Part shown: positions 1 through 64,000 of the stretch, piece by piece
Layout: every line of letters starts with the position of its first letter
How positions within the stretch are numbered: position 1 is the first letter of the stretch
Assembly: GCA_030835135.1 (NCBI GenBank)
Contig: JAUQWO010000076.1
Location: forward strand, 1 to 64,000
DNA: 64,000 nt
DNA from: Bacteroidota bacterium
GTDB taxonomy: Bacteria; Bacteroidota; Ignavibacteria; UBA10030; UBA6906
Direction of reading: 5' to 3'
The notes under the pieces: generated by a model
Databases searched by the model: none
What the model was told of the DNA's origin: nothing
What the model saw: only the letters and a program-made list of their open reading frames with translations
Position numbers and translations under genes: made by a program

Positions 1-5
1 GACAA

Positions 6-41
6 ATTCAGATATCAGAATTCAGATATCAGATATCTGAA
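6..41. repeat. Short-word direct and inverted repeat
   Basis: A 14-bp word (ATTCAGATATCAGA) occurs twice in tandem at 6-19 and 20-33. The second copy runs into an inverted partner, so TTCAGATATC (21-30) and GATATCTGAA (32-41) form a perfect 10-bp inverted repeat around a single A. No gene is visible before the first tRNA. Similar short-word palindromic spacers occur at 583-619 and 63166-63183. Confidence 0.8.
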
Positions 42-65
42 GTGGAAGCGAAGAAGGGTTGGTTT

Positions 66-138
66 GCGGGAGTAACTCAGTTGGTAGAGTCACAGCCTTC
101 CAAGCTGTTGGTCGCGGGTTCGAGTCCCGTCTCCCGCT
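66..138 (+). tRNA. tRNA-Gly (anticodon TCC)
   Basis: A 73-nt cloverleaf can be drawn. The acceptor stem pairs GCGGGAG with CTCCCGC, the D-arm and the T-arm (GTTCGAGTC) are intact, and the anticodon loop CTTCCAA gives TCC. The 3' CCA is not encoded. It is the first of three tRNA genes around rpmG, a gene order common upstream of secE-nusG in bacteria. Confidence 0.93.
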
Positions 139-170
139 CGACGCCGTGAGGTTGCAGAAGGTGGTAGGAC

Positions 171-243
<73 letters not shown>

Positions 244-303
244 CAAGCGCGCGGTAGGCGGTCTGCGCGAAACCTGCGTTAATGATAGAGACCCGAGGAC
301 CCT

Positions 304-453
304 GTGAGAGACATCATCACGTTGGAATGCACGGAGTGCAAGCGCCGCAATTACTCCACGACCAAGAACAAGAAGAAGCAGTCGGGCCGCGTGGAGCACA
401 AGAAGTATTGCCGCTGGTGCAGCAAGCACACGACGCACAAAGAGACGCGCTGA
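304..453 (+). CDS. rpmG: 50S ribosomal protein L33
   Basis: A 49-residue open frame begins with GTG, preceded by a GAGGA Shine-Dalgarno at close spacing. It has the L33 signature: an early C-x2-C pair (ECTEC), a lysine-rich middle, a second C-x2-C pair (YCRWC) and the characteristic C-terminus HKETR. The four cysteines mark the zinc-binding form of L33. The protein joins the 50S subunit near the E site. The gene sits between tRNA-Thr and tRNA-Trp, a standard position upstream of secE-nusG. Confidence 0.93.
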
Positions 454-499
454 TCCCGGCGAGCGCCTGTACGGGCCATGACGGGTCGGTGTATGCCAC

Positions 500-573
500 A
501 CGTCAGTAGCTCAATTGGCTAGAGCAGCGGTCTCCAAAACCGCAGGTTGGGGGTTCAAGTCCCTCCTGACGTG
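500..573 (+). tRNA. tRNA-Trp (anticodon CCA)
   Basis: A 74-nt cloverleaf with acceptor stem ACGTCAG/CTGACGT, anticodon stem GCGGT/ACCGC and loop CTCCAAA, giving anticodon CCA, with G as discriminator base. tRNA-Trp directly upstream of secE is a widely conserved bacterial arrangement, which supports the call. Confidence 0.93.
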
Positions 574-582
574 CAAGATAGA

Positions 583-619
583 ATTATCCATGATCCATGG
601 ACCATGGATAATGGATCAT
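583..619. repeat. Nested inverted repeats between tRNA-Trp and secE
   Basis: Two inverted repeats overlap. ATTATCCATG (583-592) pairs with CATGGATAAT (603-612), and ATGATCCAT (590-598) pairs with ATGGATCAT (611-619). The two hairpins share bases and cannot form at once. No T-tract follows. The element may process the tRNA-Trp/secE transcript or be a mobile short-word repeat of the kind seen at 6-41. Confidence 0.7.
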
Positions 620-639
620 GAGAACAAGGGGCGGTGCCC

Positions 640-822
640 ATGAAAGAGAAGATCATTGCGTTCTTCACCGATGTGGTGAAGGAAATGAAGAAGGTCACCT
701 GGCCGAAGAAGGATGACCTCCGTGATTCGACCGTCATCGTCCTGGTGGTCTGTCTGATCATTGCGGCCTTCGTCTACGCGGTCGACGCGGGCGTCTCGGC
801 CGTTCTCCAGCAGATCCTGTAA
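640..822 (+). CDS. secE: Preprotein translocase subunit SecE
   Basis: A 60-residue protein with the short single-span SecE layout: an amphipathic N-terminal helix with the conserved stretch EMKKVTWPKKDDL, then one transmembrane helix (about residues 31-55). SecE clamps the two halves of SecY (encoded at 26209) in the plasma-membrane translocon. The ATG at 640 is chosen because AAGGGG lies about 8 nt upstream; an in-frame GTG six bases earlier is a poorer alternative. It is followed 15 bp later by nusG, the usual order. Confidence 0.93.
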   Translation: MKEKIIAFFTDVVKEMKKVTWPKKDDLRDSTVIVLVVCLIIAAFVYAVDAGVSAVLQQIL

Positions 823-837
823 GGGAAGGGGCGCGCG

Positions 838-1371
838 GTGGACAAGAAATGGTACGTGGTGCGGACGTATTCGGGCCACGAAAATAAGGTCAAGCAGGCG
901 CTCGAGAACGAGGTCGCCCAGTCCGGCCTCGGCGAGAAGATCTCTGCCGTGATCGTCCCGTCCGAAAAGGTGTTCGAGGTGAAGGACGGCAAGAAGAAGA
1001 GCAAGACGCGGACGTTCTTCCCGGGGTACATCCTTGTCGAGGCGGTCATGGACAAGGCGACGCAGCACGTGATCCTGAATACGCCCTCGGTGATCAGCTT
1101 CGTCGGTCCGAAGAATACGCCTGCGCCGCTGCAGCCGACCGAAGTGCGCCGGTTGATCGGCAAGATCGAGGAACGCAAGGATGTCGAGGTGCTGGAGGTC
1201 CCGTTCCGCGTCGGCGACGCGGTGAAGGTGATCGACGGCCCGTTCAACAATTTCAGCGGCTTCGTGCAGGAAGTGGCCGAAGAGAAGATGAAGCTGAAGG
1301 TGATGGTGTCCATCTTCGGGCGGAAGACGCCGGTGGAGTTGGACTTCAGCCAGGTGGAACTCGAAAAGTAG
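838..1371 (+). CDS. nusG: Transcription termination/antitermination factor NusG
   Basis: A 177-residue protein with the NGN domain at the N-terminus (KWYVVRTYSGHENKV), the FFPGYILVE core strand, and a C-terminal KOW domain near residues 120-150 (RVGDAVKVIDGPFNNFSG). NusG binds RNA polymerase, lowers pausing, and links it to Rho or to ribosomal S10. It starts with GTG behind a GAAGGGG-type ribosome site. Length and domain order are normal. It sits between secE and rplK as in most bacteria. Confidence 0.96.
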   Translation: MDKKWYVVRTYSGHENKVKQALENEVAQSGLGEKISAVIVPSEKVFEVKDGKKKSKTRTFFPGYILVEAVMDKATQHVILNTPSVISFVGPKNTPAPLQPTEVRRLIGKIEERKDVEVLEVPFRVGDAVKVIDGPFNNFSGFVQEVAEEKMKLKVMVSIFGRKTPVELDFSQVELEK

Positions 1372-1402
1372 TGATTGATCATTTCGTAGAAGGCATGCTG
1401 TC

Positions 1403-1828
1403 ATGAAGAAGATCGTTGGCTATGTGAAGCTGCAGATCCCCGCCGGTCAGGCCAATCCTGCCCCGCCGGTCGGTCCCGCCCTCGGCCAGAAGGGCGTGAA
1501 CATCATGGAGTTCTGCAAGCAGTTCAATGCGCGCACGCAAAAAGAAGCCGGGATGATCATCCCCGTGGTGATCACGGTGTTCTCGGACAAGTCGTTCACC
1601 TTCATCACGAAGACCCCGCCGGCCGCCGTGCTGCTGGCAAAGGCCGCGAAGATCGAGAAGGGCTCGGCCGAGTCCAACCGGACGAAGGTGGGCCGTGTGA
1701 CGAAGAAGCAGGTCCGTGAGATCGCGACGATCAAGATGCCCGACTTGAACGCGAATGACATCGATGCGGCGATGAGCATGGTCGCCGGCACCGCCCGCAG
1801 CATGGGGTTGACGGTCGTCGAAGACTAA
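1403..1828 (+). CDS. rplK: 50S ribosomal protein L11
   Basis: A 141-residue L11 of usual length. The N-terminal domain carries the proline-rich switch segment [13 protein letters not shown], where thiostrepton contacts the L11/23S complex. The C-terminal RNA-binding domain contains the TPPA...LL and GTARSMGL segments. L11 forms the GTPase-associated stalk base with L10 and L12. ATG start; the next gene, rplA, is separated by a structured 75-nt spacer. Confidence 0.97.
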
Positions 1829-1835
1829 AGGGTTC

Positions 1836-1890
1836 GGCGTGTTCGCACGCCGGTGGGAGTCCGGCCATCCCGGACGATAATACCACACGA
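1836..1890 (+). promoter_or_regulatory. Probable L1-binding operator (23S rRNA mimic) before rplA
   Basis: The rplK-rplA spacer contains a UUCG-capped 6-bp hairpin (1836-1851). It is followed by GGTGGGAG (1852-1859), a 6-bp hairpin with arms GTCCGG/CCGGAC (1859-1875), and then GATAATACCAC (1876-1886). From knowledge of 23S rRNA, the L1 site in helices 76-77 has the same arrangement: GGUGGGAG on one side of a stem and GAAAUACCACC on the other. L1 represses its own mRNA by binding such mimics in several bacteria and archaea. The assignment is by pattern match and has not been folded by program. Confidence 0.78.
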
Positions 1891-1903
1891 AAGCACTATT
1901 GCG

Positions 1904-2602
1904 ATGAAGATGAGCAAGCGTTTTACCGCCTTGTCCAAGCAGGTGGATATGGACAAGGTGTATTCGGTCGAAGAGGCCGTCGCCAAGGTGAAGGCGACCG
2001 CGACCGCGAAATTCGTTGAATCGGTCGATATCGCCGTTCGTCTGGGCGTCGATCCCAAGAAGGCCGATCAGGCCGTGCGCGGTACCGTGGCGTTGCCTCA
2101 TGGCATCGGCCGCGAGGTCCGCGTGCTCGTCATGGCCCGCCCGCCCCGCGATGAAGAAGCGAAGGCGGCCGGGGCAGACCATGCCGGATTGGCGGAATAC
2201 GTCCAGAAGATCCAGGCAGGCTGGGCCGACATCGATGTGATCATCGCCACGCCGGATGTGATGGGCGAGGTCGGCAAGCTGGGCAAGATCCTCGGTCCCC
2301 GGGGCCTCATGCCCAACCCGAAGAGCGGCACGGTGACGCAGGACGTTGCCAAGGCCGTGAAGGAAGTGAAGGCCGGGAAGATCGAATTCCGCGTGGACAA
2401 GGCCGGCATCCTGCATTCGAGCGTCGGGAAGGCGAGCTTCGAGCCCAAGGCGCTGGTGGACAATATTCATGCGTTCATCAACGCCGTCAACCGGCTGCGT
2501 CCGCCGACGGCCAAGGGGACGTATATCAAGAGCATTCACCTCTCCAGTACGATGGGTATCGGAGTGGAAATTGATCGTACCGCACATGCGGTGCATCAAT
2601 AA
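1904..2602 (+). CDS. rplA: 50S ribosomal protein L1
   Basis: A 232-residue L1 of normal length. It shows the VDVAVRLG-like strand (SVDIAVRLGVDPKKADQ), GTVALPHG, the central domain with GRLMPNPK-like GPRGLMPNPKSGTV, and the C-terminal TYIKSIHLSSTMG. L1 forms the mobile stalk that guides deacylated tRNA from the E site, and it can act as a translational repressor. The start at 1904 (MKMSKRF) agrees with the family; an upstream in-frame start would read through the operator. No strong Shine-Dalgarno precedes it, which fits control by the adjoining RNA structure. Confidence 0.95.
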   Translation: MKMSKRFTALSKQVDMDKVYSVEEAVAKVKATATAKFVESVDIAVRLGVDPKKADQAVRGTVALPHGIGREVRVLVMARPPRDEEAKAAGADHAGLAEYVQKIQAGWADIDVIIATPDVMGEVGKLGKILGPRGLMPNPKSGTVTQDVAKAVKEVKAGKIEFRVDKAGILHSSVGKASFEPKALVDNIHAFINAVNRLRPPTAKGTYIKSIHLSSTMGIGVEIDRTAHAVHQ

Positions 2603-2715
2603 GAACCAGGTGTTACGCACTCACTAATCAACTGCTGCGCGTTCATTGCCCGGGGTGTATCACCGGGGCTTCTCTCTCAGCGCGCACATACCTCCCGTGA
2701 GGTAGGAAGGACGTA
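2603..2715 (+). promoter_or_regulatory. Candidate L10 leader (rplJ 5' region)
   Basis: This 113-nt spacer holds two stem-loops. One spans 2648-2669, where GCCC pairs with GGGC and GGTG with CACC, with small bulges. The other is a perfect 6-bp stem, TACCTC/GAGGTA, at 2689-2704. It ends at the GGAAGG ribosome site of rplJ. In most bacteria the L10(L12)4 complex binds an RNA leader at exactly this place to repress rplJ-rplL. I infer the same here from position and structure; the kink-turn motif was not verified. Confidence 0.55.
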
Positions 2716-3237
2716 ATGAAACGTACGGAGAAAGAACAGATCATCGCCGATGTGGCGGAGGTCGCGGGCCGTGCGCACGGGATGTTCTTCACCGACTTCA
2801 GCGGTCTGACCGTGGAGCAGGCGACGGAATTGCGCCGTGAGCTCCGGAAGTCCGGTATCGACTATGTCGTCGCGAAGAACACCCTTATCCGGAAGGCACT
2901 CGAGCAACTGGGCGGATACGACAAGGTATTCCCCGGCCTCAAAGGCCCGACGGGTGTCGCATTTGCCTTTGACGATCCGGTCGCGCCCGCGAAGGTCATT
3001 CAGAAGTTCAGCGAGAAGCACAAGAAGCTCAAGCTGAAGATCTGCGTGATCGAGCGCGAAGTGTACGACGGCTCCCGTCTGGCAGAGATCGCCCTGATCC
3101 CGTCGCGTGGCGACGTGATCGCAGGCATCCTGGGCAGCATCAACGCGCCGCTCGCCGGCGTCCCGGGTACCGTGAACGCCGTGATCCGTGAACTGGTCAG
3201 CGTCATCGATGAACTCGGCAAGAAGAAGGCCGCCTGA
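2716..3237 (+). CDS. rplJ: 50S ribosomal protein L10
   Basis: A 173-residue L10. It opens with MKRTEKEQIIADV and continues with the conserved core DFSGLTVEQATELRRELR and YVVAKNTLIRKAL, ending with a C-terminal helix that anchors L12 dimers. L10 carries L7/L12 on the 50S stalk that recruits translation factors. ATG with GGAAGG upstream. It is co-transcribed with rplL, 48 bp downstream. Confidence 0.96.
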   Translation: MKRTEKEQIIADVAEVAGRAHGMFFTDFSGLTVEQATELRRELRKSGIDYVVAKNTLIRKALEQLGGYDKVFPGLKGPTGVAFAFDDPVAPAKVIQKFSEKHKKLKLKICVIEREVYDGSRLAEIALIPSRGDVIAGILGSINAPLAGVPGTVNAVIRELVSVIDELGKKKAA

Positions 3238-3285
3238 GTTCCCGCAACGAGAGTGAAACGAGAAGAATAATCAAGGAGAGTCATC

Positions 3286-3660
3286 ATGTCCGCAGTTGCC
3301 GAGATCGTAGAGAAAATTGAAAAACTGACCCTGCTCGAAGCCGTCGAACTGAAGAAGGCCCTCGAGGACAAGTTCGGTGTCACCGCCGCCGCTCCGATGA
3401 TGATGGCCGGTGCCGCGCCCGCAGCAGCCGCCGCCGCCGTCGAAGAGAAGACCGAGTTCACGGTCGTCCTGAAGGAAGCCGGTGCCCAGAAGATCAACGT
3501 GATCAAGGTCGTCCGCGCTGCCACGGGCCTCGGCCTGAAGGAAGCCAAGGATCTGGTGGATGGTGCACCGAAGCCGATCAAGGAATCCATCTCCAAGGAC
3601 GACGCGGAGAAGCTGAAGAAGGAACTCGAAGAAGCCGGAGCATCGGTCGAGCTGAAGTAA
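3286..3660 (+). CDS. rplL: 50S ribosomal protein L7/L12
   Basis: A 124-residue L7/L12. The N-terminal dimerisation domain ([25 protein letters not shown]) is joined by an alanine-rich hinge to the globular C-terminal domain with [20 protein letters not shown] and [15 protein letters not shown]. The C-terminal domain contacts EF-Tu, EF-G and initiation factors. AAGGAG lies just before the ATG. Normal length. An attenuator-like hairpin follows before rpoB, so rplL is likely made in excess over polymerase. Confidence 0.97.
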
Positions 3661-3811
3661 GCAGGTAGTCCCCGGGGCTGACCGGCCCGCGTGAGCACCT
3701 CCGACGTTCCGGAACGGGAGAGATGCTGACGGCAGGCCGGGAAGCCCTGGATTGTAACACACGGTCGGGTGAACCGCGTTATGTCTCTGACAACATTCTG
3801 TCGTACCCACA

Positions 3812-3849
3812 AGCAGGCCCCCTCCGTGTGGCTTGCTGTTTCTGTTTTT
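3812..3849 (+). terminator. Intrinsic terminator/attenuator between rplL and rpoB
   Basis: An 8-bp stem AGCAGGCC/GGCTTGCT (3812-3819 with 3830-3837, one G-T pair) closes a 10-nt loop. It is followed by GTTTCTGTTTTTA. It sits in the 245-bp rplL-rpoB spacer, where E. coli also has a partial terminator that lowers rpoBC expression relative to ribosomal proteins. I see no other clear element in this spacer. Confidence 0.7.
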
Positions 3850-3905
3850 AGCGGTACGCGTGTCCCCGATGCCGTACACCAGACACTGACCAAGGAGTGG
3901 CGCTC

Positions 3906-6900
3906 TTGAAGAATCAAGCCAACAAGCGCATCTCGTTCGGCAAGATCCCGGAGATCATCGATGCACCCGATCTCCTGAACATCCAGCTCGAGTCGTGGGA
4001 AAGCTTCCTGCAGGCCGATGCCGCACCCGCACGGCGGAAGAACCGCGGGCTGCAGGCCGTGTTCAAGATGAATTTCCCTGTGACCGACGCCCGCGAGAAT
4101 TTCCTCCTCGAGTTCGTCGAGTACTACGTGGAGAAGCCGAAGTACGCCGTCGCCGAGTGCGTCGAGCGCGGACTCACGTACGCCGTGCCGGTGAAGGCCA
4201 AACTGCGCCTGTCGCAGAAGGCCGAGGACGGGAAGAGCTTCATCAATACCATCGAACAGGACGTCTATCTCGGCAACCTGCCGACGATGACGAACAAGGG
4301 AACGTTCATCATCAACGGCGCCGAACGCGTCGTGGTGAGCCAGCTGCACCGTTCCCCCGGCGTGTTCTTCAGCGAATCCATGCACCCGAATGGGACGCCG
4401 ATCTATTCCGCGCGTATCATCCCGTTCCGCGGGTCGTGGGTCGAGTTCACGACCGATATCAACAACGTGATGTATGCGTACATCGACCGGAAGAAGAAGT
4501 TCCCGGTCACCACGCTCCTCCGCGCCCTCGGGTACTCGTCCGATGACGAGATCCTCACCCTCTTCAACCTCGTGGAAGAAGTGGATGTCGCCAAGGCCGA
4601 CCTCGAATCATTCGAAGGCCGGATGATCTGCAGCGACGTGGTGGACCGGAAGACGGGCGAGATCTTCCTCAACAAGGACACCCGCCTGGATGCCGAGATC
4701 ATCAAGCGCATCAAGAAGGCCGGCGTCAAGAAGATCCGCCTCCTGCAGCAGCAGGGGAACGAGGAATCGGTCATCGCCAAGACCATCCTCAAGGACAGTG
4801 TCCGGTCCGAAGAGGATGCCCTCACGGCCATCTACAAGCAGCTCCGCTCGGGCGACGCGCCCGATCTGGAGACCGCCAAGACCCTCATCGACCGCCTCTT
4901 CTTCAATGAGAAGCGGTACGATCTCGGCGATGTCGGCCGCTACCGTATCAACAGCAAGCTGGGCCTCGACATCCCGGTGTCGACCACGACGCTGACGAAG
5001 GGCGACATCATCGCCATCATCAACTACCTCATCGAACTGCAGCAGAAGAAACGCGCGGTCGATGATATCGATCACCTCGGCAACCGCCGTGTCCGCACGG
5101 TGGGCGAGCAGATCGCCGGACAGTTCAACATCGGTCTGGCCCGCATGGCCCGCACGATCCGCGAGCGGATGAACGTGCGTGACAGCGAGAACCTCACGCC
5201 GCAGGACATGGTCAACGCCCGCACCATCAGCAGCGTGATCAATGCGTTCTTCGGGACGAACCCCCTGTCGCAGTTCATGGACCAGACCAATCCGCTGGCC
5301 GAACTGACGAACAAGCGCCGCATGTCGGCCCTTGGACCGGGCGGTCTGACCCGCGAGCGTGCCGGCTTCGAGGTGCGCGACGTGCACTATACGCACTACG
5401 GCCGCCTCTGCCCCATCGAGACGCCGGAAGGTCCGAACATCGGTCTGATCTCTTCGCTCTGTATCCATGCCCGCGTCAACGAGTTCGGGTTCATCGAGAC
5501 CCCGTATCGCCGCGTGGTCAAGGGGCGGGTGCTGGACGAGATCGAGTTCCTGACGGCAGAACAGGAAGAGAACCTGACGGTCGCCCAGGCGAATGCGCCG
5601 CTCGATACGCGCGGCAATTTCCAGATGGAGCGCGTGAAAGCCCGCTTCCAGAGCGACTTCCCGGTGGTGAAGCCGGATGAGGTCAATTATATGGACGTCG
5701 CGCCGAACCAGATCGTGAGCGCGGCGGCGGCACTCATCCCGTTCCTCGAGCACGACGATGCGAACCGCGCACTCATGGGTTCGAACATGCAGCGCCAGGC
5801 GGTGCCGCTCCTCCGTCCGGAAGCCCCGATCGTGGGCACGGGCCTCGAGGAGAAGATCGCCCGCGATGCACGCGCGCTCACGGTGGCCGAACGTAATGGC
5901 ATCGTGACGTACGTCGATGCCGACCGCATCATGGTCGAGTACGACATCGACGAGAACAGCACCGAGGCACTCATCTCCTTCGAAGATAAGCGCCGGGTGG
6001 AGTATCCGCTCACGAAGTTCTTCCGGACCAACCAGGACACCTGCATCAACCAGCGTGCCGTGGTGAAACCGGGTGACCGCGTGCGGAAGGGCGACGTGCT
6101 GGCCGATGGCGCAGCGACGGAAGGCGGCGAGCTCGCGCTCGGTCGCAACGTGGTCGTGGCGTTCATGCCGTGGAACGGCTACAACTTTGAAGATGCCATC
6201 ATCGTCAGCGAACGGATGGTGTCGAACGACGTGTTCACCTCGATCCATATCGAGGAGTTCGAATTGCAGGTCCGCGATACGAAGCGTGGCGAAGAAGAAC
6301 TGACCCGGGAGATCCCGAACGTCAGCGAGGAAGCCACGAAGGACCTGGACGAGAACGGCATCATCCGCATCGGCGCCGAGGTGGTGGAAGGCGATATCCT
6401 CATCGGCAAGATCACGCCGAAGGGCGAATCGGACCCGACCCCCGAAGAGAAGCTATTGAAGGCGATCTTCGGCGAGAAGGCCGGCGATGTGAAGGATGCG
6501 TCGCTGAAAGCGCCTCCGGGCATGAAGGGCGTGGTCATCAATACGAAGCTCTTCAGCCGCAAGAAGAAGGACGCCGAGTCCAAGAAAGAGGACAAGAAGC
6601 GGAGCGATGCCCTCGACCGCCAGCGCCGGAAGATCCTTGCCGAGCTGCGCGAACGCCTTGCCTCCAAGCTGGGCATCCTGCTCGACGAGGAGAAGTCGGT
6701 CGGCGTGCGCGACAACGACGGCAACATGGTGTTCCGCAGCGGGACGACCTTCCGCCGCGATACCTTCGAGTCCTATGAGGACCTGGAGAAGCTGGACCAC
6801 ACGAAAGAGTGGGTCGAGGACAAGCGCAAGAACACCACCCTGAGCAAGATCTACACGAACTACTTCGACAAGCTGGCAGCGATCGAGGAAGAGTTCCGCC

Positions 6901-7670
6901 ACGAGAAGAACAAGATCCAGCTCGGCGATGAACTGCCCCCCGGCGTGGTGCAGCTGGCCAAGGTGTACGTCGCCAAGAAGCGCAAGCTGTCCGTGGGCGA
7001 CAAGATGGCCGGCCGTCACGGTAACAAGGGTGTCGTCTCGCGCGTGGTGCCTGCGGCCGATATGCCGTTCCTGCCGGATGGCAGGTCGGTGGACATCGTG
7101 CTGAACCCGCTGGGCGTGCCTTCCCGCATGAACCTGGGCCAGCTGTTCGAGACCGCGCTCGGTTGGGCGGGGCTCTCGCTCGGGACGAAGTACGCATCGC
7201 CGATCTTCGACGGTGCGACGTGGGATGACGTGGCGGGCGAACTGCAGAAGGCCGGCAAGGGCACGACGTCACGGTCCGTCCTGTACGACGGCCGGACGGG
7301 CGAGCGGTTCGACCAGGAAGTCACGACCGGCGTCATCTACATGCTCAAACTGTCGCACCTTGTCGACGATAAGATCCATGCCCGGTCGATCGGGCCGTAT
7401 TCCCTCATCACCCAGCAGCCCCTCGGTGGCAAGGCCCAGTTCGGCGGCCAGCGCTTCGGAGAGATGGAGGTCTGGGCGCTTGAGGCGTACGGTGCAGCAC
7501 ACGTGCTGCAGGAGATCCTGACCGTGAAGAGTGACGACGTCTCCGGCCGTGCCAAGGTCTATGAGGCGATCGTCAAGGGAGATAACCTGCCCGAGTCCAA
7601 CGTTCCGGAATCGTTCAACGTGCTCATCCGGGAGCTCATGGGACTCGGACTGGATGTGAAACTGGAGTAG
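3906..7670 (+). CDS. rpoB: DNA-directed RNA polymerase subunit beta
   Basis: A 1254-residue beta subunit. Landmarks in order are [30 protein letters not shown], the rifampicin-site segment ([20 protein letters not shown]), [29 protein letters not shown], the active-site region [21 protein letters not shown] and the C-terminal [24 protein letters not shown] charged insertion (about residues 885-1005, rich in [13 protein letters not shown]) is the type seen in Bacteroidota/Chlorobiota beta. TTG at 3906 is chosen because AAGGAG ends 8 nt upstream; an in-frame GTG at 3897 overlaps that site. Residue 469, equivalent to E. coli His526, is Asn. Confidence 0.97.
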
Positions 7671-7697
7671 CGACACCACCGACTGAGGAGGTACCCA

Positions 7698-11977
<4,280 letters not shown>

Positions 11978-11981
<4 letters not shown>

Positions 11982-12006
11982 CATTCGGCAAAAAAAGTTG
12001 TACCTT
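11978..12006 (+). promoter_or_regulatory. Promoter candidate for the rpsL operon
   Basis: A perfect -35 hexamer TTGACA (11978-11983) overlaps the rpoC stop codon. A 17-bp spacer follows, then TACCTT (12001-12006). The inferred start would give a short leader of about 50 nt before rpsL. It would let the str/S10/spc/alpha genes be expressed independently of rpoBC. Confidence 0.65.
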
Positions 12007-12062
12007 GTAAGGCTGTCTTTATATCCAAGTTCATCACGATCCTGTAGTTTTTCGGAGCCAAC

Positions 12063-12440
12063 GTGCCGACGATCAATCAGCTCGTGCGGAAAAGCCGCCG
12101 TGCGGTGACATACAAGAGCAAGGCGCCCGCCATCAGCGGGAACCCCCAGAAGCGGGGGGTGTGCACGCGTGTGTATACGACCACCCCGAAAAAGCCGAAT
12201 TCGGCCCTCCGGAAGGTGGCCCGTGTCCGTCTGTCCAATGGGGTTGAGGTTACGGCCTATATCCCGGGCGAAGGGCACAATCTGCAGGAGCACAGCATCG
12301 TGATGATCCGTGGGGGCAGGGTGAAGGACCTTCCCGGTGTGCGCTACCATATCATCCGTGGCACGCTGGATACCGCAGGTGTCGCGGAACGGAAACAGGG
12401 CCGGTCGAAATACGGCGCCAAAAAAGCCAAGAAATCGTAG
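12063..12440 (+). CDS. rpsL: 30S ribosomal protein S12
   Basis: A 125-residue S12 beginning with GTG. Conserved decoding-centre segments are present: [18 protein letters not shown], with the two lysines at the streptomycin-contact site in their sensitive form, and [14 protein letters not shown]. The lysine-rich C-terminus is normal. S12 sits at the interface next to the A site and controls accuracy. First gene of the str operon, followed at 22 bp by rpsG. Confidence 0.97.
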
Positions 12441-12461
12441 CAAACCAATCCAGGTCTCGCA

Positions 12462-12929
12462 GTGAGAAAGAAACGCGCAGGAACCCGTATCCGCATTCCC
12501 GACCCCCGGTACAACGATGTGCTGGTGTCGGAATTCATTAATAACATCATGGAAGGCGGCCAGAAGCACAAGGCCCGCCGGATCCTCTATGATGCCTTCG
12601 GGATCATCGAAGAGCGCACGAAGTTGAACGGCATCGACGTCTTTAAGAAGGCGATGTCGAACGCGCGTCCGATGCTGGAGGTGAAGGCCCGTCGTGTTGG
12701 CGGTGCCACCTACCAGGTGCCGACCGAAGTGCGGTCCGGGCGGAGCATTGCGCTTGCCATTCGCTGGCTTATCTCCTACGCCTCGGCCCGCAAAGAGCGG
12801 TCCATGGCGCAGAAGCTGGCATCCGAATTCATTGCTGCCTCCACCGGTGAAGGCAGCGCCATCAAGAAAAAGGAAGACACACATAAGATGGCCGAAGCCA
12901 ACAAGGCGTTCGCCCATTTTAAGTGGTAA
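12462..12929 (+). CDS. rpsG: 30S ribosomal protein S7
   Basis: A 155-residue S7 starting at GTG. It shows the family segments RKKRAGTRIRIPDPRYND, KHKARRILYDAF, the beta-hairpin VGGATYQVPTEVR, RWLISYA and HKMAEANKAFAHFKW. S7 nucleates 30S head assembly and contacts E-site tRNA. Normal length. Located between rpsL and fusA as in E. coli. Confidence 0.97.
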   Translation: MRKKRAGTRIRIPDPRYNDVLVSEFINNIMEGGQKHKARRILYDAFGIIEERTKLNGIDVFKKAMSNARPMLEVKARRVGGATYQVPTEVRSGRSIALAIRWLISYASARKERSMAQKLASEFIAASTGEGSAIKKKEDTHKMAEANKAFAHFKW

Positions 12930-12938
12930 GAAGAACGT

Positions 12939-15041
12939 ATGCCGCGACAATATCCGCTTGAGCGGACGCGCAATATCGGCATCAGCGCACATATCGATGC
13001 CGGAAAAACCACAACGACGGAACGCATCCTGTTCTATACCGGTGTTCTCCACCGCATGGGCGAAGTCCATGACGGTGCTGCCACCATGGACTGGATGGAG
13101 CAGGAGAAAGAGCGCGGCATCACCATTACTTCCGCGGCGACCACCTGTTTCTGGGACAACCACCGTATCAATATCATTGACACCCCGGGTCACGTGGACG
13201 TCACGGCCGAGGTCGAGCGCTCGCTGCGCGTGCTGGACGGTGCGATCGCGCTGTTCTGCGCCGTTGGCGGCGTCGAGCCGCAGTCCGAGACCGTGTGGCG
13301 TCAGATGGACAAGTATGGCGTCCCCCGCATGGCGTTCATCAACAAGATGGACCGTGTCGGCGCCGACTTCCTGAACGTGGTGCAGATGATGAAGGACCGG
13401 CTCGGTGCCCATGCGGTGCCGATCCAGATCCCTGTGGGTGAAGGCGACATGTTCGCCGGCATCATCGACCTCGTCACCATGAAGGCCATGATGTACCGCG
13501 AGTCCTCGCTCGGCACCGAGTGGGACGAGATGGACATCCCGCATGACATGCAGGGCCGTGCCCAGGTCTACCGCACGAAGATGCTCGAAGCGATCTCCGA
13601 CGAGGATGATACGCTGCTCGAGAAATATCTCGAGGGCAAGGAGATCACGCCCACCGAGATCCGTGCCGCGCTGCGCAAGTCGTGCCTCAAAGTGAATATC
13701 ATCCCGGTCCTGTGCGGCTCGTCCTTCAAGAACAAGGGCGTGCAGATGCTGCTGGACTCGGTGATCCAGTACCTGCCGTCGCCGCTGGACCTGAACACGG
13801 GCACGGTGACCGGTCATCATGTGAACATGACCGACAAGGTCGAGCGCAAGGTCTCCGACAAGGAGCCCTTCACGGCGCTGGCGTTCAAGATCATGTCCGA
13901 CCCGTTCGTCGGCAAGCTGACATATTTCCGCATCTACTCTGGCACCCTGAAGTCGGGTTCGTACGTGTACAACTCGATCACGGACAAGAAGGAGCGTCTG
14001 AGCCGCATCCTGCGGATGCATGCGAACACGCGGGAAGATGTGGATGAGGCCTACGCGGGCGACATCGTGGCGGCGGTGGGGTTGAAGAACACCCGGACCG
14101 GCGATACGTTGTGCACCGAAGACGATCCGCTCATTCTCGAGAAGATGACGTTCCCTGATCCGGTGATCCACGTCGCGATCGAAGCGAAGACGAAGGCGGA
14201 CCAGGAGAAGATGGGCGAAGCGATGGCGAAGCTGTCCGAAGAGGACCCGACGTTGCGAGTCTCGACCAACGAAGAGACCGGCCAGACGATCATCAGCGGT
14301 ATGGGCGAGCTTCATCTGGAGATCATTGTCGACCGCATGCGCCGCGAGTTCAAGGTCGAGGCGAACATCGGCAAGCCGCAGGTCGCGTACAAAGAGACGA
14401 TCCGCAAGAAGGTGCAGCAGGAGGGGAAGTTCGTGCGGCAGAGCGGTGGCCGCGGCCAGTTCGGTCATGTCTGGATCGAAGTGGAGCCCAACGAGAAGGG
14501 GAAGGGGTTTGTCTTCGAGAACGCCATCGTGGGCGGCGTGATCCCGAAGGAATACATCAAGCCGGTGGAGCAGGGGATCGCCGAGGCGATGCGCAACGGT
14601 GTGCTGGCCGGGTATCCGGTCGAGGACATCAAGGTGAAGCTGTTCGACGGCTCGTTCCACGAGGTGGACTCGTCGGAAATGGCGTTCAAGATCGCCGGCT
14701 CCATGGCATTCAAGGATGCCGCCCGCAAGGCGGACCCGGCGATCCTCGAGCCGATCATGGGTGTGGAGGTCGTCACGCCCGAGGAGTACATGGGCGACGT
14801 GATGGGCGATCTGAACTCACGGCGCGGCAAGATCTCCGGCATGGCGCCCCGCAAGGACGCGCAGGTGATCAAGGCGATGGTGCCGCTCTCCGAGATGTTC
14901 GGGTATTCGACGACATTGCGCTCCATGACCCAGGGGCGCGCCATCTACTCGATGGAGCTGTCGCACTACGATGAGGCGCCGAAGAGCGTTGCGGAAGCCA
15001 TCATCGAAAAGATCAAAGGAAAGAATTCTGTAACGGCGTAA
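12939..15041 (+). CDS. fusA: Translation elongation factor G
   Basis: A 700-residue EF-G. Domain I has the P-loop [12 protein letters not shown], the effector region [14 protein letters not shown] and the [10 protein letters not shown] specificity motif. Domains II-V follow, with [13 protein letters not shown] in domain IV and the C-terminal [22 protein letters not shown] drives ribosome translocation and, with RRF, recycling. Normal length. It lies 10 bp after rpsG. Confidence 0.97.
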
Positions 15042-15072
15042 TATCCCCTTCTATCCAGAGGAGAATAGAGCA

Positions 15073-16284
<1,212 letters not shown>

Positions 16285-16299
16285 GGAGTACTGTTAACC

Positions 16300-16608
16300 G
16301 TGGCCGGTCAAAAAATACGCATAAAGCTCAAATCGTACGATCACAACCTGATCGACAAGTCTGCGGAAAAGATCATCAAGACTGTCAAGTCAACAGGCGC
16401 TGTGGTCTCCGGCCCGATTCCGTTACCCACGAAGCGTACGGTCTATACTGTGCTTCGGTCACCTCATGTTGACAAGAAGTCGAGGGAGCAATTCGAGACG
16501 CGCGCGCACAAGCGGCTGATCGATATTCTGAACTCGACGAACAGGACCGTTGACTCCCTGATGAAGCTGGATCTTCCCGCGGGCGTCGACGTCGAGATCA
16601 AGGTCTAA
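16300..16608 (+). CDS. rpsJ: 30S ribosomal protein S10
   Basis: A 102-residue S10, from GTG behind AAGGAG. It has [17 protein letters not shown], the long loop [29 protein letters not shown] and the C-terminal [12 protein letters not shown]10 is part of the 30S head and is the NusE partner of NusG. It is the first gene of the S10 operon but lies only 15 bp after tuf, so no separate promoter is visible. A strong hairpin follows before rplC. Confidence 0.97.
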
Positions 16609-16641
16609 CCGGACCAACGACAACACAGGTGTACCCCCTGA

Positions 16642-16669
16642 CGATGGGTCCCGCTTGCGGGGCCCATCG
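16642..16669 (+). promoter_or_regulatory. Very stable hairpin between rpsJ and rplC
   Basis: A 12-bp stem (CGATGGGTCCCG pairing with CGGGGCCCATCG, one T-G pair) closes a CTTG tetraloop. It lies in the 147-nt rpsJ-rplC spacer. No T-tract follows, so it is unlikely to be a plain terminator. It could be an RNA processing site or a binding site for a ribosomal protein such as L4 or L3, by analogy with the S10 leader of E. coli, which however lies before rpsJ. Function is inferred only. Confidence 0.6.
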
Positions 16670-16755
16670 GACGGGACGGGAGAACGGCGTCGGGAGCAGT
16701 GTCCGCAGTGGTGCGGCCTCCTGGGCGGCAAGTGCATGCATACATGGATGGTGGT

Positions 16756-17391
16756 ATGACAGGACTACTTGGAAAAAAACTCGGCATGACCAGCATCTTC
16801 GATGAATCTGGTCAGGTGATCCCCTGCACGGTGATTGAAGCCGGCCCCTGCTACGTCACGCAGATCCGTACCAAAGAGCGTGACGGGTATGAGGCGGTTC
16901 AACTCGGGTTCGGGGAGAAGAAAGAACGGCTCGTCAGCAAGCCCCTGCGCGGACATTTCGCGAAGGCCGGGGCAAAGCTGGCGCGTGTCGTACGTGAGTT
17001 CCGCGGGAACGGGATCGCAGAAATGCAACCCGGCCAGGAGTTCACGGTCGACCGGGTGTTTGCCAAAGGCGACGTCGTCAAGGTGGTCGGCACCTCCAAA
17101 GGGCGCGGCTTCCAGGGCGTCGTGAAACGGCATCACTTCGGCGGCGGCGCGCGGACGCACGGTCAGAGCGACCGCATGCGTGCACCGGGCTCCATCGGCT
17201 CATCGTCGTATCCGTCGCGTGTCTTCAAAGGGCAACGCATGGCGGGACGGATGGGCGGCACCCAGATCACGGTGCGCAACCTGACGGTGGTCGGCGTGAT
17301 CGCGGACTCGAACCTGCTTCTGATCAAGGGTTCGGTCCCCGGCGCGGTGAACGGCGTCGTGGAAATCCACAAGCTCACGACTCAACAGTAA
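16756..17391 (+). CDS. rplC: 50S ribosomal protein L3
   Basis: A 211-residue L3. The start at 16756 gives the family N-terminus [15 protein letters not shown] and has GGTGGT just upstream. It contains [20 protein letters not shown] and [15 protein letters not shown], the extension that reaches the peptidyl-transferase centre, and ends with [12 protein letters not shown]3 is an early 50S assembly protein. Two further in-frame starts lie upstream (16699 and 16744) but would add a non-family leader. Confidence 0.95.
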
Positions 17392-17406
17392 CGACAGAGT
17401 GCGGCG

Positions 17407-18036
17407 ATGGAACTCAACGTATATAAGAAGGACGGGACGAAGAGCGGTGAGACGGTGAAGCTCTCGGAGGACATCTTCGGGATCGAGCCGAACCATCATC
17501 TGATCTACCGTGCGGTGCGCGTGTACCTCGACAATCAGCGTCAGGGCACGTCCAAGGTGAAGACGCGCCGGGAAGTGCGGGGCGGCGGCAAGAAGCCGTT
17601 CAAGCAGAAGCACACCGGTATGGCCCGTCAGGGCACCTCGCGGTCGCCCGTGATGGTCGGCGGTGGTTCGATCTTCGGGCCCGAGCCGCGCGACTACACG
17701 AACCAGTTGCCGGCAGGCATGCGCCGTCTGGCACGGAAGTCCGCGCTCTCGCTCAAGGCGAAGGAAGGTCTGATCCGGGTGATCGAGGATTTCTCGACGG
17801 CCGTGCCGAAGACCAAGGAGATGATGGGCGTGCTGAAGGCGCTGGAGCTCGGTTCCACCAAGACGCTCCTGCTCCTCGCCAGGCCCGATGCCAACGTGGT
17901 GAAGTCCGGCCGGAACATCCCCGGGCTGCACGTGGCGCAGGCCGACAAGGCGTCGACCTATGATTTCGTGAACACCCAGGTGCTGCTCATCCAGAAGAGC
18001 GCGCTGGAGGTGTTGCAGAATACGTTCAAGAACTAA
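17407..18036 (+). CDS. rplD: 50S ribosomal protein L4
   Basis: A 209-residue L4. It carries the extended tunnel loop TRREVRGGGKKPFKQKHTG and ARQGTSRSP, with GGGSIFGPEPRDY, and the globular core ending TYDFVNTQVLLIQKSALEVL. The loop lines the nascent-peptide exit tunnel. L4 is also the autoregulator of S10 operons in gamma-proteobacteria; whether it acts here on the 16642 hairpin is unknown. 15 bp after rplC. Confidence 0.96.
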   Translation: MELNVYKKDGTKSGETVKLSEDIFGIEPNHHLIYRAVRVYLDNQRQGTSKVKTRREVRGGGKKPFKQKHTGMARQGTSRSPVMVGGGSIFGPEPRDYTNQLPAGMRRLARKSALSLKAKEGLIRVIEDFSTAVPKTKEMMGVLKALELGSTKTLLLLARPDANVVKSGRNIPGLHVAQADKASTYDFVNTQVLLIQKSALEVLQNTFKN

Positions 18037-18053
18037 GAGCGCGTGAAGCGACC

Positions 18054-18344
18054 ATGACTGGCATTCTGAAGAGACCGATCGTCACGGAAAAGATGACTGC
18101 GCTGCAGGAGAAGGGTCAGTATGCCTTCGAAGTGTCCCTGGCGGCCAACAAGATCTCCATTGCGCAGGCAGTAGCGAAGAAATTCAACGTCACGGTCCTG
18201 GACGTCCGTACCATCCGGTACAAAGGCAAGGCCAAGTCGCAGATGACCAAGCGCGGGCGCTTTGAAGGCAGGACCTCCGCTTGGAAAAAAGCGATCGTGC
18301 GCCTGAAGGCAGGCGACAAGATCGAGTTCTTCCAGAATGTTTGA
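18054..18344 (+). CDS. rplW: 50S ribosomal protein L23
   Basis: A 96-residue L23. The conserved start GILKRPIVTEKMT is followed by YAFEVSLAANKISIAQAVAKKFNV, the basic loop and a C-terminal strand ending in KIEFF. L23 lies at the tunnel exit and is the docking point for trigger factor and SRP. Normal length, 17 bp after rplD. Confidence 0.96.
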   Translation: MTGILKRPIVTEKMTALQEKGQYAFEVSLAANKISIAQAVAKKFNVTVLDVRTIRYKGKAKSQMTKRGRFEGRTSAWKKAIVRLKAGDKIEFFQNV

Positions 18345-18369
18345 TAGTCAACAGCGATAGAGAATCACC

Positions 18370-19197
18370 ATGGCCATACGTAAACTCAAGCCGGTGACAC
18401 CGGGAACGCGCTGGGCATCCGTCCCCGCCTTCACCGAGATCACCAAGAGCCGTCCCGAAAAGGGATTGATCGAGCCGCTGCGCAAGAGCGGCGGTCGGAA
18501 CAACACGGGCCGCGTCACCTCGCGTCACCGTGGGGGCGGGCACAAGCGCTTCTACCGCGTGATCGATTTCAAGCGGAACAAGACCGGCATGGATGCGAAG
18601 GTGACGGCGATCGAATACGATCCGAACCGCTCCTCGCGCATCGCGCTGCTCCAGTACGCCGATGGCGAACGCCGGTACATCATCGCGCCCGAAGGCGTGA
18701 AGGTGGGCGACGTGCTCCGGTCCGGGGCCGATGCCGAGATCCGCACGGGCAACGCGATGCCGCTGGCGAACATCCCCGCGGGCACGTTCGTGCACAACAT
18801 CGAACTCCGTCCGGGCAAGGGTGCGCAGGTCGCGCGCAGCGCGGGCATGGCCGTGCAGTTGATGGCGAAGGAAGGCAAGTTCGCGCAGCTCCGCATGCCG
18901 TCCGGCGAGGTCCGTGCCATTGCGCTCGAGTGCATGGCCACCATCGGTGGCGTCGGGAATGCCGATCACGAGAATCTGAGCGTTGGCAAGGCGGGCCGCA
19001 ACCGCTGGCTGGGCATCCGTCCGCAGTCGCGCGGTGTGGTGCAGAATCCGGTCGACCACCCGCACGGTGGCGGCGAGGGCAAATCGCCCCAGGGCAACCC
19101 CCACCCGGTGTCACCATGGGGATGGCATACCAAGGGTAAGAAGACCCGCAAGCACAAGAAGGCATCCAGCAAGTTCATCGTGAAACGAAGGAAGTAA
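18370..19197 (+). CDS. rplB: 50S ribosomal protein L2
   Basis: A 275-residue L2. It has [12 protein letters not shown] near the N-terminus, [21 protein letters not shown], the OB/SH3 core, and the C-terminal segment with [20 protein letters not shown], whose histidine is next to the peptidyl-transferase centre. L2 is required for subunit association. Normal length. rpsS starts 4 bp after its stop codon. Confidence 0.97.
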
Positions 19198-19201
19198 GCG
19201 C

Positions 19202-19489
19202 ATGAGTCGCTCGCTGAAAAAAGGACCGTTCGTTAGCGTCCGGCTGCTCGAGCAGGTGGCCGCCCTGTCGAAGGGGAACCAGAAGAAGGTCATTAAGACC
19301 TGGTCCCGTGCATCGACCATTACGCCGGACTTTGTCGGCCAGACGTTCGCCGTGCACAACGGGAACAAGTTCATTCCGGTCTACATCCACGAAGGCATGG
19401 TCGGGCACAAGTTGGGTGAGTTCGCCCCGACCCGGTTGTTCCGCGGACATCCGGGCGTCAGAAAAGAAGAAACGTCGAAACCGGGATAA
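19202..19489 (+). CDS. rpsS: 30S ribosomal protein S19
   Basis: A 95-residue S19 with [11 protein letters not shown], the lysine-rich patch, [22 protein letters not shown] and the C-terminal [12 protein letters not shown]. It binds the 30S head with S13. Its ribosome site (AAGGAAG) lies at the end of rplB, suggesting translational coupling. Confidence 0.96.
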
Positions 19490-19495
19490 GCAGCC

Positions 19496-19975
19496 ATGGA
19501 AGCTAAGGCGATCAACAGATACATTGGCACTTCGCCGCGCAAGATGCGGCTGGTCATTGACCTGATCCGCGGGAAGTCGGTGGACGAGGCGCTGCACATT
19601 CTTCACTACTCCACGAAGCACGCATCGCGGGTGGCGGAGAAGGTCCTGCGGTCGGCGGTGGCCAACCTGCAGAACAAGGATGATGCAGGGCGCATCGAAC
19701 CGGCGGGCATGGTCGTGAAGACCGCGTTCGTGGACAGCGGCATGGCGATGAAGCGGATCCTGCCGGCCCCGATGGGCCGTGCGTTCCGGATGCGCAAGCG
19801 TTCGAACCACGTGACGATCGTGGTGGCGGCGAAGGAGGAGAAGGCGAAGCCGGTGCAGCCGAAGAAGGCCGCGAAGCCGGTGGCCGAGAAGGCGGAGAAG
19901 AAGGACGCCCCGAAGAAGAAGGCGGCTCCGAAGGCCGCGAAGCCGGCGAAACCGGCGACCAAGGAATCGAAGTAA
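19496..19975 (+). CDS. rplV: 50S ribosomal protein L22 with a basic C-terminal tail
   Basis: The first 110 residues match L22: YIGTSPRKMRLVIDLIRGKSVDEAL, SRVAEKVLRSAVANLQNK and the tunnel hairpin MKRILPAPMGRAFRMRKRSNHVTIVV. A tail of about 48 residues built from Lys, Ala and Pro follows (residues 112-159), making the protein 159 residues against about 110-120 in typical family members. The tail is probably disordered and solvent exposed or rRNA binding. It uses the same codons as the rest of the gene. Confidence 0.95.
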   Translation: MEAKAINRYIGTSPRKMRLVIDLIRGKSVDEALHILHYSTKHASRVAEKVLRSAVANLQNKDDAGRIEPAGMVVKTAFVDSGMAMKRILPAPMGRAFRMRKRSNHVTIVVAAKEEKAKPVQPKKAAKPVAEKAEKKDAPKKKAAPKAAKPAKPATKESK

Positions 19976-19996
19976 CCGCACAAGGAAGGAATCGTC

Positions 19997-20668
19997 GTGG
20001 GACAGAAAACACATCCGATCGGTCTGCGTCTGGGCATCATCCGCTCCTGGGATTCCAACTGGTACGACGAGAAGTCGTTCGCCGGGAAGCTGGAAGAGGA
20101 CCGGACGATCCGCAACTACGTGCGGAACCGTTTGAAGAAGGCGGGCATCTCCCGCATTCTGATCGAGCGGACGCCGAAGCGTGCGGTGATCACGATCAAC
20201 ACGTCGCGTCCGGGCATCGTCATCGGCCGGAGCGGGAAGGAGATCTCGCAGCTCGAGGAAGAGCTGAAGAAGATCACCAACAAGGAAGTGAAGATCCTGA
20301 TCAACGAGATCAAGCGGCCCGAGCTGGATGCGTACCTGGTCGCCGAGAACATTGCGCAGCAGCTCGAGGGACGTATCGCGTTCCGGCGCGCGATGAAGAA
20401 CGGCATCACCGCCGCGATGCGCATGGGTGCGGAAGGTGTGCGCGTGAAGGCCGCCGGCCGTCTGGGCGGCGCGGAAATGGCGCGCACCGAGCAGTACAAG
20501 GAAGGACGAATCCCGCTGCACACGCTGCGTGCGGACATTGACTACGCGACGGCGACGGCGCGGACCATTTACGGAGCGATCGGCGTGAAGGTATGGATCT
20601 GCAAGGGCGAAGTGCTGGATGCCCAGCAGACGATGCAGCAACCGGCACAGCCCCGCCGCGGGCAGTAA
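19997..20668 (+). CDS. rpsC: 30S ribosomal protein S3
   Basis: A 223-residue S3, from GTG behind AAGGAAGG. It starts [22 protein letters not shown]. The KH domain contains [13 protein letters not shown], and the C-terminal domain has [19 protein letters not shown] and [15 protein letters not shown]3 lines the mRNA entry channel and has helicase activity with S4. The last 20 residues are Gln/Pro-rich. Confidence 0.96.
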
Positions 20669-20693
20669 TCAGATCAAGCAGGAGTAGCACATC

Positions 20694-21116
20694 ATGTTGA
20701 TGCCGAAACGTGTAAAATTCAGGAAGGCGCAGCGCGGACGCATGCGGGGGAAGGCAACCCGTGGCGCGAACGTGGACTTCGGGGATTTCGGTCTGAAGGC
20801 GCTGGAGCCCGGCTGGATCACCCAGCGGCAGATCGAAGCGGCCCGTGTGACCCTGACCCGCATGATGAAGCGCGAAGGTCGGATCTGGATCCGGATCTTC
20901 CCGGACAAGCCGGTCACGAAGAAGCCTGCCGAGACCCGTATGGGTAAGGGAAAAGGCGCGCCGGAGTACTGGGTGGCGGTGATCAAGCCCGGGCGCGTGA
21001 TGTTCGAGGTGGGTGGTACCACGAAGGCTACGGCGGTCGAAGCGCTCACCCTGGCGTCGCACAAGCTGCCGATCAAGACGAAAATCAGTACCCGGCCCGA
21101 CTACGAGGGGGCCTGA
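20694..21116 (+). CDS. rplP: 50S ribosomal protein L16
   Basis: A 140-residue L16. It begins [19 protein letters not shown] and contains [23 protein letters not shown], the [29 protein letters not shown] segment near the A site, and a C-terminal KLPIKTKI. L16 helps position A-site tRNA. Normal length; AGGAG lies about 10 nt upstream. Confidence 0.97.
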
Positions 21117-21130
21117 TCCAAGGAGAGCGT

Positions 21131-21373
21131 ATGAAGGTACTTGAACTGAACAATCTCTCGATCGAAGAACTGAAGCGTCGGTTGTCCGACGAACAGGAGA
21201 ACCTGGCGAACCTGCGCTTCCAGCTTGCCACAAGCCAGCTGGAGAGCCCGATCCGTGTGCGGTCGGTCCGCAAGGACATCGCCCGGATCCAGACGGTGCT
21301 GCGTCAGAGGGAGGCAGCGGCCGCGGCCGGACAGACCACAAAGACTGAGAACACCGAGGTGAAGACGTCATGA
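21131..21373 (+). CDS. rpmC: 50S ribosomal protein L29
   Basis: An 80-residue L29: two antiparallel helices with [32 protein letters not shown] and [16 protein letters not shown], then a short Ala/Thr-rich tail. It is located near the tunnel exit beside L23. Its last codons overlap the rpsQ start by 4 bp (ATGA), implying coupled translation. Confidence 0.95.
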
Positions 21374-21657
21374 CCCCTGAGTCGGCAGCCGCAGTCGCCC
21401 CCGTCCGCAGTACGCGTCGCAAGACCCGTATCGGCAAGGTGGTGAGCACGAAGATGAACAAGAGCATCCTGGTCACGATCGAACGCCGGGTGCCGCATCC
21501 ACTCTACAAGAAGTATTTCCGCCGGACCACCAAGCTGATGGTGCATGATGAGCAGAGCACCGCGGGCGTAGGGGATACGGTGAAGATCATGGAGACCCGG
21601 CCGATGAGCAAGCAGAAGCGCTGGCGCCTGGTGTCCGTCATCGAAAAAGCAAAGTGA
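21370..21657 (+). CDS. rpsQ: 30S ribosomal protein S17
   Basis: A 95-residue S17 with an extra N-terminal stretch of about 12 residues. The OB-fold core carries [45 protein letters not shown] and [21 protein letters not shown]. It binds 16S helix 11 early in 30S assembly. It overlaps rpmC by 4 bp. Confidence 0.95.
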
Positions 21658-21682
21658 GCGATCGTCCACGGAGTAAACGCAC

Positions 21683-22051
21683 ATGATCCAGGAAGAAACA
21701 AACCTCGTAGTGGCCGATAACTCGGGCGCCAAGAAGGTCCGGTGCATCAGGGTTCTCGGCGGGTCCGACCGCAGATATGCCGGTCTGGGCGACCAGATCA
21801 TCGTCTCGGTCAAGTCCGCCATCCCCAACGCAACGGTGAAAAAGGGCGAGGTCGCCCGCGCGGTGATCGTGCGGACGAGGAAGGAAACGCGGCGCAAGGA
21901 CGGATCGTTCATCCGGTTCGACGAGAACGCGGCCGTCCTCATCAATGATGCCGGCGAACCCCGCGGCAGCCGTATCTTCGGGCCGGTGGCCCGCGAACTG
22001 CGCGAGCGCCAGTACATGAAGATCGTGTCGCTCGCACCGGAAGTGTTATAA
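21683..22051 (+). CDS. rplN: 50S ribosomal protein L14
   Basis: A 122-residue L14 of exact family length. It has [27 protein letters not shown], the basic loop with [19 protein letters not shown], and [28 protein letters not shown] at the C-terminus. L14 lies at the subunit interface and is bound by RsfS. First gene of the spc group, 25 bp after rpsQ. Confidence 0.97.
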
Positions 22052-22063
22052 GGAACCAGGCGC

Positions 22064-22387
22064 ATGAAGATCAGGAAGAATGATTCCGTCATGGTCATCG
22101 CGGGCAATGCCCGCGGGAAGACCGGCAAAGTGCTGAAGGTGTACCCCGAGAGGGAGCGCATCATCGTGGAAGGCGTGAACATCATGAAGCGCCACACGCG
22201 TCCGAGCCAGAAGAATCCGCAGGGCGGGATCGTCCAGCGCGAGGCACCCATCCACGTGTCGAACGTGATGTTGCTGGACCCGAAGCAGAATCAGCCCACG
22301 CGCGTTGGCACCAGCGTGGTGAAGGACGAGACCACCGGCAAGAAGCGCCGCATGCGGGTGGCGAAAGCAACGGGCGAGATGTTCTGA
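22064..22387 (+). CDS. rplX: 50S ribosomal protein L24
   Basis: A 107-residue L24. The KOW motif is at the N-terminus (NDSVMVIAGNARGKTGKVLKVYPERERIIVEGVN), followed by KRHTRPSQKNPQGGIVQREAPIHVSNVML. L24 starts 50S assembly and lies at the tunnel exit. AGGAACC precedes the ATG, 12 bp after rplN. Confidence 0.96.
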   Translation: MKIRKNDSVMVIAGNARGKTGKVLKVYPERERIIVEGVNIMKRHTRPSQKNPQGGIVQREAPIHVSNVMLLDPKQNQPTRVGTSVVKDETTGKKRRMRVAKATGEMF

Positions 22388-22429
22388 GTCGCGCCCACTG
22401 AACGATAATCACATTACCCTGAAGCCGGT

Positions 22430-23110
22430 ATGAGCGACGAGAAATCCAAGAAGGCGAAGAAAGAGGCCCAGCGGCCCGCCAAGGAGAAAGAGGCACCTGC
22501 GGAGAAGGCCCCCAGGGCCAAGGGCCCCAAGGTGAAGGTGGTGGCCCGCATGAGCACCATGTACCGGGACCAGGTGATCCCCACCCTGATGAAGCGGTTC
22601 CAGTACTCGAACGTGATGCAGGTGCCGCGTCTCGAGAAGATCGCCATCAACATGGGCGTCGGGGTGGCCACCCAGGATGCCAAGATGGTGGAGGTCGCCG
22701 CCAAAGACCTCGAAGCCATCGTCGGCCAGAAGGTCGTCATCACCCGCGCGAAGAAGTCGATCTCGAACTTCAAGCTGCGCGAGAAGATGCCGATCGGCTG
22801 CCGCGTGACGCTCCGCCGCACGATCATGTATGAGTTCCTCGACCGGTTCATCAGCGTGACGGTCCCGCGTATCCGTGACTTCCGCGGGTTGCCCGACACG
22901 TCGTTCGATGGCCGCGGGAACTACACGATCGGGATCAAGGAACATACGATCTTCCCGGAGATCGACGTGGACAAGATCGCGCGGATCTTCGGGATGGACA
23001 TCACGTTCGTGACGACCGCGCAGACGGACGAGGAGGCGCAGGAGCTGCTGCGCGCCTTCGGCATGCCGTTCGTCAAGCGGCAGGAAGTACTCGAGACACC
23101 GAAAGCATAA
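22430..23110 (+). CDS. rplE: 50S ribosomal protein L5 with a charged N-terminal extension
   Basis: The body (residues about 42-226) is a normal L5: [88 protein letters not shown] and the C-terminal LLRAFGMPF. About 41 residues of Lys, Ala, Glu and Pro precede it. An internal ATG at 22550 with AAGGTGG upstream would yield the standard length, so the extension may be real or the start may lie there. L5 contacts P-site tRNA and 5S rRNA. Confidence 0.92.
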
Positions 23111-23130
23111 TCTGACAGGAGCTGTCCCAC

Positions 23131-23400
23131 ATGGCAAAGACCAGTTCAAAGGCCCGGCAGGCGAAGCGCGAACGACTCGTGGCGAAGTATGCCGCACTGC
23201 GCAAGGAGCTCAAAGAGAAGGGAGATTACGCCGCCCTGCAGGCATTGCCCCGGAACAGCAGCCCGACGCGTCTGCACAACCGGTGCATCATGACCGGCCG
23301 CCCGCGGGCGTACATGCGCAAGTTCGGGATCTCGCGCATCTCCTTCCGCGATCTCGCGTTGGAGGGGAAGATCCCCGGCGTGCGCAAAGCGAGCTGGTAA
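23131..23400 (+). CDS. rpsN: 30S ribosomal protein S14 (zinc-free type)
   Basis: An 89-residue S14 with [19 protein letters not shown], the conserved [15 protein letters not shown] and [35 protein letters not shown]. Only one of the four zinc cysteines of the short form is present, so this is the longer zinc-independent version. It sits in the 30S head. AGGAGCTG precedes the ATG. Confidence 0.96.
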
Positions 23401-23451
23401 GAGGTACGGGACTAACCACGTTTACAGTGTGAGTTGCAGGAGAATGACCTT

Positions 23452-23847
23452 ATGACAATGACCGATCCCGTCGCCGACTATCTGACCAGGCTGCGGAACG
23501 CCCTTCAGGCAGGCCACAAGCGTGTGGACGTGCCGGCTTCGAACCTGAAGCGTGAGATGACCAAGCTGCTGGTGGAGCATCAGTATGTTGCCGGCTTCAC
23601 CGAGGTGAAGGAGACCGCCCAGGGCGTGATCCGGATCCAGTTGAAGTATCAGGATACCAGGCCGGTCATCGCCGGACTGAAGCGCGTGAGCCGTCCGGGC
23701 CTGCGCAAGTACGTGGATGCGGATGCCATTCCGCGGGTGCTGGGCGGACTCGGGATCGCGATCATCTCAACGTCGAAGGGTCTGATGACCGACAAGCAGG
23801 CACGCGATGCGCGCGTCGGCGGCGAAGTTCTGTGCGAAATCTGGTAA
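23452..23847 (+). CDS. rpsH: 30S ribosomal protein S8
   Basis: A 131-residue S8. The N-terminal segment is MTDPVADYLTRLRNALQAGHKRVDVP, and the C-terminal segment is GLGIAIISTSKGLMTDKQARDARVGGEVLCEIW. The ATG at 23452 is chosen because AGGAGA lies 8 nt upstream and it restores family length; an in-frame TTG at 23434 would place the ribosome site inside the gene. S8 binds 16S helix 21 and represses spc operons in E. coli. Confidence 0.96.
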   Translation: MTMTDPVADYLTRLRNALQAGHKRVDVPASNLKREMTKLLVEHQYVAGFTEVKETAQGVIRIQLKYQDTRPVIAGLKRVSRPGLRKYVDADAIPRVLGGLGIAIISTSKGLMTDKQARDARVGGEVLCEIW

Positions 23848-23863
23848 CGAAGGAGAGACCACC

Positions 23864-24418
23864 GTGTCACGGATTGGAAAGAAACCTATCCCCGTTCAGC
23901 AGGGGGTGAAAGTGCAGGTTGCGGAGCGTGAGGTCACCCTCACCGGTCCGAAGGGAACGCTCAAAGCAGCGGTGCATCCCAACCTGAGCCTCGAGATGGC
24001 CGATGGCCAGTTGCTGGTGAAGCGTCACTCGGAAGCGAAGGGCGACCGCGCATTGCACGGACTCTGGCGCGCACTGTTGCAGAACATGATGGTCGGCGTG
24101 ACCACCGGCTATGCCCGCAAGCTCGAGCTCGTCGGCGTCGGGTACCGCGCCGAAATGAAAGGGAAGCGCCTTCAGCTGCTGCTGGGCTTCTCCCATCCCA
24201 TCCTGTTCGTTCCGCCCGGTGGGATCGAAGTCACCGCCCCGACACAGACCAGCATCCTGATCAGCGGCATCGATAAGGCACTGGTCGGTCAGGTCGCGGC
24301 CAAGATCCGTTCCTTCCGTCCGCCCGAACCGTACAAGGGCAAGGGCGTCAAGTATGAAGGCGAGCGCATCCGCAGGAAGGCCGGTAAGGCCGCTGCTGCG
24401 GGCGGGGCCAAGTCATAA
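23864..24418 (+). CDS. rplF: 50S ribosomal protein L6
   Basis: A 184-residue L6. GTG at 23864 with AAGGAGA seven bases upstream gives the family start SRIGKKPIPV. It contains VTLTGPKGTL, GLWRALLQNMMVGVTTGYARKLELVGVGYRAE and the C-terminal RSFRPPEPYKGKGVKYEGERIRRKAGKAA. L6 lies near the sarcin-ricin loop. Normal length. Confidence 0.96.
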   Translation: MSRIGKKPIPVQQGVKVQVAEREVTLTGPKGTLKAAVHPNLSLEMADGQLLVKRHSEAKGDRALHGLWRALLQNMMVGVTTGYARKLELVGVGYRAEMKGKRLQLLLGFSHPILFVPPGGIEVTAPTQTSILISGIDKALVGQVAAKIRSFRPPEPYKGKGVKYEGERIRRKAGKAAAAGGAKS

Positions 24419-24448
24419 TCACAGGTCTGGACCGGGAGCATTATTCGT

Positions 24449-24817
24449 ATGATCACCAAGAAAAAATTGGAACATCGCCAGCGGACGAAGAAGCATATCC
24501 GTCTGCACCTTGCGGGATCGGCTGAGCGCCCCCGCCTGACGGTCTTCCGCAGCCTGAAGCACGTGTATGCGCAGCTTGTGGATGACGACCAGGGGAAGAC
24601 CCTGATCGGCGTGTCGGACCTGACGGAGGAACTGGCGGAGCAGGCGAAGGCGGCGAAGGGGCAGGTCGCCGTCGGGAAGTTGGTGGGACAGCTGGTGGCC
24701 CGCCGTGCGAAGGAGAAGAACATCGCGCAGGTAGTGTTTGACCGTAACGGTTTTCGGTACCATGGCGTGATCAAAGCCGTGGCCGATGGCGCCCGCGAGG
24801 GCGGCCTGAAGTTCTAA
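24449..24817 (+). CDS. rplR: 50S ribosomal protein L18
   Basis: A 122-residue L18. It starts MITKKKLEHRQRTKKHIRLHLAGSAERPRLTVFRSLKHVYAQLVDD and ends with AKEKNIAQVVFDRNGFRYHGVIKAVADGAREGGLKF. L18 binds 5S rRNA with L5. Normal length. Instead of the usual tight junction to rpsE, a tRNA gene lies in the next 150 bp. Confidence 0.96.
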   Translation: MITKKKLEHRQRTKKHIRLHLAGSAERPRLTVFRSLKHVYAQLVDDDQGKTLIGVSDLTEELAEQAKAAKGQVAVGKLVGQLVARRAKEKNIAQVVFDRNGFRYHGVIKAVADGAREGGLKF

Positions 24818-24846
24818 GGCGCCGCACGCGTCGGGACCCGGTACAC

Positions 24847-24917
24847 TGTCGGGTCGTCTAATGGCAGGACAGCGGCCTGTGGAGCCGTGAGTAGAGGTTC
24901 GACTCCTCTCCCGACAG
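24847..24917 (+). tRNA. tRNA with anticodon GTG (His by anticodon, Gln-like body)
   Basis: A complete 71-nt cloverleaf. Acceptor TGTCGGG/CCCGACA, D-stem GTCT/GGAC, anticodon stem GCGGC/GCCGT with loop CTGTGGA (anticodon at 24879-24881), a 4-nt variable loop, and T-arm AGAGG-TTCGACT-CCTCT. The anticodon decodes histidine. However, position 1 is T paired to A72, the discriminator is G, and the base before position 1 is C, so the G-1:C73 pair that marks most bacterial tRNA-His is not encoded. The T1-A72 pair, G73 and TCGTCTAATGGCAGGACAGCGG-like D side resemble tRNA-Gln. It is embedded between rplR and rpsE. Confidence 0.85.
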
Positions 24918-24967
24918 CAGTGCGAAACGACAACAGTTAACCATGTGGTACGTTGCGAGGGACATCG

Positions 24968-25492
24968 GTGGCACGAATCAAAGCGAGTGAACTCGAACTC
25001 AAGGACAAACTCGTCCACATCAATCGCGTCGCGAAGGTCGTCAAAGGCGGCCGGCGCTTCAGCTTCAACGCGATCGTGGTGGTCGGGGATGGCAAAGGCC
25101 ATGTCGGTATCGGACTGGGCAAGGCCAACGAAGGTGCCGACGCGATCGCCAAGGGCGTGGATGATGCCAAGAAGGGCGTGACCCAGGTCCCGATCCTCCA
25201 CGGTACCATTCCGCACCCGATCATCGGGCGCTATGGCGCAGCACGCGTCATGCTGAAGCCGGCGTCACCCGGTACGGGACTGATCGCGGGCGGTGGTGTG
25301 CGCGCGGTGCTGGAATCCGCCGGCGTCCGTGACGTGCTCACAAAATCCATGGGCTCCTCGAATCCCCACAACGTGGTGAAGGCCACGATGGACGCCCTCA
25401 CACGGCTGGTGGATGCGCGTGCCGTTGCGAAGCGTCGCGGCATGGACCTGAAGGGCCTCTTCGGCACCACGGCCGCGGCCACAACACCGTAA
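24968..25492 (+). CDS. rpsE: 30S ribosomal protein S5
   Basis: A 174-residue S5. The double-stranded-RNA-binding domain has [28 protein letters not shown] and [17 protein letters not shown]; the C-terminal domain has [30 protein letters not shown] and [18 protein letters not shown] at 24968 is preferred because GAGGG lies just upstream; an in-frame TTG at 24953 would add five residues. S5 acts in accuracy and mRNA unwinding. Confidence 0.95.
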
Positions 25493-25509
25493 GCGAGGAC
25501 GAGACGACA

Positions 25510-25698
25510 ATGGCAGACATGCTGAAGATCACCCAGACCCGGAGCATCATCGAACAGTTGGAAGCCGCGAAGCGCACCATCAAGGCGCTCGGGCTCGGCC
25601 GGCCGAATTACTCGGTCGTCAAGAAGGATACCCCCGCGATCCGCGGGATGCTCCGCAAGGTCGCGCACCTGGTGCGCGTCGAAGAACTGAAGAAATAA
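25510..25698 (+). CDS. rpmD: 50S ribosomal protein L30
   Basis: A 62-residue L30: MLKITQTRSIIEQLEAAKRTIKALGLGRPNYSVVKKDTPAIRGMLRKVAHLVRVEEL. It has the family beta-alpha-beta pattern and KDTPAIRGM signature. It starts at ATG 25510 (MADMLK); the internal ATG at 25519 is also possible. Not all bacteria keep L30. Confidence 0.95.
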   Translation: MADMLKITQTRSIIEQLEAAKRTIKALGLGRPNYSVVKKDTPAIRGMLRKVAHLVRVEELKK

Positions 25699-25726
25699 GG
25701 CTGACTTGCAGGAAAGTGAAGAGACC

Positions 25727-26209
25727 ATGGCAACGGATATTCTGAGTTCGCTGAAACCCGCCCCCGGGTCACGCAAAAAGAGAAAGCGCATCGGGCGCGG
25801 TCAGGGCTCCGGCCACGGCGGGACGTCCACGCGCGGCCACAAGGGCGCAGGCTCGCGGTCCGGTACATCGTACCCGGCGTGGTTCGAAGGCGGCCAGATG
25901 CCCCTCGTCCGCCGTATCCCGAAGCGTGGCTTCTTCAGCCCGTTCCGGAAGACCTATCAGATCGTCAACCTGGCGACCCTCGAGAAGCTGGCGACGGGCG
26001 GCAAGTTGCATGACGGTGCGGTGACACCCGAGGTTCTGCGGAAACTCGGCGTGGTGAAGACCGGCCGTCTGCCGGTGAAGATCCTCGGCACGGGTGAGCT
26101 CAAGGCGAAGCTGGACGTCGCCGCCCATGCCTTCAGTACGTCCGCACAGCAGAAGATCGAAGCTGCAGGCGGGAAAGCCCAAACGATCAGCGCACTTTCC
26201 AAAGACTAA
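25727..26209 (+). CDS. rplO: 50S ribosomal protein L15
   Basis: A 160-residue L15. The N-terminal glycine/arginine-rich tail (KRKRIGRGQGSGHGGTSTRGHKGAGSRSG) penetrates the 23S rRNA. The globular domain follows, with GQMPLVRRIPKRGFF, and a C-terminal HAFSTSAQQKIEAAGGKAQ. The ATG at 25727 is preferred to an in-frame TTG at 25706. Its stop overlaps the secY start by one base. Confidence 0.95.
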   Translation: MATDILSSLKPAPGSRKKRKRIGRGQGSGHGGTSTRGHKGAGSRSGTSYPAWFEGGQMPLVRRIPKRGFFSPFRKTYQIVNLATLEKLATGGKLHDGAVTPEVLRKLGVVKTGRLPVKILGTGELKAKLDVAAHAFSTSAQQKIEAAGGKAQTISALSKD

Positions 26210-27534
26210 TGGCAAAGCTCGGCGAGAGTTTCCGGAATATCTTCAAGATCCAGGAGTTGCGGACGCGCCTGCTGTTCACGGCCGCACTGCTGATCGTGGT
26301 GCGCATCGGCGCACACATCACGCTCCCCGGCGTCGATGCCTCCCTGCTCGCAAGGGCGGAGGCAAGTCAGACGGCCAACACGCTGTTCGGCCTCTATGAC
26401 CTCTTCGTGGGTGGCGCGTTCAAGAATGCCGCGGTGTTCGCGCTCGGTATCATGCCGTACATCAGCGCCTCCATCATCCTCCAGCTCCTCGGTGCGGTCG
26501 TTCCGTACTTCCAGAAGCTGACAAAAGAGGGTGAGGAAGGCCGCAAGAAGCTGACCCAGCTGACCCGCTACGGCACGGTCGTCGTCTCCGCCCTCCAGGG
26601 CTGGGGCGTGAGCGTCCGCCTCACCAGCATGAACATCGATGGCATCCCCATCGTCCCGGTCGAGATCCAGGGGCTCGCGTTCACGATGAGCACCGTGGTG
26701 TTCCTCACCGCCGGCACAATGTTCATGATGTGGCTGGGCGAACAGATCACCGAGCGCGGCCTGGGCAACGGTATCTCGCTCATCATCTTCATCGGCATCA
26801 TCGCACGGTTCCCGCACTCGATCGTGGACCAGTTCCGGGTGAGCCAGAACATCATCATCGGCCTCATCATCCTGGCCGTCATGATCGCGATCATCGCCGG
26901 CGTCGTGCTCGTCACACAGGGCACCCGCCGCATCCCGGTGCAGTATGCGAAGCGGGTCGTCGGGCGCAAGGTGTACGGCGGCGTCACGCAGTACATCCCC
27001 CTCCGTGTGAACACGGCGGGCGTCATGCCGATCATCTTCGCGCAATCGATCATGTTCATCCCGAGCACGATCCTCACGTTCTTCCCGGAGAGTGAGTGGA
27101 TGCAGAGTCTGGCGGGATATCTGGAGTACACCTCGATCACCTACTCGATCATGTACGGTGCGATGATCGTGTTCTTCACCTACTTCTACACCGCGATCGC
27201 CTTCAATCCGAAGGACGTCTCGGAGAATATGCAGAAGCAGGGCGGGTTCATCCCGGGCATTCGGCCGGGCAAGCATACAGCGGATTTCATCGACAACATC
27301 CTGACGAAGATCACGTTGCCGGGGTCGATCTTCCTGGCGATCATCGCGATCCTGCCGGCGTTCGTGTCCCGCTTCGGGGTCACGCCGAGCTTCGCGCAGT
27401 TCTTCGGAGGTACCAGCCTGCTGATCATGGTCGGTGTCGCTCTTGATACCCTCCAGCAGGTCGAGTCGCATCTGCTGATGCGGCACTATGATGGCTTCAT
27501 GAAATCGGGCCGCCTCAAGGGGCGAGCCCGCTGA
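26209..27534 (+). CDS. secY: Preprotein translocase subunit SecY
   Basis: A 441-residue SecY with about ten hydrophobic spans. Landmarks are RIGAHITLPGVD in the first span/plug region, LGIMPYISASIILQLL, the TMWLGEQITERGLGNGISLIIF-type loop, GTRRIPVQYAKRVVGRKVYGG, the ribosome-facing loop with FNPKDVSENMQKQGGFIPGIRPG, and a C-terminal QQVESHLLMRHYDGFMKSGR. It forms the protein-conducting channel with SecE. The start overlaps the rplO stop (TAATG). No adk gene follows; map comes next. Confidence 0.97.
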   Translation: MAKLGESFRNIFKIQELRTRLLFTAALLIVVRIGAHITLPGVDASLLARAEASQTANTLFGLYDLFVGGAFKNAAVFALGIMPYISASIILQLLGAVVPYFQKLTKEGEEGRKKLTQLTRYGTVVVSALQGWGVSVRLTSMNIDGIPIVPVEIQGLAFTMSTVVFLTAGTMFMMWLGEQITERGLGNGISLIIFIGIIARFPHSIVDQFRVSQNIIIGLIILAVMIAIIAGVVLVTQGTRRIPVQYAKRVVGRKVYGGVTQYIPLRVNTAGVMPIIFAQSIMFIPSTILTFFPESEWMQSLAGYLEYTSITYSIMYGAMIVFFTYFYTAIAFNPKDVSENMQKQGGFIPGIRPGKHTADFIDNILTKITLPGSIFLAIIAILPAFVSRFGVTPSFAQFFGGTSLLIMVGVALDTLQQVESHLLMRHYDGFMKSGRLKGRAR

Positions 27535-27542
27535 CGCAAGGT

Positions 27543-28313
27543 ATGTCGCGCGTCATCCTGAAGTCCGCCGGCGAGATCGCCCTCATGCGTGAGAGCGGCC
27601 GGATCGTGGCAGAAGTGCTGACCCTGGTCGGAGCACAGGTCCGCGCAGGAGTGACGACGCAGGAGTTGGATGCACTGGCCGAGGATTTCATCCGGAGCCA
27701 GGGGGGCGTGCCGGCCTTCAAAGGATACGGCCCCGACCGCCGGAACAGGTTCCCGGCGACGCTGTGCGTGTCGGTGGACGATGTGGTGGTGCACGGTATC
27801 CCCGGCAAGCAGGTGCTCGAAGAAGGGCAGATCGTTGCGGTGGATGTGGGTGTGAAGAAGGAAGGGTATTTCGGCGATGCGGCCCGGACCTTTCCGGTGG
27901 GGAAGATCAGCGACGAGAAGCGAAGGTTGTTGCAGGTGACGGAGGAATCGCTGCACGCCGGGATCCGGCAGGCACGCGCAGGGAATCACCTGCACGACAT
28001 CTCCGCGGCGGTACAGAAGGTGGCGGAGGCAGCAGGGTACGGCGTGGTACGGGACCTGGTGGGACATGGGGTTGGCAGGAACCTGCACGAGGACCCGGCG
28101 GTACCGAACTTCGGCACGGCGGGGACGGGGATGGTGCTCAAGGCGGGCATGACGCTGGCGATCGAGCCGATGGTGAACGCAGGAACGTATGTGGTGCAGA
28201 TGGATGATGACGGGTGGACGGTCCGGACAGCGGACGGCAGGCCGTCGGCGCACTTTGAACATACCGTGGTTATCACGAATGAGGAAGCCGAGATACTGAC
28301 ACGGCATGGCTAA
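27543..28313 (+). CDS. map: Methionine aminopeptidase, type I
   Basis: A 256-residue enzyme that removes the initiator methionine from nascent proteins. Metal ligands of the pita-bread fold are visible: the first aspartate in [18 protein letters not shown] (with the second in GDAA), the histidine in [12 protein letters not shown], the glutamate in [10 protein letters not shown], and the final glutamate in FEHTVVIT. Normal length. It lies 8 bp after secY and overlaps infA by 8 bp. Confidence 0.96.
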
Positions 28314-28524
28314 ACAGGGTCCCATAAAGGTTGACGGCGTCATCACCGACACATTGCCCAACGCGATGTTCAAGGTGAGTCTGGAAAACGGACATACGAT
28401 CCTGGCCCACATCTCGGGGAAGATGAGGATGAATTTCATCAAGATCCTGGTGGGTGACAAGGTCACGGTGGAGTTGTCGCCGTACGATCTGTCGAAGGGC
28501 CGGATCACGTACAGGTACAAATAA
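28306..28524 (+). CDS. infA: Translation initiation factor IF-1
   Basis: A 72-residue S1-like OB-fold protein. It has [62 protein letters not shown], the full family pattern at exact length. IF-1 blocks the A site during initiation. Its ATG overlaps the end of map by 8 bp, so translation is probably coupled. Confidence 0.96.
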
Positions 28525-28541
28525 GGACGGAGCGGACGGAC

Positions 28542-28655
28542 ATGAAAGTTCGGTCATCCATTAAGAAGATCTGCCGGAACTGCAAGATCATCCGGCGGAA
28601 AGGGGTGGTGCGGGTGATCTGCACCAACCCGAAGCACAAACAGCGTCAAGGCTAA
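28542..28655 (+). CDS. rpmJ: 50S ribosomal protein L36
   Basis: A 37-residue protein matching L36: [21 protein letters not shown], then [16 protein letters not shown]. The CRNC pair plus a later Cys and His make the zinc site, so this is the zinc-binding form. ACGGAGCGGA precedes the ATG. It lies between infA and rpsM, the standard position. Confidence 0.94.
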
Positions 28656-28667
28656 AGGAGAACAGGC

Positions 28668-29051
28668 GTGGCTCGTATAGCGGGAATCGACCTGCCCAAG
28701 AAGAAGCGTGCAGAGATCGGTCTGACCTACATCCATGGCATTGGCCACACGACCTCGCGCGCGATCCTCGCGAAGGCGGGAGTGGATGTCAACAAGAAGA
28801 TCGGTGATCTGACGGACGATGAGGTGCAGCGGATTCGCAGCATCATCACGGCCGACCACAAGGTGGAAGGTGCGTTGCGGAGCGAAGTGCAGATGAACAT
28901 CAAGCGGTTGATGGACATCGGTTGCTACCGTGGCATCCGTCACCGTCGCGGGTTGCCGGCACGCGGACAGCGGACGCGCACGAATGCCCGCACGCGCAAG
29001 GGCCGCCGGAAGACGGTCGCAGGGAAGAAGAAAGTCGCAGCCAAGACCTAA
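28668..29051 (+). CDS. rpsM: 30S ribosomal protein S13
   Basis: A 127-residue S13, from GTG behind AAAGGAG. It has [33 protein letters not shown], the helix-hairpin helix [33 protein letters not shown], and a lysine-rich C-terminus that reaches the P-site tRNA. First gene of the alpha group, 12 bp after rpmJ. Confidence 0.97.
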
Positions 29052-29085
29052 TAGTTTGTAGAACATTTCAGGTACGGAGGTACGC

Positions 29086-29499
29086 GTGGCAAAATCCACC
29101 CCGCAGGGCGGTTCGAAGGCGGACGTTGTCCGGAAAAAGAAGAAGATCCAGGTCGACGTCAGCGGCAAGGTGTTTGTCAAGGCCACTTTCAACAACGTGA
29201 TCGTCACGATCACCGACGTGTACGGCAACACCATCAGCTGGTCGTCCGCCGGCAAGAACGGGTTCAAGGGTTCGCGGAAGAACACCCCGTTCGCCGCACA
29301 GGTGTCCGCGGAATCGGCGGCCAAGACCGCGCATGATATGGGGTTGCGGAAGGTGGATGTGTTCGTGAAGGGTCCGGGGTCCGGCCGTGAGGCGGCGATC
29401 CGGGCACTCCAGACAGCAGGACTCGAAATCGGAAGCATCCGGGACGTAACGCCGATCCCGCACAATGGATGCCGTCCGCCCAAGAGACGCAGAGTATAA
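29086..29499 (+). CDS. rpsK: 30S ribosomal protein S11
   Basis: A 137-residue S11, from GTG behind ACGGAGG. It has [69 protein letters not shown] and the invariant end [18 protein letters not shown]. It lines the E-site mRNA path on the 30S platform. Normal length. Confidence 0.97.
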
Positions 29500-29515
29500 C
29501 GCAGGAAGGACGTTT

Positions 29516-30145
29516 ATGGCAAGGTATACCGATCCCAGCTGCAGGTTGTGCCGTCGCGAGCGGCAGAAGCTGTTCCTCAAAGGGACGAAGTGCTACACCG
29601 AGAAGTGCCCCGTAGAGCGCCGCGCATTCCCGCCCGGCCAGCACGGGCAATCCCGCCGCCAGAAGGTATCGGAATACGGCGTGCAGTTGCGCGAGAAGCA
29701 GAAGGTGCGCCGGATGTACGGTCTCCAGGAGACCCAGTTCCGGAACACGTTCGCGAAGGCGCTCAAGCAGACCGGCCGTACCGGCGAGCTGCTGGTGAAG
29801 CTGTTGGAGCGCCGGCTGGACAACGTGGTGTACCGGCTCGGGCTCGCGCCGTCGCGCAAGGCTGCGCGTCAGCTCGTGGTGCACGGACATTTCACGGTGA
29901 ACAACACACCCGTGGACATCCCGTCGTACCTGCTGAAGGCCGGTGACGTCGTGAAGGTGTGCGACAAGGCCAAGAAGATGGAAGTGCTGCACTCCTCCAT
30001 GAAGCGCATGAAGGATACGGCAATGCTTCCGTGGCTCAGTCTGGACAAGGCGACCATGACCGGTACGTTCCTGAATATTCCCGAGCGCGCCGACATCCCG
30101 CTCAACGCCGACGAACAGTTGATCGTCGAATTGTACTCGAAGTAA
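29516..30145 (+). CDS. rpsD: 30S ribosomal protein S4
   Basis: A 209-residue S4. The N-terminus ARYTDPSCRLCRRERQKLFLKGTKCYTEKC carries four cysteines, the zinc-binding form. The S4 RNA-binding domain follows (RLDNVVYRLGLAPSRKAARQLVVHGHFTVN), ending LIVELYSK. ATG at 29516 is chosen because GGAAGGA lies upstream and the family N-terminus starts there. S4 nucleates 30S assembly and represses alpha operons in some bacteria. Confidence 0.96.
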   Translation: MARYTDPSCRLCRRERQKLFLKGTKCYTEKCPVERRAFPPGQHGQSRRQKVSEYGVQLREKQKVRRMYGLQETQFRNTFAKALKQTGRTGELLVKLLERRLDNVVYRLGLAPSRKAARQLVVHGHFTVNNTPVDIPSYLLKAGDVVKVCDKAKKMEVLHSSMKRMKDTAMLPWLSLDKATMTGTFLNIPERADIPLNADEQLIVELYSK

Positions 30146-30172
30146 GTGACAGTCACAGAGGGTGACAAGACC

Positions 30173-31159
30173 ATGACCATCGGAACACTCCAGATGCCGG
30201 AGAAGATTCACCTGGACGAAGCGTCCCATACGCCGACGTTCGGCCGCTTCATCGTCCAGCCCCTCGAACGAGGGTTCGGTGTCACCATCGGCAACTCGAT
30301 GCGGCGCGTGCTCCTCTCGTCGCTGCCCGGGTATGCCATCACGGCTTTCCGTGTGGACGGCGTCGCCCACGAATTCTCCTCCATCCCCGGCGTTGTCGAG
30401 GATGTGCCGGAGGTCGTGCTGAACCTGAAGCAGGTCCGCATGAAAATGGTCAATAAGAAGACCAACCGGGTGCTGGTGCCGGTGAAGGGACCGCTCGAGC
30501 TGACCGCGGGGGAGATCCAGAAAGCCTCGCCGGACATCGAGATCCTGAATCCGTCGCTGCATATCGCGACACTGAACGCCGACGCCCAGTTCGAGATCGA
30601 ACTCCGCATCGGCCGCGGTGTGGGCTATGTCGTGGCGGAAGAGAACAAGACCCCGGACCAGCCCGTGGGCGTGATCCCGATCGATGCGACGTTCACCCCG
30701 ATCACGAACGTGCGCTACTTCGTCGAGACCACGCGCGTGGGGCAGCAGACGGATTATGAGAAGCTGACGATCGAGGTGGAGACCGACGGCTCCGTGACGT
30801 CCGAGGACGCCATGGCGTATGCCGGCAAGATCCTCCGCGATCACATCCAGCTCTTCATCAACTTCGACATCGAACCGGAAGCACCGAAGGAAGAGTCCGC
30901 ACAGGACGCCGAGTTCCAGCGCGTGCGCAAGGTGCTCATGACCCCGGTCGATGAGCTCGAACTGTCCGTCCGCTCGCACAACTGCCTCCGTGCGGCGAAC
31001 ATCAAAACGATCGCCGACCTGGTGCGGCGTGATGAAGGCGAACTGTTGAAATTCCGGAACTTCGGCCGCAAATCACTGGCCGAGCTCTCGGAGATCGTCG
31101 AGGCCGAGCATCTGACATTCGGCATGGACGTGGACAAGTATCTCAAAGACACAGAGTGA
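30173..31159 (+). CDS. rpoA: DNA-directed RNA polymerase subunit alpha
   Basis: A 328-residue alpha subunit. The N-terminal dimerisation domain has FGRFIVQPLERGFGVTIGNSMRRVLLSSLPG and IEFSSIPGV-like HEFSSIPGVVEDVPEVVLNLK. The C-terminal domain (after an acidic linker near residue 240) has TPVDELELSVRSHNCLRAANIKTIADLV and LLKFRNFGRKSLAEL, which bind UP elements and activators. ATG at 30173 is preferred because GAGGGTGA lies upstream; an in-frame GTG at 30146 directly follows the rpsD stop. Confidence 0.96.
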   Translation: MTIGTLQMPEKIHLDEASHTPTFGRFIVQPLERGFGVTIGNSMRRVLLSSLPGYAITAFRVDGVAHEFSSIPGVVEDVPEVVLNLKQVRMKMVNKKTNRVLVPVKGPLELTAGEIQKASPDIEILNPSLHIATLNADAQFEIELRIGRGVGYVVAEENKTPDQPVGVIPIDATFTPITNVRYFVETTRVGQQTDYEKLTIEVETDGSVTSEDAMAYAGKILRDHIQLFINFDIEPEAPKEESAQDAEFQRVRKVLMTPVDELELSVRSHNCLRAANIKTIADLVRRDEGELLKFRNFGRKSLAELSEIVEAEHLTFGMDVDKYLKDTE

Positions 31160-31184
31160 TCTGATCATCTAGCGGACGACCATT

Positions 31185-31757
31185 ATGCGACATCGTAAAT
31201 CAGGCCGTAAACTCAAACGCACAGCAAGCCACCGCCGGGCGACCCTCAATGCCCTGGCGACGGCCCTGCTCCGTCACAAGCGGATCCATACCACCGTTGC
31301 CAAGGCGAAAGAGACCCGCATGGTGGTCGAGAAGATGATCACGCGTGCGAAGAACGCCCGCAAGGCGGATGCCTCCGCGGCGAAGGTGGGTGCATCATCG
31401 GAGCGCGCGAAGAAGTTCATCGAGGCAGGCGGACATGCACGTCGCGAAGTGGCCCGGTTCATCAAGGACCGCGCGGTCGTGGCCGAGCTGTTCGATGTCA
31501 TCGCCGAACGCGTGGCGAACCGCCCTGGTGGGTACACCCGGATCCTCAAGCTCGGCCAGCGCTACGGTGATGCCGCCGAGATGGCAGTGATCGAGCTGGT
31601 GGACTTCAACGCCGGGCAGGAGCCCGTCGCGAAGAAGGCCGACAAGCCGGCGAAGAAATCGGCACCTAAAAAGAAGGCCCCGAAGAAGGCGAAGGGTGAC
31701 GCGGCGAAAGCCGAAGCCACCGCGCCGGCCGAGGCCACCGCACCTGCAGCGCAGTAA
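31185..31757 (+). CDS. rplQ: 50S ribosomal protein L17 with a basic C-terminal tail
   Basis: The first 120-145 residues match L17: [45 protein letters not shown], a middle helix, and [26 protein letters not shown] tail of about 45 residues of Lys, Ala and Pro follows, making 190 residues against about 115-130 in most bacteria. L17 sits near the exit tunnel. Last gene of the alpha group. Confidence 0.94.
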
Positions 31758-31780
31758 CGCTTCCCTTCGTTCCTTCGCGT

Positions 31781-32404
31781 ATGAAAATTGGATCGGCTGA
31801 ATTTGTTCTGGGAGCTGTGAACCTCCGGCAGCTCCCCCGGGACGGAGCCAGGGAAGTCGCCTTCCTCGGTCGCTCCAATGTCGGCAAATCCTCCTTCATC
31901 AATAAGCTCTGCAACCGCAAATCGCTCGCGCGCTCAAGCTCGGATCCGGGCAAGACGCGCGAGATGAATTATTACCTCGTCAACGGCGAATTCTATTTCG
32001 TGGATCTCCCCGGGTATGGCTACGCACGCCTCCCCGAACAGATCCGTTCCAGCTGGGGGAAGCTCATCGAACAGTACCTCAAGAGCCGCACCCAGCTCTC
32101 CCTCGTCCTCCAGCTTGTGGATGCGCGTCACGAGCCCACCGAACTCGACATGATGATGGTGGGGTGGCTTGACTACTACGAGATCCCGTTCCTGATCGCG
32201 TTGACGAAGGCGGACAAACTGCCCTCCAGCAAGATGCCCCGGATCGTGCAGACCGCTCGCGACACGTTCGCCCGGTTCTCCTATTGCCGGGATGTGCTCC
32301 CGTTCTCATCGGTGAGCGGGCTCGGGAAGAATGAGGTCGTCAAGATCATTGCGGATCATCTCCAGGCCCCGTCGGACCAGGTCCGGAAGACCGGCTCCCG
32401 GTAA
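31781..32404 (+). CDS. engB: Ribosome-biogenesis GTP-binding protein EngB (YsxC/YihA)
   Basis: A 207-residue TRAFAC GTPase. Motifs are G1 GRSNVGKSS, the switch region SSDPGKTREMNYY, G3 DLPGYGYA, G4 TKADK and G5 SSVSG. EngB helps mature the central protuberance of the 50S subunit. Normal length, with GTPase motifs intact. It follows rplQ by 23 bp, so it is probably in the same transcript; it fits the ribosome theme of the cluster. Confidence 0.94.
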   Translation: MKIGSAEFVLGAVNLRQLPRDGAREVAFLGRSNVGKSSFINKLCNRKSLARSSSDPGKTREMNYYLVNGEFYFVDLPGYGYARLPEQIRSSWGKLIEQYLKSRTQLSLVLQLVDARHEPTELDMMMVGWLDYYEIPFLIALTKADKLPSSKMPRIVQTARDTFARFSYCRDVLPFSSVSGLGKNEVVKIIADHLQAPSDQVRKTGSR

Positions 32405-32679
32405 CAGTCCCCACGCCTGCCTGCCCGCCTGGCTGGCGTACAGTCTATCCCCGCATCAGTTGGCACGTTCCACGAATCGGTGGTTCAATCCCCGGGATGC
32501 ACCCGTCCTCAGGCAACTCCTCCGCGTCAGCAGTCGTGCGCTTCACCCGGCGGTACGTTTGGATGCCGGAGACCCCGACGGGATGTCTTCTATTATAAGG
32601 GAGGGCGGGGGGGGGGGTGAGGGCTTGACGGAGTAGAAGGGGGAATGCGATGAAATACCCCACAATTTCCACCAAACAC
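32405..32679. other. Intergenic stretch with a G11 tract
   Basis: No gene is supported here. There is no convincing terminator after engB: short GC-rich repeats lie near 32415-32445 without a T-tract. The notable feature is a run of eleven G at 32607-32617, preceded by GGGAGGGC. It lies 62 bp upstream of the -35 element of the surface-protein promoter. Base composition falls from GC-rich to AT-rich towards the promoter. Confidence 0.6.
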
Positions 32680-32708
32680 TTGACAAACACAACACGCCTA
32701 TTTATATT
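32680..32708 (+). promoter_or_regulatory. Strong promoter candidate for the surface cassette
   Basis: TTGACA (32680-32685), a 17-bp spacer and TATATT (32703-32708) give a near-consensus sigma-70 promoter in an AT-rich patch. Transcription would start near 32715, leaving a leader of about 345 nt before the ATG at 33060. The leader has small hairpins (for example GTCC-TTAC-GGAC near 32845-32856) but no family I recognise. Confidence 0.72.
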
Positions 32709-33059
32709 AACACACCACCAACGTACTGCCAACCTCATAACCGGCAATTCCATTCACAAGTAGGAGACGCCCCGGCAACGTTCGATACACTTTTCACCTG
32801 TCTTACCGTTCTATCCCCGTGCGCATGATCGATACCCGATCGGTGTCCTTACGGACATGATCAGCACACTTCCAGCTGTACGGCCTCGTTCAGAAGAGCA
32901 GTGACGCAGTGGTGTGTACCGCCTGGTACCTGCTCCAAATTTCGGGAGACCATAATCCTCATCGAGTGTGACGCCGGTCATGGCGCCTTGCCGACAACGG
33001 GGGAATGCATTGCAGTAACCGCTGTTGTTTTTCCAGCCAATACAACAAGGAGGCACAAT

Positions 33060-35993
33060 ATGCAACGTAAGCTCTTCATGGCTCTACTCGTCGCAGCCTT
33101 CGTACCCGCTCTTGTCCTGGCATCAGGCAAGTTCAAGGGGAAGGTGACGGACGCGGGCACGGGAGAACCTCTGGTAGGAGCAAACGTTGTTATCGTCGGC
33201 ACCCAGATGGGTGCGGCGACCAACGTTTACGGCGAGTTCGCCATCCTCAACGTTCCTGCCGGTACGTATACGCTTCGTGCGATGTACGTCGGCTATCAGG
33301 CCATCACCATTTCCAACCTGCGCGTCAGCAACGATCTGACGACGGACGCGAACTTCCAGTTGCCGAGTGAAGGCGTGACCGTGGGCGTGGTGGAGATCGT
33401 GGCGGAACGTCCGCTGGTGAACAAGAATGCAACGAATGCGGTTCGCATCATCGACAGTGAGTTCTTCGAGAAGATCCCTGCCCGCGGTCTGAACGCAGCG
33501 ATCCAGACCCAGCCGGGTGTCGTCATTCAGGGCGGCAACGTCTACATCCGTGGCGGTCGTGCGGATGAGGTCGGCTACTCGATCGAAGGTGTGCCGGTGA
33601 ACGACGCTCTGTTCGGCGGCCGCGCTGTCAGCATCACGGCAGAAGCCCTCGAGCAGGTCCAGGTCCAGGCTGGCGGCTTCAACGCCGAATACGGCGGGGC
33701 CAATGCCGGTCTCGTCCAGTCCCAGCTGCGTACCGGTAATCAGGATCAGTGGAAGGTCACCGTCCTCGGCGAGACCGATCGCTTCATGGGTCTGAACAAG
33801 ACGAAGAAGCTCGGCACGTACTCCTACGGGTACGGCGACGCCACGTTCACCCTCGGTGGTCCGGTCATGACGAACAAGGTCCGTTTCTTCGGTAGCGGTC
33901 AGGCAACGTATTTTGGTGACCCCTCCGTGTCGGTCCGCGCCCCGTATGATTTCTCCGGGAAGAACGCCGTCATCACGGATCCCGTCATCACTGCGCTCCA
34001 CCGGACCGCAAGCAACGACACCCTGAATATCGTCCTGCCCGGCGGCAACGCCCTTGGCGGATATTCGCGTGCCCTCACCGGGTCCGCCACCCTGCTCATC
34101 GACCTGACCCCTATTCAGGTCCGCCTTGCAGGATCGTATTCGGTGACGAAGTCCAAGAACCAGACGACGCTGGCGAACCTGTTCAACCAGAACCGTCTGC
34201 CGATCAACACCGCGAAGAACGGTTTCGGTAACCTGAAGATCTCGCATGTGATCTCGCCGACCATGTTCTACGAGGCGAACATCGACTACACGACGAACAG
34301 CTTCCGTCAGGAAGATCCGGATTTCCTCGACAACATCTATGCATATGGCGACTCTGCCGCGAACGCCAGGCTGGGCTATGCTCTCCAGGCGAACTCCCTC
34401 AACTATGGTGCATACCAGTTGTGGGGCGGTGCCTTCTCGCTGAATCAGCCGGGCACGCAGGTGGCCGGGTTCCAGCGCCGCATCCAGTCGTCGTTGGGCG
34501 GGCGGTTGGACTTTACGGCGCAGATGAAGGCGCATGAGGTCAAGGTTGGTGGTTCGTATCAGCGCTACACCATCCGCAATTACAACCCGAGCGGCGAATT
34601 GTCCTGGTACCGCCTGAGACAGGAAGCGGCCAGCACGTCGGAGCTCGAGCAGACCCTGATGAAGATCGGTGGCACGGGTGCTGACACCTATGGCTACGAT
34701 GTGTTCGGCAACGAGATCAACGCCGATCAGGTCGGTGCCGACGGTTCGCTCCTGAACCTCGCCCCGCGCAAGCCGGTGTTCGCGGCTGCCTACATTCAGG
34801 ACAAGATCGAGCTCGAGGACATCATCCTCAATATCGGTCTGCGCTATGACCTCATCAACCCGGACAGCAAGGACGTGACGGATCCCTCCCGCCTGAACTT
34901 CACGGGAACGGATTTCATCCTGGCCAACGACGTCATTGCAACGGAGAAGACCAGCCAGATCAGCCCGCGCCTGGGCTTCAGCTTCCCGGTCACGGACCGC
35001 ACGGTCTTCCATGCACAGTATGGCAAGTTCATCCAGCAGACCCAGCTGCGCGACTCCTATCTTGGTGCCTCGCAGATGGCCGGTATCATCAAGGGCGGCT
35101 TCTTCGTCCAGGGTACCTGGGGCTGGGGCCTGAAGCCGACGAAGACCACGCAGTACGAAGTGGGCTTCTCGCAGCAGGTCGCGGACTTCGCGTCGTTCGA
35201 CATCAATGCATTCTATCGTGACATTCAGGACCAGGTGGCGTGGACGAACGTTGCGCCGGCCCCCGGCACGGCGCTGCAGAACTACGGTATCCTCGTGAAC
35301 CGTGACTTCTCGACCGCGCGTGGTCTTGAGGTGAAGATCAACGTCCGCCGCGTGAACCGCATTTCCGCGCAGATGTCCTACACCTTCTCCAACGTCAGTA
35401 CCACCGGTTCCAACACCGCCAGCACCGCTGGTCTGTGGTCGGCCGGCTCCGTGGTGTCGTTGCCGCACTATACGTTCCCGGCGGACTGGAATCAGACGCA
35501 CCGTGGTTCGGTGCTGTTCGACTACCGGTTCGGCAAGAACGACGGTGGTGCGATCCTCGAGCGCCTCGGCCTGAACCTCTGGCTGAACTTCAACAGCGGC
35601 CACGCCTTCACGCGCGTGAACGCCCAGCAGCGCGGCTCCGTGCCGGGCGACCCCCGTTTCCGTATCCCGGTCGAGCCGGTGGGCGCTTCCACAACACCGT
35701 GGTACTTCCAGCTTGATGCACGTCTGGACAAGAGCTTCACGGTCGGTCCGCTTGATCTGAACGTGTACCTGTATGTGATCAACGTGCTTGGCACGCTCAA
35801 TCCGGTGAATGCATTCTTCCGGACGGGTGACCCGGCTGACGATGGCTGGTTCTCGACCGAAGGCGGACGGGCAGATGCTCTGTCCAATGGTCCGCAGTAT
35901 GTCGACTTCTGGCGTCAGACGACCCTTGGTGACAACTCCGGAAACTACGGTCCGCCGCGGCAGATCCGCTTCGGATTGAGACTTGATTACTAA
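33060..35993 (+). CDS. TonB-dependent-receptor-like outer-membrane protein with N-terminal carboxypeptidase-regulatory-like domain
   Basis: A 977-residue exported protein. A signal peptide (MQRKLFMALLVAAFVPALVLA) is followed by a carboxypeptidase-regulatory-like Ig domain (GKVTDAGTGEPLVGANVVIVGTQMGA...YTLRAMYVGYQ), then a plug domain (about residues 110-220, with the TonB-receptor pattern VYIRGGRADEVGYSIEGVPVND and LEQVQVQAGGFNAEYGGANAG) and a long beta-barrel ending in an aromatic strand (RFGLRLDY). AAGGAGG lies 6 nt before the ATG at 33060; upstream in-frame starts lack this. No separate TonB-box or transported substrate is evident. It heads a probable three-gene operon with the T9SS cargo and PorV-like genes. 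Confidence 0.88.
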   Translation: MQRKLFMALLVAAFVPALVLASGKFKGKVTDAGTGEPLVGANVVIVGTQMGAATNVYGEFAILNVPAGTYTLRAMYVGYQAITISNLRVSNDLTTDANFQLPSEGVTVGVVEIVAERPLVNKNATNAVRIIDSEFFEKIPARGLNAAIQTQPGVVIQGGNVYIRGGRADEVGYSIEGVPVNDALFGGRAVSITAEALEQVQVQAGGFNAEYGGANAGLVQSQLRTGNQDQWKVTVLGETDRFMGLNKTKKLGTYSYGYGDATFTLGGPVMTNKVRFFGSGQATYFGDPSVSVRAPYDFSGKNAVITDPVITALHRTASNDTLNIVLPGGNALGGYSRALTGSATLLIDLTPIQVRLAGSYSVTKSKNQTTLANLFNQNRLPINTAKNGFGNLKISHVISPTMFYEANIDYTTNSFRQEDPDFLDNIYAYGDSAANARLGYALQANSLNYGAYQLWGGAFSLNQPGTQVAGFQRRIQSSLGGRLDFTAQMKAHEVKVGGSYQRYTIRNYNPSGELSWYRLRQEAASTSELEQTLMKIGGTGADTYGYDVFGNEINADQVGADGSLLNLAPRKPVFAAAYIQDKIELEDIILNIGLRYDLINPDSKDVTDPSRLNFTGTDFILANDVIATEKTSQISPRLGFSFPVTDRTVFHAQYGKFIQQTQLRDSYLGASQMAGIIKGGFFVQGTWGWGLKPTKTTQYEVGFSQQVADFASFDINAFYRDIQDQVAWTNVAPAPGTALQNYGILVNRDFSTARGLEVKINVRRVNRISAQMSYTFSNVSTTGSNTASTAGLWSAGSVVSLPHYTFPADWNQTHRGSVLFDYRFGKNDGGAILERLGLNLWLNFNSGHAFTRVNAQQRGSVPGDPRFRIPVEPVGASTTPWYFQLDARLDKSFTVGPLDLNVYLYVINVLGTLNPVNAFFRTGDPADDGWFSTEGGRADALSNGPQYVDFWRQTTLGDNSGNYGPPRQIRFGLRLDY

Positions 35994-36011
35994 TACCTAG
36001 GAGGATCTCCG

Positions 36012-39000
36012 ATGTTGAAACAACCACGTGTGTGGACAGTGATTCGCTCCGTCGCTGTTCTCCTAGCGTTCGGCGCAAGCCTCGCCCTGGCCGATCTTCC
36101 GGCCTCGGAGAAGGCGAACCGTCTGGAGAAGACGAATGCGAACGATATGTACCGGCCGTTCCTCATCAACAACGTCTTCAATTATTACGGCAACAACGGT
36201 GACGGTTCCTACAACAAGTTCTCGACGAACAACGAGGGCTTCGAGTTCTACAAGGGCACCGGCAAGACCGTGATGTTCGAAGATGGCGTGGTCTGGGGTG
36301 GCTATCATAAGGGCCGCGCGGTCCCGAAGGTCGGTGGCTCGGTGTACCGCCACGGCCTCCAGGCCGGCAAGATCCTGACGAACGGTACGGCAACGACGGA
36401 CCCGGTCGCGGACAATGCATCGCTCGCGAAGTACCGTGTGTTCCGTGTCCGTCCGGACATCAATCCCGCAGTGGAGTTCGCCGCGGTGGCAGGGAAGATC
36501 CAGACCGAAGAGGTGGATCTGGTCGGCCGCTACGAGAGCTTCAGCGCGCAGGAGATCTACGATCAGTACATTGCCGACTGGAATGAATGGCCGGCAGCGG
36601 ACGGCGCGCCGTACAAGGATATGAACAATAGTGGGAGCTATGAGCCCACGATCGACATCCCCGGCCAGCCGGGTGCAGACCAGACGCTCTGGTATGTGGC
36701 GAATGATATGAGCTCCTCGCGTACGCAGAACCTCGCGGGATGCCCGCCGATCGGTCTCGAGATGCAGCGGACGATCTGGGGCTACCGCCGCGCCGGTGCT
36801 CTTGGCAACACCATCTTCGCCAGCACGCTGCTCATCAACAAGAGCGGTGCGCCGATCGACACGATGTTCCTGGTGCAGTGGGCGGATCCGGACCTGGGCG
36901 ACGCCGGCGATGACTATGCCGGTTGCGATACCTCCCGGAGCCTTGGCTACATCTACAATGGCGGTGCGGTGGATGCGACCTACGGTGCGGCGGTGCCGGC
37001 CGGTGGGTTCGACTTCTTCCAGGGTCCGATCGTTGCTTCGCCGGGCGACTCCGCGATCTTCCGCCTGAAGTACCGCCAGGGCTACAAGAACCTGCCGATG
37101 ACCTCGTTCGTGTTCTTCTCGCAGGGCTTCGCCGCCTTCTCGGATCCCGCACAGGGCCCGAACGGCGACGTGCAGTGGTACCGCCTGATGAAGTCGACGA
37201 CCGCCCCCGCGGGCGTGCCGTTCGTCGACCCCGTCACCAATCTGGAAACGAAGTTCTGCCTTGCCGGTGACCCGGTGAAGGCGACCGATGGTACCGCAGG
37301 ATGGGTCGACGGTCTGGCCGGCCTCACGCCGCAGGATCGTCGTATCTGCCTGATCACCGGTCCGTTCACTATGGCAGTGGGTGACACGCAGGAACTCGTT
37401 GTGGCGACCCTTGCCGGTGTCGGTGGCGACCGCCTCTCGAGCATCACGCAGATGCGCGCTGTCGATGATAAGGCCCAGGCTGCCTATAACAACCTGTTCT
37501 CCATCCCTGCCCCGCCCCCCGCACCGGCGGTGACGAAGGCGGAGCTGGATGGCAAGATCATCCTCACCTGGGGTGAAGCAGCGGATGTGAAGAAGACCGA
37601 AGGCAGCGTGGACCAGGGTTTCGTGTTCGAAGGCTACAAGGTCTACGAGTACCCGCCGCCCGCGGTTGGTGGCGACCCGATCCTCCTCGGGACGTTCGAC
37701 CTGAACAACGGCATCACGACCGTGCTCGACACGATCTATGACGCCACCGCAGGCGCGAATATTCCGACGGTCGTGCAGGCCGGTACGGATGCCGGTATCA
37801 TCCGCAGCATGACGCTGACGTCCAGCAAGTTCACGGGCGGCCCGCTCATCAACGGGACGACCTACTGGTTCGGCGTCACAGCATACAGCTACAATGCGAA
37901 CCCGCCGGCAGCAGCCGGTACGCATGCACTCGAGAGCTCGCCGTCTGGCGCAGCCTTCCCGGTCATCCCGCAGTCGGCCGCCCCTGGCGTCCGCTATGGC
38001 GGTGCAGCCGGTGATACGGTTGCCGTCACGCGCGCTTCCGGGTCAAGCGACGGCAGTGTGTTTGCCGAGGTCGTGAATCCGACCGCCCTCACGGGTGGCT
38101 CCTACCGCGTCGTGTTCGGTACGAACGGTTCGACGCCGGTCTGGCACCTTGTCCGTACGCTGGCAGGCAGAACGGATACGCTCGCCAAGAATCAGACGGA
38201 TCAGAGTGGTACCGCCGCCGGGACGGTCATCGCCGATGGTATCGCGATCACGGTCAGCGGTGCGCCGAATGATTTCAAGGAGTTCCTCACGGTGAGCAAC
38301 GCCGCGGGCGCGATCACCCCGCCGCAGGCGGCAGCGTTCGCGTTCAACTCGTCTGAGTTCCCGCATTCGCTGGTGGCCGACCGGCCGGATGGCACGAAGC
38401 AGCAGACCACCGGTTTGACGGCCTCACAGGGATGGGGTATCCATACGGGTATGAACTCGACCACCATGGACTATCACTATCCCTTCTTTGTCAGCCGTGT
38501 GACACAGGGTGGTGCGCGGTGGACGAAGATCGTGCCGAACGATTTCGAGATCCGCTTCACGCAGGCCGGAGGGAAGGCCCTCCTCGCCGGAGCGTTCACG
38601 GGCGAGGCCGATCAGATCATCGATGTGCCGTTCGAACTCTGGAACGTCGGGGTCAATACGCCGAACAGCACGTCGGATGATTACCGGCTGTTCCCGTACA
38701 TCCTCGACGTCGACAACAGCAAGACCTACAACCTGCTCACCAAGGCAGGCACGGACACTGTTGACAACGGTGGCGGTGGGCCGACGCACTCGATCTCTGG
38801 TGGCGCCAACGATCCGTTCACGGATTGGGTGTACTGGGTGAAGCCGTTGACCACCACACCGGGTCAGGCAGGCTACGATGCGATCGTGGCTGCGCATACG
38901 GCGACGATCGCCGCGGCCGGTGATCCGTATCTGGATCCGGCAGTGACCGACGGTGATGTGTTCCGCCGCATGGTCCTGGTGCTGTGGAATGGCGGCACGG

Positions 39001-39461
39001 TGGCATCTGGTACCTACGCGCAGCAGATGCCGCAGGCCGGGACGACGTTCCGCATCATCTCGACCAAGCCGAACACGCCGTCGGATGCGTTCACGTTCAC
39101 GGCACCGTCCGTGACGAGCAGCGCCGCGCTGGCGAAGGAAGACATCCGTCTGATCAACGTGTACCCGAATCCGTATGTCGGCTTCAATCCGGCCGAATCG
39201 AACCGGTACGCGAAGTTCGTCACGTTCAACCATCTCCCCCGCAAAGCAAACATCCGTATCTTCAACCTGGCGGGCGTGCTCGTTCGCACGATCGTGAAGG
39301 ATGATGGAACGCAGTTTGCGCAGTGGGATCTTAACAACACGGCCGATTTCCCGGTCTCGGCCGGCATGTACATCGCGTACATCGACATGCCGGACCTTGG
39401 CGTCACGAAGATCCTGAAACTGGGTATTGTCCCTGAGCGCCAGTATCTCGATCGCTGGTGA
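36012..39461 (+). CDS. Large secreted protein with type IX secretion C-terminal sorting domain
   Basis: An 1149-residue protein with an N-terminal signal peptide (hydrophobic residues about 11-27, cleavage near ALA-DLP). The body is rich in Gly, Thr, Asp and aromatic residues. A fibronectin-type-III-like stretch lies near residues 500-630 (KIILTWGEA...FEGYKVYEYPP...TTYWFGVTAYSYN). The last 90 residues are a T9SS type A sorting domain: VYPNPYVGFNP, KANIRIFNLAGVLVRTIV, WDLNN and VSAGMYIAYID, ending in a basic KILKLG strand. I cannot assign an enzymatic role. GAGG with short spacing precedes the ATG. It lies between a receptor-like barrel and a PorV-like barrel. Confidence 0.85.
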   Translation: MLKQPRVWTVIRSVAVLLAFGASLALADLPASEKANRLEKTNANDMYRPFLINNVFNYYGNNGDGSYNKFSTNNEGFEFYKGTGKTVMFEDGVVWGGYHKGRAVPKVGGSVYRHGLQAGKILTNGTATTDPVADNASLAKYRVFRVRPDINPAVEFAAVAGKIQTEEVDLVGRYESFSAQEIYDQYIADWNEWPAADGAPYKDMNNSGSYEPTIDIPGQPGADQTLWYVANDMSSSRTQNLAGCPPIGLEMQRTIWGYRRAGALGNTIFASTLLINKSGAPIDTMFLVQWADPDLGDAGDDYAGCDTSRSLGYIYNGGAVDATYGAAVPAGGFDFFQGPIVASPGDSAIFRLKYRQGYKNLPMTSFVFFSQGFAAFSDPAQGPNGDVQWYRLMKSTTAPAGVPFVDPVTNLETKFCLAGDPVKATDGTAGWVDGLAGLTPQDRRICLITGPFTMAVGDTQELVVATLAGVGGDRLSSITQMRAVDDKAQAAYNNLFSIPAPPPAPAVTKAELDGKIILTWGEAADVKKTEGSVDQGFVFEGYKVYEYPPPAVGGDPILLGTFDLNNGITTVLDTIYDATAGANIPTVVQAGTDAGIIRSMTLTSSKFTGGPLINGTTYWFGVTAYSYNANPPAAAGTHALESSPSGAAFPVIPQSAAPGVRYGGAAGDTVAVTRASGSSDGSVFAEVVNPTALTGGSYRVVFGTNGSTPVWHLVRTLAGRTDTLAKNQTDQSGTAAGTVIADGIAITVSGAPNDFKEFLTVSNAAGAITPPQAAAFAFNSSEFPHSLVADRPDGTKQQTTGLTASQGWGIHTGMNSTTMDYHYPFFVSRVTQGGARWTKIVPNDFEIRFTQAGGKALLAGAFTGEADQIIDVPFELWNVGVNTPNSTSDDYRLFPYILDVDNSKTYNLLTKAGTDTVDNGGGGPTHSISGGANDPFTDWVYWVKPLTTTPGQAGYDAIVAAHTATIAAAGDPYLDPAVTDGDVFRRMVLVLWNGGTVASGTYAQQMPQAGTTFRIISTKPNTPSDAFTFTAPSVTSSAALAKEDIRLINVYPNPYVGFNPAESNRYAKFVTFNHLPRKANIRIFNLAGVLVRTIVKDDGTQFAQWDLNNTADFPVSAGMYIAYIDMPDLGVTKILKLGIVPERQYLDRW

Positions 39462-39549
39462 GACACCACGCCCGTGGCTGCCGGCCATCGCGGCCGGCAG
39501 CAGCGGGATTCAATCGTCAATGAGAAATCGGAATTCTAAGGAGAGAGTT

Positions 39550-40596
39550 ATGAAGAACACACTAGTGCGGTCGGTCGTGTGCCTGCTGCTCGCGGTGTTC
39601 GTGGCTGGTTCAGCGGACGCTGAGAACCGGAGCCGTATCGGCACAGCCGGCGCGCAGGAACTCCTGATCCCGGTCGGCGCGCGGGGTATCGCCGTCGGCG
39701 GATCCTATATGGTGTCTGCCACAGGCGTCGAAGCCATCTACTGGAACCCCGCGGGTCTCGGTCGGATGACGAGCGGCGTCGAGGCAATGATGTCGTCCAT
39801 GAGCTACATCGCGGATATCAACGTGGTGTATGGTGCACTCGCTCTGAAAGCCGGCGAGTTCGGCTCGATCGGGTTCTCCATCAAGTCGATCGGGTTCGGC
39901 AAGATCCCGGTGACGACCACGACATTCCCGGACGGGACGGGCGAGATGTATTCACCGACCTTCCTGACCCTGGGTGCAACGTATTCGAAGGCCCTCACCG
40001 ACCGTATCTCTGTCGGTCTGACCGCCAACCTCGTCAGCGAACGCATCCTCGAGATGAGCGCGTCGGGTGTGGCGTTCAATATCGGTATCCAGTATCAGAA
40101 CCTCGGCACGCCGGGCCTGAACCTGGGTATCGCGGTGAAGAACATCGGTACGAACATGCAGTTCGCCGGCTCCAACCTGCTCCAGCGGGCCGAAGCCGAG
40201 AACGGCCAGCGTGGCACCCAGTTCTACTCCGTGGAAGCAGCTTCCAACGAAATGCCGTCCAGCCTGGAGATCGGCCTTGGCTATACGCACAAGTTCGACG
40301 ACCAGAATCTGGCGACCGTTGGCGGTCTCTTCCGCAACAACAACTACCAGGAAGATGAGTACAACGTGGGCGTCGAGTACTCGTTCGACAACCTGCTGTT
40401 CGTGCGTGGTGGCTACACCATGCCCGGGCGCTCGACGAACGACGTGCTCGGCCAGCGCGGGTATCTGTACGACTTCACGGCAGGTGCCGGTGTGCACTAT
40501 AACACAGGCGAACTCGATCTGACGTTCGACTACGCCTACCGGCACATGAAGTACTTCGATGCCAGCAACATCATCACGCTGAAGGTCGGACTCTGA
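39550..40596 (+). CDS. PorV/PorQ-family outer-membrane beta-barrel protein
   Basis: A 348-residue protein with signal peptide (KNTLVRSVVCLLLAVFVAGSADA), then the PorV signature GTAGAQELLIPVGARGIAVGG and EAIYWNPAGLGRM, followed by FadL/OmpP1-like beta strands and an aromatic C-terminal strand. PorV is the T9SS shuttle that carries cargo from the translocon to the attachment complex. ATG at 39550 is chosen because AGGAGAGAG lies upstream; earlier in-frame starts run through the spacer. A strong hairpin follows the stop. Its place directly after a CTD protein suggests a dedicated partner. Confidence 0.85.
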   Translation: MKNTLVRSVVCLLLAVFVAGSADAENRSRIGTAGAQELLIPVGARGIAVGGSYMVSATGVEAIYWNPAGLGRMTSGVEAMMSSMSYIADINVVYGALALKAGEFGSIGFSIKSIGFGKIPVTTTTFPDGTGEMYSPTFLTLGATYSKALTDRISVGLTANLVSERILEMSASGVAFNIGIQYQNLGTPGLNLGIAVKNIGTNMQFAGSNLLQRAEAENGQRGTQFYSVEAASNEMPSSLEIGLGYTHKFDDQNLATVGGLFRNNNYQEDEYNVGVEYSFDNLLFVRGGYTMPGRSTNDVLGQRGYLYDFTAGAGVHYNTGELDLTFDYAYRHMKYFDASNIITLKVGL

Positions 40597-40622
40597 TCCG
40601 GCTCTCGCATCATCAGTGACAT

Positions 40623-40659
40623 GCAGAAGGCCGACATGGAGACCATGCCGGCCTTCTGC
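40623..40659 (+). terminator. Terminator-like hairpin after the PorV-like gene
   Basis: An 11-bp perfect stem GCAGAAGGCCG/CGGCCTTCTGC encloses a second stem CATGG-AGA-CCATG. The following CTTCTTAG is only weakly T-rich. It probably ends or strongly attenuates the surface-cassette transcript. Confidence 0.65.
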
Positions 40660-40719
40660 CTTCTTAGCCCGTGACCTTCCCCGGGCAGCGCCCCGCAGTG
40701 AATCGATGGATATGATCGC

Positions 40720-43074
40720 ATGAAACAACAGACGAATACCGTCACCCGTGTCCCGGGTGTGCTTCTCCTGCTCACCCTCGCGGTGGCCACTGCCGTTGCC
40801 GGCCAGGAGAGTCCCTTCTTCCCCCTGAACGGACCGAACGCCATTCACCAGGGGACGCTGGATTGTGCACACCCCGCCGTTGTGATGGTCGTTGCCCCGG
40901 AACCCGGCGCTGAAGATCTCCGTCTTCTTGCGTATCTGCGGACCTTTCAGGGTGTGCGCACTGCCGTGGCCTTCCTGACCAACGGCGAGGCGACCCCCGG
41001 CGATACCCTTTCGCAGTACCCTATCTGGATGACCGGCGAACGGAAGCTCGAAGCACACCGCGCGGGCCGGCTCCTCGATGCCGATCCGTGGTTCGTCAAT
41101 GCCCCGGATGTCGCCGCCCCCGGCCGGTGGTCAGGCCTCGAACGCTTCTGGGACTCGACCGGCGCAACCAAACGATTTGTGGAAGTGGTGCGTACAGTGC
41201 AACCGGACGTCATCGTGGTGACGGCCGACCCGCGTGCGCCTGCAGGACGATTCTCCGGCCGTGACTCCTTGGCGATGTCCTTCGTCCGGAGGGCCATTGC
41301 CGCTGCTGCCGGGAGTCGTGATACCTCCATCAGCAAAGGGCTGCTTCCGTGGAGCGTCGCCAGGGTGTTCGCGCAACGACCCGCTGCACGGGTCCCTGCG
41401 GCGTACGCCGTCCGCCATCCCGCCCTGCGCTCAACGCCCACGGCAATGGCTTCGGCCGCGGGTGCGCTCTACCGGACACTCCGGCTGCGGATCCCGGAGA
41501 GGATCGCCCACGGCTGCGCCTACTACGACGTCACCGATGGGCCCATGACGCGCGCAGTCGCTGATCCTGAGAAGATCGTTGCAGCATTCATGGACCCGGG
41601 GCCGCATCTGCAGAGTGCCGGACTGCAGGTGCGTGCCGCGGTGCGCACATCCGCCCGCGGAGTGCGGTCGACCACCGTGCAGGCACTCCTGCCGGCCATC
41701 ACCGCTATGGAGCATGTGATCCTCCGTCAGAAGCAGCTCCTCACACGCCGCGAACGCCGTATCGCCGTTGCGTGGAAGGAGGCCATCGAGGATCTCCGGT
41801 GTGCCGCGCTCGGGATCGCGCTGCCATACAGTGCCACGGATAGCGTCCTGACGACGAACCAGATATTCTTTCTCTCCCTGACCCCTCACCCCGCATCGCG
41901 CGGGAAGGGAGAAACGATCGTCATCTTCCCCCTGGCCGTGACCGGTGAGTGGACCGTGAACGAAAAGGCCGGATATTTCTTTCCGCTCGACAGCGCCTCA
42001 CGCTTCAATATCCTGACGCCGGCCGAGGTGCAGTTCACCGTCCCCGCCAGTGAGTTCGGATTGTCACAGGCACGGATGGAGACCGTGTTCCCCTTCGTGG
42101 TCATCCATAAGGATCCACGCCGCGAGCTGAGCTATATGTTCCGGCGGGAGATACGGCTGCAATTCGGGCCGCGCCGGACCTTCACGCTGCGGACTCCGCT
42201 GGTGTATGATGCCCCGTCCACCCCGGTGATCGTAGAGTTGCAGAACATCTCGCGCGACAAGTTCCGTGGTGACCTGGTTCTGTCGGATACGACCGGAGAG
42301 CCGGACCATCTGCCGGTGGAATTCACGATGAAGGACGAGAAGATCCTCGATACGCTGTACCTCCCCGGCGAGACGGCATCGCAGACCGGCGGACGGCTGC
42401 TGCTGCTGGAGTTGTCAGGACGCGGCGGCAAGCGGTCGGTGACGGCGCGGGCATTCACAGTACGGGCGGACTCGAATGTACGTGCCGGCCTGCTGAGTAC
42501 GGTTCATGATTCACCCCTCGGGGAAGCACTGCGCATCACCGGTCAACCTGCGGTACCGGGAACTCCCGATCTGCATGAAGCCACGCCAGCGGGAACGACG
42601 GTGCTCATCGACCGTGACTTTCTCTCCGACAGCACGGCATCCGCCCTGTTCCGCAGGGACCTCATCGGTTGGGTGCGCAAGGGTGGACATGCCGTGGTCT
42701 TCCCGCAAAGCGGCACAGGGCTGGCGTGGTTGAAGGAGAACGTGGGCGCGTCGTTCCGTGCGATCGAGCCACTGGGTCCGGATGTGCCGGTGACCAGTCC
42801 GTCGGGCGGCGCCCTGCGCGGGCCGAATGTGATCGGCGACGCAGAGTGGGAAGGGTGGGTGGAGGCCCGTGCCTTTGTGGAGATCGCGGGTTCCCGGCAG
42901 GATGGGCGCGTCATCCTGGCAGCCGGGGGTGGGTCGATCCCGCTCATCGCGAACTTCCCTGAAGGGAACGGATCGGTCACCCTCATCGCCGCGGATCTGC
43001 AATCGCAGCTCATGAACTATCATCCGGGTGTCTACCGCCTGGTGGCGAACCTGATCGCGTTACGCCCCCGGTAG
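40720..43074 (+). CDS. Exported PIG-L/LmbE-like protein lacking metal ligands
   Basis: A 784-residue exported protein (signal peptide to about residue 28, ending AVAGQ). Residues about 50-230 resemble PIG-L/LmbE deacetylases of the large exported kind: VVMVVAPEPGAEDLRLLAYLR where the family has AHPDDED, then GVRTAVAFLTNGEA and RTVQPDVIVV. The His and Asp zinc ligands of the first motif are replaced, and the later HxxH-type region reads SGRDSLAMS, so catalysis is unlikely. The remainder has beta-rich and amidotransferase-like segments (LIGWVRKGGHAVVFPQSG, ANFPEGNGSVTLIAADLQSQLMNYHPG). Its role is unknown; a binding or scaffold role is possible. It lies downstream of the surface cassette. Confidence 0.6.
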   Translation: MKQQTNTVTRVPGVLLLLTLAVATAVAGQESPFFPLNGPNAIHQGTLDCAHPAVVMVVAPEPGAEDLRLLAYLRTFQGVRTAVAFLTNGEATPGDTLSQYPIWMTGERKLEAHRAGRLLDADPWFVNAPDVAAPGRWSGLERFWDSTGATKRFVEVVRTVQPDVIVVTADPRAPAGRFSGRDSLAMSFVRRAIAAAAGSRDTSISKGLLPWSVARVFAQRPAARVPAAYAVRHPALRSTPTAMASAAGALYRTLRLRIPERIAHGCAYYDVTDGPMTRAVADPEKIVAAFMDPGPHLQSAGLQVRAAVRTSARGVRSTTVQALLPAITAMEHVILRQKQLLTRRERRIAVAWKEAIEDLRCAALGIALPYSATDSVLTTNQIFFLSLTPHPASRGKGETIVIFPLAVTGEWTVNEKAGYFFPLDSASRFNILTPAEVQFTVPASEFGLSQARMETVFPFVVIHKDPRRELSYMFRREIRLQFGPRRTFTLRTPLVYDAPSTPVIVELQNISRDKFRGDLVLSDTTGEPDHLPVEFTMKDEKILDTLYLPGETASQTGGRLLLLELSGRGGKRSVTARAFTVRADSNVRAGLLSTVHDSPLGEALRITGQPAVPGTPDLHEATPAGTTVLIDRDFLSDSTASALFRRDLIGWVRKGGHAVVFPQSGTGLAWLKENVGASFRAIEPLGPDVPVTSPSGGALRGPNVIGDAEWEGWVEARAFVEIAGSRQDGRVILAAGGGSIPLIANFPEGNGSVTLIAADLQSQLMNYHPGVYRLVANLIALRPR

Positions 43075-43086
43075 CACGCGGGCTGC

Positions 43087-43115
43087 TTTCATCTTGGTCG
43101 CGGACTCAGTACATT
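43087..43115 (+). promoter_or_regulatory. Weak promoter candidate before the NHL gene
   Basis: TTTCAT (43087-43092), a 17-bp spacer and TACATT (43110-43115). The -10 and spacing match the other candidates in the window, but the -35 is poor. It lies in the 154-bp spacer upstream of the NHL-repeat gene. Confidence 0.35.
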
Positions 43116-43228
43116 AGAATGTTCCGTTCAGGCGGGATCTCGGAAAAGCCGGACCTGCGTTGTACTATAGATAGAGCCGTGCGGGCTCGTCAACGCCCCC
43201 GAACCGATGACATGAGGAGTCTTCTCCG

Positions 43229-44125
43229 GTGCACATGCTGCGTCCATTGATCTGTCTCACCGTCGCCGTCTCGCTGGCCGGGCTCCCCGTCTGCGCGCAG
43301 CCCGCGCACACGGTTGCGGTGCGGGGCACGACGGTCGATGTCGATGTGGCAGGCAACGTCTTCGTCCTGGACCGTGAGCGGGGCACACTCACGCTGTACG
43401 ATCAGACGCTGAAGGAGGTCGCGAGTGTGGGCGGGCCGGGATGGGAAGGGGGCAGCTTCGACCAACCCGCGGGGATCTGGGCCAGGAATGGTCTTGATAT
43501 CTACGTGGCGGACTTCGGGAACCACCGGATCCAGCGCTTCGACCGGACCCTGACCTATGTCTCATCCCTTTCGTCGCGTTCGGCAGACGACAATGCCGTC
43601 ACGTTCGGGTATCCGACGGATGTCACGGTGTCACGGTTCGGGACGCTCTACATCTGCGATACGGAGAACAACCGGATCGTTACGGTGGATGCGTCGAACC
43701 GGCTGGAAGGGTCGTTCGGCGGGTTCGGAGGAGGAGCGGGAAAGCTGGACCATCCACTCCAGGTGGCGATGGGTCCCGGAGACCAGGTGTATGTCCTGGA
43801 CCCACCACGCATCCTGGTGTACGATCTCTTCGGGAACTTCCTCTCCTCACTTGCCGATGGGCTCGTGCGTGCGCCGGTGAGGATCGCGGGAGATGACCGG
43901 GGGATCGTGGTGGCGGACGGACAGGATCTCGTGTTCTTCGACGCGTCGCACAGGCCGGTGCTCCGTATGCCGGTCGCCGATGTGACCGGACATCCGTCAG
44001 CGGGAGTGCAGTCGCTCTGCTGTGCCGGAGGCAAGGTGTACGTACTCACGCCGGGAGCGCTGCACATCCTTCCGGACCCGCGCGGCAGGGATGGGTTGCT
44101 TGACAAAGAACCCGATAATCATTAG
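43229..44125 (+). CDS. Exported NHL-repeat beta-propeller protein
   Basis: A 298-residue protein with an N-terminal signal peptide (LRPLICLTVAVSLAGLPVCA). It then has repeated NHL-type blades: FDQPAGIWARNGLDIYVADFGNHRIQRFD, FGYPTDVTVSRFGTLYICDTENNRIVTVD, LDHPLQVAMGPGDQVYVLD and VRAPVRIAGDDRGIVVAD. Such propellers bind proteins or ligands outside the cytoplasm; no enzyme motif is seen. GTG at 43229 or ATG at 43235 are both possible. The last residues (DKEPDNH) are followed at 27 bp by ssb. Confidence 0.8.
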   Translation: MHMLRPLICLTVAVSLAGLPVCAQPAHTVAVRGTTVDVDVAGNVFVLDRERGTLTLYDQTLKEVASVGGPGWEGGSFDQPAGIWARNGLDIYVADFGNHRIQRFDRTLTYVSSLSSRSADDNAVTFGYPTDVTVSRFGTLYICDTENNRIVTVDASNRLEGSFGGFGGGAGKLDHPLQVAMGPGDQVYVLDPPRILVYDLFGNFLSSLADGLVRAPVRIAGDDRGIVVADGQDLVFFDASHRPVLRMPVADVTGHPSAGVQSLCCAGGKVYVLTPGALHILPDPRGRDGLLDKEPDNH

Positions 44126-44152
44126 CATGAGTCACTCAAGAAAGGGATCACG

Positions 44153-44581
44153 ATGGCCAAGAGCCTCAATAAGGTGATGCTGATCGGCAACCTGGGGAAG
44201 GACCCGGAGATCCGCTACACGGGTGCGGGACTGCCGGTCGCAACATTCTCGCTTGCGACGAACGAATCCTGGAAGGATCAGGAGGGGAATCCGCAGGAGC
44301 GGACAGAGTGGCACAACATCGTGGCCTGGTCCAAGCTGGCGGAGATCTGCCAGCAATACCTGAAGAAGGGGAAGAAGATCTATATCGAAGGCCGCATCCA
44401 GACCCGCAGCTACGATGACAAGAACACCGGAACGAAGAAGTACATGACGGAGATCGTGGCGGCGAACATGATCATGCTCGACGGTGGCGGCAGCCGCGGT
44501 GCGGGAGATGGTGCGGATGCGTTCCCCGTCTCCGATGGCGCTCCCCAGGCGGAGGCGAGCAAGGAAGACCTTCCGTTCTAA
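44153..44581 (+). CDS. ssb: Single-stranded DNA-binding protein
   Basis: A 142-residue SSB. The OB-fold has [68 protein letters not shown] and the C-terminal interaction tip EDLPF, which recruits repair and replication proteins. The Gly/Ala linker is short. AAAGGGA lies upstream of the ATG. Three DnaA boxes begin 6 bp after its stop codon. Confidence 0.96.
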
Positions 44582-44586
44582 AGAAG

Positions 44587-44619
44587 TTATCAACAGCGTT
44601 ATCCACATAGTTATCCACA
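44587..44619 (+). promoter_or_regulatory. Array of three DnaA boxes at 12-bp spacing
   Basis: TTATCAACA (44587-44595), TTATCCACA (44599-44607) and TTATCCACA (44611-44619) lie in one orientation, each 12 bp apart. The last two match the DnaA consensus exactly; the first has one change. A one-mismatch box in the opposite direction, TGTGGATCA, lies at 44744-44752. The 185-bp spacer also has an inverted repeat. This could be part of a replication origin or a DnaA-controlled site for ssb or carA. Confidence 0.8.
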
Positions 44620-44651
44620 GGAATTCGCTGTGTGACACCGACCGGCCCAGT

Positions 44652-44684
44652 GCTAATCGTTTATGTATCAATCGATTAGCATTG
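44652..44684. repeat. AT-rich inverted repeat beside the DnaA boxes
   Basis: TGCTAATCG and CGATTAGCA form a perfect 9-bp inverted repeat around an AT-rich 13-nt centre (TTTATGTATCAAT). Flanking ACCGAC/GTCGGT adds a partial outer stem. It could be an operator, a cruciform, or part of a duplex-unwinding region. Confidence 0.7.
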
Positions 44685-44766
44685 TGTCGGTCAGGCATGT
44701 CAGTACGGCAGAGACCTCATTCCGTCCGCATGTGCGCAGCATCTGTGGATCATTCAGGACAGGGCA

Positions 44767-45909
44767 TTGAAAGCAAAACTGGCTCTCGAAAACGGTACGA
44801 TATTCACAGGGGAATCCTTCGGGGCATCCGGTGAGATCTCGGGTGAAGTGGTGTTCAACACGAGCATGTCCGGCTATCAGGAGATCTACACTGATCCCTC
44901 CTATAGCGGACAGATCGTCACACTGACCTATCCGCTCATCGGCAACTATGGAGTGACTGACGAGGATATGGAATCGTCCGGACCCCGGGTAGCAGGCGTG
45001 ATCGTGAAGGAGTACACCGAGACCCACAGCAACTTCCGCTCGTCCTCTTCGCTTGGCGATTGGCTGACGCAGCACGGCATCACGGCGGTGCAGGGCATCG
45101 ACACCCGGATGCTGACACGCATGATCCGGACACAGGGCGCTTTGCGCGGGGTGCTCTCCACGATGGAGCTGGATGACACACGTCTGCTGGCGAAGGTCGC
45201 AGCGGTCCCTTCCATGAATGGACTCGACCTGGCGACGAAGGTGACGTGCGGCAGTGCCTACGATTGGAAGGGGACCGATACGACGCCCTTCGCTCTTGGC
45301 GTGCCGGGGATCGATCCCGGGCGCCGCTTCCGCGTCGTTGCATACGATTACGGGATCAAGTACAACATCCTCCGCCGGCTCACGGCCTTCGGCTGTTCGG
45401 TCACGGTCGTGCCCGCCGGTTTTCCCGCTGCCGATGTTCTGGCCATGAAACCCGACGGCGTGTTCCTCTCCAACGGTCCCGGCGATCCTGCGCCGGTCAC
45501 CGTGGCGATCCAGAATATCCGCGCGCTGCTCGGACGGGTACCCATCTTCGGCATCTGCCTCGGCCATCAGTTGTTGTCGATCGCTCTGGGGGCGAAGACC
45601 TACAAACTCAAGTTCGGGCACCGTGGGGGCAATCATCCGGTTAAGGATCTCCGGACAGGTGTCATCGAGATCACGTCGCAGAACCACGGGTTCGCCGTGG
45701 ACCCCGATTCGGTGGACCAGTCGGCGATCGAGATCACGCATATGAACCTGAATGACAACACGAATGAGGGGATCCGTCACCGCTCGTTGCCGGCGTTCTC
45801 CGTTCAGTATCACCCCGAAGCATCTCCGGGACCGCACGACAGCGACTATCTGTTCCGCGAGTTCATCGCCCTGATGGCGGGTGAACCCGTGCCTGTCCGC
45901 ACGGTCTAG
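44767..45909 (+). CDS. carA: Carbamoyl-phosphate synthase, glutamine-hydrolysing (small) subunit
   Basis: A 380-residue CarA. The N-terminal domain has [43 protein letters not shown]. The class I amidotransferase domain has [19 protein letters not shown], the nucleophile elbow GICLGHQLL with the catalytic Cys, and [12 protein letters not shown] with catalytic His/Glu. It supplies ammonia for arginine and pyrimidine synthesis. TTG start, preceded by AGGACAGGG. No carB lies next to it in this window. Confidence 0.95.
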
Positions 45910-45919
45910 CAGGAGCGCG

Positions 45920-46675
45920 ATGGGAGCGGGATACACAGCGCTGTCCGGGATCTACGACCGGTGGCAGACGTTGCATGGACCGGACTTCACCGCGGTGATC
46001 CTCCCCAGGCTCCTCGCATCCATCGCACGCCATGCGCCTCCCGAGCGCACACACTGCGATGTGGCGTGCGGTACGGGGACCCTGGTCCTCGAACTCGCCA
46101 GGCGCGGCTGGGCAACATCAGGGTCCGATGCTTCCGCGCGGATGATCGATGTGGCGCGGACAAAGGCCGGCGCGGCGGGTGTGGACGCTTCGTTCGAGGT
46201 TCAGGATATGCGCAGCTTCACGCTGCCTGCACCCGCCGGACTCATCACCTCCTTCTTCGACTCCGTTAATCATCTGCTCACATTGCGTGACCTGAAGGCA
46301 TTCTGCACTGCCGCGTCGGGCGCACTCCTTCCCGGCGGGCTCCTTGTCTTCGACACGAATACCGAACGGTGCTACAAGACCCTCTGGCACGGCCCGATCA
46401 CCGAAACCACGCCCGGGTTCATCCTGGAACTCCGGAATGGCTATGCGCCTTCGCGCCGCCGCGCGCATTCCGCCGTGACCGTGCGCTATCCGGAGAATGA
46501 AGGGGGGCGGGTGGAGACGGAGCTGGTGGAAGAGCGATGCTTCACGCGGAAGGAAATGCTCGGTGCGCTGCGTGCTGCCGGGCTGACGCCGCTGGACGTG
46601 CACGACTTCGCCTTCAGCTTCGCCCCGGAATTCGGGAAACTCAAGACCTGGTGGGTGGCGCGCAAAGCGCTCTGA
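45920..46675 (+). CDS. Class I SAM-dependent methyltransferase
   Basis: A 251-residue protein with the Rossmann methyltransferase signature: motif I DVACGTGTLVLELARRGW, an acidic ribose-binding residue in SGSDASARMIDVA, motif II QDMRSF, and LLPGGLLVFDTNTE. The N-terminus YTALSGIYDRW is common in small-molecule methyltransferases of this class. Substrate is unknown. AGGAG lies 5 nt before the ATG at 45920. It follows carA by 10 bp and could be co-transcribed; it converges with the - strand helicase. Confidence 0.85.
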   Translation: MGAGYTALSGIYDRWQTLHGPDFTAVILPRLLASIARHAPPERTHCDVACGTGTLVLELARRGWATSGSDASARMIDVARTKAGAAGVDASFEVQDMRSFTLPAPAGLITSFFDSVNHLLTLRDLKAFCTAASGALLPGGLLVFDTNTERCYKTLWHGPITETTPGFILELRNGYAPSRRRAHSAVTVRYPENEGGRVETELVEERCFTRKEMLGALRAAGLTPLDVHDFAFSFAPEFGKLKTWWVARKAL

Positions 46676-46681
46676 GAGACA

Positions 46682-49600
46682 TCAGGCAAATCCCTCGTAC
46701 CTGTATGTCTGTCCTGCGTCACGGACGAACCCCAGTTCCGTGAGGAGCGGCGCGAGCACGTCGCTTCCCGGCGTCGAACCGTTGCATGACCGCACGTGGA
46801 TCTGCCGGAACGGCCGGGCGTCCGCCGGCCGTTTCGTCAATGCCACCAGCGCCCGGAGCGCTTCCCGGAGGAGCGTGCCGTCGGCATCCGGTGCGCTGAA
46901 GAGCCGCTCGCCGTTCAGCTCTGCAAGGAGCACGGGCGTTCCACCCGCGAACACGCAGTAGGTTGAGGGCGTGCGGACGTTCCGCGCAGCCGGGAACGGC
47001 AGATCGATGCCATTGCCGTACGGATTCGCCGGGTCGCAGGCATTCAGCAGGTCGATCCCTGATCCGGGCGGCTCGCTCCGGACCGTTCTGATCCGGTCCA
47101 CGGCTTCCGGCAGAGCGAACTGCATTCCCGACAGTCCTTCCACGAAGTATCCCCGCCTGATCTCACCCCGTAACTCACGGCGCTGCAATTCTCCGATCAC
47201 CTCCGACCACGCGGCGATCTCATCCCGCCGGCAGAATTCGCGTGCAAGGATCCCGTGTCGTCCGAGAAGCACGTCAACACGCCGTGCGGTGCGTTCGCCC
47301 GGTTCCAGTGCGGGGCCCAGCACGGCCGGATGATGGAGGAGCGACCACCGGCCATGCCAGCCCGGGACATCGCGCAACGCCTTGCGGGCGTGCTGTACCA
47401 CCGGGGCGAACCGCCGGCGTGAATGCGGTCCGATCACCTGCACGGGCTCGACCGGCTCGTTGGCATCCGATCGTCCGGTACGTTTCAGCGCGAGGATCTC
47501 CGTGAGGTCGTCATTGGTGATCAGTCCTGACCAGAAGAGGTCTGCGAGCGCGGTGTTGAGTGCAGCGAGGGCGATCCCCGATCCGTTCCGGATATCCTGC
47601 AGGAATGAGGCGCCGTTCTCCTTCAGGAAGCGGTAGACGCGGCCGGAAGCATCAGCCAGCGCCTCCAAATGTGAAGCGTCTGGTGGTTCGAGGAATACCG
47701 TTCCCTCTCCGCGACGGAACACGCGCATCCGTCCGGGTCCATCGCCGCACCAGACGAAACCTGCGAGGGCAGGGAGAACCGGGATCCCCTGCCCATGTTG
47801 CTTCACCCGGAACGTTGGGAGGACATGCAGTTCCCAGAATTCAGCCGGCAGGGAAAGACCGGCAAGGTGGTCCAGCCGGTGTTCGTATGCGCGTGCAGGT
47901 CCCGTTGTCATGTTCCCCGGGGACGTCCCATGCCATGCGCAAGCGAAACGGGTGAATTCGAGAAGGGTGCACGGCTGGATCTCCTTCCGGAGCAGGATGA
48001 TCGAGCGGCGGTGGATCGTCTCCAGATTCGGGCGGTAGCACCATTCCTGATCCGTCGGTTGTTCTTGCGGAGCCGGACGGAAGCGGCCCCGCACCATGGA
48101 ACGGTCGTTGGTCCATTGCGCCGTGGCACGACGGACGCGGTCCTCGGAGAATCCATACCGCCGTGCGAGTTCTGCCGTGGTTACCGGTCCGTGATGTTCC
48201 ACGAACCTGCGGAGGACCGTCGCGGATGCATCGTCATCGCTCAGATGCGCGTAAAGTGTTCCGTTCTCGCCGGCGACCCAGAGGGGGACGGGCGTCCCGT
48301 CCGTTCGCACTGCGCGCCCGTTCAGCGACAGCGCCTCAAGCATCACCCGTGGGTCTCCCTCCACACGCTCCGCTACCTCCTCCTCGGAAAGGTCCCCCAG
48401 TCGGACCAGCAGTTCCATCAGTTCTTCGGGTGTACGGGCCCGGTACCCTTCGCGCGCATGCTGAAGGGCAGATTCGACGTCGGCGATCGCTTCGGGTTTG
48501 ATCAGGGACCCCATCGCTTCAATGTCGACAACGGAGGCGAGCAGCTCACGATTGACCGTCAGATACTGGCTCTGGCGGTCCTGCCGGGGCTGGTCCCATT
48601 CATACATGTACACGGCGATGAAATCGAAGAGCAGTCCGGCGGCAAAGGGTGATGGGAATTCAGTGCGTACGGTGGAGACGGTCAGCGACCCATCCGCAAG
48701 ACGCCGCAGGACCTCACGGAACCGCGGAAAGTCCAGGATGTCGTTCAGGACCTCGCGGACCGTTTCGATCACGATCGGGAAATCCTCGAACTGCCGGACC
48801 GCATGCAGGAGATCGGTCGCTCTCAGCCGCTGCAGCCAGAGCGGTGTGCGTTTGCCCGGCATTGCCCGGGGCATCAGCAATGCGCGCCCTGCATTCTGCC
48901 GGAACTGCCCCCCGAAGAGCGGGGCATGGAGGATCTCGTCGAGGACGAACTGCTCCACCTCTGCCGGCACGAGGCCCGCGAAGAGATCGAGCGGGATCTC
49001 GTCGGCATCATTGCACCGCAGGAGGATCCCGTCGTCATTGTACAGCATTTGCGGTTGGACGCCCGTGCGCGTGGTCATGACGTGCGCCAGGAAGAGTCCG
49101 AGAAGCCCATTCACCCTGCGGCCAAAGCAGCAATGCACGACCACGCGCGGATCGCCCACTTCATCACGGAACGACTCGATGATGAGATGCCGGTCCGTCG
49201 GGAGACACCCGGTCGCCTCTTTCTGCCGCCGCGCGTATTCGAGGACGTTCCAGGCGCCACGGGGGTCGACCGGGAATTCCTCCTGGATCCATGTGAGGGC
49301 GCCAGGCGAATCCACCCGTGCATCCAGCGCACGCCGGAATGCGCCGATCTCGCTTCCCAGTTCGAAGCTCCTGCCGATCCCTTCACCGCGCCAGAACGGC
49401 ATCCGGGCGGGTTGACCGGGCGCGGGGGAGACGATGATGCGGTTCGCATCGATGTCCATGACGCGCCACACGCTGGAGCCGAGGAGGAACGTGTCGCCGG
49501 TGCGGCTCTCATAGACGAATTCCTCATCCACTTCACCCACGCGGGTACGGCCATCCTCGAGGTACACGCCGAAATACCCCCGGTCCGCGATCGTGCCCCC

Positions 49601-51205
49601 GCTCGTCGTCGCAAGGTGGCGCGTTCCCGGAAGGGCGGCGAGCATGTTGTTCACCCTGTCCCACGAGATCCGCGGCCTGAGATCGCGGAATGCCTCGTGC
49701 GCGAAGCGGCCGGTGAGCATGTCCAGGACACTCATGTAGAGTTCGCGCGTGAGTGTGCGATAGCATGCCGAGCGGCGGACCACGCTGAACAACCGGTCCA
49801 CGGGCCATGGCTCCACTGCGACCATGGCGATGATCTGCTGCGCGAGAACATCGAGTGCATTCTGGGGCACCGTCGTGATCTCCACCTCATGGTCCGCCAT
49901 TGCCCGGGCCACGACCATGGACTCCACCAGGTCTTCCCGGTGGCTGGCGTAGATGCGCCCTTTGCTCGTGGCGCTCACGAGATGTCCGGACCGGCCGACG
50001 CGTTGCAGTCCGCGGGCGATCCCGTGTGGCGATTGGAGCTGGATCACGAGGTCCACGGTCCCGATGTCGATGCCGAGCTCCAGCGCGGAGGTGGAGACCA
50101 GCGCGCGGAGTTCCCCGGCCTTGAGTTTCTGCTCCATGTCCTCGCGCGCCTCACGCGACATGCTGCCGTGGTAGGCCTGGACGAGTTGGGGCATCCCGAC
50201 CGCAGGGGGGGGTGCATGTGTCGGATCGGACCACGCAGTGGACCGGGGAACATTGTAGAGTTGCGTCACCGGGCCGGGAACCTCCGTCAGCCGTTCGTTC
50301 AGGGCGGCGGCCACGCGCTCCGCAAGGCGGCGGTTATTCACGAAGATGAGGGTAGTCCGGTGTGCCCGGATGTCCTCCATGATCTCATCGAAGACCAGCG
50401 GCCACACGCTGTCCTGTGGCAGGAGGGAGAAATCATCCGGGGCACAGATCACCTGCAGGTCCATCTCCTTGCGTCTGCCCGCGTCCACGATCGCGACAGG
50501 GCGTGGCATGGAGCCCGCGGCGCTTTGCGGGTCGGGTGTGAATCCTCCGAGGAATTCCGCGATGCGCTCGAGCGGGCGCTGTGTTGCTGAGAGTCCGATA
50601 CGGATCAATTCCTGATCCGCGATCTCCTGGAGCCGTTCGAGGGACAGGGACAGGTGAACGCCGCGCTTGTTCCCGCACACGGCGTGGATCTCGTCCACGA
50701 TCACATACTGCAGCGTGCGGAAGATCATCCGTGTTGCCGGCGACGTCAGCATCAGGTAGAGTGATTCCGGCGTGGAGATCAGGATATGGGGCGGATCGGA
50801 CGCTATCGCGCGGCGTTGCTGCGTCGATGTATCGCCCGTGCGTACCGCGGTGCGGAGCGCCGGAAGGTCGATGCCGCCGTCGCGCGCCTCGTCCCTGATC
50901 CCTGACAGTGGAGCTTCGAGGTTGCGCGCGATGTCGTTGTTCAGGGCTTTCAGCGGCGAGATATAGAGGATGCGCACCCCGGGAGCGAGCGGGGCGTCGA
51001 GCAGTTGTTCGACGACGTGATTGATGGCCCAGAGGAATGACGCGAGTGTCTTGCCCGACCCGGTCGGGGCGAGGATGAGGGTGTTTTCCCCTGCGGCAAT
51101 ATGCGGCCACCCAAGCCGTTGGGGCGGACTCGGGTCGCCGTAGGCATGACGGAACCACCGCCGCACCACGGGGTGAAAATCCTCCAGCGGATCGCCCTGT
51201 GTCAT
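46682..51205 (-). CDS. lhr: Lhr-type ATP-dependent DNA helicase
   Basis: A 1507-residue superfamily 2 helicase. Motif I is ILAPTGSGKTLASFLWAI, motif II DEIH (VIVDEIHAVCGNKRG), motif III SAT, and motifs V/VI VSTSALELGIDIG and QRVGRSGH. A winged-helix and Lhr core domain follow, then a long C-terminal region (about residues 850-1507). This matches long Lhr proteins, which unwind DNA or RNA:DNA in repair. The start at 51205 gives MTQGDPLEDFHPVVRRWFRHAYG, the usual N-terminus. No partner nuclease or ligase is adjacent. It ends 6 bp from the converging methyltransferase gene. Confidence 0.92.
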   Translation of the reverse strand: MTQGDPLEDFHPVVRRWFRHAYGDPSPPQRLGWPHIAAGENTLILAPTGSGKTLASFLWAINHVVEQLLDAPLAPGVRILYISPLKALNNDIARNLEAPLSGIRDEARDGGIDLPALRTAVRTGDTSTQQRRAIASDPPHILISTPESLYLMLTSPATRMIFRTLQYVIVDEIHAVCGNKRGVHLSLSLERLQEIADQELIRIGLSATQRPLERIAEFLGGFTPDPQSAAGSMPRPVAIVDAGRRKEMDLQVICAPDDFSLLPQDSVWPLVFDEIMEDIRAHRTTLIFVNNRRLAERVAAALNERLTEVPGPVTQLYNVPRSTAWSDPTHAPPPAVGMPQLVQAYHGSMSREAREDMEQKLKAGELRALVSTSALELGIDIGTVDLVIQLQSPHGIARGLQRVGRSGHLVSATSKGRIYASHREDLVESMVVARAMADHEVEITTVPQNALDVLAQQIIAMVAVEPWPVDRLFSVVRRSACYRTLTRELYMSVLDMLTGRFAHEAFRDLRPRISWDRVNNMLAALPGTRHLATTSGGTIADRGYFGVYLEDGRTRVGEVDEEFVYESRTGDTFLLGSSVWRVMDIDANRIIVSPAPGQPARMPFWRGEGIGRSFELGSEIGAFRRALDARVDSPGALTWIQEEFPVDPRGAWNVLEYARRQKEATGCLPTDRHLIIESFRDEVGDPRVVVHCCFGRRVNGLLGLFLAHVMTTRTGVQPQMLYNDDGILLRCNDADEIPLDLFAGLVPAEVEQFVLDEILHAPLFGGQFRQNAGRALLMPRAMPGKRTPLWLQRLRATDLLHAVRQFEDFPIVIETVREVLNDILDFPRFREVLRRLADGSLTVSTVRTEFPSPFAAGLLFDFIAVYMYEWDQPRQDRQSQYLTVNRELLASVVDIEAMGSLIKPEAIADVESALQHAREGYRARTPEELMELLVRLGDLSEEEVAERVEGDPRVMLEALSLNGRAVRTDGTPVPLWVAGENGTLYAHLSDDDASATVLRRFVEHHGPVTTAELARRYGFSEDRVRRATAQWTNDRSMVRGRFRPAPQEQPTDQEWCYRPNLETIHRRSIILLRKEIQPCTLLEFTRFACAWHGTSPGNMTTGPARAYEHRLDHLAGLSLPAEFWELHVLPTFRVKQHGQGIPVLPALAGFVWCGDGPGRMRVFRRGEGTVFLEPPDASHLEALADASGRVYRFLKENGASFLQDIRNGSGIALAALNTALADLFWSGLITNDDLTEILALKRTGRSDANEPVEPVQVIGPHSRRRFAPVVQHARKALRDVPGWHGRWSLLHHPAVLGPALEPGERTARRVDVLLGRHGILAREFCRRDEIAAWSEVIGELQRRELRGEIRRGYFVEGLSGMQFALPEAVDRIRTVRSEPPGSGIDLLNACDPANPYGNGIDLPFPAARNVRTPSTYCVFAGGTPVLLAELNGERLFSAPDADGTLLREALRALVALTKRPADARPFRQIHVRSCNGSTPGSDVLAPLLTELGFVRDAGQTYRYEGFA

Positions 51206-51230
51206 GGTTCAGGGCCTTCCGCGGGAGGAC

Positions 51231-51827
51231 TCAGAGCGCTGCAGGAGGCGCGGGGTGCAGAGCCACGCACAAGCCTCGGACCACGGCTCCCAGACGTATC
51301 GCATCGAATATGAGCTCCGGAGTGCCCCCCTCGTTGCGGACGGCGATCTCGTGGCTATTGACGCAGGACTGGCAACCGTTGACGGCGCTGACGACAAGGG
51401 ACGTGAGCTCGAAGAACATTTTGCTGAGCACCGGTCGCGCCATGATCGTCATCTTGATCCCGGCCTGCATGGTCTCGTACTGCTTGTTATCGGTGAAGTG
51501 CCTGAAACGGTAGAACACATTGAGGGTCGCCAGCAATGAGGCGATCGCGTATGCTTCGGCGACCTCGGCATCCGTGGCACCTTCGCGTTTCGCCGAGGCC
51601 GCGAAGGACGCTGCCAGCTGGTCGGCGCGGTCGTTGGCTGCCACGGCGAGGGCGATGAGGAATGCCTGCTTTTTGCCGCCGAGGTTGACCGAGTCGATCG
51701 TGTTCTTCAGGTTGATGCGAAGATCGCGGATGTACTTGTGGTCCCCTGCCACGAAGGCGGTCAATGCGGGATACGATGCATCTGTCACGCCGAGGTCGGC
51801 CAGCAGGTCTTTACGGGTTTCTTCCAT
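51231..51827 (-). CDS. ahpD: AhpD-like alkylhydroperoxidase (carboxymuconolactone decarboxylase family)
   Basis: A 198-residue all-helical protein. The active site AVNGCQSCVNSHE has the C-x2-C-x3-H pattern of AhpD, where the two cysteines relay electrons to AhpC, and an upstream Glu lies in the EAYAIAS helix. From ATG at 51827; a TTG nine bases upstream is the alternative. It is the downstream gene of an ahpC-ahpD pair on the - strand. In mycobacteria AhpD regenerates the same type of AhpC, so the pairing supports both calls. Confidence 0.88.
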   Translation of the reverse strand: MEETRKDLLADLGVTDASYPALTAFVAGDHKYIRDLRINLKNTIDSVNLGGKKQAFLIALAVAANDRADQLAASFAASAKREGATDAEVAEAYAIASLLATLNVFYRFRHFTDNKQYETMQAGIKMTIMARPVLSKMFFELTSLVVSAVNGCQSCVNSHEIAVRNEGGTPELIFDAIRLGAVVRGLCVALHPAPPAAL

Positions 51828-51879
51828 GGGTGCCAATCAGGTTCAGATCAGTTGCCGGTCGTATCGCGGCCGGAGAACG

Positions 51880-51914
51880 GATCCGTCCCCGCATATGAAG
51901 TGCGGGGACGGATC
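51880..51914 (-). promoter_or_regulatory. Strong hairpin between ahpC and ahpD
   Basis: A perfect 14-bp stem, GATCCGTCCCCGCA with TGCGGGGACGGATC, closes a 7-nt loop in the 105-bp spacer between the two genes. No T-tract follows in either direction. It probably protects the ahpC mRNA end, blocks or attenuates read-through to ahpD, or is a processing site. Confidence 0.65.
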
Positions 51915-51932
51915 GGTCACACGTCGCGCGGA

Positions 51933-52475
51933 TCAGGGGTGCAGGACTTCTTCGCCCTTCTGCCAGTTGCAGGGGCAGAGCTCGTCGGTCTGGAGCGCGT
52001 CGAGAACGCGGATCGTCTCATCCACGTTGCGTCCGACGTCCAGGTCATTGATATTGACCCAGCGGATGATCCCCTCCGGATCCACAATGAATGTGGCACG
52101 CAGGGCGACCTGTTCCGGGCCGGTGAGGATCCCGAGGGCAGTGGTCAGTGTCTTGGCATGATCGGCGACCATCGGGAATTTCAGATCCTTCAGGTCCGCA
52201 TGGCTGTTCCGCCATGCGAGATGGACATTCCTGGTATCGGTACTGCCGCCGACCAGGACCGCATCGCGATCGCGGAATTCGGAGAACTTCTCATTGAAAC
52301 CCTTGATCTCGGTCGGGCAGACGAACGTGAAATCCTTCGGCCAGAAGAAGATGACAAGCCACTTCTTCTGCTTCTGAATCTCCGAGTAGGAAACGGATGA
52401 GAATTCCTTCCCCTTCTCGCGGGAAACGCACGCATCGAGGTTGAAATCAGGGAACTGCTGTCCGACGGTGATCAT
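51933..52475 (-). CDS. ahpC: Peroxiredoxin AhpC (mycobacterial-type alkyl hydroperoxide reductase)
   Basis: A 180-residue 2-Cys peroxiredoxin. The peroxidatic cysteine is in FFWPKDFTFVCPTEIKGF, followed by FRDRDAVLVGGSTD and the C-terminal NVDETIRVLDALQTDELCPCNWQKG with the resolving cysteine. This closely follows the Mycobacterium AhpC pattern, which is reduced through AhpD, encoded just downstream. It removes hydrogen and organic peroxides in the cytoplasm. The ATG at 52475 gives the family start (MITVGQQFPDF); an upstream in-frame start is not supported. A sigma-70-like promoter lies 51 bp upstream. Confidence 0.92.
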   Translation of the reverse strand: MITVGQQFPDFNLDACVSREKGKEFSSVSYSEIQKQKKWLVIFFWPKDFTFVCPTEIKGFNEKFSEFRDRDAVLVGGSTDTRNVHLAWRNSHADLKDLKFPMVADHAKTLTTALGILTGPEQVALRATFIVDPEGIIRWVNINDLDVGRNVDETIRVLDALQTDELCPCNWQKGEEVLHP

Positions 52476-52525
52476 GGTCGTCTCAATTTTGTGATTGGTA
52501 CAGGGATGGTGGAATTGGTGTCCCG

Positions 52526-52554
52526 ATGATAGCGGATTTTCCAGCTGGAAGCAA
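52526..52554 (-). promoter_or_regulatory. Promoter candidate for ahpC-ahpD
   Basis: On the - strand, TTGCTT (52549-52554) and TATCAT (52526-52531) are separated by 17 bp. The start would be near 52519, about 45 nt before the ahpC ATG. The 12-bp palindrome ACCCATATGGGT (52573-52584) lies just upstream and could bind a regulator. The rest of the 226-bp divergent spacer shows no other clear element. Confidence 0.6.
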
Positions 52555-52701
52555 GCCAACTGCGGAGGGACCACCCATATGGGTCTGTAACACAAAAAAC
52601 GGCCCGGGAGTTCTACACAACCGCAACCGAAGGCGCTTTTTGCCCGTACAAGGAGGGGTAGTTACCGATCCCTTTTCCTGCGTTTCCCCGGAGGTGAAGA
52701 C

Positions 52702-53796
52702 ATGAAGAGATCCCGTCTGATCGTGGGTGGTGTCGTTGCTGTGGCCCTGGCAGGGGCGGCCTACCTGGTGTTCGGGCGTTCCAACGCCGAAGCCGATACC
52801 GGCCCGGTCCGGGTCAAGGTCACCCGCGACAACATCATCGACAAGGCCCTGGCGGTCGGCACGATCGAGCCGGAGAACGAGATCTCCGTGAAATCGAAGG
52901 TGTCGGGGGTGGTCAGCCGGATCTTTGCCGATGCGGGAGCGTTCGTGAGGGCCGGGCAGCCACTGCTGGAGGTGAAGCCCGACCCGACACCCCTGGAGCT
53001 GGCCGACGCCAAACGCCAGGTGCAGCTCCGCGAGGTAGAGATGCTCAACCTGACCAAGGAAAAGGTCCGGCAGGAGTCGCTCAAGAAGAAGGACCTGTCG
53101 TCCGACCGCGAGTATGAGGAATTCGAACGCAAGTTCAGTGAAGCCCAGCTGCAACTGAAGATCGCCCGCGAACGTCTCGCCCTTCTGGAGAGCGGCAAGG
53201 TCACCATCGAGAATACCCACATCGAATCCATCATCAAGGCCCCCATCGACGGGTATGTGCTGAGCAAGACGGTGGAGGTCGGCGATCCGGTGACGCCGTT
53301 GACCTCCTATCAGGAGGGGACCGTTCTGATGAAGATGGCCAACATGGACCGGCTGGTCTTCAAGGGTACGGTGGACGAGATCGATGTCGGCCGCCTGCGC
53401 GAAGGGATGGATGCAGAGCTCAAGATCGGCGCACTCCCGCTGGCAAAGATCTCCGGCGCGCTCTCCAAGATCTCGCTCAAGGCGGAAAAGAAAGAAGCGG
53501 CAACGGTGTTCCCGATCGAGGTCACGGTGCCGCGGGCGAGCAATGCGACCCTGCGTGCGGGGTTCTCGGCGAACGCCAATATCTTCATCCAGCGGAAGGA
53601 CAGCGTGCTCACGATCCCCGAACGGTGCGTGACCTTCCGGAACGATTCCGCGTTCGTGAAGGTGCCCGTCGGGACCTCCGGCGAGGAGGAGCGACTCATC
53701 ACGACCGGGTTGAGTGATGCGATCAGGATCGAGGTCCTCTCGGGTCTGGCACTCGGCCAGGAGATCCTCGAAAAGCCGGTGAAGAAGATCGAATGA
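52702..53796 (+). CDS. Efflux/ABC membrane-fusion (periplasmic adaptor) protein, HlyD/MacA family
   Basis: A 364-residue adaptor anchored by an N-terminal helix (RLIVGGVVAVALAGAAYLVFG). A lipoyl/barrel-hybrid half motif (AVGTIEPENEISVKSKVSGVVSRIFADAGAFVRAGQPLLEV) follows, then a coiled-coil hairpin (about residues 100-165), the second lipoyl half (IESIIKAPIDGYVLSKTVEVGDPV) and beta-barrel and membrane-proximal domains (RLVFKGTVDEIDVGRLREGM, DSVLTIPERCV). It links inner-membrane permeases to an outer-membrane channel. GGAGGTGA lies upstream. It overlaps the next gene by 4 bp (ATGA). Confidence 0.88.
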   Translation: MKRSRLIVGGVVAVALAGAAYLVFGRSNAEADTGPVRVKVTRDNIIDKALAVGTIEPENEISVKSKVSGVVSRIFADAGAFVRAGQPLLEVKPDPTPLELADAKRQVQLREVEMLNLTKEKVRQESLKKKDLSSDREYEEFERKFSEAQLQLKIARERLALLESGKVTIENTHIESIIKAPIDGYVLSKTVEVGDPVTPLTSYQEGTVLMKMANMDRLVFKGTVDEIDVGRLREGMDAELKIGALPLAKISGALSKISLKAEKKEAATVFPIEVTVPRASNATLRAGFSANANIFIQRKDSVLTIPERCVTFRNDSAFVKVPVGTSGEEERLITTGLSDAIRIEVLSGLALGQEILEKPVKKIE

Positions 53797-55028
53797 GCGG
53801 CGTGCTCAATACGCTCCGGGAGTTCATCCGGGACCTGCGTGCGCAGAAACTCCGCACGGCCCTCACGGTGTTCGGGATCATCTGGGGTACCGTGGCGATC
53901 GTGGTCCTGCTGGCCTTCGGCATGGGGTTCAAGAAGCAGTTGTCGATCAACATGCACGGCATCGGTGAATCGGTGGCGATCATCTGGCCGGGCAGGACGA
54001 CGAAACCGTTCCAGGGGTTCGGCGTGGACCGGCCGATACCGCTCCGGGAGGAGGATGTGCGCCTCATCGCGACGCAGGTGGCGGATGTACGGGAGATCAG
54101 TCCGGAGTACATGCGGAATGAGACACCCATCCGTGTGGGTGAGAACATCATCAATCCGGCGATCTCCGGCATCGTGCCCGTGTATGCGAACATCCGGAAC
54201 ATCATCGCGGCGCCGGGTGGCCGGTTCATCAACGACCTCGATGTGCGGGAGCGCCGGCGCGTGGCCATGCTCGGTGATGAGACGGCCCGCTTGCTGTTCG
54301 GCGAAACGGACCCGATCGGGCGTCTGGTGTACGTGGGGGTGGTGCCATTCACGGTGGTGGGCGTGATGCAGAAGAAGATCCAGAATTCCTCGTACAACCG
54401 GCGTGATGCCGACCGGGTCTTCATCCCCTCGACCACGTTCACGGCGGTGTTCGGAGAATCCGGGTTGAGCAACATCGTCCTGACCACGAAGGACCCGATG
54501 GGGTCCGAGGCCACCATGGAGCATATCCGGGAGGTCATGGGGCGCAAGTACAAATTCGATCCGACGGACAAGGATGCGGTGTTCATCTGGAACACGGCGG
54601 AGATGGAGGAGTTCCTGTTCGTGTTCTTCCTGGCGTTCAACATCTTCATGGGGCTGATCGGGAGTTTCACGCTCGCGGTGGGTGGCCTGGGGGTCGCCAA
54701 CATCATGTACATCGTGGTCCAGGAACGCACGCGGGAGATCGGGATCAAGCGCGCGGTGGGGGCGCGGAAGCGCGACATCCTTGTGCAGTTCTTCATGGAG
54801 ACGATGTTCATCATCCTGCTCGGTTCGTCGGTCGGCTTTGTCATCGCCTATGGTATCACGCAGGCCCTCCAGCAGATCCCCATCCGGGAGTTCGTCGGCG
54901 CGCCGGAGATCTCCATTGAAGTGGCGCTGGTCACGACCGCGGTCCTCGCCCTCGTCGGCCTCCTGGCCGGACTCATGCCTGCGCGCCGCGCCGCGAACCT
55001 CACGATCACCGACTGTCTGCGCACCTGA
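53793..55028 (+). CDS. MacB-type ABC transporter permease
   Basis: A 411-residue permease with the MacB layout: an N-terminal transmembrane helix (TALTVFGIIWGTVAIVVLLAFGMGF), a large periplasmic domain (about residues 45-270) with ATARLLFGETDPIGR-type sequence (DETARLLFGETDPIGRLVYVG), then three C-terminal helices (FTLAVGGLGVANIMYIVVQERTREIGIKRAVGARKRDI and two more) ending ARRAANLTITDCLRT. The EIGIKRAVGA coupling helix normally contacts an ATPase. No ATP-binding domain is fused, and none is encoded nearby. Starts 4 bp before the end of the adaptor gene. Confidence 0.88.
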   Translation: MSGVLNTLREFIRDLRAQKLRTALTVFGIIWGTVAIVVLLAFGMGFKKQLSINMHGIGESVAIIWPGRTTKPFQGFGVDRPIPLREEDVRLIATQVADVREISPEYMRNETPIRVGENIINPAISGIVPVYANIRNIIAAPGGRFINDLDVRERRRVAMLGDETARLLFGETDPIGRLVYVGVVPFTVVGVMQKKIQNSSYNRRDADRVFIPSTTFTAVFGESGLSNIVLTTKDPMGSEATMEHIREVMGRKYKFDPTDKDAVFIWNTAEMEEFLFVFFLAFNIFMGLIGSFTLAVGGLGVANIMYIVVQERTREIGIKRAVGARKRDILVQFFMETMFIILLGSSVGFVIAYGITQALQQIPIREFVGAPEISIEVALVTTAVLALVGLLAGLMPARRAANLTITDCLRT

Positions 55029-55042
55029 GAGGACGGAACGTC

Positions 55043-56284
55043 ATGTGGCGAGAATTGTTCAATGACTTTCTGCAGGACCTGAACGCGCAGCGGACGCGGG
55101 CATTCCTCACCATCATGGCGATGACGTGGGGGACGATCGCCGTCGTCCTGTTGCTGTCGTTCGGCGATGGGCTCGGCACGCAGATGCTCAACGGACTGAT
55201 GAATGCCGGGAACCAGATCATGATCCTCTATGGCGGTGAGACCGGCATGGCGTACGACGGCATTCCGAAGGGGCGGCGCATCCATCTCAGCGAAGAGGAC
55301 GGACCGATGCTGCTGGCCGCGATCCCGTCGATCGCGCAGATCACCCCGCAATACCGTGCCGGTGTCCGGCTTGCCGTCGGGAAGAATTCCACGAACACCG
55401 AATGCGAAGGGGTCGATCCCAATTTCGAAGAGATGCGACGGATGTATCCGGCGGCCGGCGGCCGCTTCCTGAATGCAAAAGACGTTGCCGGCCAGCGGCG
55501 TGTTCTCGTTCTGGGCGATGAGATCGCCCGGGACCTGTTCGGCACCCAGGATCCGGTCGGGCAGACCGTGATGCTGGAGCGGGTGCCGTTCACGGTGATC
55601 GGCATCATCCAGAACAAGATCCAGACGAGTATGAACAACGGTCCGGACAGCCGGCGCGCGATCATGCCGAATTCCACCATGCGCACCATGTTCGGGTGGC
55701 AGCATGTGAACTCGCTGGTGGTGCGGCCCGGTGACCCGGCGCGCCAGGAGGAGGTGAAGAAGGAGATCTTCCGTGTGCTTGCACGGAAGTACCATTTCCA
55801 TCCGGACGACGAACGGACCCTGTTCATCTGGGACTTCATCGAAGGCGAAAAGATGAGCCGGAAGATCGGGACGGGTGTGGCCATGTTCCTGTTCGGCGTG
55901 GGGTTCCTGACGCTGCTCATCGCCGGTGTCGGTGTCGCGAATGTGATGTACGTGGTGGTGAAGGAGCGGACGCGCGAGATCGGGATCCGGCTGGCCGTCG
56001 GGGCGCGGCGCCGTCACATCCATGCACAGTTCATCTTTGAAGCCCTCCTTCTTGCCGTGATCGGCGGGGCCCTCGGCATGTTCATATCCTGGGGTGTCAT
56101 TGCCATCGTACATCTCCTCCCTTCGGATGATGGGGCGATGCGATTCCTGGGCAAACCGATCCTCTCCGTGGGAACGATGCTGTTGACGGGTGGGGTCCTC
56201 ATGGTCATCGGATTGCTGGCAGGGTACTTCCCGGCGCGCCGGGCGGCGGCCGTGGATCCGGTCGAGAGTCTCCGTTACGAATAG
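55043..56284 (+). CDS. MacB-type ABC transporter permease (second)
   Basis: A 413-residue paralogue of the preceding permease. It has an N-terminal helix (FLTIMAMTWGTIAVVLLLSFGDG), a periplasmic domain with DEIARDLFGTQDPVGQTVML, and a C-terminal FtsX bundle (FLTLLIAGVGVANVMYVVVKERTREIGIRLAVGARRRHI, further helices, ARRAAAVDPVESLRYE). The two permeases probably form a heterodimer. The required ATPase must be encoded elsewhere if the complex is active. Starts 14 bp after the first permease. Confidence 0.88.
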   Translation: MWRELFNDFLQDLNAQRTRAFLTIMAMTWGTIAVVLLLSFGDGLGTQMLNGLMNAGNQIMILYGGETGMAYDGIPKGRRIHLSEEDGPMLLAAIPSIAQITPQYRAGVRLAVGKNSTNTECEGVDPNFEEMRRMYPAAGGRFLNAKDVAGQRRVLVLGDEIARDLFGTQDPVGQTVMLERVPFTVIGIIQNKIQTSMNNGPDSRRAIMPNSTMRTMFGWQHVNSLVVRPGDPARQEEVKKEIFRVLARKYHFHPDDERTLFIWDFIEGEKMSRKIGTGVAMFLFGVGFLTLLIAGVGVANVMYVVVKERTREIGIRLAVGARRRHIHAQFIFEALLLAVIGGALGMFISWGVIAIVHLLPSDDGAMRFLGKPILSVGTMLLTGGVLMVIGLLAGYFPARRAAAVDPVESLRYE

Positions 56285-56301
56285 CGGCGTTTCCGCATGG
56301 T

Positions 56302-56323
56302 GGGGCGGTGCATGCACCGCCCC
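56302..56323. repeat. 22-bp perfect palindrome
   Basis: GGGGCGGTGCA and its exact reverse complement TGCACCGCCCC adjoin at 56302-56323, 17 bp after the permease stop. It could fold as a transcript-end hairpin or be a REP-like element. It directly precedes the 39-bp tandem array. Confidence 0.8.
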
Positions 56324-56339
56324 TACACACGATACGGCC

Positions 56340-56580
56340 GTCATCACGAAGCATTCCGCCCCCGGTCCGGCGGTGGCCGTCATCACGACGCATTCCGCCA
56401 CCGGTCCGGCGGTGGCCGTCATCACGAAGCATTCCGCCACCGGTCCGGCGGTGGCCGTCAACACGAAGCATTCCGCCCCCGGTGCGGCGGTGGCCGTCAT
56501 CACGACGCATTCCGCCAGCGGTCCGGCGGTGGCTGTCATCACGACGCATTCCGCGAAGCATTCCGCCACCGGTGCGGTTG
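56340..56580. repeat. 39-bp tandem repeat (five full units plus one altered unit)
   Basis: Units start at 56340, 56379, 56418, 56457, 56496 and 56535 and begin GTCATCACGA(A/C)GCATTCCGCC. Full units differ at few positions; the last carries an internal partial duplication of GAAGCATTCCGC. Most units contain a hairpin (GCCACCG with CGGTGGC). The length is a multiple of 3 and several frames stay open, but none has a convincing start or homology, so I treat the array as a minisatellite. The remaining spacer to 56718 shows no gene. Confidence 0.85.
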
Positions 56581-56718
56581 CATCATGTTCCCTCCCTTCG
56601 TACATTTCACGATGTGCTCTGATCGGGGCCGGTGCGCCCGGAGTGCCGGGCCCTCTGGGTTGATGGCGCACGAAACGGACGAGTCGAATACAGTGGATGG
56701 TCAATGAGGAGAGACGCG

Positions 56719-57219
56719 ATGAAGCAGGGGCTTGCGTTGGTGGTGCTTGCGTTGTGCGTGGTGGTGTGGACCGGCGCTCTCCGGGCACAGGAGTCCGGCA
56801 AGGGTGTGAAGGGCGCTGCGGTGGAGAAGTTCGATCCCGCCCGTGATCCCGAAGCCGACCTCCGGACAGCGATGGTCGATGCCAAACGGAGCGGCAGGCG
56901 CATCCTCCTCGATGTCGGCGGCGAGTGGTGCATCTGGTGCCACCGGCTCGACACGTTGTTCATGAAGAACCCCGATCTGGCGAAGCAGCTCCATCGGGCG
57001 TTCGTCGTTGTGAAGGTGAACTTCAGCAAAGAGAACAAGAACGAAGCGTTCCTGTCGGCATTCCCGAAGGTGCCCGGGTATCCCCACCTGTTCGTGCTGG
57101 ATGCGAATGGCAAGCTCCTGCATTCACAGGACACGGGCGAGCTGGAATCGGGCAAGGGTCATGATCCGGTGAAGGTCGCCGCCTTTCTCGACGCCTGGGG
57201 AGCACCGCAGGGGAAGTAG
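56719..57219 (+). CDS. Exported thioredoxin-fold protein (CxxC)
   Basis: A 166-residue protein with a signal peptide (KQGLALVVLALCVVVWTGALRAQ). A thioredoxin-like domain follows, with the active-site stretch RILLDVGGEWCIWCHRLDTLF (CIWC), an SKENKNEAF segment and the cis-proline strand VPGYPHLFVLDANGKLL. It resembles the thioredoxin-7/DUF255 group used for thiol chemistry in the envelope. ATG at 56719 has AGGAGAG upstream; ATG at 56704 is the alternative. It may act with the TlpA-like gene that follows at 90 bp. Confidence 0.82.
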   Translation: MKQGLALVVLALCVVVWTGALRAQESGKGVKGAAVEKFDPARDPEADLRTAMVDAKRSGRRILLDVGGEWCIWCHRLDTLFMKNPDLAKQLHRAFVVVKVNFSKENKNEAFLSAFPKVPGYPHLFVLDANGKLLHSQDTGELESGKGHDPVKVAAFLDAWGAPQGK

Positions 57220-57309
57220 GTGGGGAAGGAACGCCACCGGGCGAACGGTTGTTGAGAGTACACAGGCTGCACCGGGTATCCATTCATCAGTTACTAGCGT
57301 GAGGTGTCC

Positions 57310-57789
57310 ATGAAATCGTTCCGTGTCTTTGCTTCCATCGTGCTGCTCCTGGGATTGAGCGTCGGCATCGCCATTGCGGCCGACCCGGCACCGAATTTCT
57401 CGCTGAAGACCGCCGATGGCAAGACCGTTGAGTTGAAGCAACTGCAGGGCAAGGTGGTGATCGTGAATTTCTGGGCAACGTGGTGTGGGCCATGCCGCCG
57501 CGAGATCCCGGGGATGATGAAGGTCTATGACAAGTACAAGGCCAAGGGGTTCGAGATCGTCGGCATCTCCCTCGATCGCGGCGGATGGGACGATGTGAAG
57601 CCCTGGCTTACCAAGAACCCGATCAATTACCCGATCGTGATCGGTGACGGCGCCCTTGCCGATGCCTATGGCGGGATCGAAGGTATCCCGACAACGTTCG
57701 TGGTGGACCGGAAGGGGAATATCCTGAGCAAGCACGTCGGGTCGGTGACGGAAGAAGAGTTCGAGAAGCTGGTGAAGGGAGCGTTGTAG
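57310..57789 (+). CDS. TlpA-like thiol:disulfide oxidoreductase
   Basis: A 159-residue exported thioredoxin-fold protein. Signal peptide (KSFRVFASIVLLLGLSVGIAIAA), then NFSLKTADGKTVELKQLQGKVVIVNFWATWCGPCRREIPG with CxxC = CGPC, GFEIVGISLD, and the cis-proline region IEGIPTTFVVDRKGNIL. It probably reduces or isomerises cysteines in the periplasm, for example in cytochrome c maturation. GAGGTG lies just before the ATG. A good terminator follows. Confidence 0.9.
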   Translation: MKSFRVFASIVLLLGLSVGIAIAADPAPNFSLKTADGKTVELKQLQGKVVIVNFWATWCGPCRREIPGMMKVYDKYKAKGFEIVGISLDRGGWDDVKPWLTKNPINYPIVIGDGALADAYGGIEGIPTTFVVDRKGNILSKHVGSVTEEEFEKLVKGAL

Positions 57790-57857
57790 GAAGGGAGAGG
57801 GATCGGGGCACGGGGCACATCGGCAACTCTGCAGTGCTGCCGTCCCCGAACACGACG

Positions 57858-57901
57858 AAGGGCGCATGTGAGATCCAACCACATGCGCCCTTGATCTTTT
57901 T
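57858..57901 (+). terminator. Intrinsic terminator after the TlpA-like gene
   Basis: A 13-bp perfect stem AAGGGCGCATGTG/CACATGCGCCCTT (57858-57870 with 57880-57892) encloses a 9-nt loop. GATCTTTTT follows. It ends the + strand transcript and separates it from the converging nrdJ gene. Confidence 0.88.
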
Positions 57902-57946
57902 CCGGGGTCGTCGGGTGGGACTTCCCGTGGTGCTACCTGTCCGTCA

Positions 57947-60322
57947 TCAGCATTTCGACCAGCCGCACTGATAACAGACGACACATCCGCTCACATGCTC
58001 GACGGTGCTGCCGCATTCGGGGCAGGTGGAGCGTGTGACGGTGGTGCTCGCGTGCACCGGCGCATGAACGTGCGATGGTGCCGGCGGGGTGGCCTGTGCA
58101 GGTGATGCCTGTGTCGCACGGCCGGCCACGATCGTATCGCGCTCTTCAAGATAGCGCTCCAGGACCTTCCCGATCGCGTCGGGGGTCGACATGATCATCC
58201 CGCCCTGGCCGTCCCATACCGGCGACGGTCCGGAGATGCCTTTCAGCTGCTTCACGATCTCGCGGGCCTCGATGCCTGAACGGAGGGCCAGCGAGATCAG
58301 GCGCGAAATGGCCTCGCTCTGTGCTGCCGCGTTCCCGCCCGCCTTACCGATGGTCGTGAACACCTCGCACATCCCGTTCTCGTCCTCGTTCACCGTCACG
58401 TAGAGATATCCTTCGCCGGTCTTCACGCGTTCCGTGACGCCGTGTGTGCGGTTCGGGCGTTGCCGCGGGCCCTTGACCGGATGCTGTGCCGCGGCACGGG
58501 CCGCTTCCTGCGCCGCCTGCTTCTTCACATATTCTTCGGTCTGCAGGATCCCTTCGCGGCTGCCTTCGCGATAGACCGTGATGCCCTTCAATCCGGCCTT
58601 ATAGGCGGTCATATAGATGTCGCCGACCGTTTCGACCGAGACGTCCTCGGCGAGGTTCACGGTAGAGGAGATGCTGCTGTCCACGTAGCGCTGGATGACG
58701 CCCTGCATCCTGACACGGAAATAGGGGTCGATATCGTGTGCCGTCACCACGTAGTCGGGGAGGTCCACATCGTCGCCGAAGAGTTTCTTCACCAGCGGAT
58801 GATAGACCTTGTATTCGGTGAAGGTTTCGCCATCGTGATTCTTCACGCGGCGGCGGTAGCTGGTGCAGAACACCGGTTCGATGCCCGAGCTGGTCTGTGC
58901 CACGATGGAACCGGTGCCGACGGGCGGGACGGTGAGCACGGTGCTGTTCCGGATCCCGTACTTCTTGATGTCCGCCTGAATCTCAGCCGGCAGGCCCTGG
59001 ATGAACTTGCTGCGCGAGAAGCCGTCCCACTGGAAGAGCGGGAACGCGCCCTTCTCGCGCGCCAGCGCGATGGAAGTGCGGTAGGCCTCGTCGCGGATGA
59101 CGCGCATGATGCGGTCGGTCTCGTCGAGCGCCGCCTGCGAGTCGTAGCGGATCTTCATCAGGATCAGCGCATCGGCGAGCCCGGTGATGCCCAGTCCGAT
59201 GCGGCGGTCGGATGCCACGGCCTTCTTGATCTTGTCCAGCGCGTGGTTGTCCATGTTGTAGTCGATGATATCATCCATGAAGCGCGCTGCCACGCGGGTC
59301 ACCTCGGCGAGGCGCTCATAGTCGAACTGTCCGGATGCATCCACGAACTTGCAGAGGTTGATGTTGCCCAGGTTGCATGCGGTGTATGCCGCGAGCGGTT
59401 GTTCACCGCAGGGGTTCGTGCTCACCAGCGGGTTCGCGTACTCCACGTTGTGGAAGTCGCGCATCGTGTCCCAGAAGATGATCCCGGGTTCCGCCGATGC
59501 GTGGGCGTTCTTCACGATCTTGAACCAGAGTTCGCGGGCATTGACGGTGCGGTAGACCTTGCCGCCCCAGCGGAGGTCGAACGGACGGTCGTTGCTGACG
59601 GCGTCCATGAACTCATGGGTGATGAGGACGCTGATGTTCGCGTGCTGGACGCGCGTGCGGCGAATATCGTTCTTGATCGTGATGAAGTGTTCGATATCCG
59701 GATGGTCGACGCGCATCGTGAGCATGAGGGCCCCGCGGCGGCCGGCCTGCGACACCGTGTTAGTGCTTTCGCTGAACAGGTTCATGAACGCGGTCGCGCC
59801 CGGCGAATGGTCGATGGTCGCATTCACGGAAGCGCCTTCGGGGCGGAGCGACGAGAGGTCGGTGCCCACGCCACCGCCGGTCCTGTAGACCATGGCGGAT
59901 TCGCTGAGCGCGCGGTAGATCCCCTCGAGGCTATCCTCTTCGATCGGGATCACATAGCAATTGGAGAGCGTGGGGCGGCGGCGCGCATCCTCGCGGCCGG
60001 CGCCGTGCATCACGCGGCCACCCGGCACGAACGTGAAGTCGAACAGGATCTCGAGGAAGCGCTTGTGCCACTCGTCCGTGTTCGTGCGTTCCACCGATGC
60101 GACGGCACGTGCGATGCGGTCCCAGAGATGCATGGGGCCCTGTTCGGAGGGGGCAAGGTACTTCGACCGGAGGACGTCCGCCGCCAGCTCGTTCTCGCCG
60201 TAGTAGTCACGGCAATCGAGCGCGATGTCCATGATGGATTCGTTCATCTGAAACGCGGGTGGGATCGGTGCAGCGTAGCGGGTTGTCTGGGCGGAACCGG
60301 TCATCGTTTCCTTACGTGCCAT
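57947..60322 (-). CDS. nrdJ: Adenosylcobalamin-dependent (class II) ribonucleotide reductase
   Basis: About 791 residues from ATG 60322; ATGs at 60370 and 60304 are alternatives, and GGGAG lies upstream of 60322. Landmarks are TLSNCYVIP with the first redox cysteine, TGGGVGTDLSSLRPEGA, the thiyl-radical and substrate loop NPCGEQPLAAYTACNLGNINL, and NSTVLTVPPVGTGSIVAQTSSGIEPVF. The C-terminus holds a zinc ribbon (CPECGSTVEHVSGC...CYQCGWSKC). It converts ribonucleotides to deoxyribonucleotides with or without oxygen, using B12. It converges with the TlpA gene. Confidence 0.94.
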   Translation of the reverse strand: MARKETMTGSAQTTRYAAPIPPAFQMNESIMDIALDCRDYYGENELAADVLRSKYLAPSEQGPMHLWDRIARAVASVERTNTDEWHKRFLEILFDFTFVPGGRVMHGAGREDARRRPTLSNCYVIPIEEDSLEGIYRALSESAMVYRTGGGVGTDLSSLRPEGASVNATIDHSPGATAFMNLFSESTNTVSQAGRRGALMLTMRVDHPDIEHFITIKNDIRRTRVQHANISVLITHEFMDAVSNDRPFDLRWGGKVYRTVNARELWFKIVKNAHASAEPGIIFWDTMRDFHNVEYANPLVSTNPCGEQPLAAYTACNLGNINLCKFVDASGQFDYERLAEVTRVAARFMDDIIDYNMDNHALDKIKKAVASDRRIGLGITGLADALILMKIRYDSQAALDETDRIMRVIRDEAYRTSIALAREKGAFPLFQWDGFSRSKFIQGLPAEIQADIKKYGIRNSTVLTVPPVGTGSIVAQTSSGIEPVFCTSYRRRVKNHDGETFTEYKVYHPLVKKLFGDDVDLPDYVVTAHDIDPYFRVRMQGVIQRYVDSSISSTVNLAEDVSVETVGDIYMTAYKAGLKGITVYREGSREGILQTEEYVKKQAAQEAARAAAQHPVKGPRQRPNRTHGVTERVKTGEGYLYVTVNEDENGMCEVFTTIGKAGGNAAAQSEAISRLISLALRSGIEAREIVKQLKGISGPSPVWDGQGGMIMSTPDAIGKVLERYLEERDTIVAGRATQASPAQATPPAPSHVHAPVHASTTVTRSTCPECGSTVEHVSGCVVCYQCGWSKC

Positions 60323-60578
60323 GTACGGACTCCCTGAACGTATGCGAGAACCAAGAACGACCATCCACATCCGTCATGGATGCGGATGAGAAAAGGGAAG
60401 AGCATGATGTCAAAAACAGGTGATTCGCCGGCCTGTAGTGGTGTCTGTAGCTGGAATGGAAACCTCTGCTGACATTCCGAAGACCCGAGGATCCGGCACT
60501 GATGGCGACCCAAATAAGCATTGAAATATCGTATACTTCCAGTCATCAATTTCAGCATTGCTTGAGACTGGCGGAAAA
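60323..60578 (-). promoter_or_regulatory. Long leader of nrdJ
   Basis: The inferred transcript has about 250 nt before the ATG. It contains a short stem ACAGG/CCTGT followed by TTTTT (60411-60436), a possible attenuator, and a CATCC-ATGAC-GGATG hairpin nearer the gene. I looked for the conserved cobalamin-riboswitch box GCCACTG and did not find it. Class II reductases often have B12-linked control, so another RNA or protein control is possible. Confidence 0.4.
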
Positions 60579-60607
60579 AATATACGAGCATGAGGGAGAG
60601 AAGTCAA
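60579..60607 (-). promoter_or_regulatory. Promoter candidate for nrdJ
   Basis: On the - strand, TTGACT (60602-60607) and TATATT (60579-60584) are separated by 17 bp in an AT-rich patch. It is divergent from the promoter at 60707 for the acyl-CoA synthetase. Confidence 0.68.
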
Positions 60608-60706
60608 GTTAATATTTGCCTGATTCATCCGATGACCACACAACGATCTGCGCTGGTCACATTTAACCACCCGCCGTCGCGTGTCACGGAAGTTACCGCC
60701 ACCGCC

Positions 60707-60735
60707 TTGCATTTGTAACATGCCTGCGCTATTTT
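60707..60735 (+). promoter_or_regulatory. Promoter candidate for the acyl-CoA synthetase gene
   Basis: TTGCAT (60707-60712), a 17-bp spacer and TATTTT (60730-60735). The start site would lie about 40 nt before the ATG at 60781. Confidence 0.6.
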
Positions 60736-60780
60736 CCTGAGCCTAACCCCCTCTCCTCCACACAAGCAGGAATCCCCTCT

Positions 60781-62598
60781 ATGGCAGTTGCGGTGGAATT
60801 CCGTACGATCCCTGAGTTGTTCCAGAGGCTGACTGCGAAGTTTGCCAGTGAAACGCGCCCCGTCGTGCGGTACAAATCCGAGGGCTCGTACAAAGGGATC
60901 ACTTACAGCGATCTGCATTCACGTGTGGAGACGTTCGCGCATGGACTGGCGGCGCTCGGGATCGAGCGCGGCGACCGCGTTGCGATCGTGTCCGAGAACC
61001 GTCCGGAATGGATCATCGCCGATCAGGCGATCGTCGCCCTCGGGGCCGTGGATGTTCCGCTCTATCCCACGATGACCTCCAAGCAGATCGAGTTCATCTT
61101 CAACGACGCCGGCGTGAAGCTCGCCATCGTCTCCAACCAGTTCCAGTTGAACAAGGTGATGCGCGCGCTGCCGGAGATCACCACCCTCGAGAAGGTCGTC
61201 CTGATCGTCGAGAAGGGGCCCATCCCCGAACCGGATACCGTCGGCTGGACCTTCGTCATGGAAGAAGGTGCCCGCTACCGGGCCGAGCATCCGGAGATGC
61301 TCGCAAAGAGCATCGCGAAGGTGAAGCCCGAGGATCTCCTGACCCTCATCTATACCTCGGGTACCACCGGCGTGCCGAAAGGCGTCATGCTCACGCATAA
61401 CAACCTCGTGAGCAATGTCATCAGCAGCGCCCAGGTGATCGATTTCGGTACGGCGGATACGATGCTGTCCTTCCTCCCGTTGAGTCATACCTTCGAACGC
61501 ATGGCCGGCTACTACACGGCATTGGCCTGCGGCGCCACGATCGCTTATGCAGAGAGCGTGGACACCGTGCGCGACAACATGCTGGAGGTGCATCCCACCA
61601 TCATCACGACGGTGCCCCGGCTCTTCGAACGTATCTACAGCAGGGTGATCAAGCAGGTGGATGCGGGCTCGCCCCTGAAGAAGAAGATCTTCTACTGGGG
61701 CATCGATGTCGGACACCGCTATGCCCGTGCCGTGCGCGCGGGTTCCGTGCCCCTGTTCCTGCGGCTCCAGCGGGCCATCGCGAACGCGCTGGTCTATGCT
61801 AAACTCCGCGAACGGACGGGCGGGAAGATGCGGTTCTTCGTATCCGGCGGAGCAGCGCTCGGCAGGGAGTTCGGTGAGTTCTTCGAGGCCGTCGGCCTCG
61901 CCATCATCGAAGGCTATGGCCTCACCGAGAGCTCGCCCGTCATATCGGTGAACCAGATCAACCGCTACAAATTCGGTACGGTCGGCCATCCCATCCCCGG
62001 CGTCGAGGTGAAGATCGCTGCGGACGGGGAGATCCTTGCCCGAGGCCCGAACATCATGAAGGGCTACTATAATAATGAGGAAGCGACCCGACAGGCGATC
62101 GACGAGGATGGGTGGCTGCACACCGGCGACATCGGCATGATCGATAGCGAAGGGTACATTCATATCACCGACCGGAAGAAACACCTCTTCGTGAGTTCGG
62201 GTGGGAAGAACATCGCCCCGCAACCGATCGAGAACCTCTTCCTCTCGAACAAGTACATCGAACAGTTCATGCTGATCGGTGACCGGCGCATGTTCCTGAC
62301 CGCCCTGATCGTGCCGGATTTCGACTCGCTGAAAGAGTACGCCGATGCCCGGAACATACCGTATACGTCCATTGCCGATCTGGTGAAGGACCCGGCGATC
62401 AACGAACTGATCGATACCGAGATCAATGATATTCAGAAAGACCTCGCCAATTACGAGCGCGTACGCCGGTTCACCCTCCTGGAGAAGCAATTCTCCATCG
62501 AGGAGGGGGAATTGACCCCCACCCAGAAGGTCCGCCGGAAGGTGATCGAGGAACGGTATGGCCATCTGATCGACAACATGTACGAAGGGATCAGCTAG
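60781..62598 (+). CDS. Long-chain acyl-CoA synthetase (AMP-forming)
   Basis: A 605-residue ANL-family enzyme. The nucleotide-binding motif is TLIYTSGTTGVPKGVMLTHNNL, then FLPLSHTFERMAGYYT, GYGLTESSPVISVN, DEDGWLHTGDIGMID, and the A8 hinge DRKKHLFVSSGGKNIAPQPIENLF. The insertion and the SHTFER/linker segments match long-chain fatty-acid-CoA ligases. It activates fatty acids for beta-oxidation or lipid synthesis. It stands alone between nrdJ (divergent) and the nuo operon. Confidence 0.92.
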   Translation: MAVAVEFRTIPELFQRLTAKFASETRPVVRYKSEGSYKGITYSDLHSRVETFAHGLAALGIERGDRVAIVSENRPEWIIADQAIVALGAVDVPLYPTMTSKQIEFIFNDAGVKLAIVSNQFQLNKVMRALPEITTLEKVVLIVEKGPIPEPDTVGWTFVMEEGARYRAEHPEMLAKSIAKVKPEDLLTLIYTSGTTGVPKGVMLTHNNLVSNVISSAQVIDFGTADTMLSFLPLSHTFERMAGYYTALACGATIAYAESVDTVRDNMLEVHPTIITTVPRLFERIYSRVIKQVDAGSPLKKKIFYWGIDVGHRYARAVRAGSVPLFLRLQRAIANALVYAKLRERTGGKMRFFVSGGAALGREFGEFFEAVGLAIIEGYGLTESSPVISVNQINRYKFGTVGHPIPGVEVKIAADGEILARGPNIMKGYYNNEEATRQAIDEDGWLHTGDIGMIDSEGYIHITDRKKHLFVSSGGKNIAPQPIENLFLSNKYIEQFMLIGDRRMFLTALIVPDFDSLKEYADARNIPYTSIADLVKDPAINELIDTEINDIQKDLANYERVRRFTLLEKQFSIEEGELTPTQKVRRKVIEERYGHLIDNMYEGIS

Positions 62599-62707
62599 GC
62601 GCGGTACCCGGCAGAACCTCCGTGGGCATGGAACTGGAACATCCGGGGGGATCGTTGTTACCGGTAGGGAGACGCCTCCCGGACGGAGCAATGGTCCCCC
62701 CGATTCG

Positions 62708-62736
62708 TTGACATTCGCGGCCATTTTCGGTACATT
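62708..62736 (+). promoter_or_regulatory. Promoter candidate for the nuo operon
   Basis: TTGACA (62708-62713), a 17-bp spacer and TACATT (62731-62736). The inferred start near 62743 would leave about 40 nt before nuoA. Confidence 0.68.
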
Positions 62737-62781
62737 TCGTACCTAAAGGCGTGTTTTCTCCCCGAACGCGTGGCTGGAACA

Positions 62782-63135
62782 ATGGAACAATACATCCCGA
62801 TAGCGATCATGATCCTCATCGGTGTCGTCGCCGGTGTCGTGTTCGCCAACATCAACAGGTTTCTTGGTCCGCACAAACCGACCGAAGAGAAGCTCTCGAC
62901 ATACGAGAGTGGCATGGAGCCGGTCCGCACGGCCCGCGAGCGCTTCTCGGTCAAGTTTTACCTCGTGGCCATGTTGTTCATCGTGTTCGACATCGAGATC
63001 GTCTTTCTCTACCCCTGGGCGGTCGTGTTCCGCCAGCTTGCCCCCGCAGGCATCATCGGGATGATCGTCTTCCTCGTGATCCTGGTGATCGGACTGATCT
63101 ATGAGTGGAGAAAGGGAGGGATGGACTGGCGATGA
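62782..63135 (+). CDS. nuoA: NADH-quinone oxidoreductase subunit A
   Basis: A 117-residue membrane protein with three hydrophobic spans (about residues 3-20, 58-80 and 88-108). The conserved loop YESGMEPVRTARERFSVKFYLVAMLFIVFDIEIVFLYPWAV contains the family glycine and acidic residues. NuoA is a core membrane subunit of respiratory complex I. ATG at 62782 or GTG at 62770 are possible; neither has a strong ribosome site. First gene of the operon. Confidence 0.93.
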   Translation: MEQYIPIAIMILIGVVAGVVFANINRFLGPHKPTEEKLSTYESGMEPVRTARERFSVKFYLVAMLFIVFDIEIVFLYPWAVVFRQLAPAGIIGMIVFLVILVIGLIYEWRKGGMDWR

Positions 63136-63165
63136 GGGAACGACAATTGAAGATGGAGGATCGTC

Positions 63166-63183
63166 CATTGTCGATAGACAATG
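63166..63183. repeat. Inverted repeat between nuoA and nuoB
   Basis: CATTGTC and GACAATG form a 7-bp stem around GATA in the 73-bp spacer. A related word, GACAATT, occurs at 63142-63148. The spacer is unusually long for adjacent nuo genes and is of the same short-word type as those at 6-41 and 583-619. Confidence 0.6.
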
Positions 63184-63208
63184 CGAGCGCTGAAGGGAAG
63201 GTGGAGCG

Positions 63209-63727
63209 ATGGGTATAGACAATCTGCAGGGTGACGGGTTCCTGACGACGACGCTGGACCAGGCGATCGCCTGGGCACGGAAGAATTCCCTCTGGCCGAT
63301 GCCGATGGGGATCTCCTGCTGCGCCATCGAGATGATGGCCACGGCTTCGCCACGGTTCGACATTTCCCGGTTCGGGTCCGAGGTGATGCGGTTCACCCCG
63401 CGCCAGTGCGACGTGATGATCGTCGCCGGCACAGTGACCTACAAGATGTCCACGGTGGTGCGCAAGATCTACGATCAGATGCCGGAACCGAAGTGGGTGA
63501 TCTCCATGGGCGCATGCGCCTCGTCCGGCGGCATGTTCCGTTCGTACTCCGTCGTGCAGGGGATCGACCAGTTCATCCCGGTCGATGTGTTCGTCGCGGG
63601 ATGTCCACCGCGTCCGGAAGCCCTGTTGCATGCGCTGATCGAACTGCAGAAGAAGGTACAGCGCGAACAGACGGGCGACAAGACCGCGCGCAACGAAAAG
63701 ATCTTCATCCCGGAATCCGTGTCATGA
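63209..63727 (+). CDS. nuoB: NADH-quinone oxidoreductase subunit B
   Basis: A 172-residue subunit that holds iron-sulfur cluster N2. Cysteine ligands lie in [11 protein letters not shown] (two adjacent cysteines), [12 protein letters not shown] and [29 protein letters not shown] is also conserved. N2 passes electrons to quinone at the interface with NuoD. GGTGGAG precedes the ATG. Its stop overlaps the nuoC start by 4 bp (ATGA). Confidence 0.96.
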
Positions 63728-64000
63728 CCCAGGCCGTGCTCGACCGTCTCACGGAACTCTGTCCGGCCGCCATCGCCGGCACGTCCGAGTTCCGCGGTGA
63801 ACTCACGATCATCATCCACGCCCCGGCCCTGCTCACCGCGTGCCGGGCACTGCAGTCCGACCCGGCGCTCGCCATGGACATGGTGATCGATATCACGGCC
63901 GTGGACCGGTACCGGGCGGAGCAGCGGTTCGACGTGGTGTACCACCTCTACTCGCTGAAGCACAAACGCTACGTGCGTCTGCGCGTCCCCGTCGATGCGG
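63724..64000 (+). CDS. nuoC: NADH-quinone oxidoreductase subunit C, partial
   Basis: Only the first 92 residues are in the window. They include [39 protein letters not shown], which matches the NuoC 30-kDa domain (D-x-x-AVD, RF-x-VVYHL). It overlaps nuoB by 4 bp and is cut by the window end. The rest of complex I is expected downstream. Confidence 0.88.

Follow-up and report, generated by a model that had tools for sequence, protein, structure and literature searches.

Between ssb and carA of an Ignavibacteriota draft genome, several DnaA boxes stand in a row, which raises the question of whether they belong to a replication origin, to the control of a neighboring gene or to a locus acting on DnaA itself. 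The window, that is, the whole stretch of 64,000 nucleotides that was analyzed, lies on contig C46 (277,842 bp) of this genome (G000; 4.9 Mb, 88 contigs). Between the ssb stop (44581) and the TTG start of carA (44767), the plus strand carries TTATCAACA-gcg-TTATCCACA-tag-TTATCCACA at 44587-44619 (Table 1). Box starts are exactly 12 bp apart with 3-bp spacers, and the first box begins 5 bp after the ssb stop. The three same-facing boxes at 12-bp steps, two of them perfect, had been described in a sequence-only reading of the window, and all are found where that reading had placed them. The near-match box facing the opposite way that it had added, TGATCCACA, is also present; taken alone, this one-mismatch inverted box is at chance level. 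The arrangement corresponds to a double box in the sense of at least two same-orientation DnaA boxes 2-3 bp apart, here with three boxes and 3-bp spacers.

Table 1. Positions in the window of the array, its flanking genes and the other elements discussed.
Feature	Position	Strand	Basis or remark
Sigma-70-like promoter match, TTGACA-17-TAGCAT, before ssb	44100..44128	+	1 found, 0.3 expected; consensus match only
ssb, single-strand DNA-binding protein	44153..44581	+	PF00436, E 1.4e-40
DnaA box 1, TTATCAACA, 8/9	44587..44595	+	sequence; aligned box in most relatives
DnaA box 2, TTATCCACA, 9/9	44599..44607	+	sequence; kept in relatives
DnaA box 3, TTATCCACA, 9/9	44611..44619	+	sequence; kept in relatives
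9-bp inverted repeat, TGCTAATCG (44651-44659) / CGATTAGCA (44673-44681)	44651..44681		core of longer hairpin within 44620-44720
Inverted DnaA box, TGATCCACA, 8/9 (one mismatch), 15 bp before carA	44744..44752	-	sequence
carA, carbamoyl-phosphate synthase small chain, TTG start	44767..45909	+	PF00988, PF00117; orthologues, start position conserved in relatives

Single boxes are not enriched in the host genome, where TTATNCACA is found at 29 sites as compared to 27 for the reversed control. Because isolated boxes occur at chance frequency, only their phasing is informative. The phased pattern TTATCNACA-N3-TTATCCACA occurs once in the 4.9 Mb, at the array, and the reversed-pattern control gives 0 matches, in agreement with the earlier view that a chance occurrence is very unlikely. 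When triple boxes were scored along 440 kb from two contigs of the host genome, on both strands, the array reached 26/27 and the runner-up position 21/27.

Far from being missing in relatives, the array is found 5' of carA, within about 290 bp, in 10 genomes representing six genera of the family: G000 and G002 (g1), G004 (g3), G005 (g4), G007 (g6), G008, G015, G018 and G020 (g7), and G010 (g9, two forward boxes). When 21 genomes of the family were searched throughout with a degenerate triple, nearly all matches were 5' of carA and the reversed-pattern control gave 0; box-like triples with 3 mismatches in G004:C86 and G008:C150 were taken as chance. Resampling with a first-order Markov model of each locus (2000 sequences each) yielded p <= 0.0005 at each of the ten array loci and p 0.17-0.87 at array-less carA loci of the family. 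In an array-anchored alignment, conservation reaches 80% or more in 20/27 box columns vs 1/58 columns of spacers and flanks (Fisher p 1e-12). At carA, the array is thus both 5' of the gene and conserved with it. Judging from this comparison of sequences, 44587-44619 is a DnaA-box array under selection.

The details of the unit vary from one relative to another. Only two good forward boxes are found in G010 and G007. Downstream of the array, a perfect inverted box is observed in G005 (at -19 relative to carA) and in G002 (at -129), and inverted boxes are also found in G007 (-26) and G010 (-36 and -48); in g7 and g3, this element is weak, absent or differently placed. In G002, the whole unit is 108 bp further from carA and the forward-to-inverted-box distance is kept (135 vs 133 bp). 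The carA genes of g10 and g11 lack the array, so that control of carA through it would be dispensable or lineage-specific. The carA loci of other families of the order, and 80 named ones taken from genome collections, yielded a single phased array, that of L052, which is a g7 family member. Exact phased DnaA-box pairs were also recorded in other families of the class (L034-L046, e.g., G131, G154, and G191). The carA open frame of G038 (L027, G038:C20:93656-94792) is reported with one in-frame TAG. A YicC tree, in which the deep branches were not resolved, did not show that the array-bearing genera form one clade, so that the array need not have arisen only once.

Which of the two flanking genes the array accompanies can be read from gene order. 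The order is NHL gene-ssb-array-carA-methyltransferase in g1, g3, g6, and g9, and ssb-ggt-array-carA in g4 and g7, G008 retaining only the 3' part of ggt. Four genera therefore have ssb as the upstream neighbor and two have ggt, and the array stays by carA. Attribution of the array to ssb was rejected, as ggt parts the two in G005, G015, G018, and G020 (g4, g7). Of the DnaA-regulated site previously suggested for ssb/carA, the carA part is thus upheld by cross-genus conservation and independence from the upstream gene, and the ssb part is not. The promoter match before ssb may be that gene's own promoter; a carA promoter was not located, the sole sigma-70-like match being the one upstream of ssb.

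Other loci of the family show further arrangements, and three genera besides the six (g5, g8, and g12) have box clusters that follow a riboswitch or terminator. In g10, g11, and g12, a TonB receptor unit precedes carA, for which no linkage to ssb was found. A cobalamin riboswitch precedes this unit in g10 and g11; in g12, the contig starts right at a terminator-like stretch before the TonB receptor gene. In G006 (g5; L216 4923-5313, G006:C346), ssb-ggt is followed by a cobalamin riboswitch, and the stretch from there to the next gene contains two forward boxes, both perfect, and an inverted one; a carA farther downstream would fall past the end of the contig. In G009 (g8) and G013 (g12), weaker box triples coincide with the beginning of the TonB receptor gene; they overlap codons and may partly be due to chance. 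In G013, a cluster of closely spaced genes, TonB receptor-DUF5074-binding protein-carA, starts with these boxes. Weaker triples after a riboswitch or terminator-like stretch were noted at L166 and L165. A plausible history, whose events the tree is too weak to order, is that the array was retained and the genes separating ssb from carA were lost around it.

Taken together, the data make it fairly probable that DnaA binds the array and thereby controls the carA transcription unit. The DnaA protein of the host genome is canonical (PF08299, E 7.6e-31), and its domain IV has a GGRDHSTVIHA motif in alignment with PDB DnaA chains. In E. coli, ChIP-seq showed that DnaA binds preferentially to box pairs 2 or 3 bp apart, and one extra bp between the boxes causes a large loss of binding (PMC11317965). 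The DnaA of T. maritima prefers same-facing boxes with a 2-bp spacing (PMC10316083). From the E. coli box-pair preference and the canonical domain IV of the host protein, we infer cooperative DnaA binding at the array and regulation of the carA unit. DnaA, probably ATP-bound, would occupy the three same-facing boxes side by side and form a head-to-tail oligomer, possibly joined through DNA looping to the inverted box or boxes close to where carA starts. Such binding would alter carA expression and tie the supply of carbamoyl-phosphate, hence of pyrimidine and arginine, to the level or nucleotide state of DnaA, that is, to the replication cycle. Repression or a roadblock at carA is slightly favored over activation, because three relatives, among them G006 with its riboswitch leader, have the boxes downstream of a riboswitch or of a terminator-like stretch, within a leader that is transcribed or within the first codons.

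This proposal has precedents in other bacteria. The compact DnaA regulon of E. coli includes the nucleotide-synthesis genes nrdA and purH (PMC11317965; review PMC8203912), whose double boxes are, like the array, same-facing, 3 bp apart and upstream of the gene (PMC11317965, PMC8203912). However, the array has three boxes instead of two and a distant inverted box, precedes carA and belongs to another phylum. Since nrdA and purH of E. coli are preceded by boxes of the same geometry, different phyla appear to put different nucleotide genes under DnaA. In B. subtilis, non-oriC DnaA boxes form clusters and target promoters (sda, yqeG-M, trmEF-rsmG-noc, and others) that act on transcription (PMC8203912); the genes differ, carA not being in those listed (PMC8203912). 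No report of DnaA boxes at carA was retrieved from the literature, and a text search for studies of DnaA targets in the phylum found none. If carA is indeed controlled in this way, the entry gene of pyrimidine and arginine synthesis would join the processes under direct control of the replication initiator, and the array would offer a short, strongly conserved sequence suited to testing the coupling between DnaA and metabolism.

The main rival to carA control is a role like that of datA or DARS, loci at which a DnaA-box core is joined by IHF sites (in DARS2 also by Fis sites) and which change the nucleotide bound to DnaA. According to this explanation, which we regard as unlikely, the array would be a chromosomal locus for DnaA titration, inactivation or reactivation, comparable also to the Bacillus clusters, that acts on DnaA and stands before carA by chance. 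The box spacing kept in G002 at a changed distance from carA would also fit a site acting independently of that gene, and the neighbors on both sides differ among relatives. The likeness extends to organization, since DARS1/DARS2 and datA of E. coli are small non-oriC DnaA-box clusters, with a three-box core in DARS (PMC4585315), and such a core is present here. Nevertheless, in nearly every case the array is 5' of carA or of a carA-containing cluster, a link held across genera that sets it apart from DARS and datA. Moreover, the ssb-ggt loci lacking carA (G012, G013) are devoid of the array.

A second explanation, that the triple is the site of another DNA-binding protein and resembles DnaA boxes, is improbable. 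It would account for the first box position, which varies among relatives (T, A, G or C). Against it, TTATCCACA is the DnaA consensus, and the identical word makes up the cluster upstream of dnaA in the host genome.

The sequence-only reading had also considered an origin unlinked from dnaA, a gene that it had rightly placed outside the window: the minus strand of contig C72 carries dnaA at 17.6-19.1 kb. A run of boxes in one orientation that faces an inverted box, together with a hairpin, does give the region a superficial likeness to oriC, and in the left and right DnaA-oligomerizing regions of E. coli oriC, same-facing box runs support head-to-tail DnaA oligomers (PMC10316083). However, GC skew points elsewhere. 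In G000, the cumulative minimum on C72 is at 17.5 kb, beside dnaA; it is at 95 kb in G018 (dnaA, 95.9-97.4 kb) and at 10 kb in G015 (dnaA, 8.2-9.7 kb), and G007 has a local minimum at 52 kb (dnaA, 51-52.5 kb). No turn is seen at the array (44.6 kb), the cumulative skew of the 278-kb C46 climbing steadily throughout. Moreover, dnaA has its own three perfect upstream boxes on C72 (at 19071, 19131, and 19279), and boxes upstream of dnaA are also present in the family members examined. Unlike E. coli oriC, the array has few boxes and neither a skew minimum nor an unwinding element; no AT-rich region adjoins it, GC being about 0.60. The skew and the cluster of boxes preceding dnaA therefore led us to reject an unlinked oriC, and it is very improbable that the array is an origin, main or accessory.

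Finally, chance or a decaying repeat, for which the chance frequency of single boxes could be invoked, is already refuted by the conservation across six genera and the resampling statistics, and its probability is negligible.

Between the array and carA, the 9-bp inverted repeat is real, as the earlier reading had it; its description as AT-rich was inaccurate, since 5/9 positions are A or T; it is the loop that is AT-rich. The RNA fold of 44620-44720 reaches -47 kcal/mol (z -6.7), whereas the corresponding region of the congener folds no better than chance (z 0.2). No second copy was found elsewhere in the host genome. The hairpin, single-copy and folding no better than chance in the congener, thus appears to be a lineage-specific extra. 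A repeat or mobile element was ruled out by the lack of another copy in the genome, an intrinsic terminator by a terminator search that found none, and a conserved RNA element by the congener and g7 regions, which fold no better than shuffles.

A search of the host genome for the exact double-box pattern returned two loci only, the carA array and the divergent intergenic region rqcH / yicC-gmk-rpoZ-coaBC-udg-dnaB (L048, G000:C41:5930-6002). In the latter, 2 bp separate two boxes, and an inverted box stands about 53 bp from them. An exact double-box search combined with synteny shows that this form is kept in nearly the whole family (L257-L279); the exact pattern is absent from 370 genomes searched outside the family. 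Read from double boxes, these two loci would define a very small DnaA regulon in this Ignavibacteriota family. It is tentatively suggested that, through carA and the divergent rqcH/yicC-gmk-rpoZ-coaBC-udg-dnaB genes, DnaA adjusts pyrimidine/carbamoyl-phosphate supply, guanylate kinase and the replicative helicase in step with initiation at oriC. Where one contig covers both the rqcH/yicC region and dnaA, as in four genomes (G004, G007, G015, and G018), the two are roughly 20 kb apart. A separate cluster was observed in G010 (L240 1501-1637, G010:C62), where three boxes at 11-bp steps and two more stand upstream of the gene for a 313-aa protein without a Pfam match.
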